Shown: in pieces, positions 1 to 64,000 of the stretch | Layout: the number at the start of each line of letters is the position of its first letter | How positions within the stretch are numbered: position 1 is the first letter of the stretch | Origin: Actinomycetes bacterium | GTDB lineage: Bacteria > Actinomycetota > Thermoleophilia > RBG-16-64-13 | DNA length: 64,000 bases | NCBI GenBank assembly: GCA_024637035.1 | Contig: JAGXFW010000030.1 | Coordinates: 1-64,000 of the forward strand | Direction of reading: 5' to 3' | Position numbers and translations under genes: made by a program | The notes under the pieces: model-generated | The model's input: only the letters and a program-made list of their open reading frames with translations | What the model was told of the DNA's origin: nothing | The model's database searches: none

Positions 1-125
1 GGTTCAACAACCGCCGACTTCTCGAACCCATCGGCAACATTCCCCCGGCGGAGTTCGAGGAGATGTTCTATCGTGAGCAAGTCTCGGCCAAAGAGGCCGG
101 ACTCAAACAATTGAGTCTCCATTGA
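1..125 (+). CDS. IS3-family transposase OrfB, 3' end only
   Basis: Reading from base 3 gives the last 40 residues of an IS3-family DDE transposase, ending at the TGA at 123-125. The segment FNNRRLLEPIGNIPPAEFE is the conserved tail that follows the catalytic Glu in OrfB integrase-core proteins, and bases 1-2 fit the end of a Trp codon (W-FNNRR). The catalytic D, D and E residues lie outside the window, so activity cannot be judged. The stop codon sits directly beside the element's right terminal repeat, as is usual for IS3 elements. The family call is confident from the motif alone. The subgroup (IS51-like) is inferred from the terminus. Confidence 0.88.
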   Translation, partial: FNNRRLLEPIGNIPPAEFEEMFYREQVSAKEAGLKQLSLH

Positions 126-140
126 ACCCGGGGCGGTTCA
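124..140 (+). mobile_element. Right terminal inverted repeat of the IS3-family element
   Basis: The sequence TGAACCCGGGGCGGTTCA lies at 123-140, right behind the transposase stop. Its reverse complement begins TGAACCGCC, which is the typical outer end of IS51-group IS3 elements. The element therefore probably ends at base 140. The left end and the target duplication are outside the window or cannot be paired here. Confidence 0.6.
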
Positions 141-141
141 C

Positions 142-723
142 TTCGTCCGCAATAGTATTGGGACCAGGGACGCCCATCTGATTCCACCAAAGGCACAACA
201 TGAGACGATACAGCAGTTCTCACATGAAGAGGTTAGGAAGATCAGATACCTTGTCCCGTTTGGCGAGCGCATGTTCGATATCGTCTGCTACCTGGGGTAT
301 CTCGCCAATGCGACCGTCGCCGACAAGAGTTCCCGGCGCAAAGACAAGATGGGTGAGCCTGTAAGCAAGACACACTTGGACATTCGGCTGGCGGCGGTGC
401 GAGACCTCGACGGTTCGCACCCCGAGGAAGCCCGTCTCTATCGCTCGCTCAAATCCAAGTCTGTGCTTTTCAGTCTTCGCACAAGCCGTTCGCGGAAGAC
501 CGGTCAGACGGAGAAGCTTCAGGTGCGCAGGATCTACTTGCCGGCATTCCAAGCGCCGCTATCTCGCGATGTCCCAATAAAGGTCGACGATTGCGGGACA
601 CTGGTGTCCCTCCTTACCAACCCGGAGGCCTTCGTGGAGCGGCAACTTGAGATCGCCTCGTTAGATGTGAGTTCGCTTCGCCGAGCCGTCAAGCGATCGG
701 TGATCGCCCCCAAGGAGGGCTAG
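142..723 (+). pseudogene. Unknown gene, 5' end removed by the IS insertion
   Basis: The frame that ends at TAG 721-723 stays open upstream of its first ATG (271) back to the IS end, giving plausible protein sequence such as RNSIGTRDAHLIPP and HEEVRKIRYLVPFGER. The ATG at 271 has no Shine-Dalgarno box. The simplest reading is a gene that lost its start when the IS inserted. The remaining ~190 residues are basic, with a RRIYLPAF segment followed by a DCGTLVSLL-type segment. I do not recognise the family; a C-terminal part of an ATPase-like protein is only a guess. The next gene starts one base after its stop, so the two were a translationally coupled pair. Confidence 0.5.
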
Positions 724-724
724 A

Positions 725-1864
725 GTGCGCCTTCACAAGATCGGGATAGACGACGTGCTGGCTGATCTGCCTGAGGTGATACCTGTGTCGACTGCACGGC
801 CCGAGCTCGTTCTGTCCGCACTTGGGTTTGAGGACCGCGCGCCTGCGGTGGTTGCAGACCTATCGACGCTTGGGACCTTCGAGAACGGCCAACTGTGCCT
901 GATACGCTATCCGACTAATGCCGAGGACAACGAGAAGCATTACGACGAATTCTGTTCGGCAGTCGGTGGCGAAGACAAGATCATCCCCATCAACTACGAG
1001 CGCCACGACTTCCAGGCCCAGCTGGGGGAGATCATCAATGCGAACTGCACCGAGAATCATTCGGTGGTGCTTGACATAAGTACGATGTCGTCCTATGTGT
1101 TCTTCCCTACGTTCTTCTGCCTGATGGAGCAGGATATCGATTTGCACATCGCATACTGTGAAGCCGCGTCGTACGGTCCGTCGAAGGAGGAGTGGGAGGG
1201 TGTCGCGGCGCGGGCCGATGAGGAGCGTGAACTTCTCGTTCAGTCGTTCGAGAACGCCGAGTTCCAGAGCCACGGCATTGACGTCGTGTACCCCTACGCG
1301 CCATGCTATGAGTACAGTTCGGCCAACAGGCCGACTCTCGTCGTGGCCGTTCCGAACTTCAATCCAATCCGCATGAGCGCGATGGTACGGAAGGCGGATG
1401 AATTGGAGAACGCCGAGTTCGATTTGCAGCATTGGGTTGTTGGGGTGCCGCCCGACCCGGCAAACGAATGGAGGGTTGAAGCGGTCAAGAGAACGAACAA
1501 CCTCGGCAATACCGGTAGCGCCCATCTTCACACGGCGTCCACGTTCGACTACCGGGAAATGCTCAGGGTCCTCGACGGCATCTGGACGGACAACCGATAT
1601 GCGGGGGGCTTCTCCATCGCGAGTCTTGGTAGCAAGCTGCAGCAGCTTGGAGTCGCGATGTTCTGTAGGGTCCACAAGGAGACCACGCTCTGGCTGTCGG
1701 AACCGGTGGAGTTCTCCGGGAGTGGTTACTCCAAAGGCAGGGGGCGCTCATGGTCCGTTGCGCTTGGGTCAACGCCTCGTCTGCGGGAGTTGCTCGATTC
1801 CTACGGATCCTATGAGTGGCCAGCAGTTGGGGCGGAGTCAAACGCGCTGTCTCCGGATGTCTAG
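725..1864 (+). CDS. Hypothetical protein, partner of the truncated gene
   Basis: This is a 379-residue soluble acidic protein starting at GTG 725, one base after the preceding TAG, so it is coupled to the truncated upstream gene. The N-terminal half contains ELVLSALGFEDRA, a string of short hydrophobic strands, and VVLDISTMSSYVFFP. Such strand-loop patterns suggest a Rossmann-like domain (inference). The C-terminal half carries GGFSIASLGSKLQQLG and a Gly/Ser/Arg-rich loop. There is no signal peptide or membrane segment. I do not recognise the family. The coupled pair beside an IS resembles accessory or defence-type cassettes, but no defence domain can be named. Codon use is somewhat less GC-biased than in katG next door. 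Confidence 0.7.
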   Translation: MRLHKIGIDDVLADLPEVIPVSTARPELVLSALGFEDRAPAVVADLSTLGTFENGQLCLIRYPTNAEDNEKHYDEFCSAVGGEDKIIPINYERHDFQAQLGEIINANCTENHSVVLDISTMSSYVFFPTFFCLMEQDIDLHIAYCEAASYGPSKEEWEGVAARADEERELLVQSFENAEFQSHGIDVVYPYAPCYEYSSANRPTLVVAVPNFNPIRMSAMVRKADELENAEFDLQHWVVGVPPDPANEWRVEAVKRTNNLGNTGSAHLHTASTFDYREMLRVLDGIWTDNRYAGGFSIASLGSKLQQLGVAMFCRVHKETTLWLSEPVEFSGSGYSKGRGRSWSVALGSTPRLRELLDSYGSYEWPAVGAESNALSPDV

Positions 1865-4403
<2,539 letters not shown>

Positions 4404-4405
<2 letters not shown>

Positions 4406-4431
4406 TCGAACGCGGCCGATCGAACGCGGCC
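4404..4431. repeat. 14-bp perfect tandem duplication at the katG stop
   Basis: GATCGAACGCGGCC occurs at 4404-4417 and again directly at 4418-4431. The first copy includes the last two bases of the katG stop codon, so the duplication lies just outside the coding sequence. It is probably replication slippage. Confidence 0.85.
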
Positions 4432-4462
4432 GGAGGCATCATCGCCATGGTGCGGGCCGGGC

Positions 4463-5368
4463 CTAGTCGGCCACGACAGGCACGGGTGCCCGACGCGTCA
4501 ACGCCTCAGCCCCGAAGATCGCCAGCGCGACCCAGACAGCGCCGAACCCCAGCAGGGCGTAGCGCGACACCGCCTCGTGAAACAGGAACACCCCGACCAG
4601 GAACTGCAGCGTAGGGGTGATGTACTGCACGAGGCCGAGGACCGACAGCGGGATCTGCTTGGCCGCTGAGGAGAACAGCAACAGCGGAACCGTCGTCACC
4701 ACGCCGGCACCCATCAGCAGCACGGTCGTGGTGGCGCTCGAGTGCAGGAACGCCCCGGTACCCGCCCGTTCGGCCAGGGCGAGATATGCCACGGCGGGGA
4801 TCAACAGGAGCCCGGTCTCGAACGTCAGGCCGACCACTGGACCGAGCGGCGCCAGCTTCTTGACCAAGCCGTAGGTCGCGAAGGTCGATGCGAGCGCGAG
4901 TGCGATCCAGGGTGGGCGTCCGTAGTCGAGGGTGAGTGCCGCCACGCCCACCGCGGCCAGCGCGATCGCCGTCCATTGCAGGGCGCGCAGTCGCTCCTTC
5001 AGAAGCACGGCGCCCAGCAGGACGCTTATGAGCGGGTTCATGAAGTATCCGAGGCTCGATTCCACCACATAGCCCGCGTTGACGGCCCACACGAAGATGA
5101 GCCAGTTCGCCGAGACCATGACCGCCGCCGTCAAGTAGGCCAGCACTGTGCGAGGCTGAGTGACTGCCTGGCGCAGCGTGCGCCACTGCCCTCGCACGAA
5201 CACTGCGATGATCAGCAGCGCGAACGACCACGCGATCCTGTGGCCGACGAGCTGGGATGCCGGGATTCCGGTCAGCGCCTTCCAATAAATGGGGAACAGA
5301 CCCCATATGGTGAACGCCCCGATCGCCTGCCATATGCCTCTTGTCGTACTGGAGCCTTCTTCGGGCAT
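4463..5368 (-). CDS. rarD: RarD/EamA-family transporter
   Basis: This is a 301-residue integral membrane protein with about ten hydrophobic helices arranged as two EamA repeats. The start at 5368 gives MPEEGSSTTRGIWQAIGAF, matching the usual RarD N-terminus just before helix 1 (FTIWGLFPIYWKAL); the longer upstream reading frame is basic and unlikely. The RarD hallmarks GHRIAWS and GYFMNPL (EamA loop) are present. RarD proteins are annotated as chloramphenicol-sensitive permeases, but the physiological substrate is unknown. The gene is divergent from the XRE-cupin regulator, which is the obvious candidate to control it. Confidence 0.9.
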   Translation of the reverse strand: MPEEGSSTTRGIWQAIGAFTIWGLFPIYWKALTGIPASQLVGHRIAWSFALLIIAVFVRGQWRTLRQAVTQPRTVLAYLTAAVMVSANWLIFVWAVNAGYVVESSLGYFMNPLISVLLGAVLLKERLRALQWTAIALAAVGVAALTLDYGRPPWIALALASTFATYGLVKKLAPLGPVVGLTFETGLLLIPAVAYLALAERAGTGAFLHSSATTTVLLMGAGVVTTVPLLLFSSAAKQIPLSVLGLVQYITPTLQFLVGVFLFHEAVSRYALLGFGAVWVALAIFGAEALTRRAPVPVVAD

Positions 5369-5475
5369 CTGGCCGGGTCCGATCTGCACGGGCGTGCACG
5401 ATGTTGTACCATCCGTGCGGTATAGTAGCACAAGACGTGTGCGACTCCGACGCCTCATGCGAGGGGCGATCACCC
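5369..5475. promoter_or_regulatory. Divergent promoter region between rarD and the XRE-cupin gene
   Basis: This 107-base spacer serves both start codons. It holds a GC palindrome TGCACGGGCGTGCA at about 5385-5398, an overlapping GCACG-N13-CGTGC inverted repeat, and a TATAGT hexamer at 5421-5426 that could be the -10 box of the rightward gene. No convincing -35 box accompanies it. Binding of the neighbouring XRE protein to the palindromes is an inference from the divergent layout. Confidence 0.4.
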
Positions 5476-6036
5476 ATGGAACACCTGAACCAGATAATCG
5501 GCGAGAACCTCAAACGCCTCCGCGCCGAAAGGGGTCTCAGCCTGGATGCGGCATCAAGCGTCACGGGCGTGAGCAAGAGCCTGCTCGGCCAGATCGAACG
5601 CGGTGAAGCGAATCCCACGATCTCGACGGTCTGGCGCATCGCCCGCGGCCTCAGCGTGGCGTTCACGACTCTGGTGACTCCGGTCGACGGCGGTTCGGAG
5701 GTGGTGAGGCGTGCCGACATCGACCCGGTCTCCGAGGACGACGGTCGCGTTCGCAACTATCCGGTCGTCCCTTTCGACGCGTCTCTTGGTTTCGAGGTCT
5801 CCTTCATCGAAGTCGATCCGGGCGGCACTCTCGAGGCCGACCCCCATGCCGGCGGCACGCAGGAGTTGATCACGGTGGTTGCCGGCGAACTCTCGATACG
5901 CGTAGCGGACGACGAGCACGAACTCGCTGCCGGCGATTCGATCCGTTTCCGGGCCGACGTCCCGCACGCCTATCGCAACGACGGCTCCGGGCTCGCGGTG
6001 TTCACCATGGTGATCGCCTACGCTCGGGGAGGGTGA
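5476..6036 (+). CDS. XRE-family transcriptional regulator with C-terminal cupin
   Basis: The 186-residue protein has an N-terminal helix-turn-helix (residues about 7-62: IGENLKRLRAERGLSLDAAS, then SKSLLGQIERGEANPTIST) joined to a C-terminal cupin beta-barrel (about 105-183, with DPHAGGTQELITVVAGEL and GDSIRFRADVPH). The cupin probably senses a small ligand and modulates DNA binding. The start at ATG 5476 gives the standard family N-terminus. The rarD gene is divergent and is probably its target. Regulators of this build often control transport, amino acid or polyamine genes, so the rarD link fits but is not proven. Confidence 0.93.
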   Translation: MEHLNQIIGENLKRLRAERGLSLDAASSVTGVSKSLLGQIERGEANPTISTVWRIARGLSVAFTTLVTPVDGGSEVVRRADIDPVSEDDGRVRNYPVVPFDASLGFEVSFIEVDPGGTLEADPHAGGTQELITVVAGELSIRVADDEHELAAGDSIRFRADVPHAYRNDGSGLAVFTMVIAYARGG

Positions 6037-6040
6037 GGCT

Positions 6041-6259
6041 CTGGTCGCGGGGACTCCGAGCAGTCAGGCGCCGGGCGCCGTGGTCGTGGCCGCAAGCGAC
6101 GGTGACTCCTTCTTCTCGGCGACGACCGTGGTCGCGAATCTCATGGACGGGACAGGGGTGTGCGTAGCCTTGGCCGATCTCGGGGTAGATGCGCACGTTA
6201 AGTGCAGACGTGTTTGGATTAGCCAAGAGATAATTTATGCTAGTTGCATGGGATTTTAG
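6041..6259 (+). pseudogene. Coding-like fragment upstream of glnA
   Basis: One frame between the regulator and glnA reads like protein for about 50 codons, including PGAVVVAASDGDSFFSATT and GVCVALADLGVDAH, with strong G/C at third positions. It has no convincing start, and its last third turns AT-rich and ends at TAG 6257-6259. I cannot assign a family. It may be the remnant of a lost gene or a chance open frame. Confidence 0.25.
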
Positions 6260-6332
6260 AGCAATAAGGTCTATAGTTGATCTCTGATGCCGGATGCACA
6301 GGGTATCCCGGCCGGTCTTCCAGGAGGCGTTT
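6226..6332 (+). promoter_or_regulatory. Probable glnA promoter and ribosome-binding site
   Basis: An AT-rich island in otherwise GC-rich DNA runs from about 6210 to 6285 and contains TATAGT at 6272-6277, a good -10 candidate. The -35 box is not clear (TTGCAT at 6244-6249 is too far for optimal spacing). AGGAGG at 6322-6327 lies five bases before GTG 6333 and decides the glnA start. The AT-richness and position support a regulated glnA promoter. Confidence 0.5.
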
Positions 6333-7766
6333 GTGAGCTCTGGTCTGCGCGATTTCCTCGAGATCCCCTACGAGCAGCTGGAAGAGATGAACCTGGCGGC
6401 CAAGGCGGACCGCCTCGCCCGCCGTCCCGCGGACGAGGTCCGTGAGGAACGGGCCAAGTACCTCATGGACGAGAAGGGCATCAAAGCCGTCACCGTGTGC
6501 TTCACCGACCTCGAAGGCCGGCTCCACATGCTCGACTACGACAAGAAGTTCCTTCTGAAGTCGGCCGACAACCTCACCTTCGATGGGTCTTCCATCCGGG
6601 GGTTCGCGCAACAGGCGGAGTCCGACCTGCGCCTGGTGATCGACTGGCCGGCCTTCTACTGGCTGCCGTCTGACGTATTCGGCTCGGGCAAGGTGCTCGT
6701 GTTCGGCGAAGTGCAGGAGCGCGACGGTTCCCTCTACGGCGCCGACGTGCGGTCCCGCCTCAAGGTCTTCGGGGATGACCTGTGGGCCAAGGACGGCACG
6801 GTGGCCAACGTCTCCAACGAGATCGAGGGTTTCCTCTTCCGCGGCCGTGACGCCGAGAGCCACTATCACGAGACCGGCACCTTCGAGTTCATCTCCACCG
6901 GCGGCTACTACCACTCGCTGCCCGGGGACGCGCTGCGCCAGTTCATCGACGCCGCGGCCGAGGTGCAGCGCGCCATGGGCTTCGGCAACGAGAAAGACCA
7001 CCCCGAGGTGGCGCCTTCTCAGTTCGAGATGAACTACAGCTACACCGAGGCGACCGTGGCCGCCGACCAAGTGCAGCTCTACAAGTTGCTGTCCCGCCAA
7101 GTGGCTGCCCGCATGGATATGACCGCCAGCTTCCTTCCCAAGCCGGTGGCCGGCGTCAACGGTAACGGCATGCACACCAACCTCTCTCTCATGCGCAAGG
7201 GCAAGAACCTGTTCTACGCGAAGACAGGGGAAGATGGCTTGTCGAAACTCGGCTGGTCGGTGATCAACCGCATCCTCGCCAGCGCCAACGGCATCTGTCT
7301 GTTCCTCAACCCGAGCGTGAACTCCTACCGTCGTCTCGACCCCCACTTCGAGGCGCCGAACCAGATCAAAGCGTCGGCGATCGACCGCGGTTCGATGGTG
7401 CGCATCCCGCTCGGCAACGAGCAGACCACCCGCATCGAAGTCCGTTCCATCTCGCCCGACGTCAACCCCTATCTGGCCATCTACGCCCTTCTGCGCACCG
7501 GCCTCGAGGGACCGCCCGCCGAGGAAGACGACTCCAAGCGTCCCCGCACCCGCTTCTTGCCGGGCAACATCTACGACGCCCTGCGACAGTACAAGTCGAG
7601 CAAGTATGCGGTCGAGTTGGTGGGTGAAGACGTGCACGCCAAGTACGGCGAGGTGAAGACTCTGCAGGCCGACCGCTGCCCCCGTGAGCTGGGCAACCGC
7701 GTGAAACGCGGCGAGGTCCAGTTCCATCACGAGGTGACCAACCAGTATCTCTGGTCGCAGTTCTAG
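6333..7766 (+). CDS. glnA: Glutamine synthetase, class I
   Basis: This enzyme (477 residues) makes glutamine from glutamate, ammonia and ATP. GTG 6333 is chosen because AGGAGG stands five bases upstream; the ATG at 6294 would add a non-homologous tail. The beta-grasp segment (LTFDGSSIRGF), the metal and glutamate-binding segment (ETGTFEFISTGG), NGNGMHTNLSLM and the EQTTRIEVRSI region with catalytic arginines are all present. The Asn in HTN resembles GSI-alpha enzymes, which have no adenylylation control; a NLYDLP-type adenylylation site is also absent, so feedback or transcriptional control is more likely. The gene stands alone. Confidence 0.93.
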   Translation: MSSGLRDFLEIPYEQLEEMNLAAKADRLARRPADEVREERAKYLMDEKGIKAVTVCFTDLEGRLHMLDYDKKFLLKSADNLTFDGSSIRGFAQQAESDLRLVIDWPAFYWLPSDVFGSGKVLVFGEVQERDGSLYGADVRSRLKVFGDDLWAKDGTVANVSNEIEGFLFRGRDAESHYHETGTFEFISTGGYYHSLPGDALRQFIDAAAEVQRAMGFGNEKDHPEVAPSQFEMNYSYTEATVAADQVQLYKLLSRQVAARMDMTASFLPKPVAGVNGNGMHTNLSLMRKGKNLFYAKTGEDGLSKLGWSVINRILASANGICLFLNPSVNSYRRLDPHFEAPNQIKASAIDRGSMVRIPLGNEQTTRIEVRSISPDVNPYLAIYALLRTGLEGPPAEEDDSKRPRTRFLPGNIYDALRQYKSSKYAVELVGEDVHAKYGEVKTLQADRCPRELGNRVKRGEVQFHHEVTNQYLWSQF

Positions 7767-7949
7767 GTCGACAGCTTGTCGGTCGACGCGGAGGCGTCGG
7801 GCAGGGTCACCCTGCGCTACCGGGTGGGGCATCCTGATGAGGCGTCGCTTGCGGATGGCTGAGTCGGGTGACCGCACGCTCGGTCTGACCCTCGGCGCCA
7901 CCACCTCGTGACGCTGCCGCCATCCGCGCCATCCTGCCGAATCTTTCTC
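7767..7949. other. Spacer after glnA, no gene seen
   Basis: The region contains a short hairpin around GTCGAC-N9-GTCGAC just after the glnA stop but no T-tract, so a terminator is not certain. No reading frame here looks coding. The TetR-type operator cluster begins at 7950. Confidence 0.4.
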
Positions 7950-8006
7950 GGAAACTTCTTGACAGACAAGTTCCCATGAGGGAAACTACGGACGTGAGCA
8001 GTTTCC
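7950..8006 (+). promoter_or_regulatory. Promoter with two tandem TetR-type operators
   Basis: Two copies of the palindrome GGAAACT-N12-AGTTTCC lie 31 bases apart. The first is 7950-7956 with 7969-7975 (one mismatch, AGTTCCC) and the second is 7981-7987 with 8000-8006 (perfect). A consensus -35 box TTGACA (7959-7964) sits inside the first operator, and the position 17 bases on falls on GAAACT in the second operator, so repressor binding would cover the core promoter. The same arrangement recurs at 16758-16814 upstream of an intact tetR. The downstream coding sequence here is the collapsed tetR at 8027. Confidence 0.82.
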
Positions 8007-8026
8007 AACAGGAGCGGACGGTCGGG

Positions 8027-8095
8027 ATGAACGAGACGAGACAACAGATCGCGAACGCCGAGTTCCTCAAACGCATCGTCTGTTTCATAGGCTAG
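8027..8095 (+). pseudogene. Collapsed tetR gene: both ends kept, middle deleted
   Basis: A 22-codon frame reads MNETRQQIANAEFLKRIVCF plus IG and stop. Its first residues match the start of the intact TetR at 16870 (MNETQQRIVEAF), and its last match that protein's C-terminus (AELLERIGKFVV). About 155 codons between them are missing, including the whole helix-turn-helix and ligand domain. The promoter upstream is also shared with the intact gene. The parsimonious reading is an in-frame internal deletion of a tetR paralogue. A leader peptide is possible but less likely, given that both ends match. Confidence 0.7.
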
Positions 8096-8149
8096 ACACG
8101 AAGTCGGTTCACCGGGCCGCATCGACGTGCGGCCTTTGCAGGGTCCTAT

Positions 8150-8175
8150 GGAAACTCAATACGGATGGGGTTTCC
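8150..8175 (+). promoter_or_regulatory. Third copy of the TetR-type operator, before the hydrolase operon
   Basis: GGAAACT (8150-8156) and GGTTTCC (8169-8175) are separated by exactly 12 bases, matching the operators at 7950-8006 with one mismatch. It lies 20 bases before ATG 8195, so a bound repressor would block transcription entry into the membrane protein and hydrolase genes. The potential ATG at 8165 lies inside it and is therefore not preferred as a start. Confidence 0.72.
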
Positions 8176-8194
8176 AGCAACGAAAGGAAAAGTC

Positions 8195-8614
8195 ATGAGC
8201 AAGGTAGTCTCGATCCTAGTCCTTCTGCTCGGCGCCCAGGTGAACCTGAGCGCGCTGGTGCCGGCGGCACCCGGGCAGACCCCGCCTCCCTGGTGGACCG
8301 GCGGCGGCATCCTGTGGCCGTTCTTCGCCGACACGGCCACGTTGCTGCCGGCGGGCGGGCTCCGCGACGCGCTCACGCCGATCCTCGGGGTCGCAGCGGC
8401 CGCGTGTCTTCTGATGGCGATCGCGGCGCTCGTGGGGTGGGTCGTTCCCACTTCGTGGTTCACGCCGCTCGTCGTCGCCGGTGCCGTGGCGTCCGTCGTC
8501 CTGCAAGTGGTGTGGATCTCGGGCTGGGCCATCGTCCCACTCTTGGTGGATGCGGCGCTCCTGTACGCGGTGTTCGGGCTGCACGTGACGGTCGAAAGCC
8601 TGCGCGGATCATGA
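8195..8614 (+). CDS. Small integral membrane protein, unknown function
   Basis: This is a 139-residue protein with four predicted transmembrane helices (residues about 1-20, 60-85, 88-108 and 110-130). The start at 8195 is preferred over 8165 because GAAAGGAAAAG precedes it and 8165 lies within an operator. There is no signal for enzymatic function. It overlaps the next gene by ATGA, so both are one operon, probably under the GGAAACT-type operator. TetR-controlled small membrane proteins next to hydrolases often relate to export or detoxification, but that is only context. Confidence 0.72.
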   Translation: MSKVVSILVLLLGAQVNLSALVPAAPGQTPPPWWTGGGILWPFFADTATLLPAGGLRDALTPILGVAAAACLLMAIAALVGWVVPTSWFTPLVVAGAVASVVLQVVWISGWAIVPLLVDAALLYAVFGLHVTVESLRGS

Positions 8615-9555
8615 AGGTTCTGCGCTGGGTCGCGATCGGGTCCGTCGCGGCGGTGGCGGTAGGCGTGGCGATGTACGCCGTCGACATGGATCGAGCCTAC
8701 GCCCGCATCAAGGACAAGACCACGACGGTGTCCTCGCCCTACGGCGACATCGAATACTCTGAAGGCGGATCGGGCGCCCCGGTGCTGGTGATCCACGGGA
8801 GCGGCGGCGGCCACGACCAGGGCGAGTTGCTGGCGAGGATCGTCCTCGGCGGCGGGTTCCGTTGGATCGCCCCGTCGCGTTTCGGGTACCTGGGCTCGAC
8901 CTACCACGAAGGGACCACGTTCGACGATCAGGCCCACGCCTACGCGAGCCTGCTCGACCATCTGGGCATCGAGCGGGTCGCGGTGGTGGCTTTGTCGCAC
9001 GGCGGACCCTCGGCTCTGCTCTTCGCTGCGCTGTACCCGGAGCGGGTCTCCTCGCTCACCCTCGTCTCCTGCGGCGTCGCTTCCTCCGAAGTAGGCGACC
9101 AGGCGGAAGCGAACAAGAAGGGCGACATGCTCACGACCATCTTCAAGTACGACCCGCTCTACTGGGGCGTCACCAAGGCGCTCCGGGGGACCTTCATGAA
9201 TCTCATGGGTGCCGACGACGCGGTCGTGGCCGACCTCACCCCCGAGCAGCGGGAATCGATCGACCAGGTGATCGACTACATGAACCCGGTGTCGCCGCGC
9301 TCTGCCGGGGTGGCGTTCGACAACACGGCCGCCCTGCCGAACGAGAGGATCGCCGCCATCCAGGCTCCGACCCTGATACTTCACGCCAAGGACGACCTGC
9401 TCCAGCTCTACCACAACGCCGAGTTCGCCGCCGCCCATATCCCGAACGCCCGGTTGGTGAGTTTCGAGAAGGGCGGCCACGTCGTCCTGGCCGTGGAGCA
9501 GCCGACTGTCCGTGCGCTCACGCAGGAGCACATCCTTGAGCATGTGCGCGAATAG
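8611..9555 (+). CDS. Alpha/beta hydrolase, membrane-anchored
   Basis: The 314-residue protein starts with one hydrophobic helix (residues about 4-24), likely a signal anchor. The rest is an alpha/beta-hydrolase fold with an oxyanion segment VLVIHGSGGG (59-68), nucleophile S129 in VALSHGGPSA, the acid within LHAKDD (about 273-278) and histidine in KGGHVV near the C-terminus. The nucleophile elbow is A-L-S-H-G instead of the usual G-x-S-x-G, as seen in some esterase and haloalkane-dehalogenase relatives. The substrate is unknown. It shares its start with the stop of the membrane protein (ATGA), so the two are translated together and are probably repressed by the TetR at 16870 or its lost paralogue. 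Confidence 0.88.
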   Translation: MKVLRWVAIGSVAAVAVGVAMYAVDMDRAYARIKDKTTTVSSPYGDIEYSEGGSGAPVLVIHGSGGGHDQGELLARIVLGGGFRWIAPSRFGYLGSTYHEGTTFDDQAHAYASLLDHLGIERVAVVALSHGGPSALLFAALYPERVSSLTLVSCGVASSEVGDQAEANKKGDMLTTIFKYDPLYWGVTKALRGTFMNLMGADDAVVADLTPEQRESIDQVIDYMNPVSPRSAGVAFDNTAALPNERIAAIQAPTLILHAKDDLLQLYHNAEFAAAHIPNARLVSFEKGGHVVLAVEQPTVRALTQEHILEHVRE

Positions 9556-9608
9556 GCGCGGGTGAGTAGGCGTGGCAAGATCTACACAACATCTAGGGAG
9601 GGTTCAGG

Positions 9609-10139
9609 ATGATCGATGCTGGGATCGCGATCGAGCGGACGGAGGTGCTCGGCCTCAAGGAGTCGGACCTATTCGAGATCCACGATCTGCGCTCACGCGC
9701 AGCGGACTTCTTCACGGAGACCGGTGATCCACCCCCCACGCCTGAGTCGCTCCAGGCGGATCTGGATGACCTGCCGGACGGCTATTCGCGAGCTGACGAA
9801 GTCATGTACCGAGCGTATCTGGACGATCGGCTCACCGGTTACGCCGAGGTCTTGCGGGGCTTCGCACACGAGCGCCAGTGGATCATCGGCATCTTGCTCG
9901 TGGATCCGGCTCTGCGAGGCCGCGCCGTCGGGCGCGCCGTCGTCGAAGCCGTCGCCGACGATGCGCGCGCTGCAGGCATGGAGTCCGTTGCCGTTGGGGT
10001 CATCAGCACCCGGGAACGATCGCTGGCCTTCTGGGTCCGCGAGGGGTTCACGACAGAGGTGTCGCGACGCCCGATCGTGATCGAGGGTCTGGAAGCCGAG
10101 GTCGTACGCCTCGAACGCCACTTGGCGGAGACGGTCTAG
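9609..10139 (+). CDS. GNAT-family N-acetyltransferase
   Basis: The 176-residue cytosolic protein has the acetyl-CoA-binding region at residues about 96-112 (ILLVDPALRGRAVGRAVVEA, motif R-G-x-A-V-G) and the downstream strand-helix typical of GNAT (SVAVGVISTRERSLAFWVREGF). The acceptor is not predictable. AGGGAGGGTTCAGG just before ATG 9609 is a strong ribosome-binding site. It follows the hydrolase gene by 53 bases in the same direction but has its own SD, and could be separately expressed. Confidence 0.85.
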   Translation: MIDAGIAIERTEVLGLKESDLFEIHDLRSRAADFFTETGDPPPTPESLQADLDDLPDGYSRADEVMYRAYLDDRLTGYAEVLRGFAHERQWIIGILLVDPALRGRAVGRAVVEAVADDARAAGMESVAVGVISTRERSLAFWVREGFTTEVSRRPIVIEGLEAEVVRLERHLAETV

Positions 10140-10248
10140 CGGCGGATCGAGGGGAGGGCTCCGGCGTTTCGTGCGACCGGCACCGGAAGCCACGGTCCGG
10201 GTCCAAAGTCCGATGGTCGCCGGGGCGGCTGTGTGTCAGCTTGTTGGG

Positions 10249-10759
10249 ATGAGCCGGTCCACGCGAGCCTCCCGTCAGGCCCGATCCCGCCCTACGGGTG
10301 GGTCGGGGTCGGTCGCATCTGAGGGCGTCCCGGACGGCCGCAGACTGCTCGTGCGCCTGGACGAGGTACTGGTGGCCCGACACTACAGCCCGCGTACGGC
10401 GGAGGCGTATCGGGCGTGGGTGAAACGATTCATGTAGAACCAGGCGCTGTCGGCGCTTCTTTCGCCAGGAGCGTCGCTGGAAAGATCGGAAGACGGGACA
10501 GGAGGGCCGGCATCACATCCACGAGACGTTGGTGCAGCGCGCCGTTCGGCAGGCCACCCTCCTCGACGTTGGGATCCTCAAGCAGGGCGGCTGCCACACA
10601 TTCCGTCACTCCTTCGCGACCCATCTACCCGAGGCGGGCTACGACATTCGCACCATCCAGGAGTTGCTCGGTCACAAGGATGCCCGCACCACCATGATCT
10701 ACACGCACGTATTGAATCGCGACGGCCATGGCGTTCGCAGTCCGCTTGACGGCTGGTAG
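10249..10759 (+). pseudogene. Integron-type tyrosine recombinase (IntI), deleted and frameshifted
   Basis: The first part (10249-10437) encodes the N-terminal SAM-like domain: LLVRLDEVLVARHYSPRTAE and YRAWVKRFM, followed by a stop and then NQALSALL, the next IntI segment. The last part (about 10470-10759, another frame) encodes [16 protein letters not shown], the catalytic [10 protein letters not shown] box, [11 protein letters not shown] and the nucleophile Tyr in [10 protein letters not shown], ending GVRSPLDGW. This C-terminus is distinctive of integron integrases rather than phage integrases. The central part with the first catalytic Arg is missing, so it is inactive. It reads in the same direction as the cassette that follows, which is the inverse of classical integrons. 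Confidence 0.88.
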
Positions 10760-10929
10760 GGCTGCCTATACTGTCCGCATATCCACGGCATTGACCGCGG
10801 GGTGCTAGCGAGGTTCGTAGCCTCCTGGCCAGCGACCAGCAGCCTTCTTGACTCTGCCGTTTCGGTGATACGAAGACAGTGGGGTGCTGCGTCGGTGGAG
10901 CTATACAGACTGGATAATGGTTGTTAGGC
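10760..10929 (+). other. Candidate attI region with core site
   Basis: The stretch between the integrase relic and the cassette gene ends with GTTAGGC at 10923-10929, the core-site consensus at which cassettes join. No matching GCCTAAC arm is found upstream, so it behaves as a simple site (attI-like) instead of a second attC. Nothing else coding is seen in it. Confidence 0.5.
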
Positions 10930-11849
10930 GCAATCTGAGTTTGGAGACCTGAGTGAGCGTGGAATCGTCGGCGATGAGTGGTCGACTCAGCACGAGTGAG
11001 CACCGGATTTCGATTGCCTTGGCAGCGCTGATGGCCACGCAGGCTCTTCTGGGCGTGCTCGCTTCCGAAGCTTACCGCGATGTCGCGTGGATCAAGGCAA
11101 CGTGGTTCGGCAACGACCTGGTCACTTTGCTGATCGCCGTCCCGCTCTTGATTGGCGCAATGTGGTCCGCGTCTCGAGGTTCCATCCGCGGTCGTCTCGT
11201 CTGGCTCGGTGTCTTGGGCTACGCGGTCTACAACTACACCTACTATGTCCTCGGCGCCGCACTGAACGTGTTCTTCGCGATCTACGTGGCTACCTTCGTG
11301 GTCGCGATCGCGTCGCTGATCATCGGTCTTGTGGGAACTGATGCGACGTCCGTCGCAAAGGCCTTCTCGGTCAGGACTCCTGCGCGGATCCTTGGTGGCT
11401 ACTACGTTTTCGTGGCCACTAGCCTTTCTGTGGTGTGGCTGGGCACCTGGGCTGCCTACGTGTTTGCGGGTCGCCCGACGCCGGTCGAGACGGAGGCCTT
11501 CCATCTCGTCGCCGCCCTCGATATGACACTCATGGTTCCGGCGCTCGTGACCGGCGGGGTGCTTCTATGGCATCGCAGGCCTTGGGGCTACCTCATCGCG
11601 GCGGTAGGGGGAATTCAGGCATCGCTCTACTTGCTGGTGCTGTCGGTGAACTCGGGCGTTGCCATCAGTCGCGGTCTCGTTGCTGCCCCGGGTGAGCTCC
11701 CGATCTGGGGCACGCTGCTGGCGCTCACATTCGTCGCAACGGCTTGGCTCCTGTACTCGTGCGATGCGCCTAACAAGCGCATCAACCCGTCTCGCACGGG
11801 GTTATCGTACTAAGCGAGACGCATCGCTCGCGGGTTATGCGCAATCACG
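10924..11849 (+). mobile_element. Integron gene cassette of about 926 bp
   Basis: Recombination at G/TTAGGC places the cassette between the core site at 10923-10929 and the attC core at 11849-11855. It holds one gene in the normal orientation, with only 29 bases before the start codon and with the stop codon inside the attC. This is the standard cassette layout. Because the local integrase is broken, the cassette is probably fixed in place unless an integrase acts in trans. Confidence 0.78.
10953..11813 (+). CDS. Cassette-encoded multi-pass membrane protein
   Basis: The 286-residue protein has about eight hydrophobic helices spread over the whole length and no recognisable catalytic motif. 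GTG 10953 follows a GGAGACCTGA ribosome-binding region. Its C-terminal tail (APNKRINPSRTGLSY) is encoded by the attC itself, a common feature of cassette genes that read into their recombination site. I do not recognise the family. As cassette cargo it was most likely acquired horizontally. Confidence 0.8.
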   Translation: MSVESSAMSGRLSTSEHRISIALAALMATQALLGVLASEAYRDVAWIKATWFGNDLVTLLIAVPLLIGAMWSASRGSIRGRLVWLGVLGYAVYNYTYYVLGAALNVFFAIYVATFVVAIASLIIGLVGTDATSVAKAFSVRTPARILGGYYVFVATSLSVVWLGTWAAYVFAGRPTPVETEAFHLVAALDMTLMVPALVTGGVLLWHRRPWGYLIAAVGGIQASLYLLVLSVNSGVAISRGLVAAPGELPIWGTLLALTFVATAWLLYSCDAPNKRINPSRTGLSY

Positions 11850-11857
11850 TTAGGCGC
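11766..11857 (+). other. attC recombination site of the gene cassette
   Basis: A perfect 9-bp inverted pair, GCGCCTAAC (11766-11774) and GTTAGGCGC (11849-11857), forms the R''/R' arms. Inside it, GCGCATCAACCCG pairs with CGGGTTATGCGC with one bulged base, as expected for the extrahelical bases that orient attC folding. A further inner stem GTCTCGC/GCGAGAC closes a variable loop. Size (92 bp), core sequence and the bulge all fit an attC site. Confidence 0.88.
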
Positions 11858-11951
11858 ACCATGTGGAGATGCGAGGTGGCCTGATGGCTTGGTTTGAGAT
11901 GCCTTCGCTTTCGCACGCCGCCCGTGGTGGCCGAACGCATGCGGGCAGAGT

Positions 11952-11979
11952 CTGCCCCGTGAGCTGCTGCCAGGGGCAG
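11952..11979 (-). terminator. GC hairpin downstream of the subtilase gene
   Basis: CTGCCCC (11952-11958) and GGGGCAG (11973-11979) form a 7-bp stem just beyond the stop of the leftward subtilase gene. There is no U-tract, so factor-independent termination is uncertain. Confidence 0.3.
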
Positions 11980-11987
11980 GACAAGAC

Positions 11988-14378
11988 CTACTCAGCCCGC
12001 GTTGCGATCCACTCCATCATCCCGTTGTAGGTGTCTTCCTGAGTGCCGGTGATCGTATCGCCGCCAAGCGTACCAGTGTACGTTGAGACGCCGCCCGGCT
12101 CGCCTGGAAGCAATCCGGAATACCGCTGCACGATCGTCACCGTGTCGCCCTCGAGGGTCACAGTGGCATCCGGCCACGGGGTATCCATCTTGTAGCCATT
12201 GCCGTCGCGAACGATGCGAATCGTGATCGTGGCACCGGTCTTCTGTGGCGCGCCGCCCATGATCCGCATCGTCTCGGGGTACTGCCAGGTCCCCTCAAGC
12301 ACGTCACGATCGATGGTGATGATGCTTGCAGCGCCATTGTCCTCACGCTTGACCGTGATCGTGCCCTTGCCTTCGGGCAACGTCACGCTCCAGGTCCCCT
12401 CGCCCGGCGCCGAGACAGCCTGCGAGCTGTTGCCGCCGAGCGAGTTGTTAGCACCCGTGATGGTGATCGTCAGCTTCGTCTCTCCGGCCGCCGCACCCCC
12501 CACGATGCCCTTCACGGTGTATTCGCCCGGTTCGCCGGTGATCGCAACGGCATCCACAACGCCCATCTTCTCCAGAAGCTCCGGAGTGAGCGGCTCAAGA
12601 TCTGTGGCCGCGCGCATCTCGTTGATGACCCGCAAGACCGCCTCGTCGACCGCGAGGATCCCCGCTCCCATCTCCGTGGTGTCGACAAGCTTCGAGGTGG
12701 CTGTCGGATCATCAGAGGTGTTCGGCACGCCGGGACGCGCGGTCTCGGCGAGGATCGTCTTGATCTGACCAGCGGTGAGCTTCGGGTTGAGCGACTTGAG
12801 AATGGCGGCGGCCGCGGCCACCTGCGGCGCTGCGAAGCTCGAGCCGTTCTGCTGCTCGAGACCGCCCTCCGGCTTGAGGCCCACGACCGCCCCGGTTCCG
12901 GGCGCACCGAGGGTGATCTCGTAGTTCGCACTCGCTTTGTCGGCGTAGCGGGCGGTCGCCCCGTCTGGGTCGAGCGCACCTACGGTGATCATGTTCGGCA
13001 GCTTGAGACCGCTCGGGATGCGCTTGTCGCCATCCATAACGGTCCCTCCATTGCCACCCGAGCACACGAAGACGACGCCAGGATGCTGCTCGGCCATCTT
13101 TTCGAAGAAGCGCCTATACGCGGCGACCGTACCGGGATGCGCGTTCGAGGCGCCCCACGACAGGTTGATGACATCGGCGTTGTTCGCGATCTGCTTGGTG
13201 ATCGCCACGAGCGAACCCTCGGTGTAGGTCTTCCCGTCGGCCCCCACGTATTTCGTGGGGTCGTCGGGGTCCGGTGTCGACAACGCGTCGCCGTACTGGC
13301 CGGTGTAGTGGTTGATCATCGAGATGGTGAGATTGCTGCCGAGCGGGCCTGCTACGCCGACAGGGCCGCCATTGTCGGGGTCCGCTCCGATCACCGTGCT
13401 GACTCCAGTACCGTGGCTGCCGGCCGGGTTGGTCACGCCGTCTTCCCAGACGTTCGGTGCCGCCAGCTCTCCCGCGGACGGGTCGGGGTACTCTACCTTG
13501 GTTTGGCCACCTTCGAACTCGTTTTCTGCTCCGTCCCCGGGCAGGTAGATGCCATCGTCGACGACGCCGACCTTGACCGGACTCAGGTCCACGTTCGCGC
13601 CCTTGATGTACGTCCACGCCTGAGCGACGCCGATCGCCTTGTAGCCCTCACCGGCGACGCCGCCGTATGCCGGGTCGTCGTACGGGTCGACACGCTTTCC
13701 CCAGATCTCAGCGTCACCGTAGATCTGCTGGTTCGGGAAGGCATGCTCAACACCCGACTCAGTCTCCGCCCTCTGGATCGCCGAGGTGAGGTCAGCCTCA
13801 GTGGTACCGGGAAACTCGATCTGGTAGAGCGCCACGAACTCGACCTCGCCCACGACCGTTCCGTCGATGGCGCTGGCCACCTTCTCGGCGTCTGAGCGTC
13901 GCGAGCCATCGACCATCAACACGCAGAGCTGGTTCGCGGGCACCTCGCCCCACTCGGCGGTTTCGATGAGCGACGCCCGGTCGGGGACCTTCGCCTCGGC
14001 GGCGCCGAGGCTCGGTCCGCCGAGGCTCGGTCCGCCGCCCTCGCTTCCGCTGCCCAGTAGCAGCCACACGAGTCCAACGCCACCGAGCAGGGCGACGACG
14101 GCCGCTGTCGTCAGCAACGCTACGATTCTTCGGCGGTTCCGTGGACGCGCGGGGGCGGACTGCGCTCCGGCTGGCTGCGCTTTCGGCTGCAGTTGTGACG
14201 CCAACTCGGGGATTCCACCCGCGGTGCGCCACTCCGGCCACGACCCGTGCCAGACGAGGTCATCGGCAACGACATTTCCCGATCGAGCGAACGCGACGAG
14301 ATCCGTCCACGCGTAAGGCCCGTAGTCGATCGCGAAGCCGCTCCGCCTGACGTACCACCCCTGGCTCGAATCCGTCAC
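11988..14378 (-). CDS. GYF-domain, membrane-anchored subtilisin-like protease
   Basis: The 796-residue protein begins with a GYF_2-type domain (about 1-60: GWYVRRSGFAIDYGPYAWTD), followed by a Pro/Arg linker and one transmembrane helix (about 85-107). An S8 peptidase domain (about 240-600) follows, with catalytic Asp in VGVVDDGIYLPGDG, His in GSHGTGVSTVIGAD, an oxyanion Asn in VCSGGNGG and Ser in NGSSFAAPQVAAAAA. The C-terminal ~190 residues are beta-rich and probably mediate binding. The protease domain should face outside, with the GYF domain inside, coupling cytoplasmic protein binding to an external protease (inference). It runs opposite to its neighbours and lies just after the integron cassette. 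Confidence 0.9.
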   Translation of the reverse strand: MTDSSQGWYVRRSGFAIDYGPYAWTDLVAFARSGNVVADDLVWHGSWPEWRTAGGIPELASQLQPKAQPAGAQSAPARPRNRRRIVALLTTAAVVALLGGVGLVWLLLGSGSEGGGPSLGGPSLGAAEAKVPDRASLIETAEWGEVPANQLCVLMVDGSRRSDAEKVASAIDGTVVGEVEFVALYQIEFPGTTEADLTSAIQRAETESGVEHAFPNQQIYGDAEIWGKRVDPYDDPAYGGVAGEGYKAIGVAQAWTYIKGANVDLSPVKVGVVDDGIYLPGDGAENEFEGGQTKVEYPDPSAGELAAPNVWEDGVTNPAGSHGTGVSTVIGADPDNGGPVGVAGPLGSNLTISMINHYTGQYGDALSTPDPDDPTKYVGADGKTYTEGSLVAITKQIANNADVINLSWGASNAHPGTVAAYRRFFEKMAEQHPGVVFVCSGGNGGTVMDGDKRIPSGLKLPNMITVGALDPDGATARYADKASANYEITLGAPGTGAVVGLKPEGGLEQQNGSSFAAPQVAAAAAILKSLNPKLTAGQIKTILAETARPGVPNTSDDPTATSKLVDTTEMGAGILAVDEAVLRVINEMRAATDLEPLTPELLEKMGVVDAVAITGEPGEYTVKGIVGGAAAGETKLTITITGANNSLGGNSSQAVSAPGEGTWSVTLPEGKGTITVKREDNGAASIITIDRDVLEGTWQYPETMRIMGGAPQKTGATITIRIVRDGNGYKMDTPWPDATVTLEGDTVTIVQRYSGLLPGEPGGVSTYTGTLGGDTITGTQEDTYNGMMEWIATRAE

Positions 14379-14678
14379 GCCCGTTGCCTCCCGTTACACA
14401 TGGTGAGTCTGCCGCGATTTTATCACCGCGACTGGCCCCTGCATTCGCCGGTCAAGAGGCCGTGATGGTGACGGGTGCCGCCTCGATGGACGGTGAGCGC
14501 CTTGTTGATTGCCGGGTGCGCCCGCGCAGGTTACGCGCACCACGTTGGCGCCACAGCAACGCACCCCGGATGGCGCAACCGGCCGGCCCAGCGTATGCTC
14601 GGCCGGCTCATCGCCTCCACCACCGTAACGTTCTGGTATGTTTTGGGACGAGCTCGAGGCCTACAGGAAGGGGCTACC
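14379..14678. other. Intergenic region with a degenerate attC-like sequence
   Basis: This 300-base gap contains GGTTACGCGCACCACGTTGG followed by CGC at about 14531-14553, closely similar to the right half of the attC at 11830-11857 (GGTTATGCGCAATCACGTTA then GGCGC). A possible left arm GCGCCTTGTTG at about 14497 is a poor match. It could be a decayed attC. The rest holds no gene apart from the ribosome-binding site AGGAAGGGG before GTG 14679. Confidence 0.3.
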
Positions 14679-15278
14679 GTGTCGCCATGTTCAAGAAGAA
14701 GTCGAGTCGCCGCCGCCGCGGCGATCCTGAGCGTCTCGCTGCTGGTGATGGGTTGCGAGTCGGTCACCGGGTTCGAGACTCCCGGCAATGACGGTTATAC
14801 CTCGGTCAGCGACACCAAGCCGGAAGAACAAGCCGAAGCCCCCGCTCCGTTCTATGACACCGAGGATGCCGTCATAGTGGCGGCGGGCGATTCGAGCGGA
14901 GAGACGGCGGAAGCACCCCTCTTCGACAACCAGAATCTTCTCGCGGTCTACAACGGTGGCACGTCACCGACGTTCGAGGTCCCTTCAGCTAGCACCATCA
15001 CCAAGATCGAGACCTATCACTGGAACGACGCCGCCGGCCACGGCTCTACGGGCACGATCTCACTCAGCGCCGACGACGGGACGGTCTACGGCCCTTGGGA
15101 GACTGCCGGGAGACCGGGACAGGGTGGCGTGCCCAATGCCTATTGGGCGGCCGTCCCCAACGTGGCTCTCCCCGCAGGAAGCTACACAGTCATCGATTCC
15201 GATCCGGGCACGTGGTCGCAGAATGCAGATTCCGGCGGCGTGGGCTTTGCCGTTGTGTATGGTCAGTCTGCGCAGTAG
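14679..15278 (+). CDS. Lipoprotein of unknown function
   Basis: GTG 14679 with AGGAAGGGG upstream starts a 199-residue protein with a basic N-terminus (SRRSRVAAAAA), a hydrophobic stretch and a lipobox (LLVMGC). The lipidated Cys is about residue 26. The mature part is acidic and Thr/Ser/Glu-rich up to about residue 75, and then beta-rich with Gly-Trp segments (YHWNDAAGHG, DGTVYGPWETAG). No family is recognised. It is probably exported and anchored to the outer face of the membrane. Confidence 0.7.
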   Translation: MSPCSRRSRVAAAAAILSVSLLVMGCESVTGFETPGNDGYTSVSDTKPEEQAEAPAPFYDTEDAVIVAAGDSSGETAEAPLFDNQNLLAVYNGGTSPTFEVPSASTITKIETYHWNDAAGHGSTGTISLSADDGTVYGPWETAGRPGQGGVPNAYWAAVPNVALPAGSYTVIDSDPGTWSQNADSGGVGFAVVYGQSAQ

Positions 15279-15387
15279 CGATTGTGCGCAGCGATTCCTC
15301 AGCGACGAGCTCGGGCCGTGCCGGATACTAGTGGGCGGGCTCCCGCCTGCTGTGATCGTCGTTCGGAAGCTTGGAGGGGAGTTTGTG

Positions 15388-15608
15388 AGCGCACTGCAAA
15401 ACACGTTGGCCGAGTCGATGTATACCGCGACCCGGCGCTGCAAGATGATCGGAAGCTCATCTGGATCCTCATAGTCCTGCTCACCGGCACCATCGGCCAA
15501 GCCGTGTACTACGTCGCGTGGCTGATCAAACGCAGTCCCATGGTCTCGGGCCTGAAACCCAGTTCCTTGTCGTCGGCCGCGCCCGTCGATGATGGTGCTG
15601 TGTCCTAG
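15388..15608 (+). pseudogene. PLDc_N-type small membrane protein, N-terminus damaged
   Basis: The frame ending at 15608 contains VDVYRDPALQDDRKLIWILI followed by a membrane helix and GQAVYYVAWLIKR, the usual second half of small phospholipase-D-N-terminal-like (PLDc_N) membrane proteins. The first helix that should precede VDVYRDPA is absent. The upstream start with a good SD (TTGGAGGGGAGTTT before GTG 15385) lies in another frame. It looks like a frameshift or small deletion at about 15410-15425. Confidence 0.4.
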
Positions 15609-15718
15609 CCGTCCCCACCGTGTGGACGAGATGCAGAAGGCCGTTCGCCCTGCGCTGAAGACCTTGGCATAATGTGAGCTGCGACACCGCCCAATAGTCA
15701 ACGGGGGCCACTCCAACC

Positions 15719-16231
15719 ATGACGGCAGCGATCAGCGTCGATGCTCTGCGCAAGTCCTTCGGGGACCGCGAAGTCATCTCCGGCGTCAGCTTCGAGGTCG
15801 GCGTGGGTGAGTGTTTCGGACTTCTTGGACACAACGGCGCGGGCAAGACCGTGACCGTTGAGATCCTGGAGGGATACCTGAAGCGCGATGACGGGACGGT
15901 CTCAGTGCTCGGCACCGACCCGGCACAACCGACGCGGTCGTGGCGCGAACGCATCGGAGTCGTCTTGCAGGAAGTCGAGCTGCTCCCCACCTTGACCGTG
16001 CTGGAGACAGTCTCCATGTTCGCCGACCTGTACTCGAACCCTCGGCCTGTCAGGGAGACCATCGAGCTGGTCGGCATGGGTGGGATGGAATCGGCGAGGA
16101 TATCGGGGCTGTCCGGTGGCGAGAGGCGGCGCGTCGACGTTGCGCTCGGCATCATCGGCAGTACCACGGGATGCCTACCGCCGACCGAACACCGAGTGAC
16201 GATGAGGGTGGCATGTTCGAACGCGCCATAG
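15719..16231 (+). pseudogene. ABC transporter ATP-binding subunit, 3' half lost
   Basis: Residues 1-145 are a normal ABC ATPase: Walker A GHNGAGKT (about 40-47), a Q-loop LQEVE and the signature LSGGERRRVDVALGI. Homology stops there. Walker B, the H-loop and the rest are replaced by about 20 unrelated residues, and no permease gene follows. The reading frame runs into the start of the next gene. A deletion that removed the ATPase C-terminus and probably its permease explains this. The product cannot hydrolyse ATP normally. Confidence 0.8.
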
Positions 16232-16770
16232 ACGAGCACACCACCATCCGCGAGATCTCCGTCGGTGACGCCGACGAGCTCTTCGCGCTGGTGGACGCCG
16301 AACGCGCACGCCTCCGCGAGTGGTTGCCGTGGGTTGACGCGATGACCGAGTCGGAGCACGAGACGCAGTTCATCGCTTCCGCGGTGAAGCAGAGCCGAGC
16401 GGGGCTCGGATTCATCTGTGTCGTCGTCCATCGTGGGCGGATCGTGGGGACGGTGGGGTATCACCCGATCGACCGGGTCGGGAAGTCCGCAGAGATCGGC
16501 TACTGGCTGAGCCGAGAGGCGGTTGGGAACGGGATCATCACCCGGGCCTGCCGAATACTCGTCGATCACGCCTTCCGCGAGTTGGGCGTGGAGCGCGTGG
16601 TAATCCCCGCCGCAGTCGGCAACGGGCGCAGTCGAGCCGTCCCGGAGCGGCTGGGCTTCGGGAGCGAGGGCATCACCCCCAAGGCGGAGTGGCTCTACGA
16701 CCACTGGGTCGATCACGTGCGGTACTCGATGTCGGCGGGGGACTGGCGGGAGCGCGAGGAAACTCCTTGA
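16213..16770 (+). CDS. RimJ/RimL-type GNAT acetyltransferase
   Basis: The 185-residue protein matches ribosomal-protein-serine-type acetyltransferases. It has an N-terminal VDAERARLREWLPWVDAM block (about 30-47), GRIVGTVGYHPID, and the acetyl-CoA-binding region EIGYWLSREAVGNGIITRAC. Start ATG 16213 follows a GAGGGTGG box and overlaps the broken ABC ATPase frame. The stop codon lies within the first operator of the tetR promoter. Acceptor specificity is unknown. Confidence 0.88.
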   Translation: MFERAIDEHTTIREISVGDADELFALVDAERARLREWLPWVDAMTESEHETQFIASAVKQSRAGLGFICVVVHRGRIVGTVGYHPIDRVGKSAEIGYWLSREAVGNGIITRACRILVDHAFRELGVERVVIPAAVGNGRSRAVPERLGFGSEGITPKAEWLYDHWVDHVRYSMSAGDWREREETP

Positions 16771-16814
16771 CAAACGGGTTTCAATGGTGGAAACTATACG
16801 CATAAGAAGTTTCC
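16758..16814 (+). promoter_or_regulatory. tetR promoter with two tandem operators
   Basis: Two GGAAACT-N12-AGTTTCC palindromes lie 31 bases apart: 16758-16764 with 16777-16783 (right arm GGTTTCA, two mismatches) and 16789-16795 with 16808-16814 (perfect). TTGACA (16767-16772) sits in the first operator, and the -10 position 17 bases on (GAAACT, 16790-16795) lies in the second. The layout is the same as at 7950-8006. Autorepression by the TetR encoded at 16870 is the natural inference. Confidence 0.82.
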
Positions 16815-16869
16815 ACACACGACGGGACAGCCAACGAGGTGCAGTCCCAATCGGGAGCGGGTCGGCAGG

Positions 16870-17409
16870 ATGAATGAAACACAACAGCGGATCGTCGAGG
16901 CTTTCGAGCGGCACGTGGAGAGCCACGGCTACGCCAAGACCAACCTCGATGACGTCTCCCGCGAACTGAAGATCTCCAAGAAGACCATCTACGTGCATTT
17001 CGACAGCAAGCAGGACATCTATTCCCGGGTGGTGGCCCGCCAGGCGGAGCGGATGAAGGTGCACCTCGCGGCAGCCGTGGCGCCCCTGCCCACGTATGCG
17101 GCGCGCGTGGAGGCGGCGGTGAAGTCCATAATCGAGCAAGGCAGGGCCCATATCGACGAGACGGGCGAGGACGAGTGGCTGAGCGAGTACGAGGTCGCGG
17201 CGGATGCGTTCCGCAAGGCGAACGGAGACCTCCTGCGCGAACTGGTGCAGGGCGGAATGGACGCCGGCGAGTTCCGCGAGGGCGACTCGTCTCTGGTGGA
17301 GAAGATGGTTGCGGCGATGATCGTGGAGTACCTCGTGTTGGTGAACTCCGACCCGTCGTACGACCGCGACGCGGAGCTGCTCGAACGTATCGGCAAGTTC
17401 GTGGTCTAG
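16870..17409 (+). CDS. TetR-family transcriptional repressor
   Basis: The 179-residue protein has an N-terminal helix-turn-helix (about 5-52: VESHGYAKTNLDDVSRELKI then SKKTIYVHFDSKQDIYSRVV) and an all-helical ligand domain. Its promoter holds two GGAAACT-N12-AGTTTCC operators, and the same operator occurs three more times at 7950-8175, upstream of a collapsed paralogue and a hydrolase operon. This protein therefore probably controls itself and the 8195-9555 operon. The ligand is unknown. The gene is intact and starts at ATG 16870 with a weak SD. Confidence 0.92.
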   Translation: MNETQQRIVEAFERHVESHGYAKTNLDDVSRELKISKKTIYVHFDSKQDIYSRVVARQAERMKVHLAAAVAPLPTYAARVEAAVKSIIEQGRAHIDETGEDEWLSEYEVAADAFRKANGDLLRELVQGGMDAGEFREGDSSLVEKMVAAMIVEYLVLVNSDPSYDRDAELLERIGKFVV

Positions 17410-17516
17410 AAGGGCGGTCGGTCCGACGCCGGCCGCTGGGGCAAGACGGTCGGGTCGGTCGGGTTGCAGGAAGCTGGCCTGTGATCGTCAATTGCACACC
17501 CCGGCCTGGATGCGTA

Positions 17517-17548
17517 CTATTAACGAATGGAGGCCATTATGTTAATAG
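17517..17548. promoter_or_regulatory. Nested palindrome upstream of the Fic gene
   Basis: CTATTAAC (17517-17524) and GTTAATAG (17541-17548) are a perfect 8-bp inverted repeat, and between them AATGG-AGG-CCATT forms a second one. The element is AT-rich in a GC-rich background and lies 37 bases before ATG 17586. It is a good operator candidate, possibly for the Fic protein's own C-terminal winged helix. Confidence 0.5.
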
Positions 17549-17585
17549 CGGTCCGGGCTATGTGCATCTGTGAGAATAGCGGCTC

Positions 17586-18749
17586 ATGAAGCGCGGACCC
17601 ACGGGACGGTACGAAACCACCACCACCGCGGGCGACGCGGTGCGTGCTTACATACCTGCTCCCCTCCCGCCTGAGCCGCCGATCGACCTCCGTGGTGAGC
17701 GCCAGCGTTTGTTGGAACGGGCACTGCTCGCCTGCGGGCGGCTGGATGGTGTGACCGCCCTGTTGCCGGACCCGGACTTGTTCCTCTACGCCTATGTCAG
17801 GCGCGAGGCTGTGTTTTCCAGCCAGATCGAAGGCACCCAGTCGTCTTTGTCCGACCTGCTCCTGTTCGAGCTGGAGGAAGCTCCGGGTGTGCCCTTCGAC
17901 GACGTGGTCGAAGTGTCCAACTACGTCGCCGCGCTGGAGCACGGTCTTGCCCGGTTGCGCGGCGGGTTTCCGCTCTCCAACCGTCTGCTACGCGAGGTGC
18001 ATGAGCATCTGCTCTCGCGTGGGCGTGGCGCCGACAAGCAGCCCGGCGCTTTTCGCAGCAGCCAGAACTGGATCGGCGGCACCCGGCCCGGCAACGCTCA
18101 GTTCGTGCCGCCTCCACCGTATCAGGTGGCCGACTGCATGGCGGGTCTGGAACGCTTCATCCATACCGCAGACGACGGCCTGCCGGCCTTAGTCCGAGCG
18201 GGCCTTGCCCACGTACAGTTCGAGACCGTTCATCCCTTCCTCGACGGGAACGGGCGCGTCGGGCGCCTGCTGATTGCGCTGATGCTGTTCGATGCCGGCG
18301 TGCTGGCTCAGCCACTGCTCTATCTGAGCCTTCACTTCAAGCAGCACCGCCCTGAGTACTACCGCTTGCTGGATGCCGTGCGCCAGGACGGCGACTGGGA
18401 GGCCTGGCTCGACTTCTTCCTCGAAGGGGTGGCGGGCACGGCGCAATCCGCCGTTGACACCGCGTACCGGCTGCTCGCGCTGTTCCGCGATGATGCAGCA
18501 CGCGTGCAGGGCCTGGGACGCGCTGCCCCCAATGCCCTGCGGGTCTTCGACGCCTTCCGCGACCGACCCCTCGCCACCGTGAATGCCCTTGCGACGCGTA
18601 CCGGCGCCAGCTATCCGACCGTTGCCCGCGCGGTCGAAGCGCTGGAACGGCTCGACATCGTGCGCGAGATCACCGGCCGAAAACGCGAGCGCGTGTTCGC
18701 CTACGCGCAATACCTCGACATCCTCAATGAGGGGACGGAGCCGCTGTAG
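17586..18749 (+). CDS. Fic-domain AMPylase-family protein with C-terminal winged helix
   Basis: The 387-residue protein has a Fic_N region (about 30-110), the Fic core with HPFLDGNGRVGR at 216-227 (catalytic H216, phosphate-binding anchor intact), and a C-terminal winged-helix segment (about 320-370, VNALATRTGASYPTVARAVE). An inhibitory motif of the (S/T)xxxE(G/N) type is seen as S78-SQI-E82-G83, so this is a self-inhibited class II Fic enzyme. Such enzymes attach AMP to hydroxyl groups of target proteins; the target here is unknown. The nested palindrome just upstream may be its operator. It overlaps the DNA glycosylase gene by one base. Confidence 0.93.
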   Translation: MKRGPTGRYETTTTAGDAVRAYIPAPLPPEPPIDLRGERQRLLERALLACGRLDGVTALLPDPDLFLYAYVRREAVFSSQIEGTQSSLSDLLLFELEEAPGVPFDDVVEVSNYVAALEHGLARLRGGFPLSNRLLREVHEHLLSRGRGADKQPGAFRSSQNWIGGTRPGNAQFVPPPPYQVADCMAGLERFIHTADDGLPALVRAGLAHVQFETVHPFLDGNGRVGRLLIALMLFDAGVLAQPLLYLSLHFKQHRPEYYRLLDAVRQDGDWEAWLDFFLEGVAGTAQSAVDTAYRLLALFRDDAARVQGLGRAAPNALRVFDAFRDRPLATVNALATRTGASYPTVARAVEALERLDIVREITGRKRERVFAYAQYLDILNEGTEPL

Positions 18750-19411
18750 TGGGCGCAGGTGGTACCGCACGCGCTCAGTCGCCCAACAATCCACCTCGCC
18801 GTCTGACTCAGGCCTCGCTCGCAACGGGCGCGCGCTGGTTGGCGCAGCGGGACCCCGATCTCGGCGCCGTCGTCTATCGTCTTGGTGTTCCTCCGATGTG
18901 GGGGAGGAATCCCGGCTTCCCCGCCCTCGTTCAGATCATCCTCGAGCAGCAGGTGTCGCTGGCCTCGGCTGAAGCGGTCTACCGGCGACTCAAGCGCCAC
19001 CTCGGCGCCCTGACCCCTGCGGCGGTTCATGCAGCGCAGGTTGGCGGGCTGCGTGATCTCGGGCTGACCCGCCAGAAGGCCGCGTATTGCCATGGCCTGG
19101 CGGCACGCATCCTGGACGGGAGTCTCGATCTCACGGCGGTTTCCCGCGGGTCGGATGAAGCGGGGGGCAGGGTCTTGTTGGCGGTGCCCGGGCTTGGGCA
19201 ATGGAGCGTCGACATCTACTACCTCATGGCGCTGCGTCGTCCGGACATCTGGCCGCAGGGCGACTTGGCCTTGGCGGCCGCCCTACGCGAGATCAAGCGC
19301 CTCGACGCGCTTCCCACGAGGGGCGAGCAGCAGGTCCTGGCCGCAGACTGGGCTCCGTGGCGCTCGGTCGCTGCCCGGATCGCCTGGGCGCACTATCTGG
19401 CCGCGCGCTGA
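18749..19411 (+). CDS. DNA-3-methyladenine glycosylase II-like (HhH-GPD)
   Basis: This 220-residue base-excision repair enzyme belongs to the AlkA/HhH-GPD superfamily. The fold is marked by ALVQIILEQQVSLASAEAVY (about 52-71), the hairpin VPGLGQWSVDIYYLMALR (about 145-162) and the catalytic Asp in WPQGDLALAAAL (about 170). It lacks the iron-sulfur Cys set of endonuclease III, and so resembles the AlkA branch. GTG 18749 overlaps the Fic stop (TAGTG), implying coupled translation. The pairing of a Fic protein with a DNA-repair glycosylase is unusual. Confidence 0.88.
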   Translation: MGAGGTARAQSPNNPPRRLTQASLATGARWLAQRDPDLGAVVYRLGVPPMWGRNPGFPALVQIILEQQVSLASAEAVYRRLKRHLGALTPAAVHAAQVGGLRDLGLTRQKAAYCHGLAARILDGSLDLTAVSRGSDEAGGRVLLAVPGLGQWSVDIYYLMALRRPDIWPQGDLALAAALREIKRLDALPTRGEQQVLAADWAPWRSVAARIAWAHYLAAR

Positions 19412-19517
19412 AGGCGGCTTTGGTAGCATTGTCGGGCGGACCAGCAAGAGCTGCCGCCCAGGAGGCGGGTAGTGTGCCGCGGCTGGCCGACCAGACAACG
19501 GAGGGGGAACCTGGGTC

Positions 19518-20015
19518 ATGTGGAATCCGTTTGCCCGCAAGAGCGATCCGCTGCGAGAGTCAGCCGTGTCCCCCTACCCGATGTCTCTCGAGGACGTCTA
19601 CTCGGCGATGGAGCCCTATATGGCCGACGACAAAGCGATGGACTTCTTCTTTGAGTTCTACATCATGGAGGCCGTCGGGGCACTGCCCTCGGAGACCGTG
19701 GAAGCGCTCGACGAGTTCACACGGGAGAACGCGGAGGCTTTCGAGACCGGCGACTGGCGCTCCGAGGTGCACGACGGGTTCGGGCTCTCCGACACCATCG
19801 ACATCGCTATCCTCGACGTCTGGCTTCAGAACAGCGGGCCCGCGCGCCAGCAGGTCGACGCCTCCTACCCCTGGGATTTCGCCAAAGACTTCTCCGTCGA
19901 GTACTTCTCCAACGACGGTGAGATCGATGAGTGGGCCGACGGTGAACTGGAGGCAGCGAAAGCTCGCATCGAGGCAGGCTTCGATACTCCCGACTACCTG
20001 AAATGGAACACGTGA
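19518..20015 (+). CDS. Hypothetical acidic protein
   Basis: The 165-residue, very acidic cytosolic protein starts MWNPFARKSDPLRE. It contains long helices rich in Asp, Glu and aromatic residues (MDFFFEFYIMEAVGALPSET) and has no Cys. GGAGGGGGAACCTGGGTC precedes ATG 19518, with longer than optimal spacing. No family is recognised. Its stop overlaps the longest frame of the downstream lipoprotein. Confidence 0.65.
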   Translation: MWNPFARKSDPLRESAVSPYPMSLEDVYSAMEPYMADDKAMDFFFEFYIMEAVGALPSETVEALDEFTRENAEAFETGDWRSEVHDGFGLSDTIDIAILDVWLQNSGPARQQVDASYPWDFAKDFSVEYFSNDGEIDEWADGELEAAKARIEAGFDTPDYLKWNT

Positions 20016-20593
20016 TGCGTGTGCGGGGTCGACGCCAACCGCGAACATCTCCGCGAGTGGCTCCCGTTGGCGGACGCCAACACGGCTGCGACCCACACTC
20101 GGCAGTTCTTCGAGGCACGATCCGTCCCCGCAGAACGACGACCAGCCCCCTCACTGCGGCGCTCGCGACCGCTTGGGTCACCGCCGCCTCGGTCGCGGCC
20201 GTCATCGCTTGCGTGTTGGCCCTGGCCATGCTCGCCGGGTGCTCATCGAAGAGCGCACTCGATGGGACCAGCTGGAAGCTGGTGGGTTGGACGGTCAGCT
20301 CCCTCGACCCGAACGACTTCGAAATCACAGCGGCCTTTGCCGAGAGACTGATCTCGGGTGGGAGTGGGGTCAACACGTACAGCGGGTCTTACACGGCCGG
20401 TGGAGATGGAACGTTCGAAGTGGGGGAGATCGCCGGCACTCTCATGGGAGGTTCGGAACCGGCGATGCGCGCGGAGACCATCTACGTGACGCTGCTCGGG
20501 GAGGCTCGGTCCTTCGCTGTGTCGGACGCCACGCTGACCCTCTACGACGTAGGCGGCAACGAGTCGCTGATCTTCGAGTCCGCAGGCGGCTAG
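20003..20593 (+). CDS. META-domain (HslJ-like) lipoprotein
   Basis: The mature part reads LDGTSWKLVGWTVSSLDPND onward to the C-terminus and matches the META/HslJ beta-domain, preceded by a long hydrophobic signal and lipobox (ALAMLAGCSS, Cys near residue 77 from the first ATG). The true start is unclear. The first ~45 codons from ATG 20003 overlap a foreign acetyltransferase remnant in another frame, and no well-placed start with an SD precedes the signal sequence. The gene may have been fused to a new 5' end by the deletion that made the remnant. The function is unknown; META proteins are linked to heat or antibiotic tolerance. Confidence 0.7.
   Translation: MEHVMRVRGRRQPRTSPRVAPVGGRQHGCDPHSAVLRGTIRPRRTTTSPLTAALATAWVTAASVAAVIACVLALAMLAGCSSKSALDGTSWKLVGWTVSSLDPNDFEITAAFAERLISGGSGVNTYSGSYTAGGDGTFEVGEIAGTLMGGSEPAMRAETIYVTLLGEARSFAVSDATLTLYDVGGNESLIFESAGG
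20022..20120 (+). pseudogene. N-terminal remnant of a RimJ/RimL-type acetyltransferase
   Basis: In the frame offset from the lipoprotein, bases 20022-20120 encode CGVDANREHLREWLPLADAN and THTRQFFEAR. VDANREHLREWLPL is the signature N-terminal block of RimJ/RimL acetyltransferases, also seen intact at 16213-16770 (VDAERARLREWLPWVDAM). Nothing after it continues the family, so it is a fragment left by deletion. Confidence 0.6.
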
Positions 20594-20598
20594 GTACC

Positions 20599-21549
20599 GT
20601 GATCGTCCACCTGGTCGACGGCACCTACGAGCTCTTCCGTCAGTTCTACGGCCTGCGCCGAGGGAGGAAGGAAGCGCGTCCAGTGGACAGCGGTCCCTCG
20701 ACGACCGAATCGCCGCCCCCTGCCAGTGATCCCGCGGCTTCCGCCGAATCGCGGCTCGACGCCGCCAAGCCACCGGAAGACGCCGACCCGCCCCTCGACG
20801 CGGTTCGCGGTGTGCTGCACTTCGTCCTGCGCTTGTTGGAAGGTGGGGCGACCCATGTGGGGGCGGCCACCGATCACGTTATCGAGTCGTTCCGCAACGA
20901 CCTCTGGCCGGGCTACAAGACGGGGGCTGGGGTCGACCCGGAGCTCCGCGCCCAGTTCGGGCCATTGGAGGACGCCCTCACCGCCATGGGTGTCTCTGTG
21001 TGGGCCATGGTCGAACTCGAGGCTGATGACGCTCTTGCCTCGGCCGCCCGGCTGGCTGCCGCCGACCCCCGCGTGGACAAGGTCTCGATCTGGACGCCGG
21101 ACAAGGACCTCGGTCAGTGCGTGCGCGGAGACCGCGTGGTGCAGGTGGAGAGCCGCACCGGTACGATTCGCGACGCGGCCGCCGTCCGACGCAAGTTCGG
21201 CGTGGGGCCCGAGTTGATCCCGGACTACCTGGCCCTGGTCGGCGACTCTGCCGACGGGTATCCGGGCATCCGCGGCATCGGCGCGAAGACCGCCGCCGCG
21301 CTTCTGAACCGGCATGGCCCCATCGAGGAGTTCCCGCCCGATGTGCTCGGGGAGCGGATCGACGCCGCCCTTCTCTTCAAGAACCTGGCGACTCTCAGGG
21401 ACGAGTCGCCGCTCTTCGCCGACGTAACCGAGTTGGAGTGGCGTGGTCCGTCCGACGGATTCGAGGAGTGGGCCGTACGGGTCGGGGACCCGGGACTCCT
21501 GGAGCGGTGCCGTGCGCTCCGACAGCGCGATCGCTCCGAGCGTTCGTAG
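20599..21549 (+). CDS. Stand-alone 5'-3' exonuclease (PolI N-terminal domain type)
   Basis: GTG 20599 starts a 316-residue flap-endonuclease-family protein. It begins VIVHLVDGTYELFRQFYGLR, where the first metal-binding Asp and the Arg-rich region are seen. The VELEADDALASAARLA block (about 132-147) and WTPDKDLGQCV carry the acidic metal ligands, and GIRGIGAKTAAALL is the helix-hairpin-helix. Residues about 25-70 form a Pro/Ser/Ala-rich insert absent from usual family members. There is no polymerase domain. It probably removes RNA primers or flaps. The start is six bases after the lipoprotein stop. Confidence 0.9.
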   Translation: MIVHLVDGTYELFRQFYGLRRGRKEARPVDSGPSTTESPPPASDPAASAESRLDAAKPPEDADPPLDAVRGVLHFVLRLLEGGATHVGAATDHVIESFRNDLWPGYKTGAGVDPELRAQFGPLEDALTAMGVSVWAMVELEADDALASAARLAAADPRVDKVSIWTPDKDLGQCVRGDRVVQVESRTGTIRDAAAVRRKFGVGPELIPDYLALVGDSADGYPGIRGIGAKTAAALLNRHGPIEEFPPDVLGERIDAALLFKNLATLRDESPLFADVTELEWRGPSDGFEEWAVRVGDPGLLERCRALRQRDRSERS

Positions 21550-21712
21550 AGCAAGTTCTGTCCTTGTTGAGATCGTGCCGACGGCCGAGTGGCGGTAGGA
21601 TGGGGGCCGGCGATCGCCTCGTGGTCCCGCCCGCCGAGCGGCCGTGACGTGCGGCATCCGGGCGGGCATCAGGGATAGGCAGATCCGACGCGACGGCAAG
21701 TGAGGGCAGGAC

Positions 21713-22333
21713 ATGACCAAAGCGCACGACGCACTCGAACGGCTGCGGGAGGGGAATCTCAGATTCGCCGCGGACGAGGGTGGCGCCTACGCCGGCCTGA
21801 ACCGGGCTCGACGAGCTGAGTTGATCAAGAGCCAAGAGCCGTTCGCCATCATACTCGGGTGCTCCGACTCGCGTGCGCCCGCGGAGATCTTGTTCGACCA
21901 AGGGCTGGGAGATCTGTTCGTCATCCGCGTCGCCGGCAACCTCGTTGCTCCATCCCTGGTCGGAAGCGTCGAATTCGCCGCCGCACGCTTCGGCACGCGC
22001 TTGGTCGTGGTGCTCGGCCACTCGCAGTGCGGGGCTGTCGTGGCGACCCTGGAGGAGCTGGAGAAGCCGACGGCAGGCCAGTCGCCCAACATACGCAAGA
22101 TCGTCGATCGTATCCGGCCCTCGGTGGAAGGTCTGCTCCTAACAGACCTACGCAACGACCCGGGTGCCCTGGTTGCGCAGGCGGTGAGGGCCAACATCCG
22201 TGCCTCGGCCGACCATTTGCGCCACGGCTCGCAGTTGCTCGAGCGGCTCATCCGCGACGACGGCCTGCTGGTGGTGGGCGCGGAGTACTCGCTGGAGACA
22301 GGCGTGGTTGAGTTCTTCGACGGGGCGCACTGA
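21713..22333 (+). CDS. Beta-class carbonic anhydrase
   Basis: The 206-residue zinc enzyme interconverts CO2 and bicarbonate. Zinc ligands C50, H103 and C106 and the Asp-Arg dyad D52/R54 are present in ILGCSDSRAP and VLGHSQCGAV. Full length and motifs are normal for a clade B-type beta-carbonic anhydrase. It has no signal peptide. It is flanked by a 163-base spacer upstream and a GNAT gene downstream, so it is probably transcribed alone. Confidence 0.95.
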   Translation: MTKAHDALERLREGNLRFAADEGGAYAGLNRARRAELIKSQEPFAIILGCSDSRAPAEILFDQGLGDLFVIRVAGNLVAPSLVGSVEFAAARFGTRLVVVLGHSQCGAVVATLEELEKPTAGQSPNIRKIVDRIRPSVEGLLLTDLRNDPGALVAQAVRANIRASADHLRHGSQLLERLIRDDGLLVVGAEYSLETGVVEFFDGAH

Positions 22334-22466
22334 ATCGGCCAGGCGACCACGCCGGCTCAAGGCCCGCGCGAATTCCGTGGGCTGAGTCGGGGAACCCGGT
22401 TTCGTTGACTGAAGCGCCGGGAACGCCTGATGCAGAGAGGAACGCCGACGCGGCGAAGGGGACCCG

Positions 22467-22919
22467 ATGGCTGATGGCGTCATGAAGACCAGACTCATGA
22501 AGGCCGACGACTTCGATGCGGTCGTCGCCATCGACATGAGAGTGCTCGGCACTGCACGACCCGATTACTACGAGATGAGGTTCGAGAAGCTGTTCGGATC
22601 GCGCTACTACCTTCCCGCCTCGCTCGTGACGGAGACGGAAGACGGGACTGTCGTGGGCTTTGTGATGGGCGAGATCTACATGGGGCAATACGGCATCTTC
22701 CAGGAGGAAGCCACACTCGACACCATCGGCGTCGATCCCGACTATCAGAAGCTGGGCATAGGCGAGCGGTTGATCAACGAGTTCGTGGAGCACCTGAAGA
22801 CTCTCGGTGTTCGCAGGATCCACACCCTTGTCGGGCTGGACGACCCCAAGCTGATGCGCTTCTTCAACTCGAACCAGTTCGGACCGTCCAGCACTATTGC
22901 TTTGGAGCGCGCCCTCTGA
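22467..22919 (+). CDS. GNAT-family N-acetyltransferase
   Basis: This is a compact 150-residue GNAT protein. The acetyl-CoA loop is GVDPDYQKLGIGERLINEFV (about residues 91-110), followed by RRIHTLVGLDDPKLMRFFNS, typical of RimI-like families. GAAGGGGACCCG precedes ATG 22467. A strong terminator follows within 60 bases. The substrate is unknown. Confidence 0.88.
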   Translation: MADGVMKTRLMKADDFDAVVAIDMRVLGTARPDYYEMRFEKLFGSRYYLPASLVTETEDGTVVGFVMGEIYMGQYGIFQEEATLDTIGVDPDYQKLGIGERLINEFVEHLKTLGVRRIHTLVGLDDPKLMRFFNSNQFGPSSTIALERAL

Positions 22920-22975
22920 CGCTCTCCCGCTTCACGTTCCGCGCGCCCTGACTAAGGCTGGTGCATCATGTGAGG

Positions 22976-23007
22976 AAGGGCCGCCCCGTGGTGCGGGCGG
23001 CCCTTTT
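22976..23007 (+). terminator. Rho-independent terminator after the GNAT gene
   Basis: AAGGGCCGCCC and GGGCGGCCCTT form an 11-bp stem around a short loop, followed by TTTTC. This is the best factor-independent terminator in the window and separates the rightward GNAT gene from the leftward heme protein. Confidence 0.85.
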
Positions 23008-23089
23008 CGATTCGGCTATGGGGCTGGTGAGTCGGCCGGGTACGCGCTTGATGCGGTGTTCGGGCGGCCCTCAGCCTGAGACTACAACT

Positions 23090-24184
23090 CTAGTCGTCGT
23101 CCTTCTCTTGATGCTCGACATCTTCGGGCTTCTCGTAACCCTCGGGCTTGTCTTCCGCGGTAGCCCTTGCCGTGGTGACCGTCGTCTTCGGCGGGTTCGC
23201 CGTGGTGGTGCCGGTCGTGGTCTTGGGTTTCGAGTGGCAGTTCGTGCAGGTGCCCCGAGGGGGGTGCGGAGCGACTGCCGTCTGGGTGCCGGTTGTCGGG
23301 GTCGACGCCGTGGAGCCGCTAGTGCTCGCGGGTTTCGCCGCGGTCGTCGAACCTGTGGAGGAGCCCGTGGTGGCTCGGGGCGCGCTCGAGTGGCAGGTCG
23401 TGCAGGTGCCGCGAGGGCCATGAGGTGGTACTGCCTGGCCGCCTGTCGAGCTCGATGCCGCAGAGCCGGCGCCGTTCGAGGCATAGGGTCCTGAAGTCGT
23501 GGAAGAGCCGGACGAACCTCCAGATGCGGACGAGTGGCAGGTCGTGCAGGTGCCGCGAGGACCGTGAGGAGGAACGCCCGATTTGGTGCCGCCCGCTTGG
23601 GCGCCGCCGGCCTGGGTGCTTCCCGCCTGGGTGCCGGCCATCAGGAGCGATTGCCACGGGTTGGTCGGGCCCGCCCCTGGCGTGCCCGCGCCCACGACTA
23701 CCGTGACCTGGGGCACCGAGTCATGGCAGTCGGTGCAGGTGCCTCGAGGCTCATGAGGGGGTTCGGCGTCTCGGGTGACCGTCATCGGGGCACCGTTCCA
23801 GCTCGTCAGCGCCTGTATGGTCGCGGTCGTCACTGTGGAATCGGTGCTCGCGGCGGATGCATCGGTCAGGACCGTGTGACAGTCCGTGCAGGCACCCCGA
23901 GGTCCGTGGGACGGAACGTCTCCCTGTTTGATGGGCGGAGTCGCTTGAGCGAACGTCGCTGCCGTGACCACGGCGACGACAGCCATCGCTCCCACAGGCG
24001 CCAACACCATCAGTCGACGGCTCAGCCGGCGCCTCTTCGGCGCTGGTTTCTGTGGTGGCTCCGGCTCTGGCGCGGGCGCGGCCTTGCGCGGAGCGGGTTG
24101 AGCGATCGTCACGACCGCGGCCGCAGCCACGGCTGCTACCGGCGCCAGAAGCCAGACGCGGCGGCCCTTTCGGGACTTCGTCAT
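23090..24184 (-). CDS. Five-heme magnetochrome-like c-type cytochrome
   Basis: The 364-residue protein starts at 24184, with GGGAGG in the SD position. Two similar hydrophobic segments (about 9-28 and 59-83) flank a Pro/Lys linker. The remainder is a low-complexity Ser/Thr/Gly chain carrying five CxxCH sites, each inside the frame PHGPRG-x-C-T-x-CH (SHGPRGACTDCH, PHEPRGTCTDCH, two PHGPRGTCTTCH and PHPPRGTCTNCH). The first is preceded by TPPIKQGDVP, so the unit resembles the magnetochrome consensus known from magnetosome proteins. It is probably an extracytoplasmic electron-transfer protein anchored by its N-terminus. No magnetosome gene is nearby. The tail is highly charged. No cytochrome c maturation genes are adjacent. 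Confidence 0.85.
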   Translation of the reverse strand: MTKSRKGRRVWLLAPVAAVAAAAVVTIAQPAPRKAAPAPEPEPPQKPAPKRRRLSRRLMVLAPVGAMAVVAVVTAATFAQATPPIKQGDVPSHGPRGACTDCHTVLTDASAASTDSTVTTATIQALTSWNGAPMTVTRDAEPPHEPRGTCTDCHDSVPQVTVVVGAGTPGAGPTNPWQSLLMAGTQAGSTQAGGAQAGGTKSGVPPHGPRGTCTTCHSSASGGSSGSSTTSGPYASNGAGSAASSSTGGQAVPPHGPRGTCTTCHSSAPRATTGSSTGSTTAAKPASTSGSTASTPTTGTQTAVAPHPPRGTCTNCHSKPKTTTGTTTANPPKTTVTTARATAEDKPEGYEKPEDVEHQEKDDD

Positions 24185-24383
24185 AGGTGCCTCCCTTGGT
24201 GTTCTGAGTGGAGCGAACACAGATTCTCACTCGTGTGTTAGACCACCATGAGGAGTTGATGACAGTCTTTTCATGCTCTTCGGAAGGCCGACTGCCACGT
24301 GGGGGCGCGGTCCTCCGCGGGTTCTCTTTCGTGGTCTCCTTGGTCGAACGACCAGATACCCCGGAGGTTACCGGTGTCGGACT

Positions 24384-24848
24384 CTAGCAGGAGCCGGCCG
24401 CGAGCCGCTCGACCGCCGCGCGCCGATAGCGGAAGATGGCTCTGAGCTGCAGACCGATGAACGGGGCGGCCAGAAAGCCGAGCGGTCCAAAGGGGAGTAC
24501 GTAGTCCACCCGATCCTCCATGAGCACGCCGCTATCGTGCGGTACGAAGGTGTGCGTGTGCACCCAAGAGCGATAGGGGCCGCTGGTCTGAGTGTCGACG
24601 AAACCCCACCCGGGATTCGACCGCTCGATGAGTGTGTGCCACTCCAGAGGTACGCCGAAGAGGCTCAGTCGATACCGGATACGGCTGCCGGGCCTCAGCC
24701 GTCCGTCGGGCACCTCGAGGATGCGGAACCCGAGCCATGGCGGCGTGAGACGCTGCAGGTTCCGAGGCTCTTCGAAGTATGCCACCACCTCGGTCATCGG
24801 CAGGGGGATGACTTGGCGACGTATCAGGTGTCCGTGGGCGTAGGCCAT
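24384..24848 (-). CDS. SRPBCC-family ligand-binding protein
   Basis: The 154-residue protein belongs to the START/SRPBCC superfamily of hydrophobic-ligand-binding folds. It begins MAYAHGHLIRRQVIPLPM and has the expected PRNLQRLTPPWLGFRIL, PLEWHTLIERSNPGWGFVD and MEDRVDYVLPFGPLG segments. Starting at 24848 places a GGGGGA ribosome-binding site upstream. The reading frame is open much further upstream through tandem repeats, but that is not believed to be coding. Proteins of this subgroup often accompany photolyase or cell-surface genes. Function unknown. Confidence 0.88.
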   Translation of the reverse strand: MAYAHGHLIRRQVIPLPMTEVVAYFEEPRNLQRLTPPWLGFRILEVPDGRLRPGSRIRYRLSLFGVPLEWHTLIERSNPGWGFVDTQTSGPYRSWVHTHTFVPHDSGVLMEDRVDYVLPFGPLGFLAAPFIGLQLRAIFRYRRAAVERLAAGSC

Positions 24849-24855
24849 GGTGCTG

Positions 24856-24963
24856 GTATCCCCCGATCCCCCCGCGTTTCGAACCCGCGACCGTGTGGAG
24901 TGAACCCGCGACCGTGTGGAGTGAACGCGCGACCGTGTGGAGTGAACGCGCGACCGTGTGGAG
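24856..24963 (-). repeat. 13-base SD element plus four 21-bp tandem repeats
   Basis: Four 21-bp units (24881, 24902, 24923 and 24944, of the form GAACCCGCGACCGTGTGGAGT with C/G variation at one base) stand directly upstream of the SRPBCC gene. Between them and its start lies GTATCCCCCGATC (24856-24868), the same 13 bases found at 29758-29770 next to another tandem array. On the transcribed strand it reads GATCGGGGGATAC and supplies the SD. Confidence 0.88.
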
Positions 24964-25057
24964 CACCAGCGCGCGATAGAATGGTGCGGGCGTCGCGTGG
25001 AACGCTTGGAGCCGCACCTTGTCCGAGGTGCGGGCAAGCTGGGAGAGGGGGTTCGCG

Positions 25058-25900
25058 GTGTCTGACGCGTTCTGGTCGCACTGGGCGTGGCCCTTGGCGA
25101 CGGCAGTCCTGGGGCTGGTGTTCGCGGGTCTGGTGTTCCGCCAGTACTTGGCGCGCCACAAGGCCCACCAAGCCGCGTGGTCCGTGGGACTTCTCTTCTA
25201 CGGTCTGGCCGCCGTCTTCGAAGCGTGGTCTGAGTTCTCGGGGAGCTGGGATCCCACCGTCTATCGGCTCTACATCGTGCTGGCCGCATCCCTGGTGGGC
25301 TTCCTGGGGCTCGGGTCGCTGTATCTGATCGCTCGTCGTCAGTGGCTCGGGCACCTTTACCTCGCCTTCAACCTCGTTGCCCTCACGGTCTTCTTCTACG
25401 GGGCGTTCACCGTGGAGTTGGACACCACCAAGCTGGTGCCCGGCATCACCGTCGGGGGACAGGCGCTGGGCTCGAGCCTCTCATTCCCGCGCGTGATGTC
25501 CCTTCCATTCAACATCCCGGGGTCGATCTTCCTGCTGGGTGGCGCCCTGTTGTCTATCTATCGTTTCTCGCGGAAACGGGAGTACTCCTACCGCATGTGG
25601 GCCAATGTCCTGATCGCCGCGGGCACCATCGTGATCGCCTACGCCGGCTCGCGGGCGCGGCTCGGTACGTCGGTCGGGTTGTACCCGGCTGAGATGGTGG
25701 CTTCCGCCCTGTTGCTCTGGGGGTTCTTGAAGGCGGGCTCTCTGCGGACCGGAGCCAAGGCTATCGGCGGACGCCTGGCAGCCGAGAGGGAGCCGGGCAT
25801 ACTCATCGCTCGCGGCGGCGCCGAGTCAGACGGGGTGGATGCGGGCGCCGCGGATCCGGGCGACGCGGATCCACGCAGTGACAGACAACAGGGAGCGTGA
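25058..25900 (+). CDS. Seven-helix membrane protein, unknown
   Basis: The 281-residue protein starts at GTG 25058 behind GGGAGAGGGGG and shows seven hydrophobic helices (about residues 8-28, 40-55, 67-88, 97-118, 145-165, 180-200 and 210-228) and an acidic, charged cytoplasmic tail rich in Asp and Ala. No catalytic or transport motif is recognised. It is followed after four bases by corA, so the two are probably one transcript, which suggests a partner role in ion homeostasis (inference only). Confidence 0.78.
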   Translation: MSDAFWSHWAWPLATAVLGLVFAGLVFRQYLARHKAHQAAWSVGLLFYGLAAVFEAWSEFSGSWDPTVYRLYIVLAASLVGFLGLGSLYLIARRQWLGHLYLAFNLVALTVFFYGAFTVELDTTKLVPGITVGGQALGSSLSFPRVMSLPFNIPGSIFLLGGALLSIYRFSRKREYSYRMWANVLIAAGTIVIAYAGSRARLGTSVGLYPAEMVASALLLWGFLKAGSLRTGAKAIGGRLAAEREPGILIARGGAESDGVDAGAADPGDADPRSDRQQGA

Positions 25901-25904
25901 CGAC

Positions 25905-27320
25905 GTGACCGGCGATGACGCGGGAGCCGGATCCCGAAAGGATTCCATCTCCCCGGGTGAGGGGTTTGTCGGATCGGAGGAGGGTGCTGCGGCGCCTGAC
26001 GGGCCTGCTCCCGTGGACGAGGAAGCCCCGACACTCGAGGAAGCGATCGGCACCGACCTGGACCTGAGCCTTGGGGAGACACCGGAGCCCGACGCGACCG
26101 GCGTGACCCCCCAGGACGCCGACGAGCTTGAGGCTGTCGGCGCCGTCGCCGAGACCTCGGCTTCTGGCGATGCTGCCGGCGGCGAGACAGCCGAAACAGC
26201 CGCAGGTGCCCCGGGTGAAGACGTATCCGCGGACGAAGTATCCGCGAACGGAGCCCACGGGGACGGTGAGCCCGCGCGGGACGCCCCGGGCGATTCTCCA
26301 CCGCCGCCTGCGACCGGCCGAGCCCCCGCGTTGATCGCCGTCGGTCCATCGGGCGCCGAGCCGGTGTCTGCGAGGGGCGTAGCCCCGACTCTGCGCGCGC
26401 TGCGGCGTCCGTCCGCCCCGATCACCTGGCTTCACGCCGAGTCGTTCGAGGACCTTCTGCCGGCCCTCGAGGATTTCGGGCTACACGAGCTGGCCGTGCG
26501 GAGCCTGCGTGACGGGCCCGAGCGGCCCCGAGTGGAGGAGTTCCCCGATCACCTCTACGTGTCGCTTCTGCGAGCGGGCACGTCCGCTCCGGATGGCGAG
26601 GGGGCGGGTCGAGCCTCGTCGGACGGGTCGAGCGTCCACATCGAGGAGCTTCGCATCTTCCTGGGGGACCGGTGGATCTTCTCGTTTGGTCCGATCGCTC
26701 CGGAGGAGCACGCGGCCCTCACCGAGGTCGTGGTGCGGCAGGTGATGGATCGCGGCCGTGGCCCGAGCTTCGTGCTCTACTACTTGGCCGAATGGGTGGT
26801 CGAGACCCTGTATCCGTTGCTCGACTCGCTCGACGACCGCGTCGACTCGCTTGAAGACCTGGTGCTGCTGGACACGGGGGCGGAGACCCGACAGGAGCTG
26901 TTCCGGCTGAAGAGGGACCTGGTGGAATTCCGTCGGCGGGTCGCACCTACGCGGGACGTGATGCAGCGGCTCTCCGGACACGGTCTGAGCTTCGTCGAAC
27001 CGGAGGCCGATGTCTTCTTCCGTGACGTACACGACGACGTGCTGCTCGTGCTCGAGCAACTCGATACCTATCGCGACATCCTCTCGTCGGCGCTCGACCT
27101 GCACCTCTCCACGGTCTCGAACCGGCTCAACGAGGTCATGAAGCGGCTGACCTTGGTCGCCACCCTCTTCATGCCCATCACCTTCATCACCGGGTTCTTC
27201 GGCATGAACTTCAGCGGGCTTCCGATCGCCAGCATGGCGTGGTATTGGGGCACGGTTGCGGCGATGGCCGCGATCGCCGTCGGGATGGCGGGGTACGCAT
27301 GGAGGCGAGGCTGGTTCTGA
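25905..27320 (+). CDS. corA: CorA-type magnesium transporter with acidic N-terminal extension
   Basis: GTG 25905 follows GGGAG. The 471-residue protein has the CorA cytoplasmic funnel (about 165-400, with LHLSTVSNRLNEVMKRLTLV), transmembrane helix 1 ending in the selectivity motif GMN (FITGFFGMNFSGLP) and helix 2 at the C-terminus. The first ~150 residues are an unusual acidic Ala/Gly/Glu/Asp-rich low-complexity segment, not found in typical CorA. It might tune divalent-cation sensing. Substrate Mg2+ or Co2+ is inferred from the family. Confidence 0.93.
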   Translation: MTGDDAGAGSRKDSISPGEGFVGSEEGAAAPDGPAPVDEEAPTLEEAIGTDLDLSLGETPEPDATGVTPQDADELEAVGAVAETSASGDAAGGETAETAAGAPGEDVSADEVSANGAHGDGEPARDAPGDSPPPPATGRAPALIAVGPSGAEPVSARGVAPTLRALRRPSAPITWLHAESFEDLLPALEDFGLHELAVRSLRDGPERPRVEEFPDHLYVSLLRAGTSAPDGEGAGRASSDGSSVHIEELRIFLGDRWIFSFGPIAPEEHAALTEVVVRQVMDRGRGPSFVLYYLAEWVVETLYPLLDSLDDRVDSLEDLVLLDTGAETRQELFRLKRDLVEFRRRVAPTRDVMQRLSGHGLSFVEPEADVFFRDVHDDVLLVLEQLDTYRDILSSALDLHLSTVSNRLNEVMKRLTLVATLFMPITFITGFFGMNFSGLPIASMAWYWGTVAAMAAIAVGMAGYAWRRGWF

Positions 27321-27353
27321 GCGTTTCCTCGGCCGACGGCCGTGCGCGCGCGG

Positions 27354-27416
27354 TGACCGGCTGCGTTCGCGGGCGTGCGCGCCCGGCAGTGCGATGACCG
27401 GCTGCGTTCGCGGGCG
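27354..27416. repeat. 22-bp direct repeat downstream of corA
   Basis: TGACCGGCTGCGTTCGCGGGCG occurs at 27354-27375 and again, unchanged, at 27395-27416, separated by 19 GC-rich bases. The two copies lie in the convergent space between corA and the leftward lipoprotein gene. Both copies can fold into GC-rich hairpins and may act in termination. Confidence 0.8.
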
Positions 27417-27445
27417 GCCTGCCCGTAGAGCCGGTTCGGCCGGTC

Positions 27446-28054
27446 TTACGGGAAGAGACTTGCGGGCACGCTCGGGTTGCGGTCCATGAAGAAGGCCTTG
27501 GCCGTGGGAGCTGCTTCCCTGTCGTCCTCGCCAGCGGCTCCCCAGATGTCCACGACCGACCACGACCCCGAACGAGAGCGCAGCAGGAAGCTCAGCCCCT
27601 CGTACTGGGCAGTGCCGTCGGTCGATTCGGGGCGCACCTGGGAGAAGGCCCACACGCCGAGCACTCGAAGTTCATCCACGACGAAGACCACGTCTGACGG
27701 CATGCCGTGGGAGGCCATGTAGACCCGCTGGGCGTCCATGATCGAGTCGCGCTCAGCAGTGCCCTTCGCCGGCGTGTAGACGGTGGAGGCGGTGGTCGAA
27801 GTCGCCGGGGCGACCGTGGTGGTGGAGGCAACGCCGAGGACGGTGGTGGTCGTGGGCTCGGGGGTGAGCGTCGGGGTGACCGACGTGGTGGAGGCCGCGG
27901 TCGTCGTAGTGGTGGAGTCGGTGCCGCACCCGACCAGCAGTGCGGAGACGATGAGGAGTCCCACTGCCGCCAGATGTCCCAACCCAAGATGCCCCAACCC
28001 TAGATACCTCGACCGTGCGGTGAGCTTCGTCGAATCGAGCGCGACTGACTGCAT
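27446..28054 (-). CDS. Thr-rich lipoprotein
   Basis: The 202-residue protein starts at 28054 (CCGGAGGGGACACTT precedes it). It has a basic N-terminus, a repeated LGLGHLGLGHL segment encoded by a 15-bp duplication, a hydrophobic stretch and a lipobox ending in Cys (LLVGCGTDS, Cys about residue 43). A Thr/Pro/Ala linker follows, then a globular C-terminal domain (TAERDSIMDAQRVYMASHG, VVDIWGAAGEDDREAAP). No family is recognised. It lies 100 bases downstream of msrQ in the same direction. Confidence 0.75.
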   Translation of the reverse strand: MQSVALDSTKLTARSRYLGLGHLGLGHLAAVGLLIVSALLVGCGTDSTTTTTAASTTSVTPTLTPEPTTTTVLGVASTTTVAPATSTTASTVYTPAKGTAERDSIMDAQRVYMASHGMPSDVVFVVDELRVLGVWAFSQVRPESTDGTAQYEGLSFLLRSRSGSWSVVDIWGAAGEDDREAAPTAKAFFMDRNPSVPASLFP

Positions 28055-28157
28055 AAGTGTCCCCTCCGGCAGGTCATCTGATCAGGTGCCCTGGAACGAA
28101 CGATATCGCGGGCGGAGCTTCGGGCGCAACGAGAGGCGCCGTGCGTCGATCCCCGTC

Positions 28158-28802
28158 TTACTCCGAACGGATCCGTCGGATACGACCTTCCACTTCGGGC
28201 AGACGGGCCACCAGGAGCAGCGCCAGGACGGCCGCGTAGGCCCACTGTTCGAAGGTGATGAACTTGACGGCCCACAGATAGTGCAGGGTGGCCAGTACTC
28301 CGGCCGCGTACGCCAAGCGATGTAGGCGCTTCCAGAGCGCGCCGAGCCTGCGGGCGGCCTTTCGCGTGGAGGTCGCCGCCAATACGAGCAAGATGAGGAA
28401 CGTCGCCAAGCCGATCACGGCGTAGCGTTTCTCGAGGACTCCACCCACGATCAGGTCCCACCTGAATCCGAAGTCCAACCCCACGAAGATCAGCATGTGG
28501 ACCGTGGCATAGCCGAACGCGTAGAGCCCGAGTGTCCGCGCGAGGGGCCTGAGCGCCGTCAGGCCGGTGACGGCGACCACCGGGCGCACGGCGAGGGACA
28601 GCAGCAGGAGGATGAAGGCCGGCTTGCCGGTTCGAAGGGTGAGATCGTGTATGGGGTCGAAGCTGAGCCCGCCCGTCAGCGTGTCCCAGATGAGGTATGT
28701 GAGGGGCGCCAGAGCGCCGACGTGGGCGGCGATCCGAAGTGAGAGCCCGGCGGTGGAAAGCCGTCGTGCCGGCGACGCGCCGACTCGCGTCTGTTCAGCC
28801 AC
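28158..28802 (-). CDS. msrQ: MsrQ, heme-binding membrane subunit of methionine sulfoxide reductase
   Basis: The 214-residue protein has six transmembrane helices and conserved histidines that bind heme b (for example ATVHMLIFVG, LHRLAYAAGV and TLHYLWAVK). MsrQ passes electrons from the quinone pool to MsrP to repair oxidised methionines in extracytoplasmic proteins. The gene begins two bases after the msrP stop, so the pair is one operon. It is intact. Confidence 0.95.
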   Translation of the reverse strand: MAEQTRVGASPARRLSTAGLSLRIAAHVGALAPLTYLIWDTLTGGLSFDPIHDLTLRTGKPAFILLLLSLAVRPVVAVTGLTALRPLARTLGLYAFGYATVHMLIFVGLDFGFRWDLIVGGVLEKRYAVIGLATFLILLVLAATSTRKAARRLGALWKRLHRLAYAAGVLATLHYLWAVKFITFEQWAYAAVLALLLVARLPEVEGRIRRIRSE

Positions 28803-28804
28803 CC

Positions 28805-29746
28805 CTAGTAGTTCTCGCGCAGGTCCATGCCCGCGTACAGGGGGGCGACTTCGTCGTAGCCGTTGAAGAGTAGCGTGTCGATACGGCCGAAGTCACCTAT
28901 GCGCCGTTCGGTGCTCTGCGACCAACGGGGGTGATCCACCTCGGGGTTCACGTTGGCGTAAAAGCCGTATTCGTTGGGGCCCGCCTCCATCCAGAGGCTC
29001 TCGGGCATCTCACTCACGAGGTCGATGCGCACCACCGACTTGATCGACTTGAACCCGTACTTCCACGGCACCACCAGGCGGATCGGGGCACCGTTCTGGG
29101 GCAGGAGCCGCTTGCCGTAGAGGCCGGTGGAGAGGATGGTGAGGTCGTGCATCGCCTCGTCGAGGCGGAGTCCTTCGACGTACGGCCACGCGAAGCGGTA
29201 GCGCTGTCCCGGCAGCTGCTCCGGGTCGTCCAGGCTCTGGAAGCGTACGTAGCGGGCTTCCGACGTCGGCTTCACGTCGTCTAGGAGCAGGCGCAGCGGG
29301 AAGCCCAGCCAGGGTATGACCATCGACCAACCCTCCACGCACCGCATTCGGTAGACGCGCTCCTCCTCGGGGTACAGGGCGAGCAACTCGTCGATGGAGT
29401 ACTTCCCGGGGGACTCCACCATACCGCCCACTTCGACGGTCCAGGGCTCGGTGACGAATCCTGCGGCCAGCGAGGCCACCTCTTCCTTGTCGAGCGAGAA
29501 CTCGTAGAAGTTGTTGTAGTTGGTGATGGCTTCGAACGAGGTGAGATCGTCGGGAGTGGGGGTTCCGCCGGGTTGGGTCGTTGCGCCCGAGCCGCTCGTG
29601 GAGCCGCCTGTCTCGCCGGTCTCCCCGCCGATGCCGCAGCCGGCCAGCAGGGCGCCGCCGGCGAGCGCCGCCACGCCTACCATGAACTTACGCCTCGAGA
29701 GGTATATGTGCTCGGGCGTGATCTCTGATGGGTCGATGTTCGTCAT
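28805..29746 (-). CDS. msrP: MsrP, molybdopterin catalytic subunit of methionine sulfoxide reductase
   Basis: The 313-residue oxidoreductase has a twin-arginine signal (SRRKF, R18-R19) followed by a hydrophobic stretch and a possible lipobox (LLAGCGIGG, Cys 37). The molybdenum-ligating Cys is C136 in [15 protein letters not shown]. MsrP reduces protein-bound methionine sulfoxide outside the cytoplasm, with electrons from MsrQ encoded next. Unusual for MsrP is a Gly/Thr/Ser-rich linker after Cys 37, consistent with lipid anchoring in a single-membrane organism. A tandem-repeat array and the 13-base SD element lie directly upstream. Confidence 0.95.
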
Positions 29747-29757
29747 CGTTGGTAGAA

Positions 29758-29902
29758 GTATCCCCCGATCTTCGCTCGGCTACGCGCGATGGCTCGGTTA
29801 CCCGCTGAGGATCGGCCACGCGCGGTGGCTCGGTCGGACGCGATGGCTCGGGTACGGGCGATGGCTCGGGTACGGGCGATGGTCCGGTTACGCGCGATGG
29901 CA
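29758..29902 (-). repeat. 13-base SD element plus seven 18-bp tandem repeats before msrP
   Basis: Seven imperfect 18-bp units of the form CGGGTACGGGCGATGGCT run from 29777 to 29902 between the divergent msrP and yyaL-like genes. The two central units (29849 and 29867) are the most alike; the outer ones diverge. GTATCCCCCGATC at 29758-29770 separates the array from the msrP start and is identical to the element at 24856-24868. The 18-bp unit length is a multiple of three and frames remain open through it, but no protein homology is seen. Confidence 0.87.
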
Positions 29903-29945
29903 TCCCGGGAACAAGAAGTATTCCCAACCTTCGAAGGGGTTCCCC

Positions 29946-32033
29946 ATGGCCAACCGCCTTGCCCAAGAGACAAGTCCCTACCTGCTGCAGCATGCCGAGA
30001 ACCCGGTGGATTGGTATCCCTGGGGAGAGGAAGCCCTCGCCGAGGCGCGCACAAGCGGTCGGCCTATCTTCCTCAGTATCGGCTACGCGGCCTGTCACTG
30101 GTGCCACGTCATGGAGCGAGAGTCTTTCGAAGACGCCGACACCGCGGCCTTCATGAACGAGAACTTCGTCAACATCAAGGTCGACCGAGAAGAGCGCCCC
30201 GATCTCGATTCCATCTACATGAGGGCGGTGCAGGCTCTCACGGGACGCGGAGGGTGGCCCATGAGCGTCTGGCTGGCGCCGGATGGGGCGCCGTTTTTCG
30301 GGGGCACCTACTTCCCCGACGAGCCGCGACACGGCATGTCGTCGTTTCGGAAAGTGCTCGAGGCTCTCTCCTCCGCCTGGACGAACCGTCCCGACGAGGT
30401 GGCCGAAGCCGCGAAGAACCTGTCCGAGCAGCTGCGCCAGGAGACCGCGCTCCCGGTGTCCCAGGCCGGAGCGGGGGAAGGTCTGGTGGCGGCGGCGCCT
30501 GCGCTCGACGGGAACGTGGGGCGGCGCGCGTCGCTACGCCTGGCCTCGGGTTTCGACGCCGAGAATGGAGGATGGGGCGCGGCGCCGAAGTTCCCTCAGG
30601 CCATGGCGTTGGAGTTCCTGCTCGTGCGGCACGTGAAGTACGGCGACGACCACGCACAGCCCATGGTGGAGCGGTCGCTGGATCGCATGGCGGCCGGCGG
30701 GATCTACGATCAACTCGGTGGCGGGTTCCACCGCTACTCGGTCGACGCTGTCTGGCTCGCGCCTCACTTCGAGAAGATGCTCTACGACAACTCGCAGATG
30801 GCGCGCGTCTACACGCACGGGTGGCAGGTGCTTGGCCACGAGCGCTACCGCCGGGTGGCCGAGGAGACCCTTGACTACGTCGTGCGCGAGATGACTCATC
30901 CTGACGGCGGCTTCTACAGCACCCAGGACGCCGATTCAGAAGGAGTGGAAGGGGAGTTCTTCGTCTGGACGGTCGAAGAGGTCGAGGCGGTGCTCGGGCC
31001 CGAGGACGCAGCCCTCTTCATGGCCGCGTACGATGTGACCCCAGCCGGGAACTTCGAGGGGCGTTCCATCCTTCGCGTGGTCCGCACCGTAGAGGAACTG
31101 GCGGTCGCGGAAGGCAACGAGCCGTCGGAGGTCGAGGCGCGTTTGGCTTCGGCGCGGGCCCGGTTGATGGCGGTGCGCGAGAAGCGGGTGCGACCGGCCA
31201 GGGACGAGAAGATCCTCGCGGCGTGGAACGGTCTCATGATCGCCGCGTTCGCGGAGGCCGCCGCGGCGTTCGGGCGTCCCGACTACCGCCTGGTCGCGGA
31301 GCGGGCCGCGGCTGTCGTGCTGGCCCGTCATCGAGGGCCCGACGGGCGCCTGCTCCGCTCGTGGAGAGACGGCCACGCCCACCTCAACGGATACCTCGAA
31401 GACCACGCTCATCTGATCGAAGGTCTGCTCGCCCTCTACCAGACTGACTTCTCGCCGGTATGGTTCGCGGCGGCCCGCGAACTGGGCGACGTGATCCTCG
31501 ATGCGTTCGCGGCGCCGGGCGGCGGCTTCTTCGACACCCGCGACGACCACGAGCAGCTCATCGTCCGGCCGCAGGACTTCCAGGACAACGCCGTGCCCTC
31601 AGGCAACTCGATGGCCGTCACCGCCTTGTTGAAGCTCGCCGCACTCACCGGTGACTCGCGGTATCGGACGGCCGCCGAGCAGGCGCTGGCCGGCATCGAG
31701 GAGTTCCTCGGCAACCATCCCCTCGCGTTCGGGCAGTGGTTGATCGCGCACGACGCCGCCGTCGGCGGCGGCGGAAAGATCGCCATCGTCGGCTCACCGG
31801 ACGATCCGGCAACGCGCGCCCTCGTCAAAGTGGTTCGCGAGCGCTTCCGCCCGGGGTGGGTGGTGGCTGCGGGCCCGCCCGTAGGCCCGGCGGCCGCGCG
31901 GCCGGTCGTTCCTCTTCTGGAAGACCGGCACCTCGTTGACGGTCGGCCCGCCGCGTACGTATGCCGGGAGTCGACGTGCCGTGCCCCCATCACCGACCCG
32001 CAGGAGCTACGCGTGGACCTCGACGGCTCTTAG
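29946..32033 (+). CDS. YyaL/DUF255-type thioredoxin-fold protein
   Basis: The 695-residue protein starts at 29946 ([20 protein letters not shown] is the family N-terminus; longer frames are not homologous). The N-terminal thioredoxin-like domain holds C50-H-W-C53 in [18 protein letters not shown], followed by the [12 protein letters not shown] segment and an (alpha/alpha) barrel of the six-hairpin glycosidase type ([32 protein letters not shown]). Proteins of this family have a redox or epimerase-like role that is not settled. It converges with and overlaps the photolyase gene by four bases at their 3' ends. Confidence 0.93.
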
Positions 32034-33556
32034 CCGGCCGGGGCACTCGGGCGGCGCCGCCCCGCGCGGGGGCGATAACGCGCGAGGTACTCCGCCACCG
32101 GCACCTTCCGCGCGGTGGCCGGGGAACTCATCGAGCGCACGGTGCCGTAGATCGGGCGCTCGGGCCACGGGCGATCGTAGCGGCCAAGACACCAGAAGAT
32201 ACCGCTGAGCGAATTGGGGTCGCGGCCGTCAAGTGCATAGCGGTCGTTCAGCCGGAGCATCGTGTCGAGTGCATCGCGCGGCGTGGCCGACCACTCCAAG
32301 ATCTTCTTGCCCCACAGCATCCGCAGGTAGTTGTGCAGTCTCCCCTCACGCGCCAGCTGGGTCTGGGCGGCGTTCCAGAGCGGGTCATCGGTCTCGGCCT
32401 GGTCGAGTTCGTCGAACGAGTAGAGGTGGGTCCGTGCATCGAGCTCGTGCCGCCCCAAGGTCCGTAGAGCCCAGGAGGGCAGTGAATCGAAGCTGCCGTG
32501 ACGCGGATCGAAGACACAGGCGTTGAAGCCCACTTCGCGCCACGTGACAAGTTGGTCGAGGAAGGCCTCGGCTCCGCGGCTCATGTGCCACCACCCTTCG
32601 CGTTTCCCCTTGGTCTCGTGTGATTGATCTCCCAGAGACCAACCCTCCTCCTTCGCCACCCGCCAGAAGATCTCGTGCGCCGACAGGTGACCGAAGTGCA
32701 AGTAGGGTGAGAGGCTGCTGGCGCCCTCGACTCCGGGCAGATTCCGCTCGTCAGCGTAGCGAGCCAGGGGACCCTCGACGAAACGCGTGAGTCGGCCGCG
32801 GCCGGCGGTGATGCCCCCACCAGCGTAGCCCCCGGAGACCCCGTGATCGATGGGCAGCGCGGCGAGACAGTCGCGAGTCGATGCGGCGATCAGGTCGATA
32901 GCGGACGGCCAGCGCTCCGTGATCGACGATGGCAGAGCGGGCAGGCGCGGCAGGCGGACTCCGTCGAACGGGGAGGGCAGCGGGGTCTCTTCCAGGTGCG
33001 ACGGCAGGACCTTCTGAAGGTGACGGCGGAAGTGGTATGCCGCGGAGTGGTACTTGACGCCCGCCTGGAGAGGGAGCAGCCCGTTGTGATCCACGGCCTC
33101 CAAACGACAGGGGAGCTTCCGCCCCGCGGCCTCGACCATTCGGGGGAGGAAGAAGGCGGGGTAGTCGTCGGTGACCACGAGGCAGGCATGTCGACCCAAG
33201 GACTCCAAGAGCCCCTTGCCTCCGCCGGGGGTGCGTTCCACGTAGGGGTGGTAGGTGACGGGCCGCGCCGCCAGGTGCCGAAGGTTGGCGGCCATGCCGT
33301 CGAGTATGAACCCGTGGAGGCGGTCGCTCGCCCAAGGGTAGTCGCAGCGGAGCGCCTCGAGGATCACCAAGGGCCGCGCCGCAGCCGCTGCGTGGGCGAT
33401 CGCATGCTGGAGGGCGAAGTTCCACGCTGGTCGGCGATAGGCGATCATCCAATAGAGGACGAAATCGCCACCGTGGTTGATGGGCGTGTCGTTGACTGCT
33501 CGCACGCGGGTGGGCGGCGCGGTCGGCAGGTGAGTGGCCGGCGGGGTGGGCCTCAT
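32030..33556 (-). CDS. Class II cyclobutane pyrimidine dimer photolyase
   Basis: The 508-residue flavoprotein repairs UV-induced pyrimidine dimers using light. The family call rests on the class II C-terminus ([57 protein letters not shown]) and the FAD-binding segment [20 protein letters not shown]. Start 33556 follows AGGAGAACGG. The N-terminal ~30 residues are Pro/Thr-rich and may be nonhelical. It suggests the organism sees sunlight. It runs opposite to yyaL and overlaps it at the 3' end. Confidence 0.95.
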
Positions 33557-33634
33557 CCGTTCTCCTCGGCGCGCGCTCGCGGAGGCATGTGTGCGGCCTC
33601 CTTCAGGGTTGTAGAGGCATGCGGACGGCCTCTC

Positions 33635-34201
33635 TCAGAGTCGTGGGGGCCTCTCACGTTCGACCCACTCCATGATCTCGTCGCGCACATATACGGGGCC
33701 TCGCGAACGCTCCATGACCGACAGAGGGAAGTCCTCGTGGTCGCGCGCCCAGCGTTCCACGGTGACCCTGTCGACGCCCGCGATCTCCGCCACCTGCTCG
33801 ATGTTCACGAATGCCTCACGCCACGCGCCCTTGAGGCGCCCAGCGACAGGGGCGACCGCGGGACCGAGCAATGCGCCCAGGCGCCGCGCCACGCGTCCAA
33901 CCCTTTCCGACGCGTTCAGCGCCAGCAAACGGACGTCGTCACCGGTGACCATGAAGTAGCGTATGGTGCCGTCGGGTGTTGTCGGGACTCCCTGACCGTC
34001 TCGAGGTCCAGGCGATTTGACCGCCACGACCACGGCGTATCCTTCGCCCCACGGGGCCTTGCCTCCGGCGGCATCGTCCCAGTCGGCATCTTCGCCCTTG
34101 ATACCGTCGAGCCAGTCCCTGAACTCGCGCGCCCCCTCGATGGGCACGATCCGTCCGTCGTGCTCCCAAGCCTCGGGATCGATGGGCGTGACGTCGGTCA
34201 C
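33635..34201 (-). CDS. Hypothetical protein with C-terminal helix-turn-helix
   Basis: The 188-residue protein has a novel N-terminal region (about 1-130, with GKAPWGEGYAVVVAVKSPGP and TIRYFMVTGDDVRLLALN) and a C-terminal excisionase/MerR-like DNA-binding segment (NIEQVAEIAGVDRVTVERWA through EIMEWVERE). It begins within the last codons of the methyltransferase gene (four-base overlap), so it is the third gene of the 35891-33635 operon. I do not recognise the N-terminal domain. Confidence 0.72.
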   Translation of the reverse strand: MTDVTPIDPEAWEHDGRIVPIEGAREFRDWLDGIKGEDADWDDAAGGKAPWGEGYAVVVAVKSPGPRDGQGVPTTPDGTIRYFMVTGDDVRLLALNASERVGRVARRLGALLGPAVAPVAGRLKGAWREAFVNIEQVAEIAGVDRVTVERWARDHEDFPLSVMERSRGPVYVRDEIMEWVERERPPRL

Positions 34202-34899
34202 GTGGTGCTGGATTCCGACGTGGATTCGGCCGCGGGCCCGGTCGCGTCATCGGCTGCCGATACCGTGTGTCTGGCCTGGAACAACTTGACGACGTCGAGC
34301 CACAGGTCGGTCTCGCTCTCGATCAGGAAGCCGGCCGCTTCGATGTTGTTGCGGGTGCGGCGATTGATGTTCGCGCCCATCATGCGTACCACCATCGGAT
34401 TGGCGGCGTGCATCACTCTTCCCAGTACGGGTTTCATGGACAACACATGCTCCAGCATCAGGAGTCGCCCGCCGGGCCGCAGCACTCGGGCGATCTCGCG
34501 AAGCCCCAACACCGGGTCGGGCACGGAGCAGAACACGAAGGTCGTGACCACGGTATCGAAGGAGTCATCGGGCAGGTCGAGGTGCTGCACATCCATCTCG
34601 CGCAGGTCGACGTTCGAGCCGCTCTCGGATGCGTGGCGGCGCGCGTGAGAGAGCATGCCCGGACTGAAGTCGATGGCGGTGACCTCCACGCCGGAGGGGT
34701 AGTAGGGTAGGTTCTTGCCGGTGCCGACACCCACTTCCAACACGCGGGGGCCCTGGACGAGGTCCCAAAGGAGCGGCCGCCAACGCCCGAAGGCGCGCCG
34801 CTCGACCGCCCATTCCATGAGGTCGTAGGTGCGTGAGATCCTGTCGTAGCGGTCGCGGGTCCGGTCGGTCGCCTGGCGAGCCTCCCTGTCGTTGGTCAT
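34198..34899 (-). CDS. SAM-dependent methyltransferase, UbiE/phospholipid type
   Basis: The 233-residue class I methyltransferase starts at 34899 with GGGAGACGGAG upstream and overlaps the EFR1-like stop by four bases. Motif I is VLEVGVGTGKNLPYYP (about 57-72), followed by DFSPGMLSHARRHA and the FDTVVTTFVFCSVPDP segment. These are typical of UbiE/COQ5-like and phosphatidylethanolamine N-methyltransferase-like enzymes; the substrate cannot be fixed. It sits between the iron-sulfur flavoprotein and an HTH protein in one operon. Confidence 0.9.
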   Translation of the reverse strand: MTNDREARQATDRTRDRYDRISRTYDLMEWAVERRAFGRWRPLLWDLVQGPRVLEVGVGTGKNLPYYPSGVEVTAIDFSPGMLSHARRHASESGSNVDLREMDVQHLDLPDDSFDTVVTTFVFCSVPDPVLGLREIARVLRPGGRLLMLEHVLSMKPVLGRVMHAANPMVVRMMGANINRRTRNNIEAAGFLIESETDLWLDVVKLFQARHTVSAADDATGPAAESTSESSTT

Positions 34900-35891
34900 C
34901 TCCGTCTCCCGTCTTCGTGCGGGGTGTCGCCCGGCGATCCGGCCTGTGGTGCGGCGGTCACACTCGGTGGCGGTTCCCCTTCTAGTCGGCGCGTGCGGCC
35001 CCGCTCGTGCACCACGAGCGCGTGTTCGATCGCCGGGTCGGCCGCCGCGACCCGCACGTTGTGCCGTACGAAAAGGTCGAATGGAGGCCATGACACCGGA
35101 GTCGATACGGCCTCCTCAGGGCAGACCAGCTCGCAGTATAGGCAGAGAAGGCAGTGCCTGCCCCAGGCAGGACGCCCTTCACCGTCGAGCACGATGTTCC
35201 CGGTAGGGCACCTTTTCTCACACCGTCCACAGCCGGTGCATCGATCCCGGTCCACGCGGAACAGCCGGCTGTATACCTGGTTGGCCAAGGTGCGCCCCGT
35301 GAGGAGCCGCTCGACTCGGTAGACCCAACCCAGGGCAGCGTCGGCCGGGGCTGCGTCGGCGGGCACGTCGCCCGCCGACGGGGGGTCCGTGCGCGCTGCC
35401 GCCACATCCGACGCCCGTGCGCCCACCTCGGCGCCGAACTGTTCGGCCGCTTGGAGATCGGCGGCAGCGGGGCGACCGGGGGAGAACAGCTTCCCTTTCC
35501 GGAGGTACGGCCCGTAGCGATCGGCTCCGCGACATGAGAACGCGGCCAACTCGTTGGCGCCTCGCTGCGCGAGGCGCCGGCTCAACTCGGCAGCAGCATC
35601 ACCCGCGTAGGTGCCGTACAACGTGAAACTGAAGGCGCTGGATCCGTCCAGCGGAGGCAGTAGGTCGAGGTAGTCGGTGATGAGGGTGGGGAGGCGGAAG
35701 TAGTGGGTCGGCGAACCGACGCCCAGAAGATCCGGGGAGTCCCAGCCGGATGCTCGGCGTTGGCGCATGGTTCGGTGCAGATCGTGCAGGCGCACGTCGA
35801 AGCCCTGGTCTTCGAGGCCCGCCGCGATGTGACGGGCGACCCGGGCTGTGGTGCCTCCCAGAGAGAGATAGAGGATCAGCGCGCGGGGCAT
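34896..35891 (-). CDS. EFR1-type flavodoxin plus two-[4Fe-4S] ferredoxin fusion
   Basis: The 331-residue redox protein has an N-terminal flavodoxin-like FMN domain (ILYLSLGGTTARVARHIAAG at 6-25, then GVGSPTHYFRLP and LYGTYAGDAAAE). The C-terminal half holds a two-cluster ferredoxin module: CTGCGRCEKRCPTG and CLLCLYCELVCPEE. Such proteins move electrons in anaerobic metabolism, often near methyltransferases. It is the first gene of an operon with the methyltransferase and the HTH protein, suggesting a common redox-linked methylation or regulatory function (inference). Confidence 0.92.
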   Translation of the reverse strand: MPRALILYLSLGGTTARVARHIAAGLEDQGFDVRLHDLHRTMRQRRASGWDSPDLLGVGSPTHYFRLPTLITDYLDLLPPLDGSSAFSFTLYGTYAGDAAAELSRRLAQRGANELAAFSCRGADRYGPYLRKGKLFSPGRPAAADLQAAEQFGAEVGARASDVAAARTDPPSAGDVPADAAPADAALGWVYRVERLLTGRTLANQVYSRLFRVDRDRCTGCGRCEKRCPTGNIVLDGEGRPAWGRHCLLCLYCELVCPEEAVSTPVSWPPFDLFVRHNVRVAAADPAIEHALVVHERGRTRRLEGEPPPSVTAAPQAGSPGDTPHEDGRRR

Positions 35892-36025
35892 GACTTCACG
35901 ATAGCACGGGCGCGGGCCGTTGTAGGTCGTGGGCCGTAGGCCCGGCGTCCGTGCTGGGGGCTCGTGGCCCCGTCGCGCCTGGCCCCGTCACGCTCGGTCC
36001 CGCAAGCGGCCTATGCCGCTCCACA

Positions 36026-38323
36026 TCAGGCCTGATCGAGTACCGACCGGACCTTGTGAGCGAGTTCTTCGGGCGTGAAGGGCTTCTGCAGCAGCGTGAT
36101 GCCGGGCTCGAGTCTGCCGTCGCGGACGATCGCGTCTCTGGTGTATCCCGACATGAAGAGGGTGCGCATCGATTCACGCCGTTGGCTCAACTCCTCCGAC
36201 ACTTGGCGCCCGCCCATCTTGGGCAGCACCACGTCGGAGAGCAGCAGGTCGATCTGGGCCGGGTGACGCTCGGAGACTTCGAAGGCTTCCGCTGCCGAAT
36301 TCGCGGTGAGAACGGAATAGCCGAGGCGTATCAGGACCCGTTCGGCGAAGCGCAGCACGGCCGGCTCGTCTTCCACGACGAGGATGGTCTCGGACCCGCC
36401 CTGCCTCGCTTCAGCCCGGGTCTCAGTCTCCACCGACTCCACGCGGCCGTGCGGCAGCCTGGGCAGGTACACGCGAACCGTCGTTCCTTGTCCAGGTTCG
36501 CTCTGCAACGTCACGTGGCCACCACTTTGGCGAACGATCCCATAGACGGTCGATAGCCCGAGCCCCGTGCCCACGCCCTGCGGCTTCGTCGTGAAGAACG
36601 GCTCGAACGCCCGGGCCTGCACATCGGGCGTCATGCCGACTCCACTGTCTCGTACCGTGAGGATCACATAGTCGCCTGGCGCCGTCTCCAGGTGTCGCGC
36701 GACGTAGGCTTCGTCGAGGGTTCCCTCTGACGTCTCGAGCGCGACCAGGCCACCGGAGGGCATGGCGTCACGGGCGTTCGAGATGAGGTTGAGGATCACC
36801 TGCTCGATCTGACTCGGGTCCGCTTCGACGCATGCGTGTTCGGCCGTCAGCAGATTCTTGAGCGCCACGTCTTCCCCGAGTATGCGTTCCAGCACCCTGC
36901 TCAGGCGCTTCACCGTGTCGTTCAGGTCTATCGGCCGCGGCATGAGCGCCTGGCGGCGGGAGAAGGCGAGGAGCTGGCGGACCAGGTCTGCGGCGGCATC
37001 GGCGCCACGTCGCACCTCCAGCAGATCAGCGTGACCGGCGTGTCCCGGGGGCAGTTCTTGTAGGAGCAGGTCCGCGTACCCGCCGATCGCGGTGAGGCGG
37101 TTGTTGAAGTCGTGGGCGATGCCTCCGGCGAGGTTCGCGATGGCCTCCATCCTCTGGCTCTGGTACAGCTGCCGCTCGCTCTCCTTGAGGGCCGCCTCCG
37201 CTGCCTTCCTTTCGGTGATGTCGAGAACCGCCCCCACGATCTCTCGTGGCTTCCCGTTGTCCGTGTTCACGAGACGCCGCTCGTCCAACAGCCAGCGGTA
37301 GCTACCGTCCGCGTGACGGAACCGATACTCCGCCAGGACCGAACCCTCGGAGAGTGTGATGGCGTCGTCCATGTCGGATCGCCAAACATCGTCGGGATGT
37401 ACGTTCCTCGCCCACCAGTCACGCTCAAGGGCGGCCTCGGTGCTGTAGCCGAGCACGTTCGTGATGTTCCGGCTGATCCACGTGGTTCGGAGACCCTCCT
37501 CGGCGGGTCCCACCGTGTAGGTGATGGTGGGGCTGAGTTCGAAGAGCTCCTCGAAGCGACGTGCGGTGGCCTCTGCCCGTTCTTCCGCCGCTTTGCGTGA
37601 GGTGATGTCCCGAGAGACCCCGAGCACGGCACGCGGGGTTCCATCGTCGCCCGGCAGAGGCACGAGGGTGGTGCTCAGCCACGTGGTGCGGTCACCGAAG
37701 CGCGTTGCTCCTTCGGTGCTCATGGGCGTCCCGGTTCGAAGGACCTGGGCCAAACTGACCTTCTGCTCGGCGGCCAATCCGGGCGGGAACACCTCGCTAC
37801 GGGCCCTACCGATGAGCGCCTCGGGAGTCATGTCGAATTGCCGTGCCGCCGTCTCGTTCACGTATTCGATTCGATCGTCTGCGTCGATGATGAAGATCAT
37901 GTCCTGCGCTGCCTCGGCGAGGATACGGTAGCGTTCTTCGCTGTCTGCCAGGGCGCGTCGCGATCTGCGTTCCGCGGTGATATCCACCAGCGTGTGCAGG
38001 TAGAGGATCCGGCCGTCGCTATGCGGTCGTGGGAGGGGGTATGCGGAACAGCGCACCCAGGTGTCGCCGTGTTCGAGTTCGACTTCTTCGGGCCCACCCG
38101 AGAGCTTGGCACCTTCGACCGGGCAATCCGGCACTGACTTCGCGGGGTGGTGGGGGCGCTCGAAGCAGTGTCGGCTGGTCGCGATCGGGGCGTCGAACAT
38201 GGCCCTCGCGAGCTGATTGGCGAGGAGGACACGGTGCTCCCCGTCGATGACCATGCTGGGGTACGTGAGCGCGTCGAGCGCGTCCTGAAGGCCTGGCATC
38301 ATATCGCGCTGACGGTCCTGCAC
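36026..38323 (-). CDS. PAS-domain hybrid histidine kinase with C-terminal receiver
   Basis: The 765-residue soluble kinase has three PAS-type domains (about 15-120, 128-245 and 255-375). An HisKA region follows with phospho-acceptor H404 in LAGGIAHDFNNRL, then an HATPase domain (NLISNARDAMP; GVGTGLGLSTVYGIVRQSGG) and a receiver domain (about 645-760) with phospho-Asp in LLLSDVVLPKMGG. There are no membrane helices, so it senses cytosolic cues; the second PAS could bind a cofactor. No DNA-binding response regulator is adjacent, so output is likely through a distant partner. Confidence 0.95.
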   Translation of the reverse strand: MQDRQRDMMPGLQDALDALTYPSMVIDGEHRVLLANQLARAMFDAPIATSRHCFERPHHPAKSVPDCPVEGAKLSGGPEEVELEHGDTWVRCSAYPLPRPHSDGRILYLHTLVDITAERRSRRALADSEERYRILAEAAQDMIFIIDADDRIEYVNETAARQFDMTPEALIGRARSEVFPPGLAAEQKVSLAQVLRTGTPMSTEGATRFGDRTTWLSTTLVPLPGDDGTPRAVLGVSRDITSRKAAEERAEATARRFEELFELSPTITYTVGPAEEGLRTTWISRNITNVLGYSTEAALERDWWARNVHPDDVWRSDMDDAITLSEGSVLAEYRFRHADGSYRWLLDERRLVNTDNGKPREIVGAVLDITERKAAEAALKESERQLYQSQRMEAIANLAGGIAHDFNNRLTAIGGYADLLLQELPPGHAGHADLLEVRRGADAAADLVRQLLAFSRRQALMPRPIDLNDTVKRLSRVLERILGEDVALKNLLTAEHACVEADPSQIEQVILNLISNARDAMPSGGLVALETSEGTLDEAYVARHLETAPGDYVILTVRDSGVGMTPDVQARAFEPFFTTKPQGVGTGLGLSTVYGIVRQSGGHVTLQSEPGQGTTVRVYLPRLPHGRVESVETETRAEARQGGSETILVVEDEPAVLRFAERVLIRLGYSVLTANSAAEAFEVSERHPAQIDLLLSDVVLPKMGGRQVSEELSQRRESMRTLFMSGYTRDAIVRDGRLEPGITLLQKPFTPEELAHKVRSVLDQA

Positions 38324-38438
38324 CTGCTTCCCCCTCAGACAGGTTCGTCCGTTGTGCTACGGAGTCCGGCGCACGCCATCATACGCCATGTCGGCACGGT
38401 TCTTGAGGCGGCGATGCCGCATTGATCGACGGCGGCGT

Positions 38439-39359
38439 CTAGCCCGGTCTTCGGGCCAGGAATATCGCGCTCCAGACCGACCCTTCGAGCTCGGCGGCGG
38501 CTGCAGCCAGGTCCAGGGACTCGGCACTCGTGCCGCAGCAGCCCGAGGAACCCTCGTCTCCTTCGACGATCTCAGAACCGATGAGAGCTTCAAGCTGCGT
38601 CGTGTCGTACACAAGACGCTCCACCACCTGTGCGCTCTCCAGACCCGAGGCCTCCATTCCAGCCAAATACTGATCCTCAGAGATAGCTCCGGCGATGCAC
38701 GACGAGTACAACTGCGCGCTCTCGCGCGCCCACTGCGGAAGGTCCCGCACGACGATGTCGGACACGCGGAGCCGCCCGCCGGGCTTCAACACTCGCGCGA
38801 TCTCACTGAACACCTTCGCCTTGTCGGGGGAGAGGTTGATGACGCAGTTCGAGATGACGACGTCTACGGACGCCGTCTCCACAGGTAGCTCCTCGATGAT
38901 GCCGCGGCGAACCTCGATGGTGTCGAACCCGGCCGCCGCCGCGTTGGCTCGGGCGCGCTCGATCATGACGTCGGTCATGTCGACGCCGATCACACGGCCG
39001 GTTAGGCCCACCTTGGCAGCGGCGAGAAGCAGGTCGATGCCCGCTCCCGAGCCGAGATCCAGCACCACCTCACCGGGTCCCACGTCGGAGAAGGCGAGGG
39101 GATTGCCGCAGCCGAACGAGTTGGCCAGAGCGTCGCTGGGGAGCGCCGCCATCTCCTCTGGGGTGTAGCCGGCCAGCTTCGCCGCGACCCCTTTCGGTTC
39201 CGCTGCACCGCAGCAGCTTGGAGCGGCGTCGACCGCCCTCGTGTAGGCCTCAGACACGGCGGTGTGGGTGCTCTGCCGCTTCCGAAGCGCTTCCGCCGGA
39301 TCTCCTTCTTCACGGGCCGCGCTCGGGCTCGGGCTCGAGGGCGTCTCCGCCTTACTCAT
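38439..39359 (-). CDS. arsM: Arsenite S-adenosylmethionine methyltransferase ArsM
   Basis: The 306-residue enzyme methylates As(III) to volatile or less toxic species. Conserved cysteines C84 (FGCGNPL), C171 (SNCVINLSPDKAKVF) and C221 (YSSCIAGAI) bind arsenite, and motif I is LDLGSGAGIDLLLAAAKVG. An N-terminal extension with C49-C50 and a C-terminal GCCG may help metal delivery. It is not adjacent to arsR or arsB in this window. The call is strong; substrate specificity for As over other methylated metalloids is inferred. Confidence 0.93.
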   Translation of the reverse strand: MSKAETPSSPSPSAAREEGDPAEALRKRQSTHTAVSEAYTRAVDAAPSCCGAAEPKGVAAKLAGYTPEEMAALPSDALANSFGCGNPLAFSDVGPGEVVLDLGSGAGIDLLLAAAKVGLTGRVIGVDMTDVMIERARANAAAAGFDTIEVRRGIIEELPVETASVDVVISNCVINLSPDKAKVFSEIARVLKPGGRLRVSDIVVRDLPQWARESAQLYSSCIAGAISEDQYLAGMEASGLESAQVVERLVYDTTQLEALIGSEIVEGDEGSSGCCGTSAESLDLAAAAAELEGSVWSAIFLARRPG

Positions 39360-39488
39360 GGCATTGTCTCCCTGTGCTTCGATCGTTGTTGCGGATGTCA
39401 GCCTATCTGAATGATACTCCGAACGCCCCGGGGAGGGCCTCGCCGACCCCGTCGAAGGCGGGAGTCGGCTGTCGCTGTCGCGCAGACG

Positions 39489-40406
39489 TCAGATGATCTT
39501 CCGCAGGCGGCGGATGGACCAGCCGAGCGGCTTGGTCTGCACCGGCGCACCCGAGATGGCCGCCTCGAGAAGCTCGATGGCCAAGGCCGCACGATACTCG
39601 AGCATGCGCTCGCCGGCAGCCGGGTCGGCGGCCGAAGGTCGGCCCTGGTAGCTCTCCATCTCGGGGTCCGACACCCATGCCAGGGCGCTCGAGATGAAGC
39701 GGAAGTCGGTGGCCGCGTCAGATGCGCCCAGGCGCCCGAGCAGTCTCCCTAGGCTTGCCAGCGCGCGCGTCGGCCCCCGCGGCGGCGACACACGGCCTCG
39801 TTCGAGGGTGGTGTAGTTGGGGCGCACCGCGTCAGCCCGGGCCGCCAGCATCAGCGACGTCTCGTTCGTGCCGGCGTGGGAGTCCGTGATGTCGCCCACG
39901 GCCCCCGCGGCGAGTCCTGTGGCTTCGAGGAGTCCGGGGTCGAGGGCCACCATGCGCCGGAATTCGAGGTGGAAGGGCGCAATGAGGTTCAGTCCTTTCC
40001 GCGCCGCCCATCGCCCTGTGGTCTCGATGGCGAGCTGGTGGTGCGGGCCACCGTGATTGTCGAGTAGCACCCAATAGCGGAAGCCTTGCCCGGAGAGCGC
40101 TCGCGCCCAGCCGCGCACGAATCCCTCAAGCGCGGCGGGCGCTACCTCCACCGATCCGGGGAGGGGGATGGGGTCGCTTCCCGCGGCGAGCGTGGGCAAC
40201 ACCAAGACGTTCCAGTCCGGATGCTGTACCCCGAAGAGTCCCGCTACGCGGTCGCGGAGTTCCTCGGCGATGAACAGGTCGGTCCCGAGTGGCAGGTGCG
40301 GCCCGTGTACCTCGACGGGGGACACCGCGCTCACCGCCACGGTCTGGTCCCGGTCGAGCGCCGCTAGTTCAGTGTAGGTGAGGTCGAGGTACGAGAGCTG
40401 CGGCAT
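39489..40406 (-). CDS. Creatininase-family metal-dependent amidohydrolase
   Basis: The 305-residue enzyme starts MPQLSYLDLTYTELAALDRD. It carries metal-binding residues of the family in VSPVEVHGPHLPLGTDLFIA and LLDNHGGPHHQLAIE, and the acidic DSHAGTNETSLM segment. Relatives include creatininase, formamide amidohydrolases and the mycofactocin peptidase MftE. No other mycofactocin gene is seen, so the substrate is unknown. It probably forms an operon with the B3/B4-domain gene upstream (37-base gap). Confidence 0.9.
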   Translation of the reverse strand: MPQLSYLDLTYTELAALDRDQTVAVSAVSPVEVHGPHLPLGTDLFIAEELRDRVAGLFGVQHPDWNVLVLPTLAAGSDPIPLPGSVEVAPAALEGFVRGWARALSGQGFRYWVLLDNHGGPHHQLAIETTGRWAARKGLNLIAPFHLEFRRMVALDPGLLEATGLAAGAVGDITDSHAGTNETSLMLAARADAVRPNYTTLERGRVSPPRGPTRALASLGRLLGRLGASDAATDFRFISSALAWVSDPEMESYQGRPSAADPAAGERMLEYRAALAIELLEAAISGAPVQTKPLGWSIRRLRKII

Positions 40407-40443
40407 AGTACTCCAGTTCCGCGTAGGCGCCCCCCGGTCTGAC

Positions 40444-41181
40444 TCACGACGGGACATCCACCGTCGGTTCGGTGGGAGTGAGCAGGTGCCACGTCACTTC
40501 GCCGCCGCAATGGCGGCTCAGGTCATCGGCGAGGGCGCGCGTGGCGGGTTCGTGTTCTTGCGCGGGAACCGCCGGCGCCATGAAGTCAAGGTTGAGGCAC
40601 ACCGTGGTGCTGGCCTCTGTGAGCTTGGTCACATCGCTGTTGCGCCAGCACCAGGAACGGCACAGCACGGTGTCGTCGCCGGCCACGTAGATGATCTCGC
40701 CCGCATCGGGATGTTCGAGCACATCGGGTCGCCCGAGGGGCCGGTACGATTCGGCTCCGGACGCTGGGCGAAGAAGCAGATCACCGCCGGCGGAGTGCAG
40801 ATCATCGCCGCCACATGGTGCGAGCCGCTCGAGCGACGTGACGTTCATGAGGGCGACCACCTGGTTGATGAAGGGCAGGGTGCCCCCTTTGAGGACCCGC
40901 TTCACCAGGGCGGCCAGAGACGGCGGCCGTGCTCCGGTGGGGATTCCGAGTTCCTGAAAGGCGTGCAGCCAAGCCGCGACTCGAGGGTGGGCGCGCCAGT
41001 CCTCGCCGGGCAGCGCGTGACGGAGCGCGAGTTCGGCGGCGCGCAGGCGTTCGGTGAGCACGGGATCCTCAGTCGCGTTCGCGATGCCGCGGGCGACCAC
41101 GAGACCGCGACAGTACTCGGGGAACCGGTCGAACACCGATGGGTGGATGCCGACGCGCACCGCGCCTCCTTCACTGGACAC
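40444..41181 (-). CDS. B3/B4 tRNA-binding domain protein
   Basis: The 245-residue protein matches the stand-alone B3/4 domain of phenylalanyl-tRNA synthetase beta: residues about 85-210, with LPFINQVVALMNVTSLERLA and YRPLGRPDVLEHPDAGEIIY. Stand-alone members may edit mischarged tRNA or bind ligands; function here is unknown. It precedes the creatininase-family gene in the same direction. Confidence 0.85.
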   Translation of the reverse strand: MSSEGGAVRVGIHPSVFDRFPEYCRGLVVARGIANATEDPVLTERLRAAELALRHALPGEDWRAHPRVAAWLHAFQELGIPTGARPPSLAALVKRVLKGGTLPFINQVVALMNVTSLERLAPCGGDDLHSAGGDLLLRPASGAESYRPLGRPDVLEHPDAGEIIYVAGDDTVLCRSWCWRNSDVTKLTEASTTVCLNLDFMAPAVPAQEHEPATRALADDLSRHCGGEVTWHLLTPTEPTVDVPS

Positions 41182-41263
41182 GTGCCCTCAAGAGTAATGG
41201 TACTACCTTGGGCGCTTCGGGGGGGCCGGGGATCCGAAGGTGACGGTGTTATCGCTTCAGGAT

Positions 41264-41298
41264 GGGGGGCGACGCCGCGCGTAGCGGCGTCGCCCCCC
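41264..41298 (-). terminator. Perfect 15-bp GC hairpin after the AOR gene
   Basis: GGGGGGCGACGCCGC (41264-41278) and its exact complement (41284-41298) are separated by five bases, giving a very stable stem just downstream of the leftward aldehyde oxidoreductase gene. No U-tract follows on that strand. It may terminate or protect mRNA 3' ends of both converging units. Confidence 0.6.
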
Positions 41299-41318
41299 AA
41301 GATCCTGGCAGCGATTCG

Positions 41319-43031
41319 TCAGACGGCGAACATGCCGTCGAGGTCGGCTTCGCTCACGTCGTACACGTTACCCGAGGGAGCCAGCGGCTCGGTGGTCATG
41401 AAGGCGGGCAGCCGGTCGTCGGCGGCAGTGAAGCCGGCCCGCCGGTTGAAGTCCCTCTCGGTCATGACGACCTTGGTGCCGAGGGCACCCAGGTAGTCCT
41501 CAGGCAATTCCTCCCCGAGTATGGCCCCGACGGCCTGCACCAGGAGTGGCGGAAGCGTCGGTATGTCGAGGGCGGGCACCGACGCGAACAGGCAGAGGCC
41601 GAGGGTGTCGACAGCCGCGAACCACGCCTGCACGAACTGCGACATCTGGGCCTGGCCTTCGGGCACGTTCGCGTCGTAGTCGGGCATGTTCGGCCCCGGG
41701 ATGATGTTGCCGCAGGTATGGTCGGCGCCCATCGGTGAAGTGGCGTAGGTGGTACCCGTCCCCTTCAGGGCGCGGGGCTCCCAGGCCGGGATGGCCTGCC
41801 CCTTCACCGCGGGGATGCGGGCCACGCCAAGAGACGTGCCCGTGGCGACGCAACCGTCGGCGATCATGCGGGCGTTGGTATCGCCGGACGTGAGTCCCGC
41901 CAGAAGTGCGTGAGCCGCAGCCCCGTCGCCCCACTGGAGTAGACCGCCCTCCATGGCTACGCCCAGCGCAACGCCTGTCTCGATGGTGTCCAGTCCCAGG
42001 TCGTCGCACAGCCGATCGAGCCTGGCGACTTGGTCCAGATCGGAGATACCGCAGTTCGCGCCGATCATTCCCAACGTCTCGTACTCGAAGCCCGACGTGA
42101 GATACGCGCCGTCGGCGTCGGTGTACACCTGCGAGCAGTTGACGATGCATCCGGTCATGCAGCGGTGCTTGGGCTGGGAGTTCGCCCGCCCAGCCTGCTG
42201 TTCGAGCATGGTCTCGCCGCTGATGGCCTCCGCACCGTCGAACTGACCCGCGGAGAAGTTCCTGGTGGGGAGAGATCCGATCGCGTTGGAGGCGTTGACA
42301 AGAAGGGCCGTTCCCAGGGCCTCCCAGCCGCCGATGAGCGGATGCGACCTGATGCCTTCGGACAGTCCCGAAGCTGCCGCCTTGAGGGCGGTGGGGTCGG
42401 CGACGGCAGCGCGTCCGGCGCCCGCGTCGTTGATCACCACGGCCTTCAAGTTCTTGGAGCCCATCACGGCGCCCAAGCCGCCGCGTGAGGCGGTGCGGGG
42501 CAGGAAGTCGGGCGTGGTGGTGATGACGGCGGCGGCTTTGGCCCCCATCTCACCGGCCGGGCCGCAGCAGATGAAGGTGGCGTCGTCGCCGTACTCGGCC
42601 CGGAGCGCCTCGATGGTGGCGTAGGAGCCCAGACCCTTGAGTTGGGAGGCCGGCTTCACGCGGATACCTGCCGCGTCTATCTCGATGAGGCTGAGTTCGG
42701 AGGCCGCTCCGCTCACCGCTACGGCGCGCGCGCCCAGATTGGCGAGTTTCCGGGCCGTTTGTCCGCCTGCGTTGGCCTCCTTGATGCCGCCGGTCAGCGG
42801 GCTCTTCGCTCCCACGGAGATACGGCCGCCGTTCGGTACCGAGGTGCCGGCCAGGATGCCGCCGGCGAACACGAGGAGGTTGTCGGGGCCGAGCGGGTCA
42901 CACTTCGGATCGACCTCGGATGCTACGAGCGTCGAAGTGAGGCCTCTGCCTCCCAGTCCGGCGAGTTCTCCGGTCAACGGGGTGTTCGATGTTGCCCCGG
43001 TCGAGAGGTCTACTCTGATGATGTTCGCCAC
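41319..43031 (-). CDS. Aldehyde ferredoxin oxidoreductase
   Basis: The 570-residue enzyme starts at GTG 43031 behind GAAGGGGGAAGGC. Family landmarks include the N-terminal domain (IIRVDLSTGATSNTPLTGEL, AGGILAGTSVPNGGRISVG) and the tungstopterin-binding segment NAGGQTARKLANLG. The cluster-ligating set is visible as HRCMTGCIVNC with a fourth Cys later (LGLCLFAS). It oxidises aldehydes to acids with ferredoxin as acceptor, usually with tungsten. It follows the aminotransferase in one leftward operon, which fits oxidation of a semialdehyde generated by transamination. Confidence 0.92.
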   Translation of the reverse strand: MANIIRVDLSTGATSNTPLTGELAGLGGRGLTSTLVASEVDPKCDPLGPDNLLVFAGGILAGTSVPNGGRISVGAKSPLTGGIKEANAGGQTARKLANLGARAVAVSGAASELSLIEIDAAGIRVKPASQLKGLGSYATIEALRAEYGDDATFICCGPAGEMGAKAAAVITTTPDFLPRTASRGGLGAVMGSKNLKAVVINDAGAGRAAVADPTALKAAASGLSEGIRSHPLIGGWEALGTALLVNASNAIGSLPTRNFSAGQFDGAEAISGETMLEQQAGRANSQPKHRCMTGCIVNCSQVYTDADGAYLTSGFEYETLGMIGANCGISDLDQVARLDRLCDDLGLDTIETGVALGVAMEGGLLQWGDGAAAHALLAGLTSGDTNARMIADGCVATGTSLGVARIPAVKGQAIPAWEPRALKGTGTTYATSPMGADHTCGNIIPGPNMPDYDANVPEGQAQMSQFVQAWFAAVDTLGLCLFASVPALDIPTLPPLLVQAVGAILGEELPEDYLGALGTKVVMTERDFNRRAGFTAADDRLPAFMTTEPLAPSGNVYDVSEADLDGMFAV

Positions 43032-43042
43032 GCCTTCCCCCT

Positions 43043-44467
43043 TCAGATCTGCAGATCAGCTTCGTTGCGCTTGATGGTGGCCACTAGAGTATCAACCGCA
43101 GCGGCGAAATAGTCGCGAGATGTGGTGAGCGGTGGCATCAATCGGAACACGTTCCCATTCCGTCCGCAAACGAAGGAGAGGTAACCCTGTTCCAACATCT
43201 GCATCATGATGCCAAAGATCTTCATGGCGTCGGCCGGCTCGCGGGTCTCCTTGTTCTTCACTATCTCCATGGAGAGGTAGAAGCCCTTCCCACGCACGTC
43301 GCCGATCACGGCACTGTCCTTGGCGGCCGCGTGCATCATGGCCAGCATCTCGTCGCCGACCTCGGCCGCGCGTCCCATCAGGTTGTCCTCGGGGTCCGTC
43401 ATGATGTCGATGTTTGTGAGGCCGACGGCGCACGAGAGCGCGTTGCCCACGAACGTGGCGGGCTGGGAACCGGGGTCGAGCATGTCCTGGTACTTCGAGT
43501 GCACGGATACGCCGGTGAGCGGCTGGTCGCCACCCACGCCCTTGCCCCAGACCATGATGTCGGGTGTGACACCGTAGTGCTCGATCGCCCACATCTTGCC
43601 GCTCCGGCCGAAGCCGCACTGGATCTCATCCATGATCATGAGAGCGCCGGACTTGTCGCACGTCTCGCGGATCATCTGGAAGTACTCCTTGGGCGGGACC
43701 AGATACCCGCCCTCGCCCTGGAACGTCTCCACGATGACCGCAGCCGGCTCGTAGACACCCGTATAGGGACCGTTGATGACATCGTCGGCGTACTTGGCGC
43801 AGGCCATGCCGCAGCTCGGGTACTCGAGTCCAACGAAGCAACGGTAGCAGTAGGCGTAGGGCAGATGGGTCACGCCGGGCATGAAGGGCCCGAAACCCTG
43901 TCGGTAGTGGTAGGAGGTGGTCAGCGCGAGGGAGCCGTTGTAGACGCCGTGGTAGGCGCCTTGGAAGGCGATGATCTCCGGACGCTTCGTCAGATACTTG
44001 GCGAACTTGATGGCGATCTCGACGGCCGCGGAGCCGCTGGTGGCATAGCAGGTGAAGCAGTTGTTCTTGAGTCCGCCGGGCATGATCTCGGCGAGGCGCT
44101 TGGAGAGTTCGATCTCCTGGCGGTTCGGCATGTCGAGCGTGTGCATGAGTTTCGGTGCTTGGTCGATGATCGTCTGCACGACCCGGGGGTGGGTGTGGCC
44201 GACGTTGTTGACGCCCAAGCCACCGGTGAGGTCCACGAAGACGTTGCCGTCGGGGTCCTTGACCGTCGAACCCAAGGCCGACTCCCACACGAAGGGTAGG
44301 TAGACCCCGCCCACACGCGTGGGGCTCTCGTACTTCAGCGCCTCGTCCCACAGTTTCTTCGTCTCTGGACCCGGCACCTGCTTGGTGACCATCATCGGGG
44401 CGTCGGGGTAGCTGAATTCCGAGATCTCGCCTTCGGTGATGCCGCTCTTCTTCGCTCGTTCCGCCAT
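43043..44467 (-). CDS. Class III (omega) aminotransferase
   Basis: The 474-residue PLP enzyme starts at 44467 with AGGAGAG upstream. The PLP-binding Lys is K309 in MVWGKGVGGDQP, and the class III signature is ALMIMDEIQCGFGRSGKM. The segment NCFTCYATSGSAAVEIAIKF binds the cofactor phosphate. Substrates of this branch are amines or omega-amino acids such as GABA, beta-alanine or taurine; the actual one is unknown. It forms an operon with the aldehyde ferredoxin oxidoreductase 11 bases downstream, which could oxidise its aldehyde product. The locus is divergent from a TetR-family gene. Confidence 0.93.
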   Translation of the reverse strand: MAERAKKSGITEGEISEFSYPDAPMMVTKQVPGPETKKLWDEALKYESPTRVGGVYLPFVWESALGSTVKDPDGNVFVDLTGGLGVNNVGHTHPRVVQTIIDQAPKLMHTLDMPNRQEIELSKRLAEIMPGGLKNNCFTCYATSGSAAVEIAIKFAKYLTKRPEIIAFQGAYHGVYNGSLALTTSYHYRQGFGPFMPGVTHLPYAYCYRCFVGLEYPSCGMACAKYADDVINGPYTGVYEPAAVIVETFQGEGGYLVPPKEYFQMIRETCDKSGALMIMDEIQCGFGRSGKMWAIEHYGVTPDIMVWGKGVGGDQPLTGVSVHSKYQDMLDPGSQPATFVGNALSCAVGLTNIDIMTDPEDNLMGRAAEVGDEMLAMMHAAAKDSAVIGDVRGKGFYLSMEIVKNKETREPADAMKIFGIMMQMLEQGYLSFVCGRNGNVFRLMPPLTTSRDYFAAAVDTLVATIKRNEADLQI

Positions 44468-44487
44468 GGTCACTCTCCTTGCTCTAC

Positions 44488-44529
44488 GTGGGTGGTGGCG
44501 ATGGGTGGGTGGTGGCGATGCGTGGGTGG
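44488..44529. repeat. Short tandem repeat upstream of the aminotransferase
   Basis: A 17-bp unit GTGGGTGGTGGCGATGg/c is repeated at 44488 and 44505 with a third partial copy at 44522-44529. It starts 21 bases before the aminotransferase start codon on the transcribed side and could be a slippage repeat in the 5' untranslated region. It is another case of a short tandem array next to a start codon in this window. Confidence 0.75.
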
Positions 44530-44695
44530 AACGGGGCGTCGCGAGACCGGCGTGCGGCCGGCAGGTGCCTACTGATAGACTCGGAATCCCCCTGGGCCAC
44601 AGGCGTTCTCCCCCGAGATCGCCGCTGAGCCGACACCTTCCCATGGTCTTCAGGACCGAGCGGAAGGGATGATACGCACGTCATTATCTAAACGT

Positions 44696-44723
44696 TTGAT
44701 TGACTTGTCAAGCGTAGTACAAT
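44696..44723 (+). promoter_or_regulatory. tetR promoter with overlapping operator
   Basis: TTGATT (44696-44701), a 16-base spacer and TACAAT (44718-44723) form a sigma-70-like promoter for the rightward TetR gene. AAACGTTT (44690-44697) and TTGACTTGTCAA (44700-44711) are palindromes overlapping it. The second is a good TetR-type operator. A shared effect on the divergent aminotransferase operon is plausible. Confidence 0.6.
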
Positions 44724-44791
44724 GGGGCCGATCCGGGGCGACTCCCGTCGTTCAGCGCTCGAGTTCGACCGGAGAAGAGAATGGAGAGCCC

Positions 44792-45394
44792 GTGACTTCC
44801 ACTGATGGCATCTACACCGGGGTGCTCCCCGAGATGGCTCCGGGCGCACGGGCGCTCGTGGAAGCAAGTAAGCGCCTGCTCATGGACGGTGGCATGGAGG
44901 CGCTGCGCGTCGAGAAGGTGACGGCGGCCGCGGGGCAGAACAGAGCCATGGTCAGCTACCACTTCGGGGGCAAGGCGGCCATGTTGGCCGTGGTGGTGGA
45001 CTCTCTGATCCACGAGGCGGTCGAGGAGCTAGCCGCACAAGCCGAACTACTACCGGAGGGGGAAGCCCGGGTCGCGGCGCACGTCGACGCGACGCTCGCG
45101 CTGATGCAAACGCCCGAGTTCCTGGCCACCCTGGACGTCATACCGTCGGCCCTGCGGAATAGTGACCTCCGTGAGCGCTTGGCCACACTGTACGCGTGGT
45201 ATCGCGGGGTGAATGCGAAGTGCCTCGATCCGGACACGGATCCGGCCGAGTCGGAGCGATTGAGCGCACTCGCCACTCTCTTCGTGGCCGTGACAGACGG
45301 TCTGGCGATCCAGTGGGCGCTCGACCCCGAACGCGTGGACCTGGAATCGATAGGGCGGCTTCTGAAGGAGATCATTCGGTACGTGGCCCGCTAG
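44792..45394 (+). CDS. TetR-family regulator (first of a tandem pair)
   Basis: GTG 44792 with GGAGAG upstream begins a 200-residue regulator. The helix-turn-helix spans about residues 15-60 (EASKRLLMDGGMEALRVEKV, then GQNRAMVSYHFGGKAAML). The rest is the helical ligand domain. The same pattern GARALVxAxKxLLxxGGM recurs in the TetR gene just downstream, so the two are paralogues. It lies divergent from the aminotransferase/AOR operon and upstream of the SDR and Liv genes, and likely controls one or both. Confidence 0.9.
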   Translation: MTSTDGIYTGVLPEMAPGARALVEASKRLLMDGGMEALRVEKVTAAAGQNRAMVSYHFGGKAAMLAVVVDSLIHEAVEELAAQAELLPEGEARVAAHVDATLALMQTPEFLATLDVIPSALRNSDLRERLATLYAWYRGVNAKCLDPDTDPAESERLSALATLFVAVTDGLAIQWALDPERVDLESIGRLLKEIIRYVAR

Positions 45395-45436
45395 GACGCT
45401 CAAGTTTCGGGCCCGATGGTCGCCGGATTTCCGGCC

Positions 45437-45465
45437 TTGACGTATTAGCTAGCCGTATGTATAAG
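45437..45465 (+). promoter_or_regulatory. Promoter of the second tetR
   Basis: TTGACG (45437-45442), a 17-base spacer and TATAAG (45460-45465) form a near-consensus promoter 140 bases before ATG 45605. The long leader holds no ORF that looks real. It is the closest match to a sigma-70 consensus in the window and suggests that the SDR-Liv-Gcv unit is transcribed from here. Confidence 0.75.
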
Positions 45466-45604
45466 GGTACCCAAGCTGAAGAGTGGAACAGCAAGGGGGT
45501 GACTCGATGCAGGTCGGGTCTGCTGCGCCGGGGGGCGCTCATTCGTTTCTGGGGTCGTGTTGCCGTGCACACGGTTCATCAGCATCTGCCGACGTTCGTC
45601 GTTG

Positions 45605-46276
45605 ATGACGACCCGCGCCGTGGGCACGACTCGACCGGGCTTTGACGGTCAATCGCTCGAGGTGTTGGCACCCGGGGCGCGGGCCTTGGTCGATGCCACA
45701 AAGCACCTGCTGATCACCGGCGGCATGGATGCCGTGCGCATCGACAAGATCGCCGCGGTCTCTGGGCAGAACCGGGCGATGGTGCGCTACTACTTCGGGA
45801 ACAAGGCGGCCTTGGTCGCTCGGGTCGTCGATGAACTCATGCGCGACCAACTCCTGGGCATGATCGCCCAGATCGAGGGTCTGCCGGAGGGAGAGGCGCG
45901 CATCGCCGCCCTGGTGGACTCTTCTCTGGACTTCACCACTTCGCCGGAATTCGCGGCCTTCTATGACGTGCTTCCTACGGCGGTGCGCGACGCCGACCTG
46001 CGTGCGCGCATCGCCGAGTTGTACGACTGGTACCGCCGGCTGAACCGGGAGAGCCTGGACCCTTCTCAGGAGCCGGATGACGACGGGCGCGCTGGCGACA
46101 GACTCGCGACGCTTGCTACGATCTTCCTCTCGTCGATGGACGGTCTGCTCGTGCAGAAGATGCTCGATCCTGAAGCCTTCGACAAGGGGGCGGTGGGGTC
46201 GATGTGGAAGGCGATCATCCGCTTCGTGCTCGAATCCGATCTCGAAGACACGCAACCAGACCTCGAGGGTTCCTAG
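45605..46276 (+). CDS. TetR-family regulator (second of a tandem pair)
   Basis: The 223-residue regulator is a close paralogue of the gene upstream. LEVLAPGARALVDATKHLL and GQNRAMVRYYFGNKAALVAR replace the matching blocks there. ATG 45605 is taken because the conserved region starts soon after; no strong SD is visible and ATG 45557 remains possible. It is followed at once by the SDR and Liv genes and may sense the transported substrate. Confidence 0.88.
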   Translation: MTTRAVGTTRPGFDGQSLEVLAPGARALVDATKHLLITGGMDAVRIDKIAAVSGQNRAMVRYYFGNKAALVARVVDELMRDQLLGMIAQIEGLPEGEARIAALVDSSLDFTTSPEFAAFYDVLPTAVRDADLRARIAELYDWYRRLNRESLDPSQEPDDDGRAGDRLATLATIFLSSMDGLLVQKMLDPEAFDKGAVGSMWKAIIRFVLESDLEDTQPDLEGS

Positions 46277-46316
46277 TGTCCGGGTGCCGGCGGACGAGAT
46301 ATCGCGGATCAGGTCC

Positions 46317-47162
46317 ATGGGCATGCTGACGGGGAAGGTGGCGGTTGTCACCGGGGGCGCGCGGGGGAACGGCGAGGGCATCGCCCGGGTGTTCGCCGCC
46401 CATGGCGCGACGGTGTGTCTGTGGGACGTGCTGGATTCGGTGACGCAGACCGCCGAGCGCGTGGCCGCCGAGAACGGCCACCCTTGCCAGGCGTGGCGGG
46501 TGGACGTGAGCGACGCCGCGGCGGTCGAGACAGCCGCGGCAGACGTGCTCCGGGCCTTCGGCACTGTGGACGTCCTGGTGAACAACGCTGCCATCGCGCC
46601 GGAAGTACCGTTCGTCGACATGGACGCCGACCTACGGGAGCGGGTGTGGCGCGTGAACGTCGAGGGCGCCATGAACTGCACCAAGGCTGTGCTTCCCGAA
46701 ATGATCCGCCGGAAGGGGGGCAAGATCATCGTTGTCTCATCGATCACCGGCCCGCTCACGGCCATCCCCGGGCTCACCATGTACGCGACCACCAAAGGGG
46801 CGTTGCTCGGCTTCACGCGGAATCTGGCTCTGGAGGTGGCGCCGCACGGCATCAACGTCAACTGTATCCTGCCGGGCACCATCGACACGCCTCTCTTGCG
46901 CTGGAGTCTAGCCAACGGAGAGCACGCGGGTAGCGGGCAGGCGGCGGTGGGCGACGACCGACCCGTGGCGAGTGACGAACACGTGGCGTCGTTCGGTGCC
47001 GCTGTACCGTGGCGACGGGTAGGGACCGCCGCCGAGGTCGGCGGGGTGGCGGCGTTCCTAGCCTCGGAATGGTCGGACTACGTCACAGGAACCGAGATAG
47101 TCGTAGACGGAGGTTCTCGCCTTACGGAGTGGGGGCTCGCACTTGTGGAGTCTGGGGGGTAG
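46317..47162 (+). CDS. Short-chain dehydrogenase/reductase
   Basis: The 281-residue Rossmann enzyme has the NAD(P)-binding motif TGGARGNGEGIA (about 14-25), NNAAIAPEVPF, catalytic Ser in IIVVSSITGPL and the YATTKGALLGF catalytic Tyr-Lys pair. The Asp after beta-2 (LWDVLDSV) suggests NAD+ preference. ATG 46317 or GTG 46284 could be the start. It is the first structural gene after the tetR pair and overlaps the second SDR gene's region closely, forming one operon. Confidence 0.9.
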   Translation: MGMLTGKVAVVTGGARGNGEGIARVFAAHGATVCLWDVLDSVTQTAERVAAENGHPCQAWRVDVSDAAAVETAAADVLRAFGTVDVLVNNAAIAPEVPFVDMDADLRERVWRVNVEGAMNCTKAVLPEMIRRKGGKIIVVSSITGPLTAIPGLTMYATTKGALLGFTRNLALEVAPHGINVNCILPGTIDTPLLRWSLANGEHAGSGQAAVGDDRPVASDEHVASFGAAVPWRRVGTAAEVGGVAAFLASEWSDYVTGTEIVVDGGSRLTEWGLALVESGG

Positions 47163-47163
47163 C

Positions 47164-48003
47164 GTGGGGACGCGTGGCGCACGACTGGCCGGCAAGACGG
47201 CCATCGTCACAGGGGCTGGGAGCGGCATCGGCCGCGCATCGGCATGTCTGTTCGCGCAGCAGGGCTGTCGCGTGGCGGTCGTAGACTGGAACGAGGAAGG
47301 GGGCCGCGAGACCGAGCGTCTCATCCGTGAGGACGGCGGCGAAGGCTCCTTCATCCAGGCCGATGTGAGCGACGCAGTCGCTGTCGAAGCCATGGTCGCG
47401 AAGACCATGGCGCGCTACGGCCGGCTCGACGCGCTCTACAACAACGCCTCTATCGTCAGGGGGTACGGTGGCCCAGTTGAGGCCGAGGAGGACGACTGGG
47501 ACGCCACCATGGCTGTCAACGTGAAGGGAGCCTACCTCTGCGCCAAGTACGCCATCCCCGCCATGATCGAGAGTGGGGGCGGCTCGGTGATCAACCAGTC
47601 TTCGGTGGCGGCCATCCAGGGCGGCGGCCCGCCGCTCTCGGGCCCCTGCGCCGCCTACACCACCTCGAAGGCTGCCGTCATCGGCCTCACGCGCAGCATC
47701 GCCTACTCATACGGTCACAGAGGTATTCGGGCCAACAGCATACTGCCCGGTCTTACCGACACAGCCATGGTGGCGTCGTTGCTGGATGACGCTGACTTCC
47801 GCCGAGCCATGATCGACAGCACGCCTCTGCGGCGCATCGGCACACCTGAGGAGGTGGCCTGGGTCGCGGTCTTCCTCGCGTCGGATGAATCGTCGTTCGT
47901 CTCGGGCGCGGAGATCGTGGTGGATGGAGCGTGCTGGCTCAGCCAAGGCGTCACCTACCCCGAGCCCTTGTTGTTCGAGGATCCCGCGGCGGCCGGATCA
48001 TGA
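47164..48003 (+). CDS. Short-chain dehydrogenase/reductase
   Basis: GTG 47164 follows GGGGGG and starts two bases after the first SDR stop. The 279-residue protein has TGAGSGIGRASA (NAD(P)-binding), NNASIVRGYGGP, catalytic SSVAAIQG, and YTTSKAAVIGL with Tyr-Lys. Asp in VVDWNEE suggests NAD+ use. It is probably paired functionally with the preceding SDR, for successive oxidation steps or stereoisomers of a substrate brought in by the Liv system. Its stop overlaps livH. Confidence 0.9.
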   Translation: MGTRGARLAGKTAIVTGAGSGIGRASACLFAQQGCRVAVVDWNEEGGRETERLIREDGGEGSFIQADVSDAVAVEAMVAKTMARYGRLDALYNNASIVRGYGGPVEAEEDDWDATMAVNVKGAYLCAKYAIPAMIESGGGSVINQSSVAAIQGGGPPLSGPCAAYTTSKAAVIGLTRSIAYSYGHRGIRANSILPGLTDTAMVASLLDDADFRRAMIDSTPLRRIGTPEEVAWVAVFLASDESSFVSGAEIVVDGACWLSQGVTYPEPLLFEDPAAAGS

Positions 48004-48860
48004 GCACGGCTATCGTCATCGGACTGAACGGATTGTCCTACGCGTTCATCTTGTTCCTGTTGGCTGCGGGCTTCTCACTCACCTTCGGTGTCATGGGGGT
48101 CATCAACCTCGCCCACGGCGCTCTGTTCGTGTTGGGCGCCTACGTCGGGCTGGAGGTTGTCGCCAGGATCGACAACTTCTGGGTGGCCATCGCGGTTGCG
48201 GCGCTTGCTCTGGCTGTGGTCGGGTTCGGCCTGTATTTCTTCTTCCTACGGCATCTGTACAACAAGATCCCGGAGCAGGCGGTGCTGACGATCGGCATCG
48301 CCTACATGGTGGCCAATGTGATCTTGTGGATCTGGGGTCCGGTCGCCCAGCTGGGGCATGCGCCCGGCTTTCTGACCGGCGCGTTCAAGGTCGGCACTCT
48401 CAGTTTTCCCATCTACCGGTTGTTCATCATCGGGGTGGGGCTGCTCATCCTCGCCCTCCTGTGGTGGCTACAGGACCGCACCCGAGTCGGAGCTATCATC
48501 CGGGCCGGCATGGACAACAAGGATATGACCGTCAGTTTGGGCATCAACTACGGGCTGGTGAGCACCCTGGTGTTCCTCTTGGGGATGGCCCTTGCAGGTG
48601 TGGCCGGCATGCTTGCCACCCCCATACTCGGCTCGTATCCCTCGATGGGCGACAACCTGCTCCTGTTATCGCTGATCGTGGTTGTCGTCGGCGGCACCGG
48701 CTATATCCAGGGCACCATGTTGGGGGCGCTCATCATCGGGCTCCTCGATACGTTCGGCAAGGCCTACGTGCCCGAGGCGGCCCTGTTCTTCTCGTACATC
48801 GCCTTCCTCGCCGTCTTGTTGATCAGACCTAGCGGGCTCATCGGCCGGAAGGTGTTCTGA
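48000..48860 (+). CDS. livH: Branched-chain amino acid-type ABC permease LivH
   Basis: The 286-residue integral membrane permease of the HAAT family has about eight helices, with the family hallmarks GFSLTFGVMGVINLAHGAL and the EAA-like loop near GYIQGTMLGALIIG. ATG 48000 overlaps the SDR stop (ATGA). With LivM it forms the translocation path for amino acids or related compounds. Confidence 0.95.
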   Translation: MSTAIVIGLNGLSYAFILFLLAAGFSLTFGVMGVINLAHGALFVLGAYVGLEVVARIDNFWVAIAVAALALAVVGFGLYFFFLRHLYNKIPEQAVLTIGIAYMVANVILWIWGPVAQLGHAPGFLTGAFKVGTLSFPIYRLFIIGVGLLILALLWWLQDRTRVGAIIRAGMDNKDMTVSLGINYGLVSTLVFLLGMALAGVAGMLATPILGSYPSMGDNLLLLSLIVVVVGGTGYIQGTMLGALIIGLLDTFGKAYVPEAALFFSYIAFLAVLLIRPSGLIGRKVF

Positions 48861-49921
48861 TGGGCGATCGACCGGACGATGTCGCCAAGAGCGATGCTCC
48901 ACGCGGGCGCGCGCGCGGCGGTATCGCGCCGACGGGGAAGGGCGCGCGGTCGTTTGTCGAAACGGGCCTACCGGTGCTCGCCATCGGCGTCGTGGTGCTC
49001 CTGCTGCCACTCTTCCTCCCCACGTTCGTCTCCAGCCTCGTCACGAAGATGATGATCTTCGCCCTCTTCGGCATGAGCTTGAACCTCATCTGGGGCTACA
49101 CGGGTATCCCAAGCTTCGGTCATGCCGCCTTCTTCGGCCTGGGAGGCTACGGGGCAGGGGTCCTGGTGCTCCGTGTGGACATCACCAACTTCTGGCTCGG
49201 CCTGCTTTTCGCCCTGCTTCTGACGGCAGCGGTCGCGGCCATCCTAGGCTTCCCGGCTTTCAGGGTGTTCGGGGTGGGAGCCTCCGACAACCCGATCTAC
49301 TTCCTGCTCACGACGATCGCGTTCGGGGAGTTGCTCGCCCGGGCGGCCATCGCACTGCGTCCGATAACCGGCGGGTCCACCGGCTTGGCCGGGATCCCTC
49401 ACCCCGACTTGGGCTTCGGGATCACGGTGACGGCGGGTCGGTACTACTACCTCGTGTTCGTCATCTTCGTCGTCTGTCTCTTCATCATCTATCGGATCGT
49501 GAATTCGCACTACGGCTACGCCCTGAGAGGTATCCACGACAACGAGCGCCGCATGCAGGCCCTCGGATACAACACGTGGCTCTACAAGTACACATCCTGG
49601 ATCATTGCCGCGGTGTTCGGGGGTGTGGCCGGCGTCATGTTCGCCTATTTCGGGGGCATCATGGTGCCCAACAACCTCTCGATGATCACGAGTGACATCG
49701 CCTTCCTCGTGGTCATCCTGGGTAGTACGACCACCTTCTTCGGACCGATCGTGGGCAGCGTGGCCTTTGTCGGGGTCGAGTACCTCGCCAGCCTCTACTT
49801 GCCGGAGCGGTGGCCCTTGATCCTCGGCTCACTCTTCGTGGTCACGATCATGTTCATCCCACAAGGGCTCGGCGTGATGATCCTCAAGCTATGGAGGAGG
49901 TTGCTCTATGGCGCTGCTTGA
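48860..49921 (+). CDS. livM: Branched-chain amino acid-type ABC permease LivM
   Basis: The 353-residue permease has about ten helices and an N-terminal cytoplasmic, basic extension of ~35 residues. The family segments LNLIWGYTGIPSFGHAAFFG and the loop DNERRMQALGYNTWLYKYTS are present. ATG 48860 shares a base with the livH stop. Its 3' end overlaps livG by 14 bases, typical of the operon. Confidence 0.95.
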   Translation: MGDRPDDVAKSDAPRGRARGGIAPTGKGARSFVETGLPVLAIGVVVLLLPLFLPTFVSSLVTKMMIFALFGMSLNLIWGYTGIPSFGHAAFFGLGGYGAGVLVLRVDITNFWLGLLFALLLTAAVAAILGFPAFRVFGVGASDNPIYFLLTTIAFGELLARAAIALRPITGGSTGLAGIPHPDLGFGITVTAGRYYYLVFVIFVVCLFIIYRIVNSHYGYALRGIHDNERRMQALGYNTWLYKYTSWIIAAVFGGVAGVMFAYFGGIMVPNNLSMITSDIAFLVVILGSTTTFFGPIVGSVAFVGVEYLASLYLPERWPLILGSLFVVTIMFIPQGLGVMILKLWRRLLYGAA

Positions 49922-50669
49922 AGTCCGGAACCTCTCTGTTCACTTCGGGGGACTGGCGGCCGTCCATGATCTGTCGTTCGTTATCGAACAGGGCGAACGG
50001 CTTGCGATCATCGGCCCCAATGGAGCCGGGAAGACCACCACCTTCAACCTGCTCACGGGTCAGCTCAAGCCTTCTTCTGGCGAGGTCGTCTTCAAGGGCG
50101 AGCAGATCACGCACGCCTCGGTCTTCGCCCGGACCCACTTGGGCATGGCCCGCTCGTTCCAGATCACGAGCTTGTTCCCGCACCAGACGGTCTACGTCAA
50201 CGCGCTGATCGGCCTGCAAGGCACGCAGAGGAGTCGCTACCGTATGTTCAGGCCGCTCTTCAAGGACAAGGCTCTGGAGATGGCGGCACAGGAGCTGCTC
50301 GAGTCCACGGAACTCTGGGACCTGCGGGGCGAGATCGCGAGCTCCCTCGCGTACGGCCAGCAGCGGAAGCTGGAGATGGCTCTCAGCCTGGCCAGCAAGC
50401 CGGATCTGCTGCTGCTGGATGAGCCGAGCTGCGGCCTCACGACCACCGAGAGCGCCGACATCACCGCGCGCATCGCCGCCCTTGGTTCGATGATCACCGT
50501 GTTGATGATCGCTCACGACATGGATCTGGTCTTCGGGGTGGCCGAACGCGTCATCTTGATGCACTACGGTGAGATCGCCGCCGAAGGCACCTGCGACGAG
50601 ATCCGCTCCAACCAGATGGTCAGGGACATCTACATGGGCTCTCGCAAGACGCTGGGCCACGCGAGATGA
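49908..50669 (+). CDS. livG: Branched-chain amino acid-type ABC ATPase LivG
   Basis: The 253-residue ATPase has Walker A GPNGAGKTTTF (about 37-47), signature LAYGQQRKLEMALSLASKPD, Walker B LLLLDEPSCGL and the H-loop IAHDMDLVF. It pairs with LivF to drive transport. The signature reads LAYGQQRK as in many LivG proteins. Confidence 0.95.
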   Translation: MALLEVRNLSVHFGGLAAVHDLSFVIEQGERLAIIGPNGAGKTTTFNLLTGQLKPSSGEVVFKGEQITHASVFARTHLGMARSFQITSLFPHQTVYVNALIGLQGTQRSRYRMFRPLFKDKALEMAAQELLESTELWDLRGEIASSLAYGQQRKLEMALSLASKPDLLLLDEPSCGLTTTESADITARIAALGSMITVLMIAHDMDLVFGVAERVILMHYGEIAAEGTCDEIRSNQMVRDIYMGSRKTLGHAR

Positions 50670-50676
50670 GCAGGCG

Positions 50677-51396
50677 ATGATCCAACTTCAGGACATCCAC
50701 ACGTGGTACGGCGACAGCTACATCCTGCAGGGAGTCTCGCTGGAGGTGAAAGACGCGAGCGTCGTCGCTCTTCTGGGCCGGAACGGCATGGGCAAGACGA
50801 CGACCATCAGGTCCATCATGGGGCTCACCCCGCCGCGCAAGGGCGCCATCATCTTCAACGGCCAGAACATCGAGGGCCTTCCGCCCCACAAGATCGCACG
50901 GCTGGGCATCGGCTTGGTGCCTCAGGGGAGGATGATCTTCCCGTCGCTCTCGGTGACCGAGAACCTGACCATGGCGGCGCGCACCGACGGCAGGGACGAT
51001 CCGTGGGACCTCGATAGGGTCTTCACGGTGTTTCCCAAACTCAAGGAAAGGAGCAAGAACAAGGGCAATCTACTGAGTGGCGGCGAACAGCAGATGTTGA
51101 CGATAGCCAGGGCACTCATGACCAACCCCGACCTCATCCTCTTCGACGAACCCTCTGAGGGGCTCGCACCGGTCGTAGTGGACGAGGTATTCAGGGTGAT
51201 CGAACGGCTCAAGGAGGCGGGTCAGTCGATCCTGCTGGTGGAGCAGGACTTCGGGATGGCGATGAGTGTCGCCGATTACGCGTATATCATGAGCAAGGGG
51301 TCGGTCGTCTACGAGTCCACGCCTGATCAGCTCATCGACAACGAGAGCGTCAAGAGCACGTATCTAGGTGTGGGTGACTCAGACCCGCAGTCGTGA
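50677..51396 (+). CDS. livF: Branched-chain amino acid-type ABC ATPase LivF
   Basis: The 239-residue ATPase has Walker A GRNGMGKTTTI, the LivF signature LLSGGEQQMLTIARAL, Walker B LILFDEPSEGLAP and the switch LLVEQDFG. It starts seven bases after the livG stop and completes the Liv transporter. Confidence 0.95.
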   Translation: MIQLQDIHTWYGDSYILQGVSLEVKDASVVALLGRNGMGKTTTIRSIMGLTPPRKGAIIFNGQNIEGLPPHKIARLGIGLVPQGRMIFPSLSVTENLTMAARTDGRDDPWDLDRVFTVFPKLKERSKNKGNLLSGGEQQMLTIARALMTNPDLILFDEPSEGLAPVVVDEVFRVIERLKEAGQSILLVEQDFGMAMSVADYAYIMSKGSVVYESTPDQLIDNESVKSTYLGVGDSDPQS

Positions 51397-51451
51397 AGAC
51401 TCCAGCGAACTGAAGCGGGACGCCGGAGTGAGAGACGAAAGAGGGGGACAG

Positions 51452-52705
51452 ATGAACAAGAAGCTTCTGATCGTAGTGTTGGCACTTATCATGGGGATCT
51501 CAGGATTCGTGGTGGCGTGCGGCGACACCACCACGACCACCGCCGCGGGGGGCGGCGAGACCACGACCACGGCCGCGGCGGGCGGGGAGACCACGACCAC
51601 GGCCGCCGGTGGCGGAGAGCCGATCAAGCTCGGTTTCAACGCCGGTTTCACCGGCTTCATGGCCTACGACGTCGAGTTGGCCGAGAAGGGCATCCTCACG
51701 GCGCTGGACATGCTCGGCAACGAGGTCATGGGACGGCCTCTCGAGCTGGTCAAGGCCGACAACGCTTCCGACCCGGTAGGCGCGGTAGACAAGGCGCGGC
51801 AGCTCGTTGAGAGCGACGGGGTCGCTCTCATGATCGGCCCGATCTTCTCGCCGGCCACGGCAGCCGTGACCGACTATCTGGGCAAGTCCACGGGCATTCC
51901 GCAGATCTCCATCGTCGGGCAGCCGACGGAGAACCTGTCGACCGCCAACAAGCTGGCGTTCATGCCGACCGGTTTCTTCAACGCCCACGGGTACTACTTC
52001 GGTAAGTACGCGGCGGAAGAGCTCGGCTACAAGACGGTCAATGCCATCCACTACGAAGACACGGCCTCTCGCGGTCTGCAGGCCGGCTTCGAAAAGGGCT
52101 TCACAGAGGGCGGCGGGCAGGTTCTGAGCGTCAACTACGTGCCCATCGATTCGGTCGACTTCAGCGCCTACCTGACCACGATGAAGCCCGCCGACGCCAC
52201 CCTGTTCTGGGTGTTCGGCAACGGGGCGGTCCCGTTCGTCAAGCAGTACAACGACTACGGCCTCACCGCTCCCCTGATCGTGCCGATGTCCAACAACTTC
52301 AGCGACGAGCAGCTGGCCGAGCTGGGCGATATCGGGCTGGGTATGGTCGCATGCGACTACTACGCGTATACGGTCGACTATCCACTCAACGCCGAGTTCA
52401 TAGCAGCCTTCCAGAAGCTCTACCCGGGCGAGAATCCCACCCCGCAAGCATTGGGTGGCTGGCAGGCGGTCATGTTGTTCGCCGAGGCGATGAAGGCCAC
52501 CGATGGCGACACGACTCCGGCGGCCCTGATCGAAGCCTTGTCGACACTCAGCGTCGATACCCCGGCCGGCAAGGTGACGATGTCCCCGTACGAAGATGCG
52601 TTTGTGGGCACGCGTGACTTCTTCATGCTGGAGACCCAGAAGGTGGGCGACACCATCACCTGGGTGCCCAAGTTCACCTACGAGCAGGTGCTCTTGGCAG
52701 AGTAG
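51452..52705 (+). CDS. Liv-type substrate-binding lipoprotein
   Basis: ATG 51452 with GAGGGGGA upstream gives a 417-residue periplasmic-binding-fold lipoprotein. The signal ends in the lipobox VVACGD, followed by a Thr/Gly linker built from a repeated GGGETTTTAA unit encoded by near-perfect DNA repeats at 51524-51620. The receptor domain (KLGFNAGFTGFMAYDVELAE through DAFVGTRDFFMLET) belongs to the type I fold of amide/urea/branched-chain amino acid receptors. The ligand is probably the substrate of this locus; sequence alone does not say which. It closes the liv operon. Confidence 0.93.
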   Translation: MNKKLLIVVLALIMGISGFVVACGDTTTTTAAGGGETTTTAAAGGETTTTAAGGGEPIKLGFNAGFTGFMAYDVELAEKGILTALDMLGNEVMGRPLELVKADNASDPVGAVDKARQLVESDGVALMIGPIFSPATAAVTDYLGKSTGIPQISIVGQPTENLSTANKLAFMPTGFFNAHGYYFGKYAAEELGYKTVNAIHYEDTASRGLQAGFEKGFTEGGGQVLSVNYVPIDSVDFSAYLTTMKPADATLFWVFGNGAVPFVKQYNDYGLTAPLIVPMSNNFSDEQLAELGDIGLGMVACDYYAYTVDYPLNAEFIAAFQKLYPGENPTPQALGGWQAVMLFAEAMKATDGDTTPAALIEALSTLSVDTPAGKVTMSPYEDAFVGTRDFFMLETQKVGDTITWVPKFTYEQVLLAE

Positions 52706-52710
52706 TCGCC

Positions 52711-52780
52711 ACCGTGCTTCGGCACGGTCGACGAAGTCGTTGTTGATCACGGGTGCGTGCCGATGAGGGCGCACCCGTGA
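52711..52780 (+). promoter_or_regulatory. Two hairpins between the binding protein and gcvPA
   Basis: ACCGTGC-TTCG-GCACGGT (52711-52728) is a 7-bp stem capped with a UUCG tetraloop. Downstream, TCACGGGTGCG (52747-52757) and CGCACCCGTGA (52770-52780) form an 11-bp stem with a 12-base loop. There is no U-tract. They probably protect the upstream mRNA 3' end or attenuate expression of gcvPA. No glycine-riboswitch core is recognised. Confidence 0.6.
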
Positions 52781-52816
52781 CGCGACGCGAGGAGATCTTC
52801 GGCATGGAGGTGCCGC

Positions 52817-54217
52817 ATGACGCCTGGTGATGGACCAGCGGTCCACCCGTATATCCCCAATTCCGCACCCGGGACGCGAGCCGAGATGCTGCGGGCGATC
52901 GGTGTGTCCGATGCCGACACTCTGTACCGAGACGTCCCGACTGATCTGCGCCTGGAGCGGCCGCTCGACCTACCCGAGGCCCTGCCCTCCGAACTCGCGC
53001 TGCGGCGCCACGTGACCAGCCTGCTCGACCGGAACGTGAGTTGCGAGGATGCACCGAGCTTCCTGGGCGGGGGCTGCTGGCAGCATTACGTTCCCGTGGT
53101 CTGCGACGAGATCATCAGTCGAGGCGAGTTCCTCACGGCATACGGCGGCCTGTGGTACTCCGATCACGGCAAGAACCAGGCCTATTTCGAGTTCCAGAGC
53201 ATGCTCGGCGAGTTGCTGGATATGGACGCCGTGGGTCTCACCACCTACGACTGGTCGGCGGCGACGACCACCGCTCTGCTGATGGCCTGCCGCCTCACCC
53301 ACCGCGGACAGGTGTTGGTGCCGCGGAACCTGAGCCCCGAGAAGCGTGCCCAGATGCATAACTTCGCCCGTTCGGCCGCCGAGATCGTAGACGTTGCGTA
53401 CGAAGCCGACACCGGCCTTCTCGACTTGGACGACCTCCGGGCCAAGCTCTCCTCCTCCACCGCCGCCGTCTACATCGAGAATCCGAGCTTCCTCGGGACA
53501 TTGGAGACCCGGGCCGGCGAGATCGCCCGTCTTGCCCACGAGAGCGGTGCTCTGTGCGTGGTCGGCGTCGATCCGATATCCCTGGGCCTGCTCGCTCCGC
53601 CCAGCACCTACGGCGCCGATATCGTCACCGGCGAGGTACAGCCCCTGGGCATCCACATGCAGTATGGGGGCGGCCTCGGCGGCTTCGTGGCCACGCGGCA
53701 CGACTCACGCTGGTTGGCCGAGATACCCTCGCTGCTCACCTCGATCATGCGTACGGCAGATGGAAGCGGCCTCGGCTACGGCTGGGCGAACTGGGTCGAG
53801 ACCTCCTGGGTCAAGCGTGAAGAGTCGCGGGACTTCACGGGCACCACCACCGGGCTCTGGACGATTGCTGCGGCCGTGTACCTCTCGTTGATGGGGCCTC
53901 AGGGTATGCGCGAACTGGGGGAGACCATCGTCGCAAAAGCGACCTATGCCGCCAGGCTGCTCGACGGGATCGAAGGAGTGAGGGCCCCGGCCCTGGGTGC
54001 GCCCTTCTTCAAGGAGTTCGTCGTGGATTTCAGCGCGACCGGCAAGACGGTGGCGGAGGTGAACGCCGGCCTTCTCGAGCGGGGCATCATCGGCGGCAAG
54101 GACCTCTCCATCGACTTCCCGGGGCAGGGGCAGAGTGCCCTCTTCTGCGTCACCGAGATGCACATGCAGGATTATCTGGACCGCCTCGCCGCGGCCGTCG
54201 AGGAGGTGACGCGATGA
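52817..54217 (+). CDS. gcvPA: Glycine dehydrogenase (decarboxylating) subunit 1
   Basis: The 466-residue N-terminal half of P-protein is a separate subunit, as in many Gram-positive bacteria. It has YIPNSAPGTRAEMLRAIG at the start, FLGGGCWQHYVPVVCDEII and the YGGGLGGFVATRHDSRWLAE segments of the family. It pairs with GcvPB to form the glycine decarboxylase active site. ATG 52817 has GGAGGTGCCGC upstream. No gcvT or gcvH gene is near. It is expressed with gcvPB (ATGA overlap). Confidence 0.93.
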   Translation: MTPGDGPAVHPYIPNSAPGTRAEMLRAIGVSDADTLYRDVPTDLRLERPLDLPEALPSELALRRHVTSLLDRNVSCEDAPSFLGGGCWQHYVPVVCDEIISRGEFLTAYGGLWYSDHGKNQAYFEFQSMLGELLDMDAVGLTTYDWSAATTTALLMACRLTHRGQVLVPRNLSPEKRAQMHNFARSAAEIVDVAYEADTGLLDLDDLRAKLSSSTAAVYIENPSFLGTLETRAGEIARLAHESGALCVVGVDPISLGLLAPPSTYGADIVTGEVQPLGIHMQYGGGLGGFVATRHDSRWLAEIPSLLTSIMRTADGSGLGYGWANWVETSWVKREESRDFTGTTTGLWTIAAAVYLSLMGPQGMRELGETIVAKATYAARLLDGIEGVRAPALGAPFFKEFVVDFSATGKTVAEVNAGLLERGIIGGKDLSIDFPGQGQSALFCVTEMHMQDYLDRLAAAVEEVTR

Positions 54218-55863
54218 GCACCCGCGACATCGACCAGACGGGCGGCGGAAGCGGCGCGCCCGGTGCCGCACCCGGCGGCGCCGCCGAGAACCGCTACCTG
54301 CGCGAGGGCTTCCACGCCGCTCGCTGGCAGGAGCCGGTGATCATGGAGCAGGGCAGTCCGGGTGAGCGGGGTGTGATCCCGCCGCCGCTGGAGACCGGCA
54401 TCCGCGCGGCGGTGGGCGATCCGGCGGCACTCATCCCGCCAGAGTTGCTCCGCGCGACACCGCCCGCGCTCCCCGAGATCGCTCAGCCCCAGGTGCTGCG
54501 ACACTTCATGCGCCTCAGCCAGATGACCATGGGCACCGACGTGAACATCGACCTCGGCCTGGGCACCTGCACGATGAAGTACTCGCCCAAGGTCAACGAG
54601 TTCTTGGCCCGGTCGCCCAAGATGGCGGACCTCCATCCGTGGCAGCCGGAGGAGACGGTGCAGGGCATCCTCGAGATCGCCCACCGCTTCGGTCGCATGT
54701 GCTGCGAGATCTCGGGTCTCGACGCGGTCAGTTTCCAGCCTGCCTCGGGCGCGCAGGGCATCTTCACCAACGCCTCGATCATCCGTGCATACCACGAGGC
54801 GAACGGCGAGGGCGACACTCGCGACGAGATCATCACAACCATCTTCTCGCACCCGGCCGACTCGGCCACCCCCGCCGTTCTGGGCTACAAGCTGATCGTC
54901 CTCTATCCCGACGAGACCGGCTACCCCAACCTGGAGCAACTGAAGGCCGCCCTCTCCGAGCGCACTGCCGGGCTGCTCATCACCAACCCAGAGGACACCG
55001 GCCTGTACAACCCGCACATCAAGGAGTTCACCGACGCCGTGCACGCGGTGGGAGGTCTCTGCTCGTACGACCAGGCGAACCTCAACGGCATCATGGGCGT
55101 CGCCCGAGCCAAAGAGGCCGGGTTCGACCTCTGCCACTTCAATCTGCACAAGACGTTCTCTTCTCCCCACGGTTCTATGGGCCCCGGGTGTGGTGCCGTC
55201 ATGGTGCGCCAGGACCTGCGCCGCTTCCTGCCCCGGCCGCTGGTGGAGTCGGACGGCCTGCGTTTCTTCCTCGACGACGATCTGCCGGAGAGCATCGGCA
55301 AGGTGCGGTCCTTCCTGGGGAACCTACAGGTGGTGATGCGGGCGTATGCCTGGGTCATGAGCTTGGGCGCCGAGGGCCTGCGACAGGTCTCCGAGACTGC
55401 CGTCATCAACAACCGGTACCTCATGAAACGGCTGCGCGAGGAGGTGCCGGGGCTCGACCTGCCCTATTCCCCCGACACCGGCCGGTTGGACGAGGCCCGT
55501 TTCAGCTGGGGACGTCTCAAGGAGGAGACGGGCATCGGAACCGAGGACGTGGAGCGCCGCATCCTCGACTACGGCGTGAACAACTACTTCAGCAGCCACG
55601 AGCCCTTCGTGGTGCCCGAGCCCTTCACCCCGGAACCGGCCGAGAGCTACTCACGTGCAGACATCGACGAATATGCCGAGATCATCAGACGCGTGGCCGA
55701 GGAGGCGTACGCGGAACCCGACCTCGTGGCGACCGCGCCGCACAAGAGCTCGGCGCCGCGCATGGACGAGTCGCCGCTGCACGAGATCGACAAGGTGGTT
55801 ACCACCTGGCGGGTGTGGAAGCGGCTCGGGCTTCAGTCGCCGGACACGCCTGCCGATGTTTGA
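54214..55863 (+). CDS. gcvPB: Glycine dehydrogenase (decarboxylating) subunit 2
   Basis: The 549-residue PLP subunit has the cofactor Lys K313 in FNLHKTFSSPHGSMGPGCGA and the family segments FQPASGAQGIFTNASIIRA and SPDTGRLDEARFSWGRLKEE. With subunit 1 it releases CO2 from glycine and loads aminomethyl onto GcvH. The N-terminal ~35 residues are a Gly/Ala-rich extension (SGAPGAAPGGAAENRYLREG). gcvH and gcvT must be elsewhere, or the complex serves another role. Length is slightly above typical (~490). Confidence 0.93.
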   Translation: MSTRDIDQTGGGSGAPGAAPGGAAENRYLREGFHAARWQEPVIMEQGSPGERGVIPPPLETGIRAAVGDPAALIPPELLRATPPALPEIAQPQVLRHFMRLSQMTMGTDVNIDLGLGTCTMKYSPKVNEFLARSPKMADLHPWQPEETVQGILEIAHRFGRMCCEISGLDAVSFQPASGAQGIFTNASIIRAYHEANGEGDTRDEIITTIFSHPADSATPAVLGYKLIVLYPDETGYPNLEQLKAALSERTAGLLITNPEDTGLYNPHIKEFTDAVHAVGGLCSYDQANLNGIMGVARAKEAGFDLCHFNLHKTFSSPHGSMGPGCGAVMVRQDLRRFLPRPLVESDGLRFFLDDDLPESIGKVRSFLGNLQVVMRAYAWVMSLGAEGLRQVSETAVINNRYLMKRLREEVPGLDLPYSPDTGRLDEARFSWGRLKEETGIGTEDVERRILDYGVNNYFSSHEPFVVPEPFTPEPAESYSRADIDEYAEIIRRVAEEAYAEPDLVATAPHKSSAPRMDESPLHEIDKVVTTWRVWKRLGLQSPDTPADV

Positions 55864-55866
55864 AGA

Positions 55867-57147
55867 GTGAGCGAGGCGCCAACCGTGGGCCGGGACGAGG
55901 GAGTACGATGCACACCGGTTCGCTTGGGGAGGCGGCAGGATGCGGCAGATGAGATACGGCTCGTGACGGCATTCCGGAGGGCGATCGTCGGCCTGGACGG
56001 CGGGGCGCTGCGCCTGGCCTTGCTCCTGCGGATCCTTTTCATCGTGGGCCTGCTCGAAATCGTTGTGATGGTAATGCTCCGCTTCGTCCCGTTGGAGCAT
56101 TTCGGCCGTGACGTGATCGACGCTGTCCTGCTGGCTCTCCTGAGCGCCCCGATCCTGTACTGGCTTGTCGTCAAGCCGGTGGGAGATCTGGCCACCGAGG
56201 CTGAGCGGGTCCGTTCCGCCCTGGACCACGAGCGCGAGGCCCGTACTCTACGGGAGATGGCCGAGGCCGAGAAGGCCGAAGTGGAAGTCCAGCTGCGCCA
56301 GAGCCAGAAGATGGATGCCGTCGGCAGGCTCGCCGGCGGCCTCGCTCACGACCTCAACAACCTCCTTACCCCCATCCTCAGTTGCAGTGAACTCCTGTTG
56401 GCCGATTGGAATGCCGGTGAGGCACAACGGGAGGATGTTCAGGATATTCGGGAGGCCGCCCAGAGGGCTGCGTCACTCACCAAGCGTCTATTGTCCTTCT
56501 CGCGGATGCAGCCGCGCCAGCCGAGCGGCGTGGCCGTCGACGAGTTGGTTCGGGGCATGGAGGGGCTCCTGCCGAGGATCCTCGGAGCGAACATCGCCCT
56601 GGTGACCGCCTTCGATGCGAGCCTGGAGAGGATCGAGGCCGACCCTTTGCACATGGAACAGGTGATCATGAATCTGGCCGTCAACGCCCGGGATGCCATG
56701 CCGGACGGGGGACGGTTCAGTATCGAGGTACGGTCGGTGGCGGAGGGCTCTTCTGCACCCCGGCCGTTCGACGGGAGGCTCGGCTCGTATGGAGTGATGC
56801 TCGTGGCGAGCGACACCGGCTGCGGGATGGACGAGTGGACGCGCGCGCAGATCTTCGAACCGTTCTTCACCACCAAGGGTGTCGACGAGGGGACGGGCCT
56901 TGGCTTGTCCACCGTCTACGGCATCGTGCGCCAGAGTGGTGGCGACATCACAGTGGAGAGTCGTCTTGGGGAGGGTTCGACGTTCCGTATCTACTTCCCG
57001 GCCGCGGACTCCGCTGAGGTGGTCGAGAAGGCCTCGCCGGAAGGGGTTGCCGGCGCAGGCGCGACCGACGGGGACAGGACCATTCAGGTGCTGGACGCGC
57101 GAGCGAGGGACGGCTGGAAGTCCGCCGTATCGCGGAGACCCTCCTGA
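55867..57147 (+). CDS. Sensor histidine kinase, two transmembrane helices
   Basis: Counting from GTG 55867 (GTG 55963 is an alternative start), the 426-residue kinase has two hydrophobic helices (about 46-70 and 80-100) with only a short loop between, so it likely senses membrane or internal signals. A coiled segment leads to HisKA with H161 in LAGGLAHDLNNLLT and an HATPase domain (NLAVNARDAMPDGG; GTGLGLSTVYGIVRQSGGDI). The last ~35 residues are unrelated to the kinase fold and may be a frameshifted remnant of a receiver. It begins three bases after gcvPB. Confidence 0.88.
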   Translation: MSEAPTVGRDEGVRCTPVRLGRRQDAADEIRLVTAFRRAIVGLDGGALRLALLLRILFIVGLLEIVVMVMLRFVPLEHFGRDVIDAVLLALLSAPILYWLVVKPVGDLATEAERVRSALDHEREARTLREMAEAEKAEVEVQLRQSQKMDAVGRLAGGLAHDLNNLLTPILSCSELLLADWNAGEAQREDVQDIREAAQRAASLTKRLLSFSRMQPRQPSGVAVDELVRGMEGLLPRILGANIALVTAFDASLERIEADPLHMEQVIMNLAVNARDAMPDGGRFSIEVRSVAEGSSAPRPFDGRLGSYGVMLVASDTGCGMDEWTRAQIFEPFFTTKGVDEGTGLGLSTVYGIVRQSGGDITVESRLGEGSTFRIYFPAADSAEVVEKASPEGVAGAGATDGDRTIQVLDARARDGWKSAVSRRPS

Positions 57148-57190
57148 CGGCCGCGTCGGCCTCTCCCTGGGGATCCCGCCTCTTCGTGCG

Positions 57191-58327
57191 ATGGTGAGTC
57201 TCGGCTTCATCGTGAACCCGCTCGCCGGTATCGGCGGGCGGGTGGGCCTCAAGGGTAGCGACGGGGAAGAGACCGTCCGGCGGGCCTTCGAACTTGGGGC
57301 GGTGTGTCTCTCTCCCCAGCGCGCCTTCGAAGCGCTGGTGTCTCTGAAGCCGCTCGAGGCCGACCTCGAGCTCCTGACCTATCCCGGAGCCATGGGCGAA
57401 GAGGAAGCGCTGGCCGCCGGTCTTCAGCCGACAGTGCTCGGTTCGATCGACGCGGGGGGCACCTCGGCCGCGGACACCCGGCGCGCGGCCTCCGAGATGC
57501 TTGAACTCGGCGTCGATCTCCTACTCTTCGCCGGTGGCGACGGTACCGCCCGCGACGTCTACGACATCGTCGGGGACAGGGTTCCCGTGTTGGGCATCCC
57601 CACCGGGTGCAAGATCCACTCGGGGGTGTTCGCGGCACATCCCCGGGCCGCCGGCGAGTTGGCCCGCCTCTTCCTCGAGGGTGCGGTCACGCGCACGAAC
57701 GAACTCGAGGTCATGGACATCGACGAGGAGGCCTTCCGGCACGACGAACTGCGCGCTCGCCTCTACGGCGTTCTTCGCGTGCCGCATGAGCCGCGCTTGA
57801 CCCAAGGCTCCAAGGCGGTCGGGCGGGGGCTCTCCGAGGACGCGACCGTGACCTCTATTGCCGAACGCGTGGTCGAGGACATGCGTGCAGGGGTGCTCTA
57901 TCTCATCGGCTCAGGCACCACGCCCCGGGGGATCATGCAGAAGCTCGATCTGCCGAACACCCTCCTGGGGGTGGATGTGGTGCGCGATGGTCTGCTGATC
58001 GCCGCCGACGCCACCGAGAGGGACCTCCTCGCCCTGCTGGACGAGGCCCCGACCCACCATCCCGGGTCCCCGGCTGAGATCGTCGTTACCCCTGTCGGTG
58101 GGCAGGGTTTCATATTCGGACGCGGAAACCAGCAACTGAGCCCTGAGGTGATCCGGCGTGTGGGCGTGGGCAACGTGCGCATGATAGCCACCTCCACGAA
58201 GCTGGTGGGTCTGCCGTTCCACCGCATGCGCGTGGACACCGGCGACGCGGACGTCGACGCTGCATTGCGGGGCTACCGGCGGGTGGTGACGGGGTATCGG
58301 GAGTCCGCCGTGGTGGAGGTGGTGTAG
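57191..58327 (+). CDS. AcoX-like ATP-NAD kinase-family protein
   Basis: The 378-residue protein starts at ATG 57191 and has the NAD-kinase/diacylglycerol-kinase motif FAGGDGTARDV (about 116-126), IPTGCKIHSGVFAAHP and GVGNVRMIATSTKL near the C-terminus. It is the AcoX-type branch, found near acetoin or other catabolic genes. Whether it phosphorylates NAD is unproven for this branch. It follows the kinase by 43 bases. Confidence 0.88.
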   Translation: MVSLGFIVNPLAGIGGRVGLKGSDGEETVRRAFELGAVCLSPQRAFEALVSLKPLEADLELLTYPGAMGEEEALAAGLQPTVLGSIDAGGTSAADTRRAASEMLELGVDLLLFAGGDGTARDVYDIVGDRVPVLGIPTGCKIHSGVFAAHPRAAGELARLFLEGAVTRTNELEVMDIDEEAFRHDELRARLYGVLRVPHEPRLTQGSKAVGRGLSEDATVTSIAERVVEDMRAGVLYLIGSGTTPRGIMQKLDLPNTLLGVDVVRDGLLIAADATERDLLALLDEAPTHHPGSPAEIVVTPVGGQGFIFGRGNQQLSPEVIRRVGVGNVRMIATSTKLVGLPFHRMRVDTGDADVDAALRGYRRVVTGYRESAVVEVV

Positions 58328-58336
58328 TTCGGCTGC

Positions 58337-58486
58337 ATGGCGCCGCTTGCCCCGTCCTTCTATGCCGGGAGACCGCTGGAAGCCGAGTTCAAGACGGATG
58401 AGGTGGTCCCCGACGGCGACAAGATCGCCCGCACGACCGTCGCCATCGTCACTTTCCCCAAGGGGATCCCTGACTCGTTCCAGTAG
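58337..58486 (+). CDS. Small hypothetical ORF
   Basis: A 49-codon frame from ATG 58337 to TAG 58484 encodes MAPLAPSFYAGRPLEAEFKT, VVPDGDKIARTTVAIVTFPK and GIPDSFQ. It has coding-like codon use but no good SD. It may be a small protein or a remnant, because the sequence resembles the start and middle of an enzyme domain. It is not certain to be real. Confidence 0.35.
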   Translation: MAPLAPSFYAGRPLEAEFKTDEVVPDGDKIARTTVAIVTFPKGIPDSFQ

Positions 58487-58549
58487 ACCGTTTCCGGAGT
58501 CAGAGGCTGAGGCTGGAAGCGGGGCCTAGAGACCGATTCGGCCCGTCTA

Positions 58550-58756
58550 CTACGGGCCCGCCGGCCAGTTCCACAGCGGCTGGTCTACCTTGAACGGGTG
58601 ACTGCAGTGTTCGCAGTTGTGGGCGTCGGGGCTGCTGGCAAGGCCGCAGACCTGGCACGCACGGTGAGCTTCGCCCTCCATGTGACGATGCGCGGCCTCG
58701 CGGTCGAAGTCGGAGAGCTTGGCTTGAGCTTCTTCCCACGCGAGTTTCGGGTTCAT
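58550..58756 (-). CDS. Small zinc-ribbon protein
   Basis: The 68-residue protein starts at 58756 with AGGAGG 8 bases upstream. A single ribbon (CQVCGLASSPDAHNCEHC) with four cysteines binds zinc or iron as in rubredoxin-like ribbons. The N-terminus is helical (NPKLAWEEAQAKLSDFDREA). The role is unknown; such small ribbons serve regulatory or electron-transfer roles. It is transcribed leftward, opposite to its neighbours. Confidence 0.78.
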   Translation of the reverse strand: MNPKLAWEEAQAKLSDFDREAAHRHMEGEAHRACQVCGLASSPDAHNCEHCSHPFKVDQPLWNWPAGP

Positions 58757-59053
58757 CGACGACACCTCCTTGGGTGGCCGTTGTTCCGGGCCAAGTCAAG
58801 TCCGGGCGTCTGGCCCAGGTCGCTTTCGATTATTCGCCTCAAAGACAAAGATACCCAGAAGTGCCGCCGTAGTAGGCCCGGGCGGGACGACGAGTCGACG
58901 AACGGTCGGGTCGGTGCGTTCACGGGCGCGGACCGGGCTCCGAGTGGGCCGCGAGGCCGTGTGACCGGGGGGTGTGTCCGAGCCGCCGGCCGCAACCTCC
59001 CGACCGGCTCCGGATGTCTTCTGGCTGTCGATGCTCCTACCGGGAGAGGTACT
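58757..59053. other. Intergenic region, no gene seen
   Basis: About 297 bases lie between the zinc-ribbon gene and the dehalogenase-like pseudogene, divergent on both sides. An AT-richer segment near 58828-58856 may hold a promoter. GGGAGAGGTACT before GTG 59054 is the ribosome-binding site of the pseudogene. No coding frame is convincing. Confidence 0.4.
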
Positions 59054-59704
59054 GTGAAGCGTTGGCTGGCCCTGGCCGCTCTGTTTATCATCGGCATCCT
59101 TCTTCATACGCTCCTTGGGTTACGCGGCCCGCGCCCAGATCGTCGACAACTACGACGTGCTTGCAACCCTGGTTGCTCGCGACGCCGGCCTGGGCGAGAT
59201 CGGCCGGCACAGTCTGCTCATCACCCCGCGCCTCGGCACCCGCGTGCGCTTGGGTTTGGTGACCACCGACCTCCCGCTGGTGGCCCACACGTGGCGGAGC
59301 GACGCCTCGGTGCTCGACTTCTGCGCCGTCTGCAAGAAGTGCGCCGACAGCTGCCCCTCGAACTCGATCCCACGGACGACCGTCACATGACCCGCGGGGC
59401 TCTGCGCTGGCAGATCGATTCGGAGACGTGCTACCGATCCTGGTGCAGCGCGGGGACGGACTGCGGGGCCTGCATGCGCGTGTGCCCCTACTCTCATCCC
59501 GACAACGCGTGGCACAACGTTGTGCGCTGAGCCCACAGGCGTTCGGGAGCGGCTCGCCGAGCGACCCTTTACCTGGATGACGCGTTCTGCGGGCGCCGGC
59601 CGCTCCGCGGCCGGGGCCCCGGTGGGTGCCGGAGCGGCGCCGGATCGACCGCGGAGGGTCGTCACCTACCCCGGAGAGTTGACGGGTGTGGGCTGGGGGG
59701 ATAG
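59054..59704 (+). pseudogene. Reductive-dehalogenase-like iron-sulfur protein, multiply broken
   Basis: GTG 59054 with GGGAGAGG starts a membrane helix (VKRWLALAALFIIGILLHTL). The sequence then shifts to the +1 frame at about 59115 and reads GYAARAQIVDNYDVLATLVA, then RDAGLGEIGRHSLLITPRLG and FCAVCKKCADSCPSNSIP. At about 59375 it returns to the first frame with RGALRWQIDSETCYRSWCSA and CGACMRVCPYSHPDNAWHNV, and hits TGA at 59528. Beyond it, AHRRSGAARRATLYLDDAF still reads as the family C-terminus, up to TAG 59702. The two Cys sets fit two [4Fe-4S] clusters. The central substrate-binding part is missing. It was an RdhA-like anchored oxidoreductase. Confidence 0.8.
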
Positions 59705-59748
59705 CTTTACGATGGGCGGCTCCCAGCTGAACGGAAAGGCGGCGCAGT

Positions 59749-62181
59749 ATGAGCGATCCCGGGTCGAGCGGTGGGGAGCGGCGTTCATCGCGCGCGACGC
59801 CGATCGGTTTGGCCCTCGGGCTCGCGGTCATCCTCCTTCTCGCCCTCGGCTACTCCTCGGTGTGGCTCACAGGTCTGGAGCGGGACCGCGCGCGGTCCCG
59901 GGTGACCCAGAATCTGGCGCCGTACGTCAACGGGCTCACGGCGAGTGTGAACACGCGCTTCGCCATGCTGGCGGTTCTGCACGAGTTCGTGACGGTCTCT
60001 CTGCCCGAAGGCCCGGGTCAGGCGCGCTTCGATGCGTTCGCCGCCGGCCTCACGGCGCGGGCTCGCGGGATCCGTGCCGTCCAGGTCGCCCCGGGCGGTG
60101 TATTCACGTTTGTCTACCCCGCCGCGGGCAACATACCGCCGGGTCGCAACCTCTTCGACGACGAACGACCCGAGGTGCAGGCCGATCTCACGCGTGCCCT
60201 CGAGAGCGGCGGCATCATCATCAGCGGCCCCTACGAGCTCACCCAGGGCGGGCTTGGGATGGTCGGCCGGCAGGTGGTACGGACCTCGGACGGGGAGTTC
60301 TGGGGGTTCGTGATCATGGTTCTCGACATCCCGCCAATTTTGACCGATGCGGGGCTCGACTCGGCTCCCGAGGGGCTGCATTTCGCCGTGCGCGACGGCG
60401 AAGGGCGTGTCTTCGCCGGCGACCCCGGCGTCTTCGACGAGTCGCCTGTCGTCTTCGCGAACGCGTTGCCGGACGGCGCCTGGGAGATCGCCGCGGTGCC
60501 CGCGGGAGGCTGGGCCGCCGCCTCGCGCGCGGGGCAGGCTGCACTTTGGGCTGCCGGGGTCGTCATCACCCTCGCGCTGAGTCTGCTGCTCTTCCTCCTG
60601 CTGACCCACCGGCAGCGACTCGCCGAAGAAGTCGAGGCGCAGACGACGCAACTGCGGGAGCAGAGCGGTCTGTTCCAGCGGGTCACCGAGACGAGCCCCG
60701 TAGGGATCGTCGTCACCGGCGTGGACGGACTGATCTCCATGGCGAACGCCGCCGCCGAGGACATCCTGGGTCTTGAGCGCGACTCCGTCAGTCGCCGCAC
60801 CTACGACGATCCCGCCTGGCGGGTGGTAGACGTGTCCGGGGGCCCTTTCCCCACCGAGGAACTCCCGGTGGCACGGGTCTTGGCGACCGGTGCTCCCGTG
60901 TTGGACGTGCAGCACGGCATCGAGTGGCCGGATGGTCGGCGCAGGATCCTCTCCGTCAACGCCGCTCCGCTGCTCGATCCCTCGGGCGAGATCACGGGTG
61001 TGGTCACCTCATTGCTCGATATCACGCAGCACGAACTGGCGGAACAGACGCTCCGCGCACAGGAGGAGCTGCTTCGCGATATGGGGCGGGCCGCGATGGT
61101 GGGTGGGTGGGAGTTCGACACCACCACCGGCGCCGGGACGTGGACGGAAGAGACGGCGCGCATCCACGACCTCGACCCCGCGGACGAGACCGGAGTGGAA
61201 CGTGGGCTCAGCTTCTATGATGGCGAGCACCGGACGAAGATCGAGCAGGCCATAGCGCGGGCCGTGGAGGAGGGCACGGGCTACGAACTCGAGCTGGAGA
61301 TGGTCTCGGCCGCGGGCACGCGGAAATGGGTACACACCATCGGGCGCCCCGTGATCGAAGACGGCAAGGTCGTGAGGGTGCGGGGCTCGTTCCAGGACAT
61401 CACCCGACGTAAGCAGGCCGAAGAGCAGATACGCACGATGAACCGCACACTGGAGCTGCGGGTACAGCAGCGCACCCAGGATCTGGAGGCCGTCAACCGG
61501 GAACTCGAAGCCTTCAGCTACTCCGTGTCGCACGATCTGCGGGCGCCGCTGAGGGCGATCGATGGCTTCAGCCAGGCGTTGCTCGAAGACTACGAGGGGG
61601 CGCTCGACGAGACGGGCAAGGACCTCCTGCGCCGCGTCCGGGCCGCGGCGGCCCGGATGGCGGAACTCATCGACGACCTCCTGTCTCTCTCTTTCCTCTC
61701 TCGCCGGTCGTTGGATCTTTCGGACGTGGATCTCTCCCACCTCGCCGAAGAGGTGATCGGTGAGGTGCGCCATCGGGAGCCGGAAAGACAGGTGCTCACG
61801 ATTGTGACGCCGGGGGCTGTCGCGCGCGCCGACCGGGCTCTCGTGCGGGTGGTGCTCGAGAACCTGCTGGGCAACGCCTTCAAGTTCACCGCTCGTACCG
61901 ACGAGGCCGTCGTCGAATTCGGGTTCGAGAAGAGCAAGGGAAAGGTATGGTTCTTCGTGCGTGACAACGGAGCGGGCTTCGATATGAAGTATGTGGACAA
62001 GCTCTTCACCGCGTTCCAGCGATTGCACTCCACCGAGGAGTTCGAGGGTACGGGTATCGGGCTGGCGATCGTGCAGCGCGTCGTCGCCCGGCACGGAGGG
62101 TCCGTGCGGTGCGAGGGCGAGCCCGGGCGCGGGGCCGCGTTCTACTTCACACTCGACCGTGGCGAAAGCGGGGACGGATAG
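59749..62181 (+). CDS. CHASE- and PAS-domain sensor histidine kinase
   Basis: The 810-residue kinase starts at ATG 59749. It has a first helix (about 20-40), an extracytoplasmic CHASE-like sensor (about 45-260, [35 protein letters not shown]), a second helix (about 262-285), two PAS-type regions (about 305-425 and 440-560), a coiled linker, and HisKA with H595 in [16 protein letters not shown]. An HATPase domain ([40 protein letters not shown]) completes it. The kinase is followed after one base by a response regulator. It resembles phytochrome-type kinases in the catalytic part, but no bilin-binding GAF domain is seen. Confidence 0.94.
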
Positions 62182-62182
62182 G

Positions 62183-62629
62183 ATGGCCGGAGACGTGATC
62201 CTTCTCGTGGAGGACAACCCCGATGACGTGGAGTTGACGCTCAGAGCATTCAAGAAGAACAACATGCTCAACGATGTGGTCGTGGCTCGCGACGGCGTGG
62301 AGGCGCTCGACTACCTGTTCGATGCGGGGGCCTGCGAGGGGCGCCACCCCGCGGGCGCGCCGAGCCTGGTGCTGCTGGACCTCAATCTCCCCAAGGTCGG
62401 GGGGCTTGAGGTGCTGCGCCGGATCCGGGCCGACGAGAGGACGAGATTGCTGCCGGTGGTGATACTCACGTCGTCCAAGGAGGAGCGGGACTTGGTCGAG
62501 AGCTACAGCCACGGCGCCAACAGCTACATCCGCAAGCCCGTCGATTTCGTGGAATTCATCGAGGCGGTCCGCCAGCTCGGTGTGTATTGGCTGCTGCTCA
62601 ATGAAGTGCCGCCGACGAAGGTCTCCTGA
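62183..62629 (+). CDS. Single-domain response regulator (Rcp1/CheY-like)
   Basis: The 148-residue receiver has acid pocket residues in LVEDNPDD, phospho-Asp D66 in [18 protein letters not shown], and conserved TSS and K-P residues ([18 protein letters not shown]). It is the Rcp1 type that commonly partners phytochrome-like kinases. It begins one base after the kinase stop and overlaps the next gene (TGATG), so the three form one relay. Confidence 0.94.
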
Positions 62630-64000
62630 TGGGGGAGAACGTTCGGATCCTGTTATTGGAGGACTCGGAAGACGACGCCGTGCTCGTGATCAGAGAACTC
62701 GTGCGCGGAGGGTTCTCGGTGGAGTACGAGCGGGTCGAGACGGCCGAGGCGTTCGAGGCGGCGCTGGCTGCAGGCCGGTGGGACGCCGTCATCGTGGATT
62801 ACGTCCTACCTCACTTCAGCGGGCTCGAGGCCCTACGGACAACGCGTTCACGTGGGTCGGACATACCGTTCATCATCGTGTCCGGGAAGGTGGGCGAAGA
62901 CGTGGCGGTCGAGGCTATGCGAGAAGGTGCGAACGACTACGTCCTCAAGTCCTCGCTCGTCAGACTCGCGCCAGCCGTGGCCCGCGAGATCGCCGAGTTC
63001 GATTCCCGCAGGGGCAGGTCCGCGGCCGAAGCCCTGTCCCGCCTGCAGGCCGCGGCATTGGATTCGGCCGCGAACGCGATCGTCATCACCGACCGGGACG
63101 GCACTGTCAGCTACGTGAACCCGGCCTTCGGTACCCTCACGGGATACGAGGAGACTGAGGCGAGTGGGAAGAACCTGGGCGATCTCGTGAAGTCGGACGT
63201 CCATGATCGTGCGTTCTACGCGAATCTGTGGGAGACCATCCTGGCCGGGCGGGTCTGGAGCGGCGAGATCGTGAATCGCCGGAAGAACGGCCGCCACTAC
63301 GTCGAGCACCAGACCATCACACCGGTGAGGGATTCGAGCGGCGAGATCGGGCACTTCGTGGCTATCAAGCAGGATATGACGGACCAGAAGCAGCTGGAGG
63401 CCCAGTATCTCCAGTCTCAGAAGATGGAGACCGTCGGCCGGCTCGCCGGCGGTATCGCCCACGACTTCAACAACCTGCTGACCGTCATCAACGGGACCGT
63501 GGACTTGGCGCTGGGCGGGCTGGACGCCGACGATTCCCTGCATGCGGATTTGCGGGAAGTTCGCCGCGCCGGAGAACGCGCGGCCGCGTTGACCCGGCAA
63601 CTTCTCGCCTTCGGCAGGCGCCAGGTCATGCAGCGCGAGCTGTTGGACTTGAACATGATCGTGTCCGACATCCACAGTATGCTCGAGCGATTACTCGGAG
63701 AGGATATCGACCTGGTGACACGCGCGGCCGACGGTCTTCCCCCGGTCCTGGCCGACGCGAATCAGATCGAGCAGGTGATCGTGAACCTGGTTGTGAACGC
63801 CCGTGACGCCATGCCGGACGGCGGCACGCTCACCATCGAGACACACACGGTGGAGCTAGCCGAGGACGGCGGCCGGAGCGTCCTGGACGTTCCGGCCGGT
63901 CCTTACGTGGTGCTCGTCGTCCGCGACACCGGCGTGGGGATGGACGACGCGATCCGGGCCCGTGTCTTCGAACCTTTCTTCACGACGAAGCAGAGTGGTG
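62629..64000 (+). CDS. Receiver-PAS-histidine kinase, 3' end outside window
   Basis: The frame opened by ATG 62629 runs past the window end with no stop. It encodes a receiver (about 5-120, D57 in VIVDYVLPHFSGLE), a PAS domain (about 140-255, NAIVITDRDGTVSYVNPAFG), HisKA with H278 in LAGGIAHDFNNLLTVI and an HATPase domain (NLVVNARDAMPDGGTLTIE; EPFFTTKQSG at the edge). A receiver ahead of the kinase suggests it is activated by the upstream kinase pair. It overlaps the preceding regulator by three bases. Confidence 0.92.
   Translation, partial: MGENVRILLLEDSEDDAVLVIRELVRGGFSVEYERVETAEAFEAALAAGRWDAVIVDYVLPHFSGLEALRTTRSRGSDIPFIIVSGKVGEDVAVEAMREGANDYVLKSSLVRLAPAVAREIAEFDSRRGRSAAEALSRLQAAALDSAANAIVITDRDGTVSYVNPAFGTLTGYEETEASGKNLGDLVKSDVHDRAFYANLWETILAGRVWSGEIVNRRKNGRHYVEHQTITPVRDSSGEIGHFVAIKQDMTDQKQLEAQYLQSQKMETVGRLAGGIAHDFNNLLTVINGTVDLALGGLDADDSLHADLREVRRAGERAAALTRQLLAFGRRQVMQRELLDLNMIVSDIHSMLERLLGEDIDLVTRAADGLPPVLADANQIEQVIVNLVVNARDAMPDGGTLTIETHTVELAEDGGRSVLDVPAGPYVVLVVRDTGVGMDDAIRARVFEPFFTTKQSG

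Follow-up and report, generated by a model that had tools for sequence, protein, structure and literature searches.

A predicted three-locus TetR regulon with tandem operators of fixed geometry in an actinobacterial genome

Introduction

The classic TetR/TetA system is autoregulated through two operators that overlap the promoter of the repressor gene (PMC3511530). A single dimer of TetR covers roughly one turn of the helix. The QacR operator comprises 28 bp, with outer arms enclosing a long non-palindromic centre (PMC6018408). Here we analyse a stretch of 64,000 nucleotides from an actinobacterial genome (the window), for which a preliminary description had proposed that a TetR protein encoded at 16870 regulates both the promoter in front of it and an operon 8 kb away. 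The predicted operators fall into the QacR-like size class of about 26-28 bp, with half-sites spaced too widely for a single dimer.

Results

Operator sites in the window and the genome

The window contains five sites related to GGAAACT-N12-AGTTTCC, located at two loci, A and B:

7950..7975, + strand: putative operator A1, GGAAACT-N12-AGTTCCC, one arm mismatch; contains a -35-like TTGACA at 7959-7964
7981..8006, + strand: putative operator A2, no arm mismatch; left arm includes GAAACT (7982-7987) at the -10 position
8150..8175, + strand: putative operator A3, one arm mismatch; lies a short way 5' of the ribosome-binding site that serves the target operon
16758..16783, + strand: putative operator B1, two arm mismatches; TTGACA at 16767-16772; the upstream GNAT gene has its stop codon here
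16789..16814, + strand: putative operator B2, no arm mismatch; GAAACT at 16790-16795

The coordinates, the 12-base spacer and the maximum of two arm mismatches (1, 0, 1, 2 and 0) agree with the preliminary description. The same applies to the 31-bp distance within both tandem pairs and to the placement of TTGACA in the left and a -10 position in the right operator, where GAAACT lies in the left arm. Exact matches numbered two in the window versus none in 100 shuffles, and with up to three mismatches there were six versus a shuffle mean of 1.0.

In the entire genome (3.57 Mb on 34 contigs, estimated to be 100% complete), the motif with up to two mismatches occurred at 10 places, compared with 2 for the reversed control pattern (per strand). 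Eight operators form three intergenic clusters, namely loci A and B and a third locus on contig C14, with sites at 10710, 10741 and 10819, the first two 31 bp apart. As C14 adds three sites to the five of the window, the genome total is eight sites at three loci. The number of putatively controlled loci is three rather than the two proposed before. The remaining two matches, on C12 and C16 with two mismatches each, resemble background, and the C16 match lies inside an ORF. The copies of the second and third operators (op2 and op3) in the source genome have at most one arm mismatch. The first operator (op1) has one or two at loci A, B and C14 and is perfect in most relatives; its affinity could therefore be reduced in the source genome.

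Promoter element and operator anatomy

TTGACA-17-GAAACT is kept in 17/17 elements. GAAACT agrees only loosely with a -10 box, and the promoter went unlisted in a scan for the sigma-70 consensus. Because the element is invariant within the operators, the promoter would be occluded once the repressor is bound. In a comparison of 41 operators, conservation and symmetry were confined to the arms; of the 12-base interior, only the -35 hexamer in op1 is conserved. The centres of GGAAAC and GTTTCC lie 20 bp, or two helical turns, apart within one operator, and the tandem half-sites show a fixed 20-11-20 bp geometry with the promoter inside. The 31-bp spacing holds at both window loci and is not an absolute rule, as two relatives have 32 bp. 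Individual 13-base spacers occur; two elements with such a spacer in op1 still keep TTGACA-17-GAAACT, since the extra base falls to the left of the -35 hexamer and leaves the promoter spacing untouched.

GGAAAC is similar to some -35 elements of ECF sigma factors, and another regulator of this kind might read the sites. We consider this highly improbable, because the motif has conserved arms on both sides that form an inverted repeat, encloses a standard TTGACA and follows one TetR family in 11/11 independent genomes (see below). Furthermore, TetR relatives of 39-44% identity are preceded by GTAAACG-N12-CGTTTAC-like palindromes, in which the spacing is identical and the arms differ. The changed arms would fit a co-evolution of repressor and operator; they are suggestive only, since free arms match at neighbouring spacers too. 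In two of the loci with distant relatives (L078 and L088), the interior of the operators 5' of tetR contains a second GAAACG as an offset repeat, which would suit two overlapping dimers.

Linkage of the motif to one TetR family

About 85,000 genomes were scanned with the four-half-site pattern GGAAAC-N14-GTTYC-N6-GGAAAC-N14-GTKTC, that is, with the motif only, leaving out TTGACA and any protein information. The scan returned 13 stretches, 11 of them actinobacterial, with approximately 0.1 expected by chance (calculated at uniform base composition). The 11 actinobacterial MAGs are labelled Coriobacteriia, Anaerosomatales, Thermoleophilia, Aeromicrobium, Actinomycetes or Actinobacteria. In all 11 actinobacterial stretches, the tandem operators are immediately followed by a gene for a homologue of the window's TetR. 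The E value is 1e-17 for one gene cut by the locus end and 1e-67 or better for the others (best, 1e-95), and the ten complete homologues are 58-80% identical over their length. All 11 genomes also have op3 behind tetR, in one case (G402) with two mismatches. Whole-genome searches of the relatives with at most one mismatch revealed only the three sites of the tetR unit, save for one stray site in G404. In the reverse direction, 13/13 TetR proteins of 58-70% identity from the class of L030 carry the element. Thus, motif and repressor are linked both ways, as the motif search finds the TetR and the protein search finds the motif. Together with the shuffles and the reversed-pattern control, the tetR linkage in 11/11 genomes rules out a chance origin of the sites. 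The genome search proposed earlier as a check therefore turned out in favour of a regulatory motif: it is rare, intergenic and located next to TetR orthologues in other genomes.

The two remaining stretches of the scan, L034 (Lachnospiraceae) and L035 (Bacteroidetes), and the viral contig L047 encode no TetR of this kind, and we attribute their repeats to chance.

The TetR protein and its surroundings

The repressor candidate is encoded at locus B:

16870..17409, + strand: tetR, 179 aa; Pfam TetR_N, E 6e-10; only close family member in the genome

The protein scored 39.2 bits against PF00440, the TetR N-terminal helix-turn-helix (curated cut-off, 24), and the next-best hit in the genome is 28% identical to it. 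None of the named NCBIfam TetR equivalogs (ScbR-like, FasR, FadR and others) scored above its cut-off, the best being NF041196 with 40.8 versus 150 bits. The AlphaFold model shows an all-helical two-domain TetR fold with a mean pLDDT of 87. Its top Foldseek matches are TetR-family regulators, with FadR (5gp9, 5gpa, 3whb) and QacR (3br0, 1jt0) as the best PDB entries.

Upstream of tetR, the ORF of a GNAT acetyltransferase (16213-16770) ends within operator B1, so that its TGA stop codon overlaps TTGACA. This arrangement would be expected if the tetR unit had inserted at the 3' terminus of the GNAT gene. Just before the GNAT gene, the ORF of an ABC-transporter ATPase (15719-16231, 170 aa) stops abruptly and has an unrelated tail, which suggests a rearrangement scar beside locus B. 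A 5'-3' exonuclease-like gene whose product starts with IVHL(V/I)DGTYELFRQ(F/Y)YGLRRGR is found approximately 3 kb behind tetR in the window (20590-21549) and directly behind the tetR unit in G005 (L028, ~6856-7932). As this gene lies near tetR in both genomes, locus B probably keeps the ancestral neighbourhood.

Target genes, tetR stub and hairpin

Loci A and C14 contain the following features:

8027..8095, + strand (locus A): 22-codon tetR remnant, MNETRQQIANAEFLKRIVCFIG, recognised by DNA alignment to two intact tetR genes, one from a relative and the other from locus B
8115..8134, + strand (locus A): hairpin GGCCGCA-N6-TGCGGCC followed by TTTG; terminator-like; an equivalent lies between tetR and op3 in relatives
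8195..8614, + strand (locus A): hydrophobic protein, predicted membrane protein, 139 aa, MSKVVSILVLLLGAQVNLSALVPAAPGQ...; orthologous to the gene that follows op3 in relatives
8611..9555, + strand (locus A): alpha/beta hydrolase, Pfam PF00561, E 4e-22; ATGA overlap with the previous gene
10710-10844 (C14, L011): cluster of three putative operators, TTGACAAAC in the left operator, 31-bp tandem
10883-11806 (C14): CPBP (Rce1-like) membrane protease, 307 aa, downstream of the three operators

The stub consists of MNETRQQIANA and EFLKRIVCFIG, which correspond to the two ends of tetR, 11 codons each, brought together by an in-frame deletion. The "broken paralogue" of the preliminary description is indeed a degenerate tetR; more precisely, it arose by a clean internal in-frame deletion of a tetR at its ancestral place. 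We regard it as the scar of the ancestral gene.

The 139-aa protein is 67-81% identical to its counterparts in five relatives and matched no Pfam family even at E values up to 5. The CPBP protein of C14 shares 65% identity with the one encoded downstream of the tetR unit in L040. The predicted targets comprise small hydrophobic proteins that fall into three or more sequence types without mutual relationship. Together with the protease and the hydrolase in the source genome, they hint at an envelope or membrane-stress signal.

The window hairpin is under the T-run threshold of the terminator scan. The relatives have a GC-rich hairpin with a short T-rich stretch between tetR and op3; in L031 its sequence is wholly different and the folding is kept, which fits a terminator or attenuator. 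Before op3, we looked for a convincing -10 region of a separate promoter and saw none.

It is conceivable that the palindromes themselves are RNA hairpins or MITE-like mobile repeats rather than protein-binding sites. Every site could fold into a hairpin of 7-8 bp, the 5' leader of the target gene contains op3, and the block is present three times in the source genome. However, op1 and op2 are partly untranscribed and overlap the -35 and -10 positions, the relatives have three sites that are always arranged around tetR instead of dispersed repeats, and the flanks are unshared outside the tetR unit. We therefore assign this explanation only a very small probability.

Break-up of the ancestral unit

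In G005 (JAOSKU010000001.1, Thermoleophilia bacterium FR_37; same family by grouping), the genes and sites are arranged as op1-op2-tetR-hairpin-op3-membrane protein. In L040, the CPBP protease gene comes next after that of the membrane protein. From this comparison, the ancestral layout appears to have been op1-op2-tetR-hairpin-op3-membrane protein, sometimes followed by CPBP. Locus A keeps the whole unit except for the middle of tetR, and a hydrolase gene lies behind the membrane protein gene. Locus B retains op1-op2-tetR only, and C14 is composed of op1-op2-hairpin-op3-CPBP, with tetR missing. We propose that the compact unit underwent copying or fragmentation in this genome and that only one of the pieces retained tetR, so that the single repressor would act in trans.

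Alternatively, loci A and C14 might be decaying relics of duplication outside meaningful TetR control. The arm mismatches in op1 at A, B and C14, compared with the mostly perfect op1 of the relatives, the deletion of tetR at locus A and the situation in the same-genus genome G001, with only a truncated tetR and no site of up to one mismatch, would be in line with decay. Relics are, however, expected to drift in spacing as well, whereas the eight operators retain most of the GGAAAC/GTTTCC core, the N12 spacer and the 31-bp tandem register. Likewise, TTGACA-17-GAAACT and the downstream genes are intact, and op2 and op3 have at most one mismatch. Decay of loci A and C14 is thus unlikely, and we favour their control by the TetR of locus B.

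The tetR system of G001 is apparently decaying. Its TetR fragment (L043, G001:C55:601-750 and downstream) starts at residue 57, and a second in-frame deletion fuses HIDETGEDEWL to ERIGRFAG; the hairpin still follows. An operator with at most one mismatch was looked for in this genome and none was found.

Candidate selenoproteins behind distant TetR relatives

In five genomes of the class around L030 (L078, L079, L080, L081 and L088), the TetR relatives of 39-44% identity precede two tandem small hydrophobic ORFs. Both contain a TGA in frame at a constant position, with the contexts SLV-U-IAY and GTV-U-IVY. A single TGA is present in the first ORF in 5/5 genomes; the second was recovered cleanly in four and was not extracted from L081. 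Homologues in L033, located behind a window-type TetR (~1482-1670 and further on), have cysteine at the place of the TGA (SVACGI, SALVCMM). Differences after the TGA are concentrated at third codon positions, and in most copies a stable hairpin follows approximately 16-35 nt past each TGA. SelB was found above the cut-off in 3/5 genomes and tRNA-Sec in 4/5, with at least one of them in 5/5. The two ORFs thus likely encode a new pair of small membrane selenoproteins, with a TetR related to that of the window in putative control.

Discussion

We conclude, with a probability of roughly 0.88, that the eight sites are operators of the TetR encoded at 16870-17409, which would repress its own gene and control both the 8195-9555 operon and the C14 CPBP gene in trans, all three being induced together by a ligand. 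The control of its own promoter and of the 8195-9555 operon, proposed at the outset, is supported by a rare intergenic motif beside TetR orthologues and by the relatives, in which the same repressor and membrane-protein genes form one unit.

Bound to the tandem operators op1 and op2, the TetR would cover TTGACA-17-GAAACT and shut the tetR promoter. As the -35 and the -10 positions would both be covered, autorepression is the natural reading. The copies of this promoter at the membrane-protein/hydrolase operon and at the C14 CPBP gene would be silenced in trans by the same protein. At loci A and C14, op3 past the terminator-like hairpin would provide a second block just before the target gene; between hairpin and ribosome-binding site, it could stop polymerase that has escaped. 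A ligand would then release the repressor, whereupon all three loci would be induced together. Generally, op3 could act as a roadblock, as a second promoter block or by looping. Measured from start to start, op2 and op3 are separated by 78 bp in C14, by 169 bp in locus A and by ~628-670 bp in the relatives, and the helical phase is not constant. Looping at a fixed phase is unsupported and less likely, as distances and phases vary widely.

From the 31-bp spacing, it had been suggested that two dimers occupy each tandem pair. The half-site spacing makes four dimers more likely. Two TetR dimers per single operator are the more likely mode, because half-site centres 20 bp apart do not fit one dimer. 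The fixed 20-11-20 geometry provides a test case for the loading of TetR dimers on long operators.

As judged from sequence, the system represents an uncharacterised TetR regulon of a known type, in which the operators are laid out in an unusually fixed way and the break-up is well documented. An unnamed TetR thereby gains a predicted regulon, for which the operators are defined and the targets can be tested; among these targets is a membrane-protein family without a Pfam model. A local autoregulated operon would have turned into a three-locus regulon by copying of the promoter-operator block and in-frame deletion of the repressor gene, and the ancestral layout is still kept in relatives, where it can be used for comparison. 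The odds are about even that the TetR lineage as a whole represents an undescribed actinobacterial cassette, composed of a four-half-site promoter operator, a terminator and op3, with various small membrane proteins behind it, including two tandem selenoproteins in distant members. The source genome would then be copying this cassette into a multi-locus regulon while trimming the repressor. In the open-access literature, we found no paper tying these arms to a TetR and none describing a third operator beyond a terminator.

AtrA-type regulators of Streptomyces belong to an actinobacterial TetR family with operators of the GGAA...TTCC palindrome type and serve here as a lead only; their half-sites are one helical turn apart, compared with two turns here. 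The two-dimer class of QacR, FadR and CgmR resembles the present system in its operator, which here measures 26 bp and likewise has outer arms and a long non-palindromic centre, and QacR and FadR are the closest folds of the predicted structure. In contrast, sequence identity is only 13-20% and the arms differ; moreover, here two operators stand in tandem 31 bp apart, with a third one beyond a hairpin. With classic TetR/TetA, the system shares a predicted autoregulating repressor and operators that overlap the promoter. It differs in that tetR and target are co-directional here and divergent there, that the operators are longer, that two of the three loci would be controlled in trans, and that the target does not count among the recognised efflux pumps.
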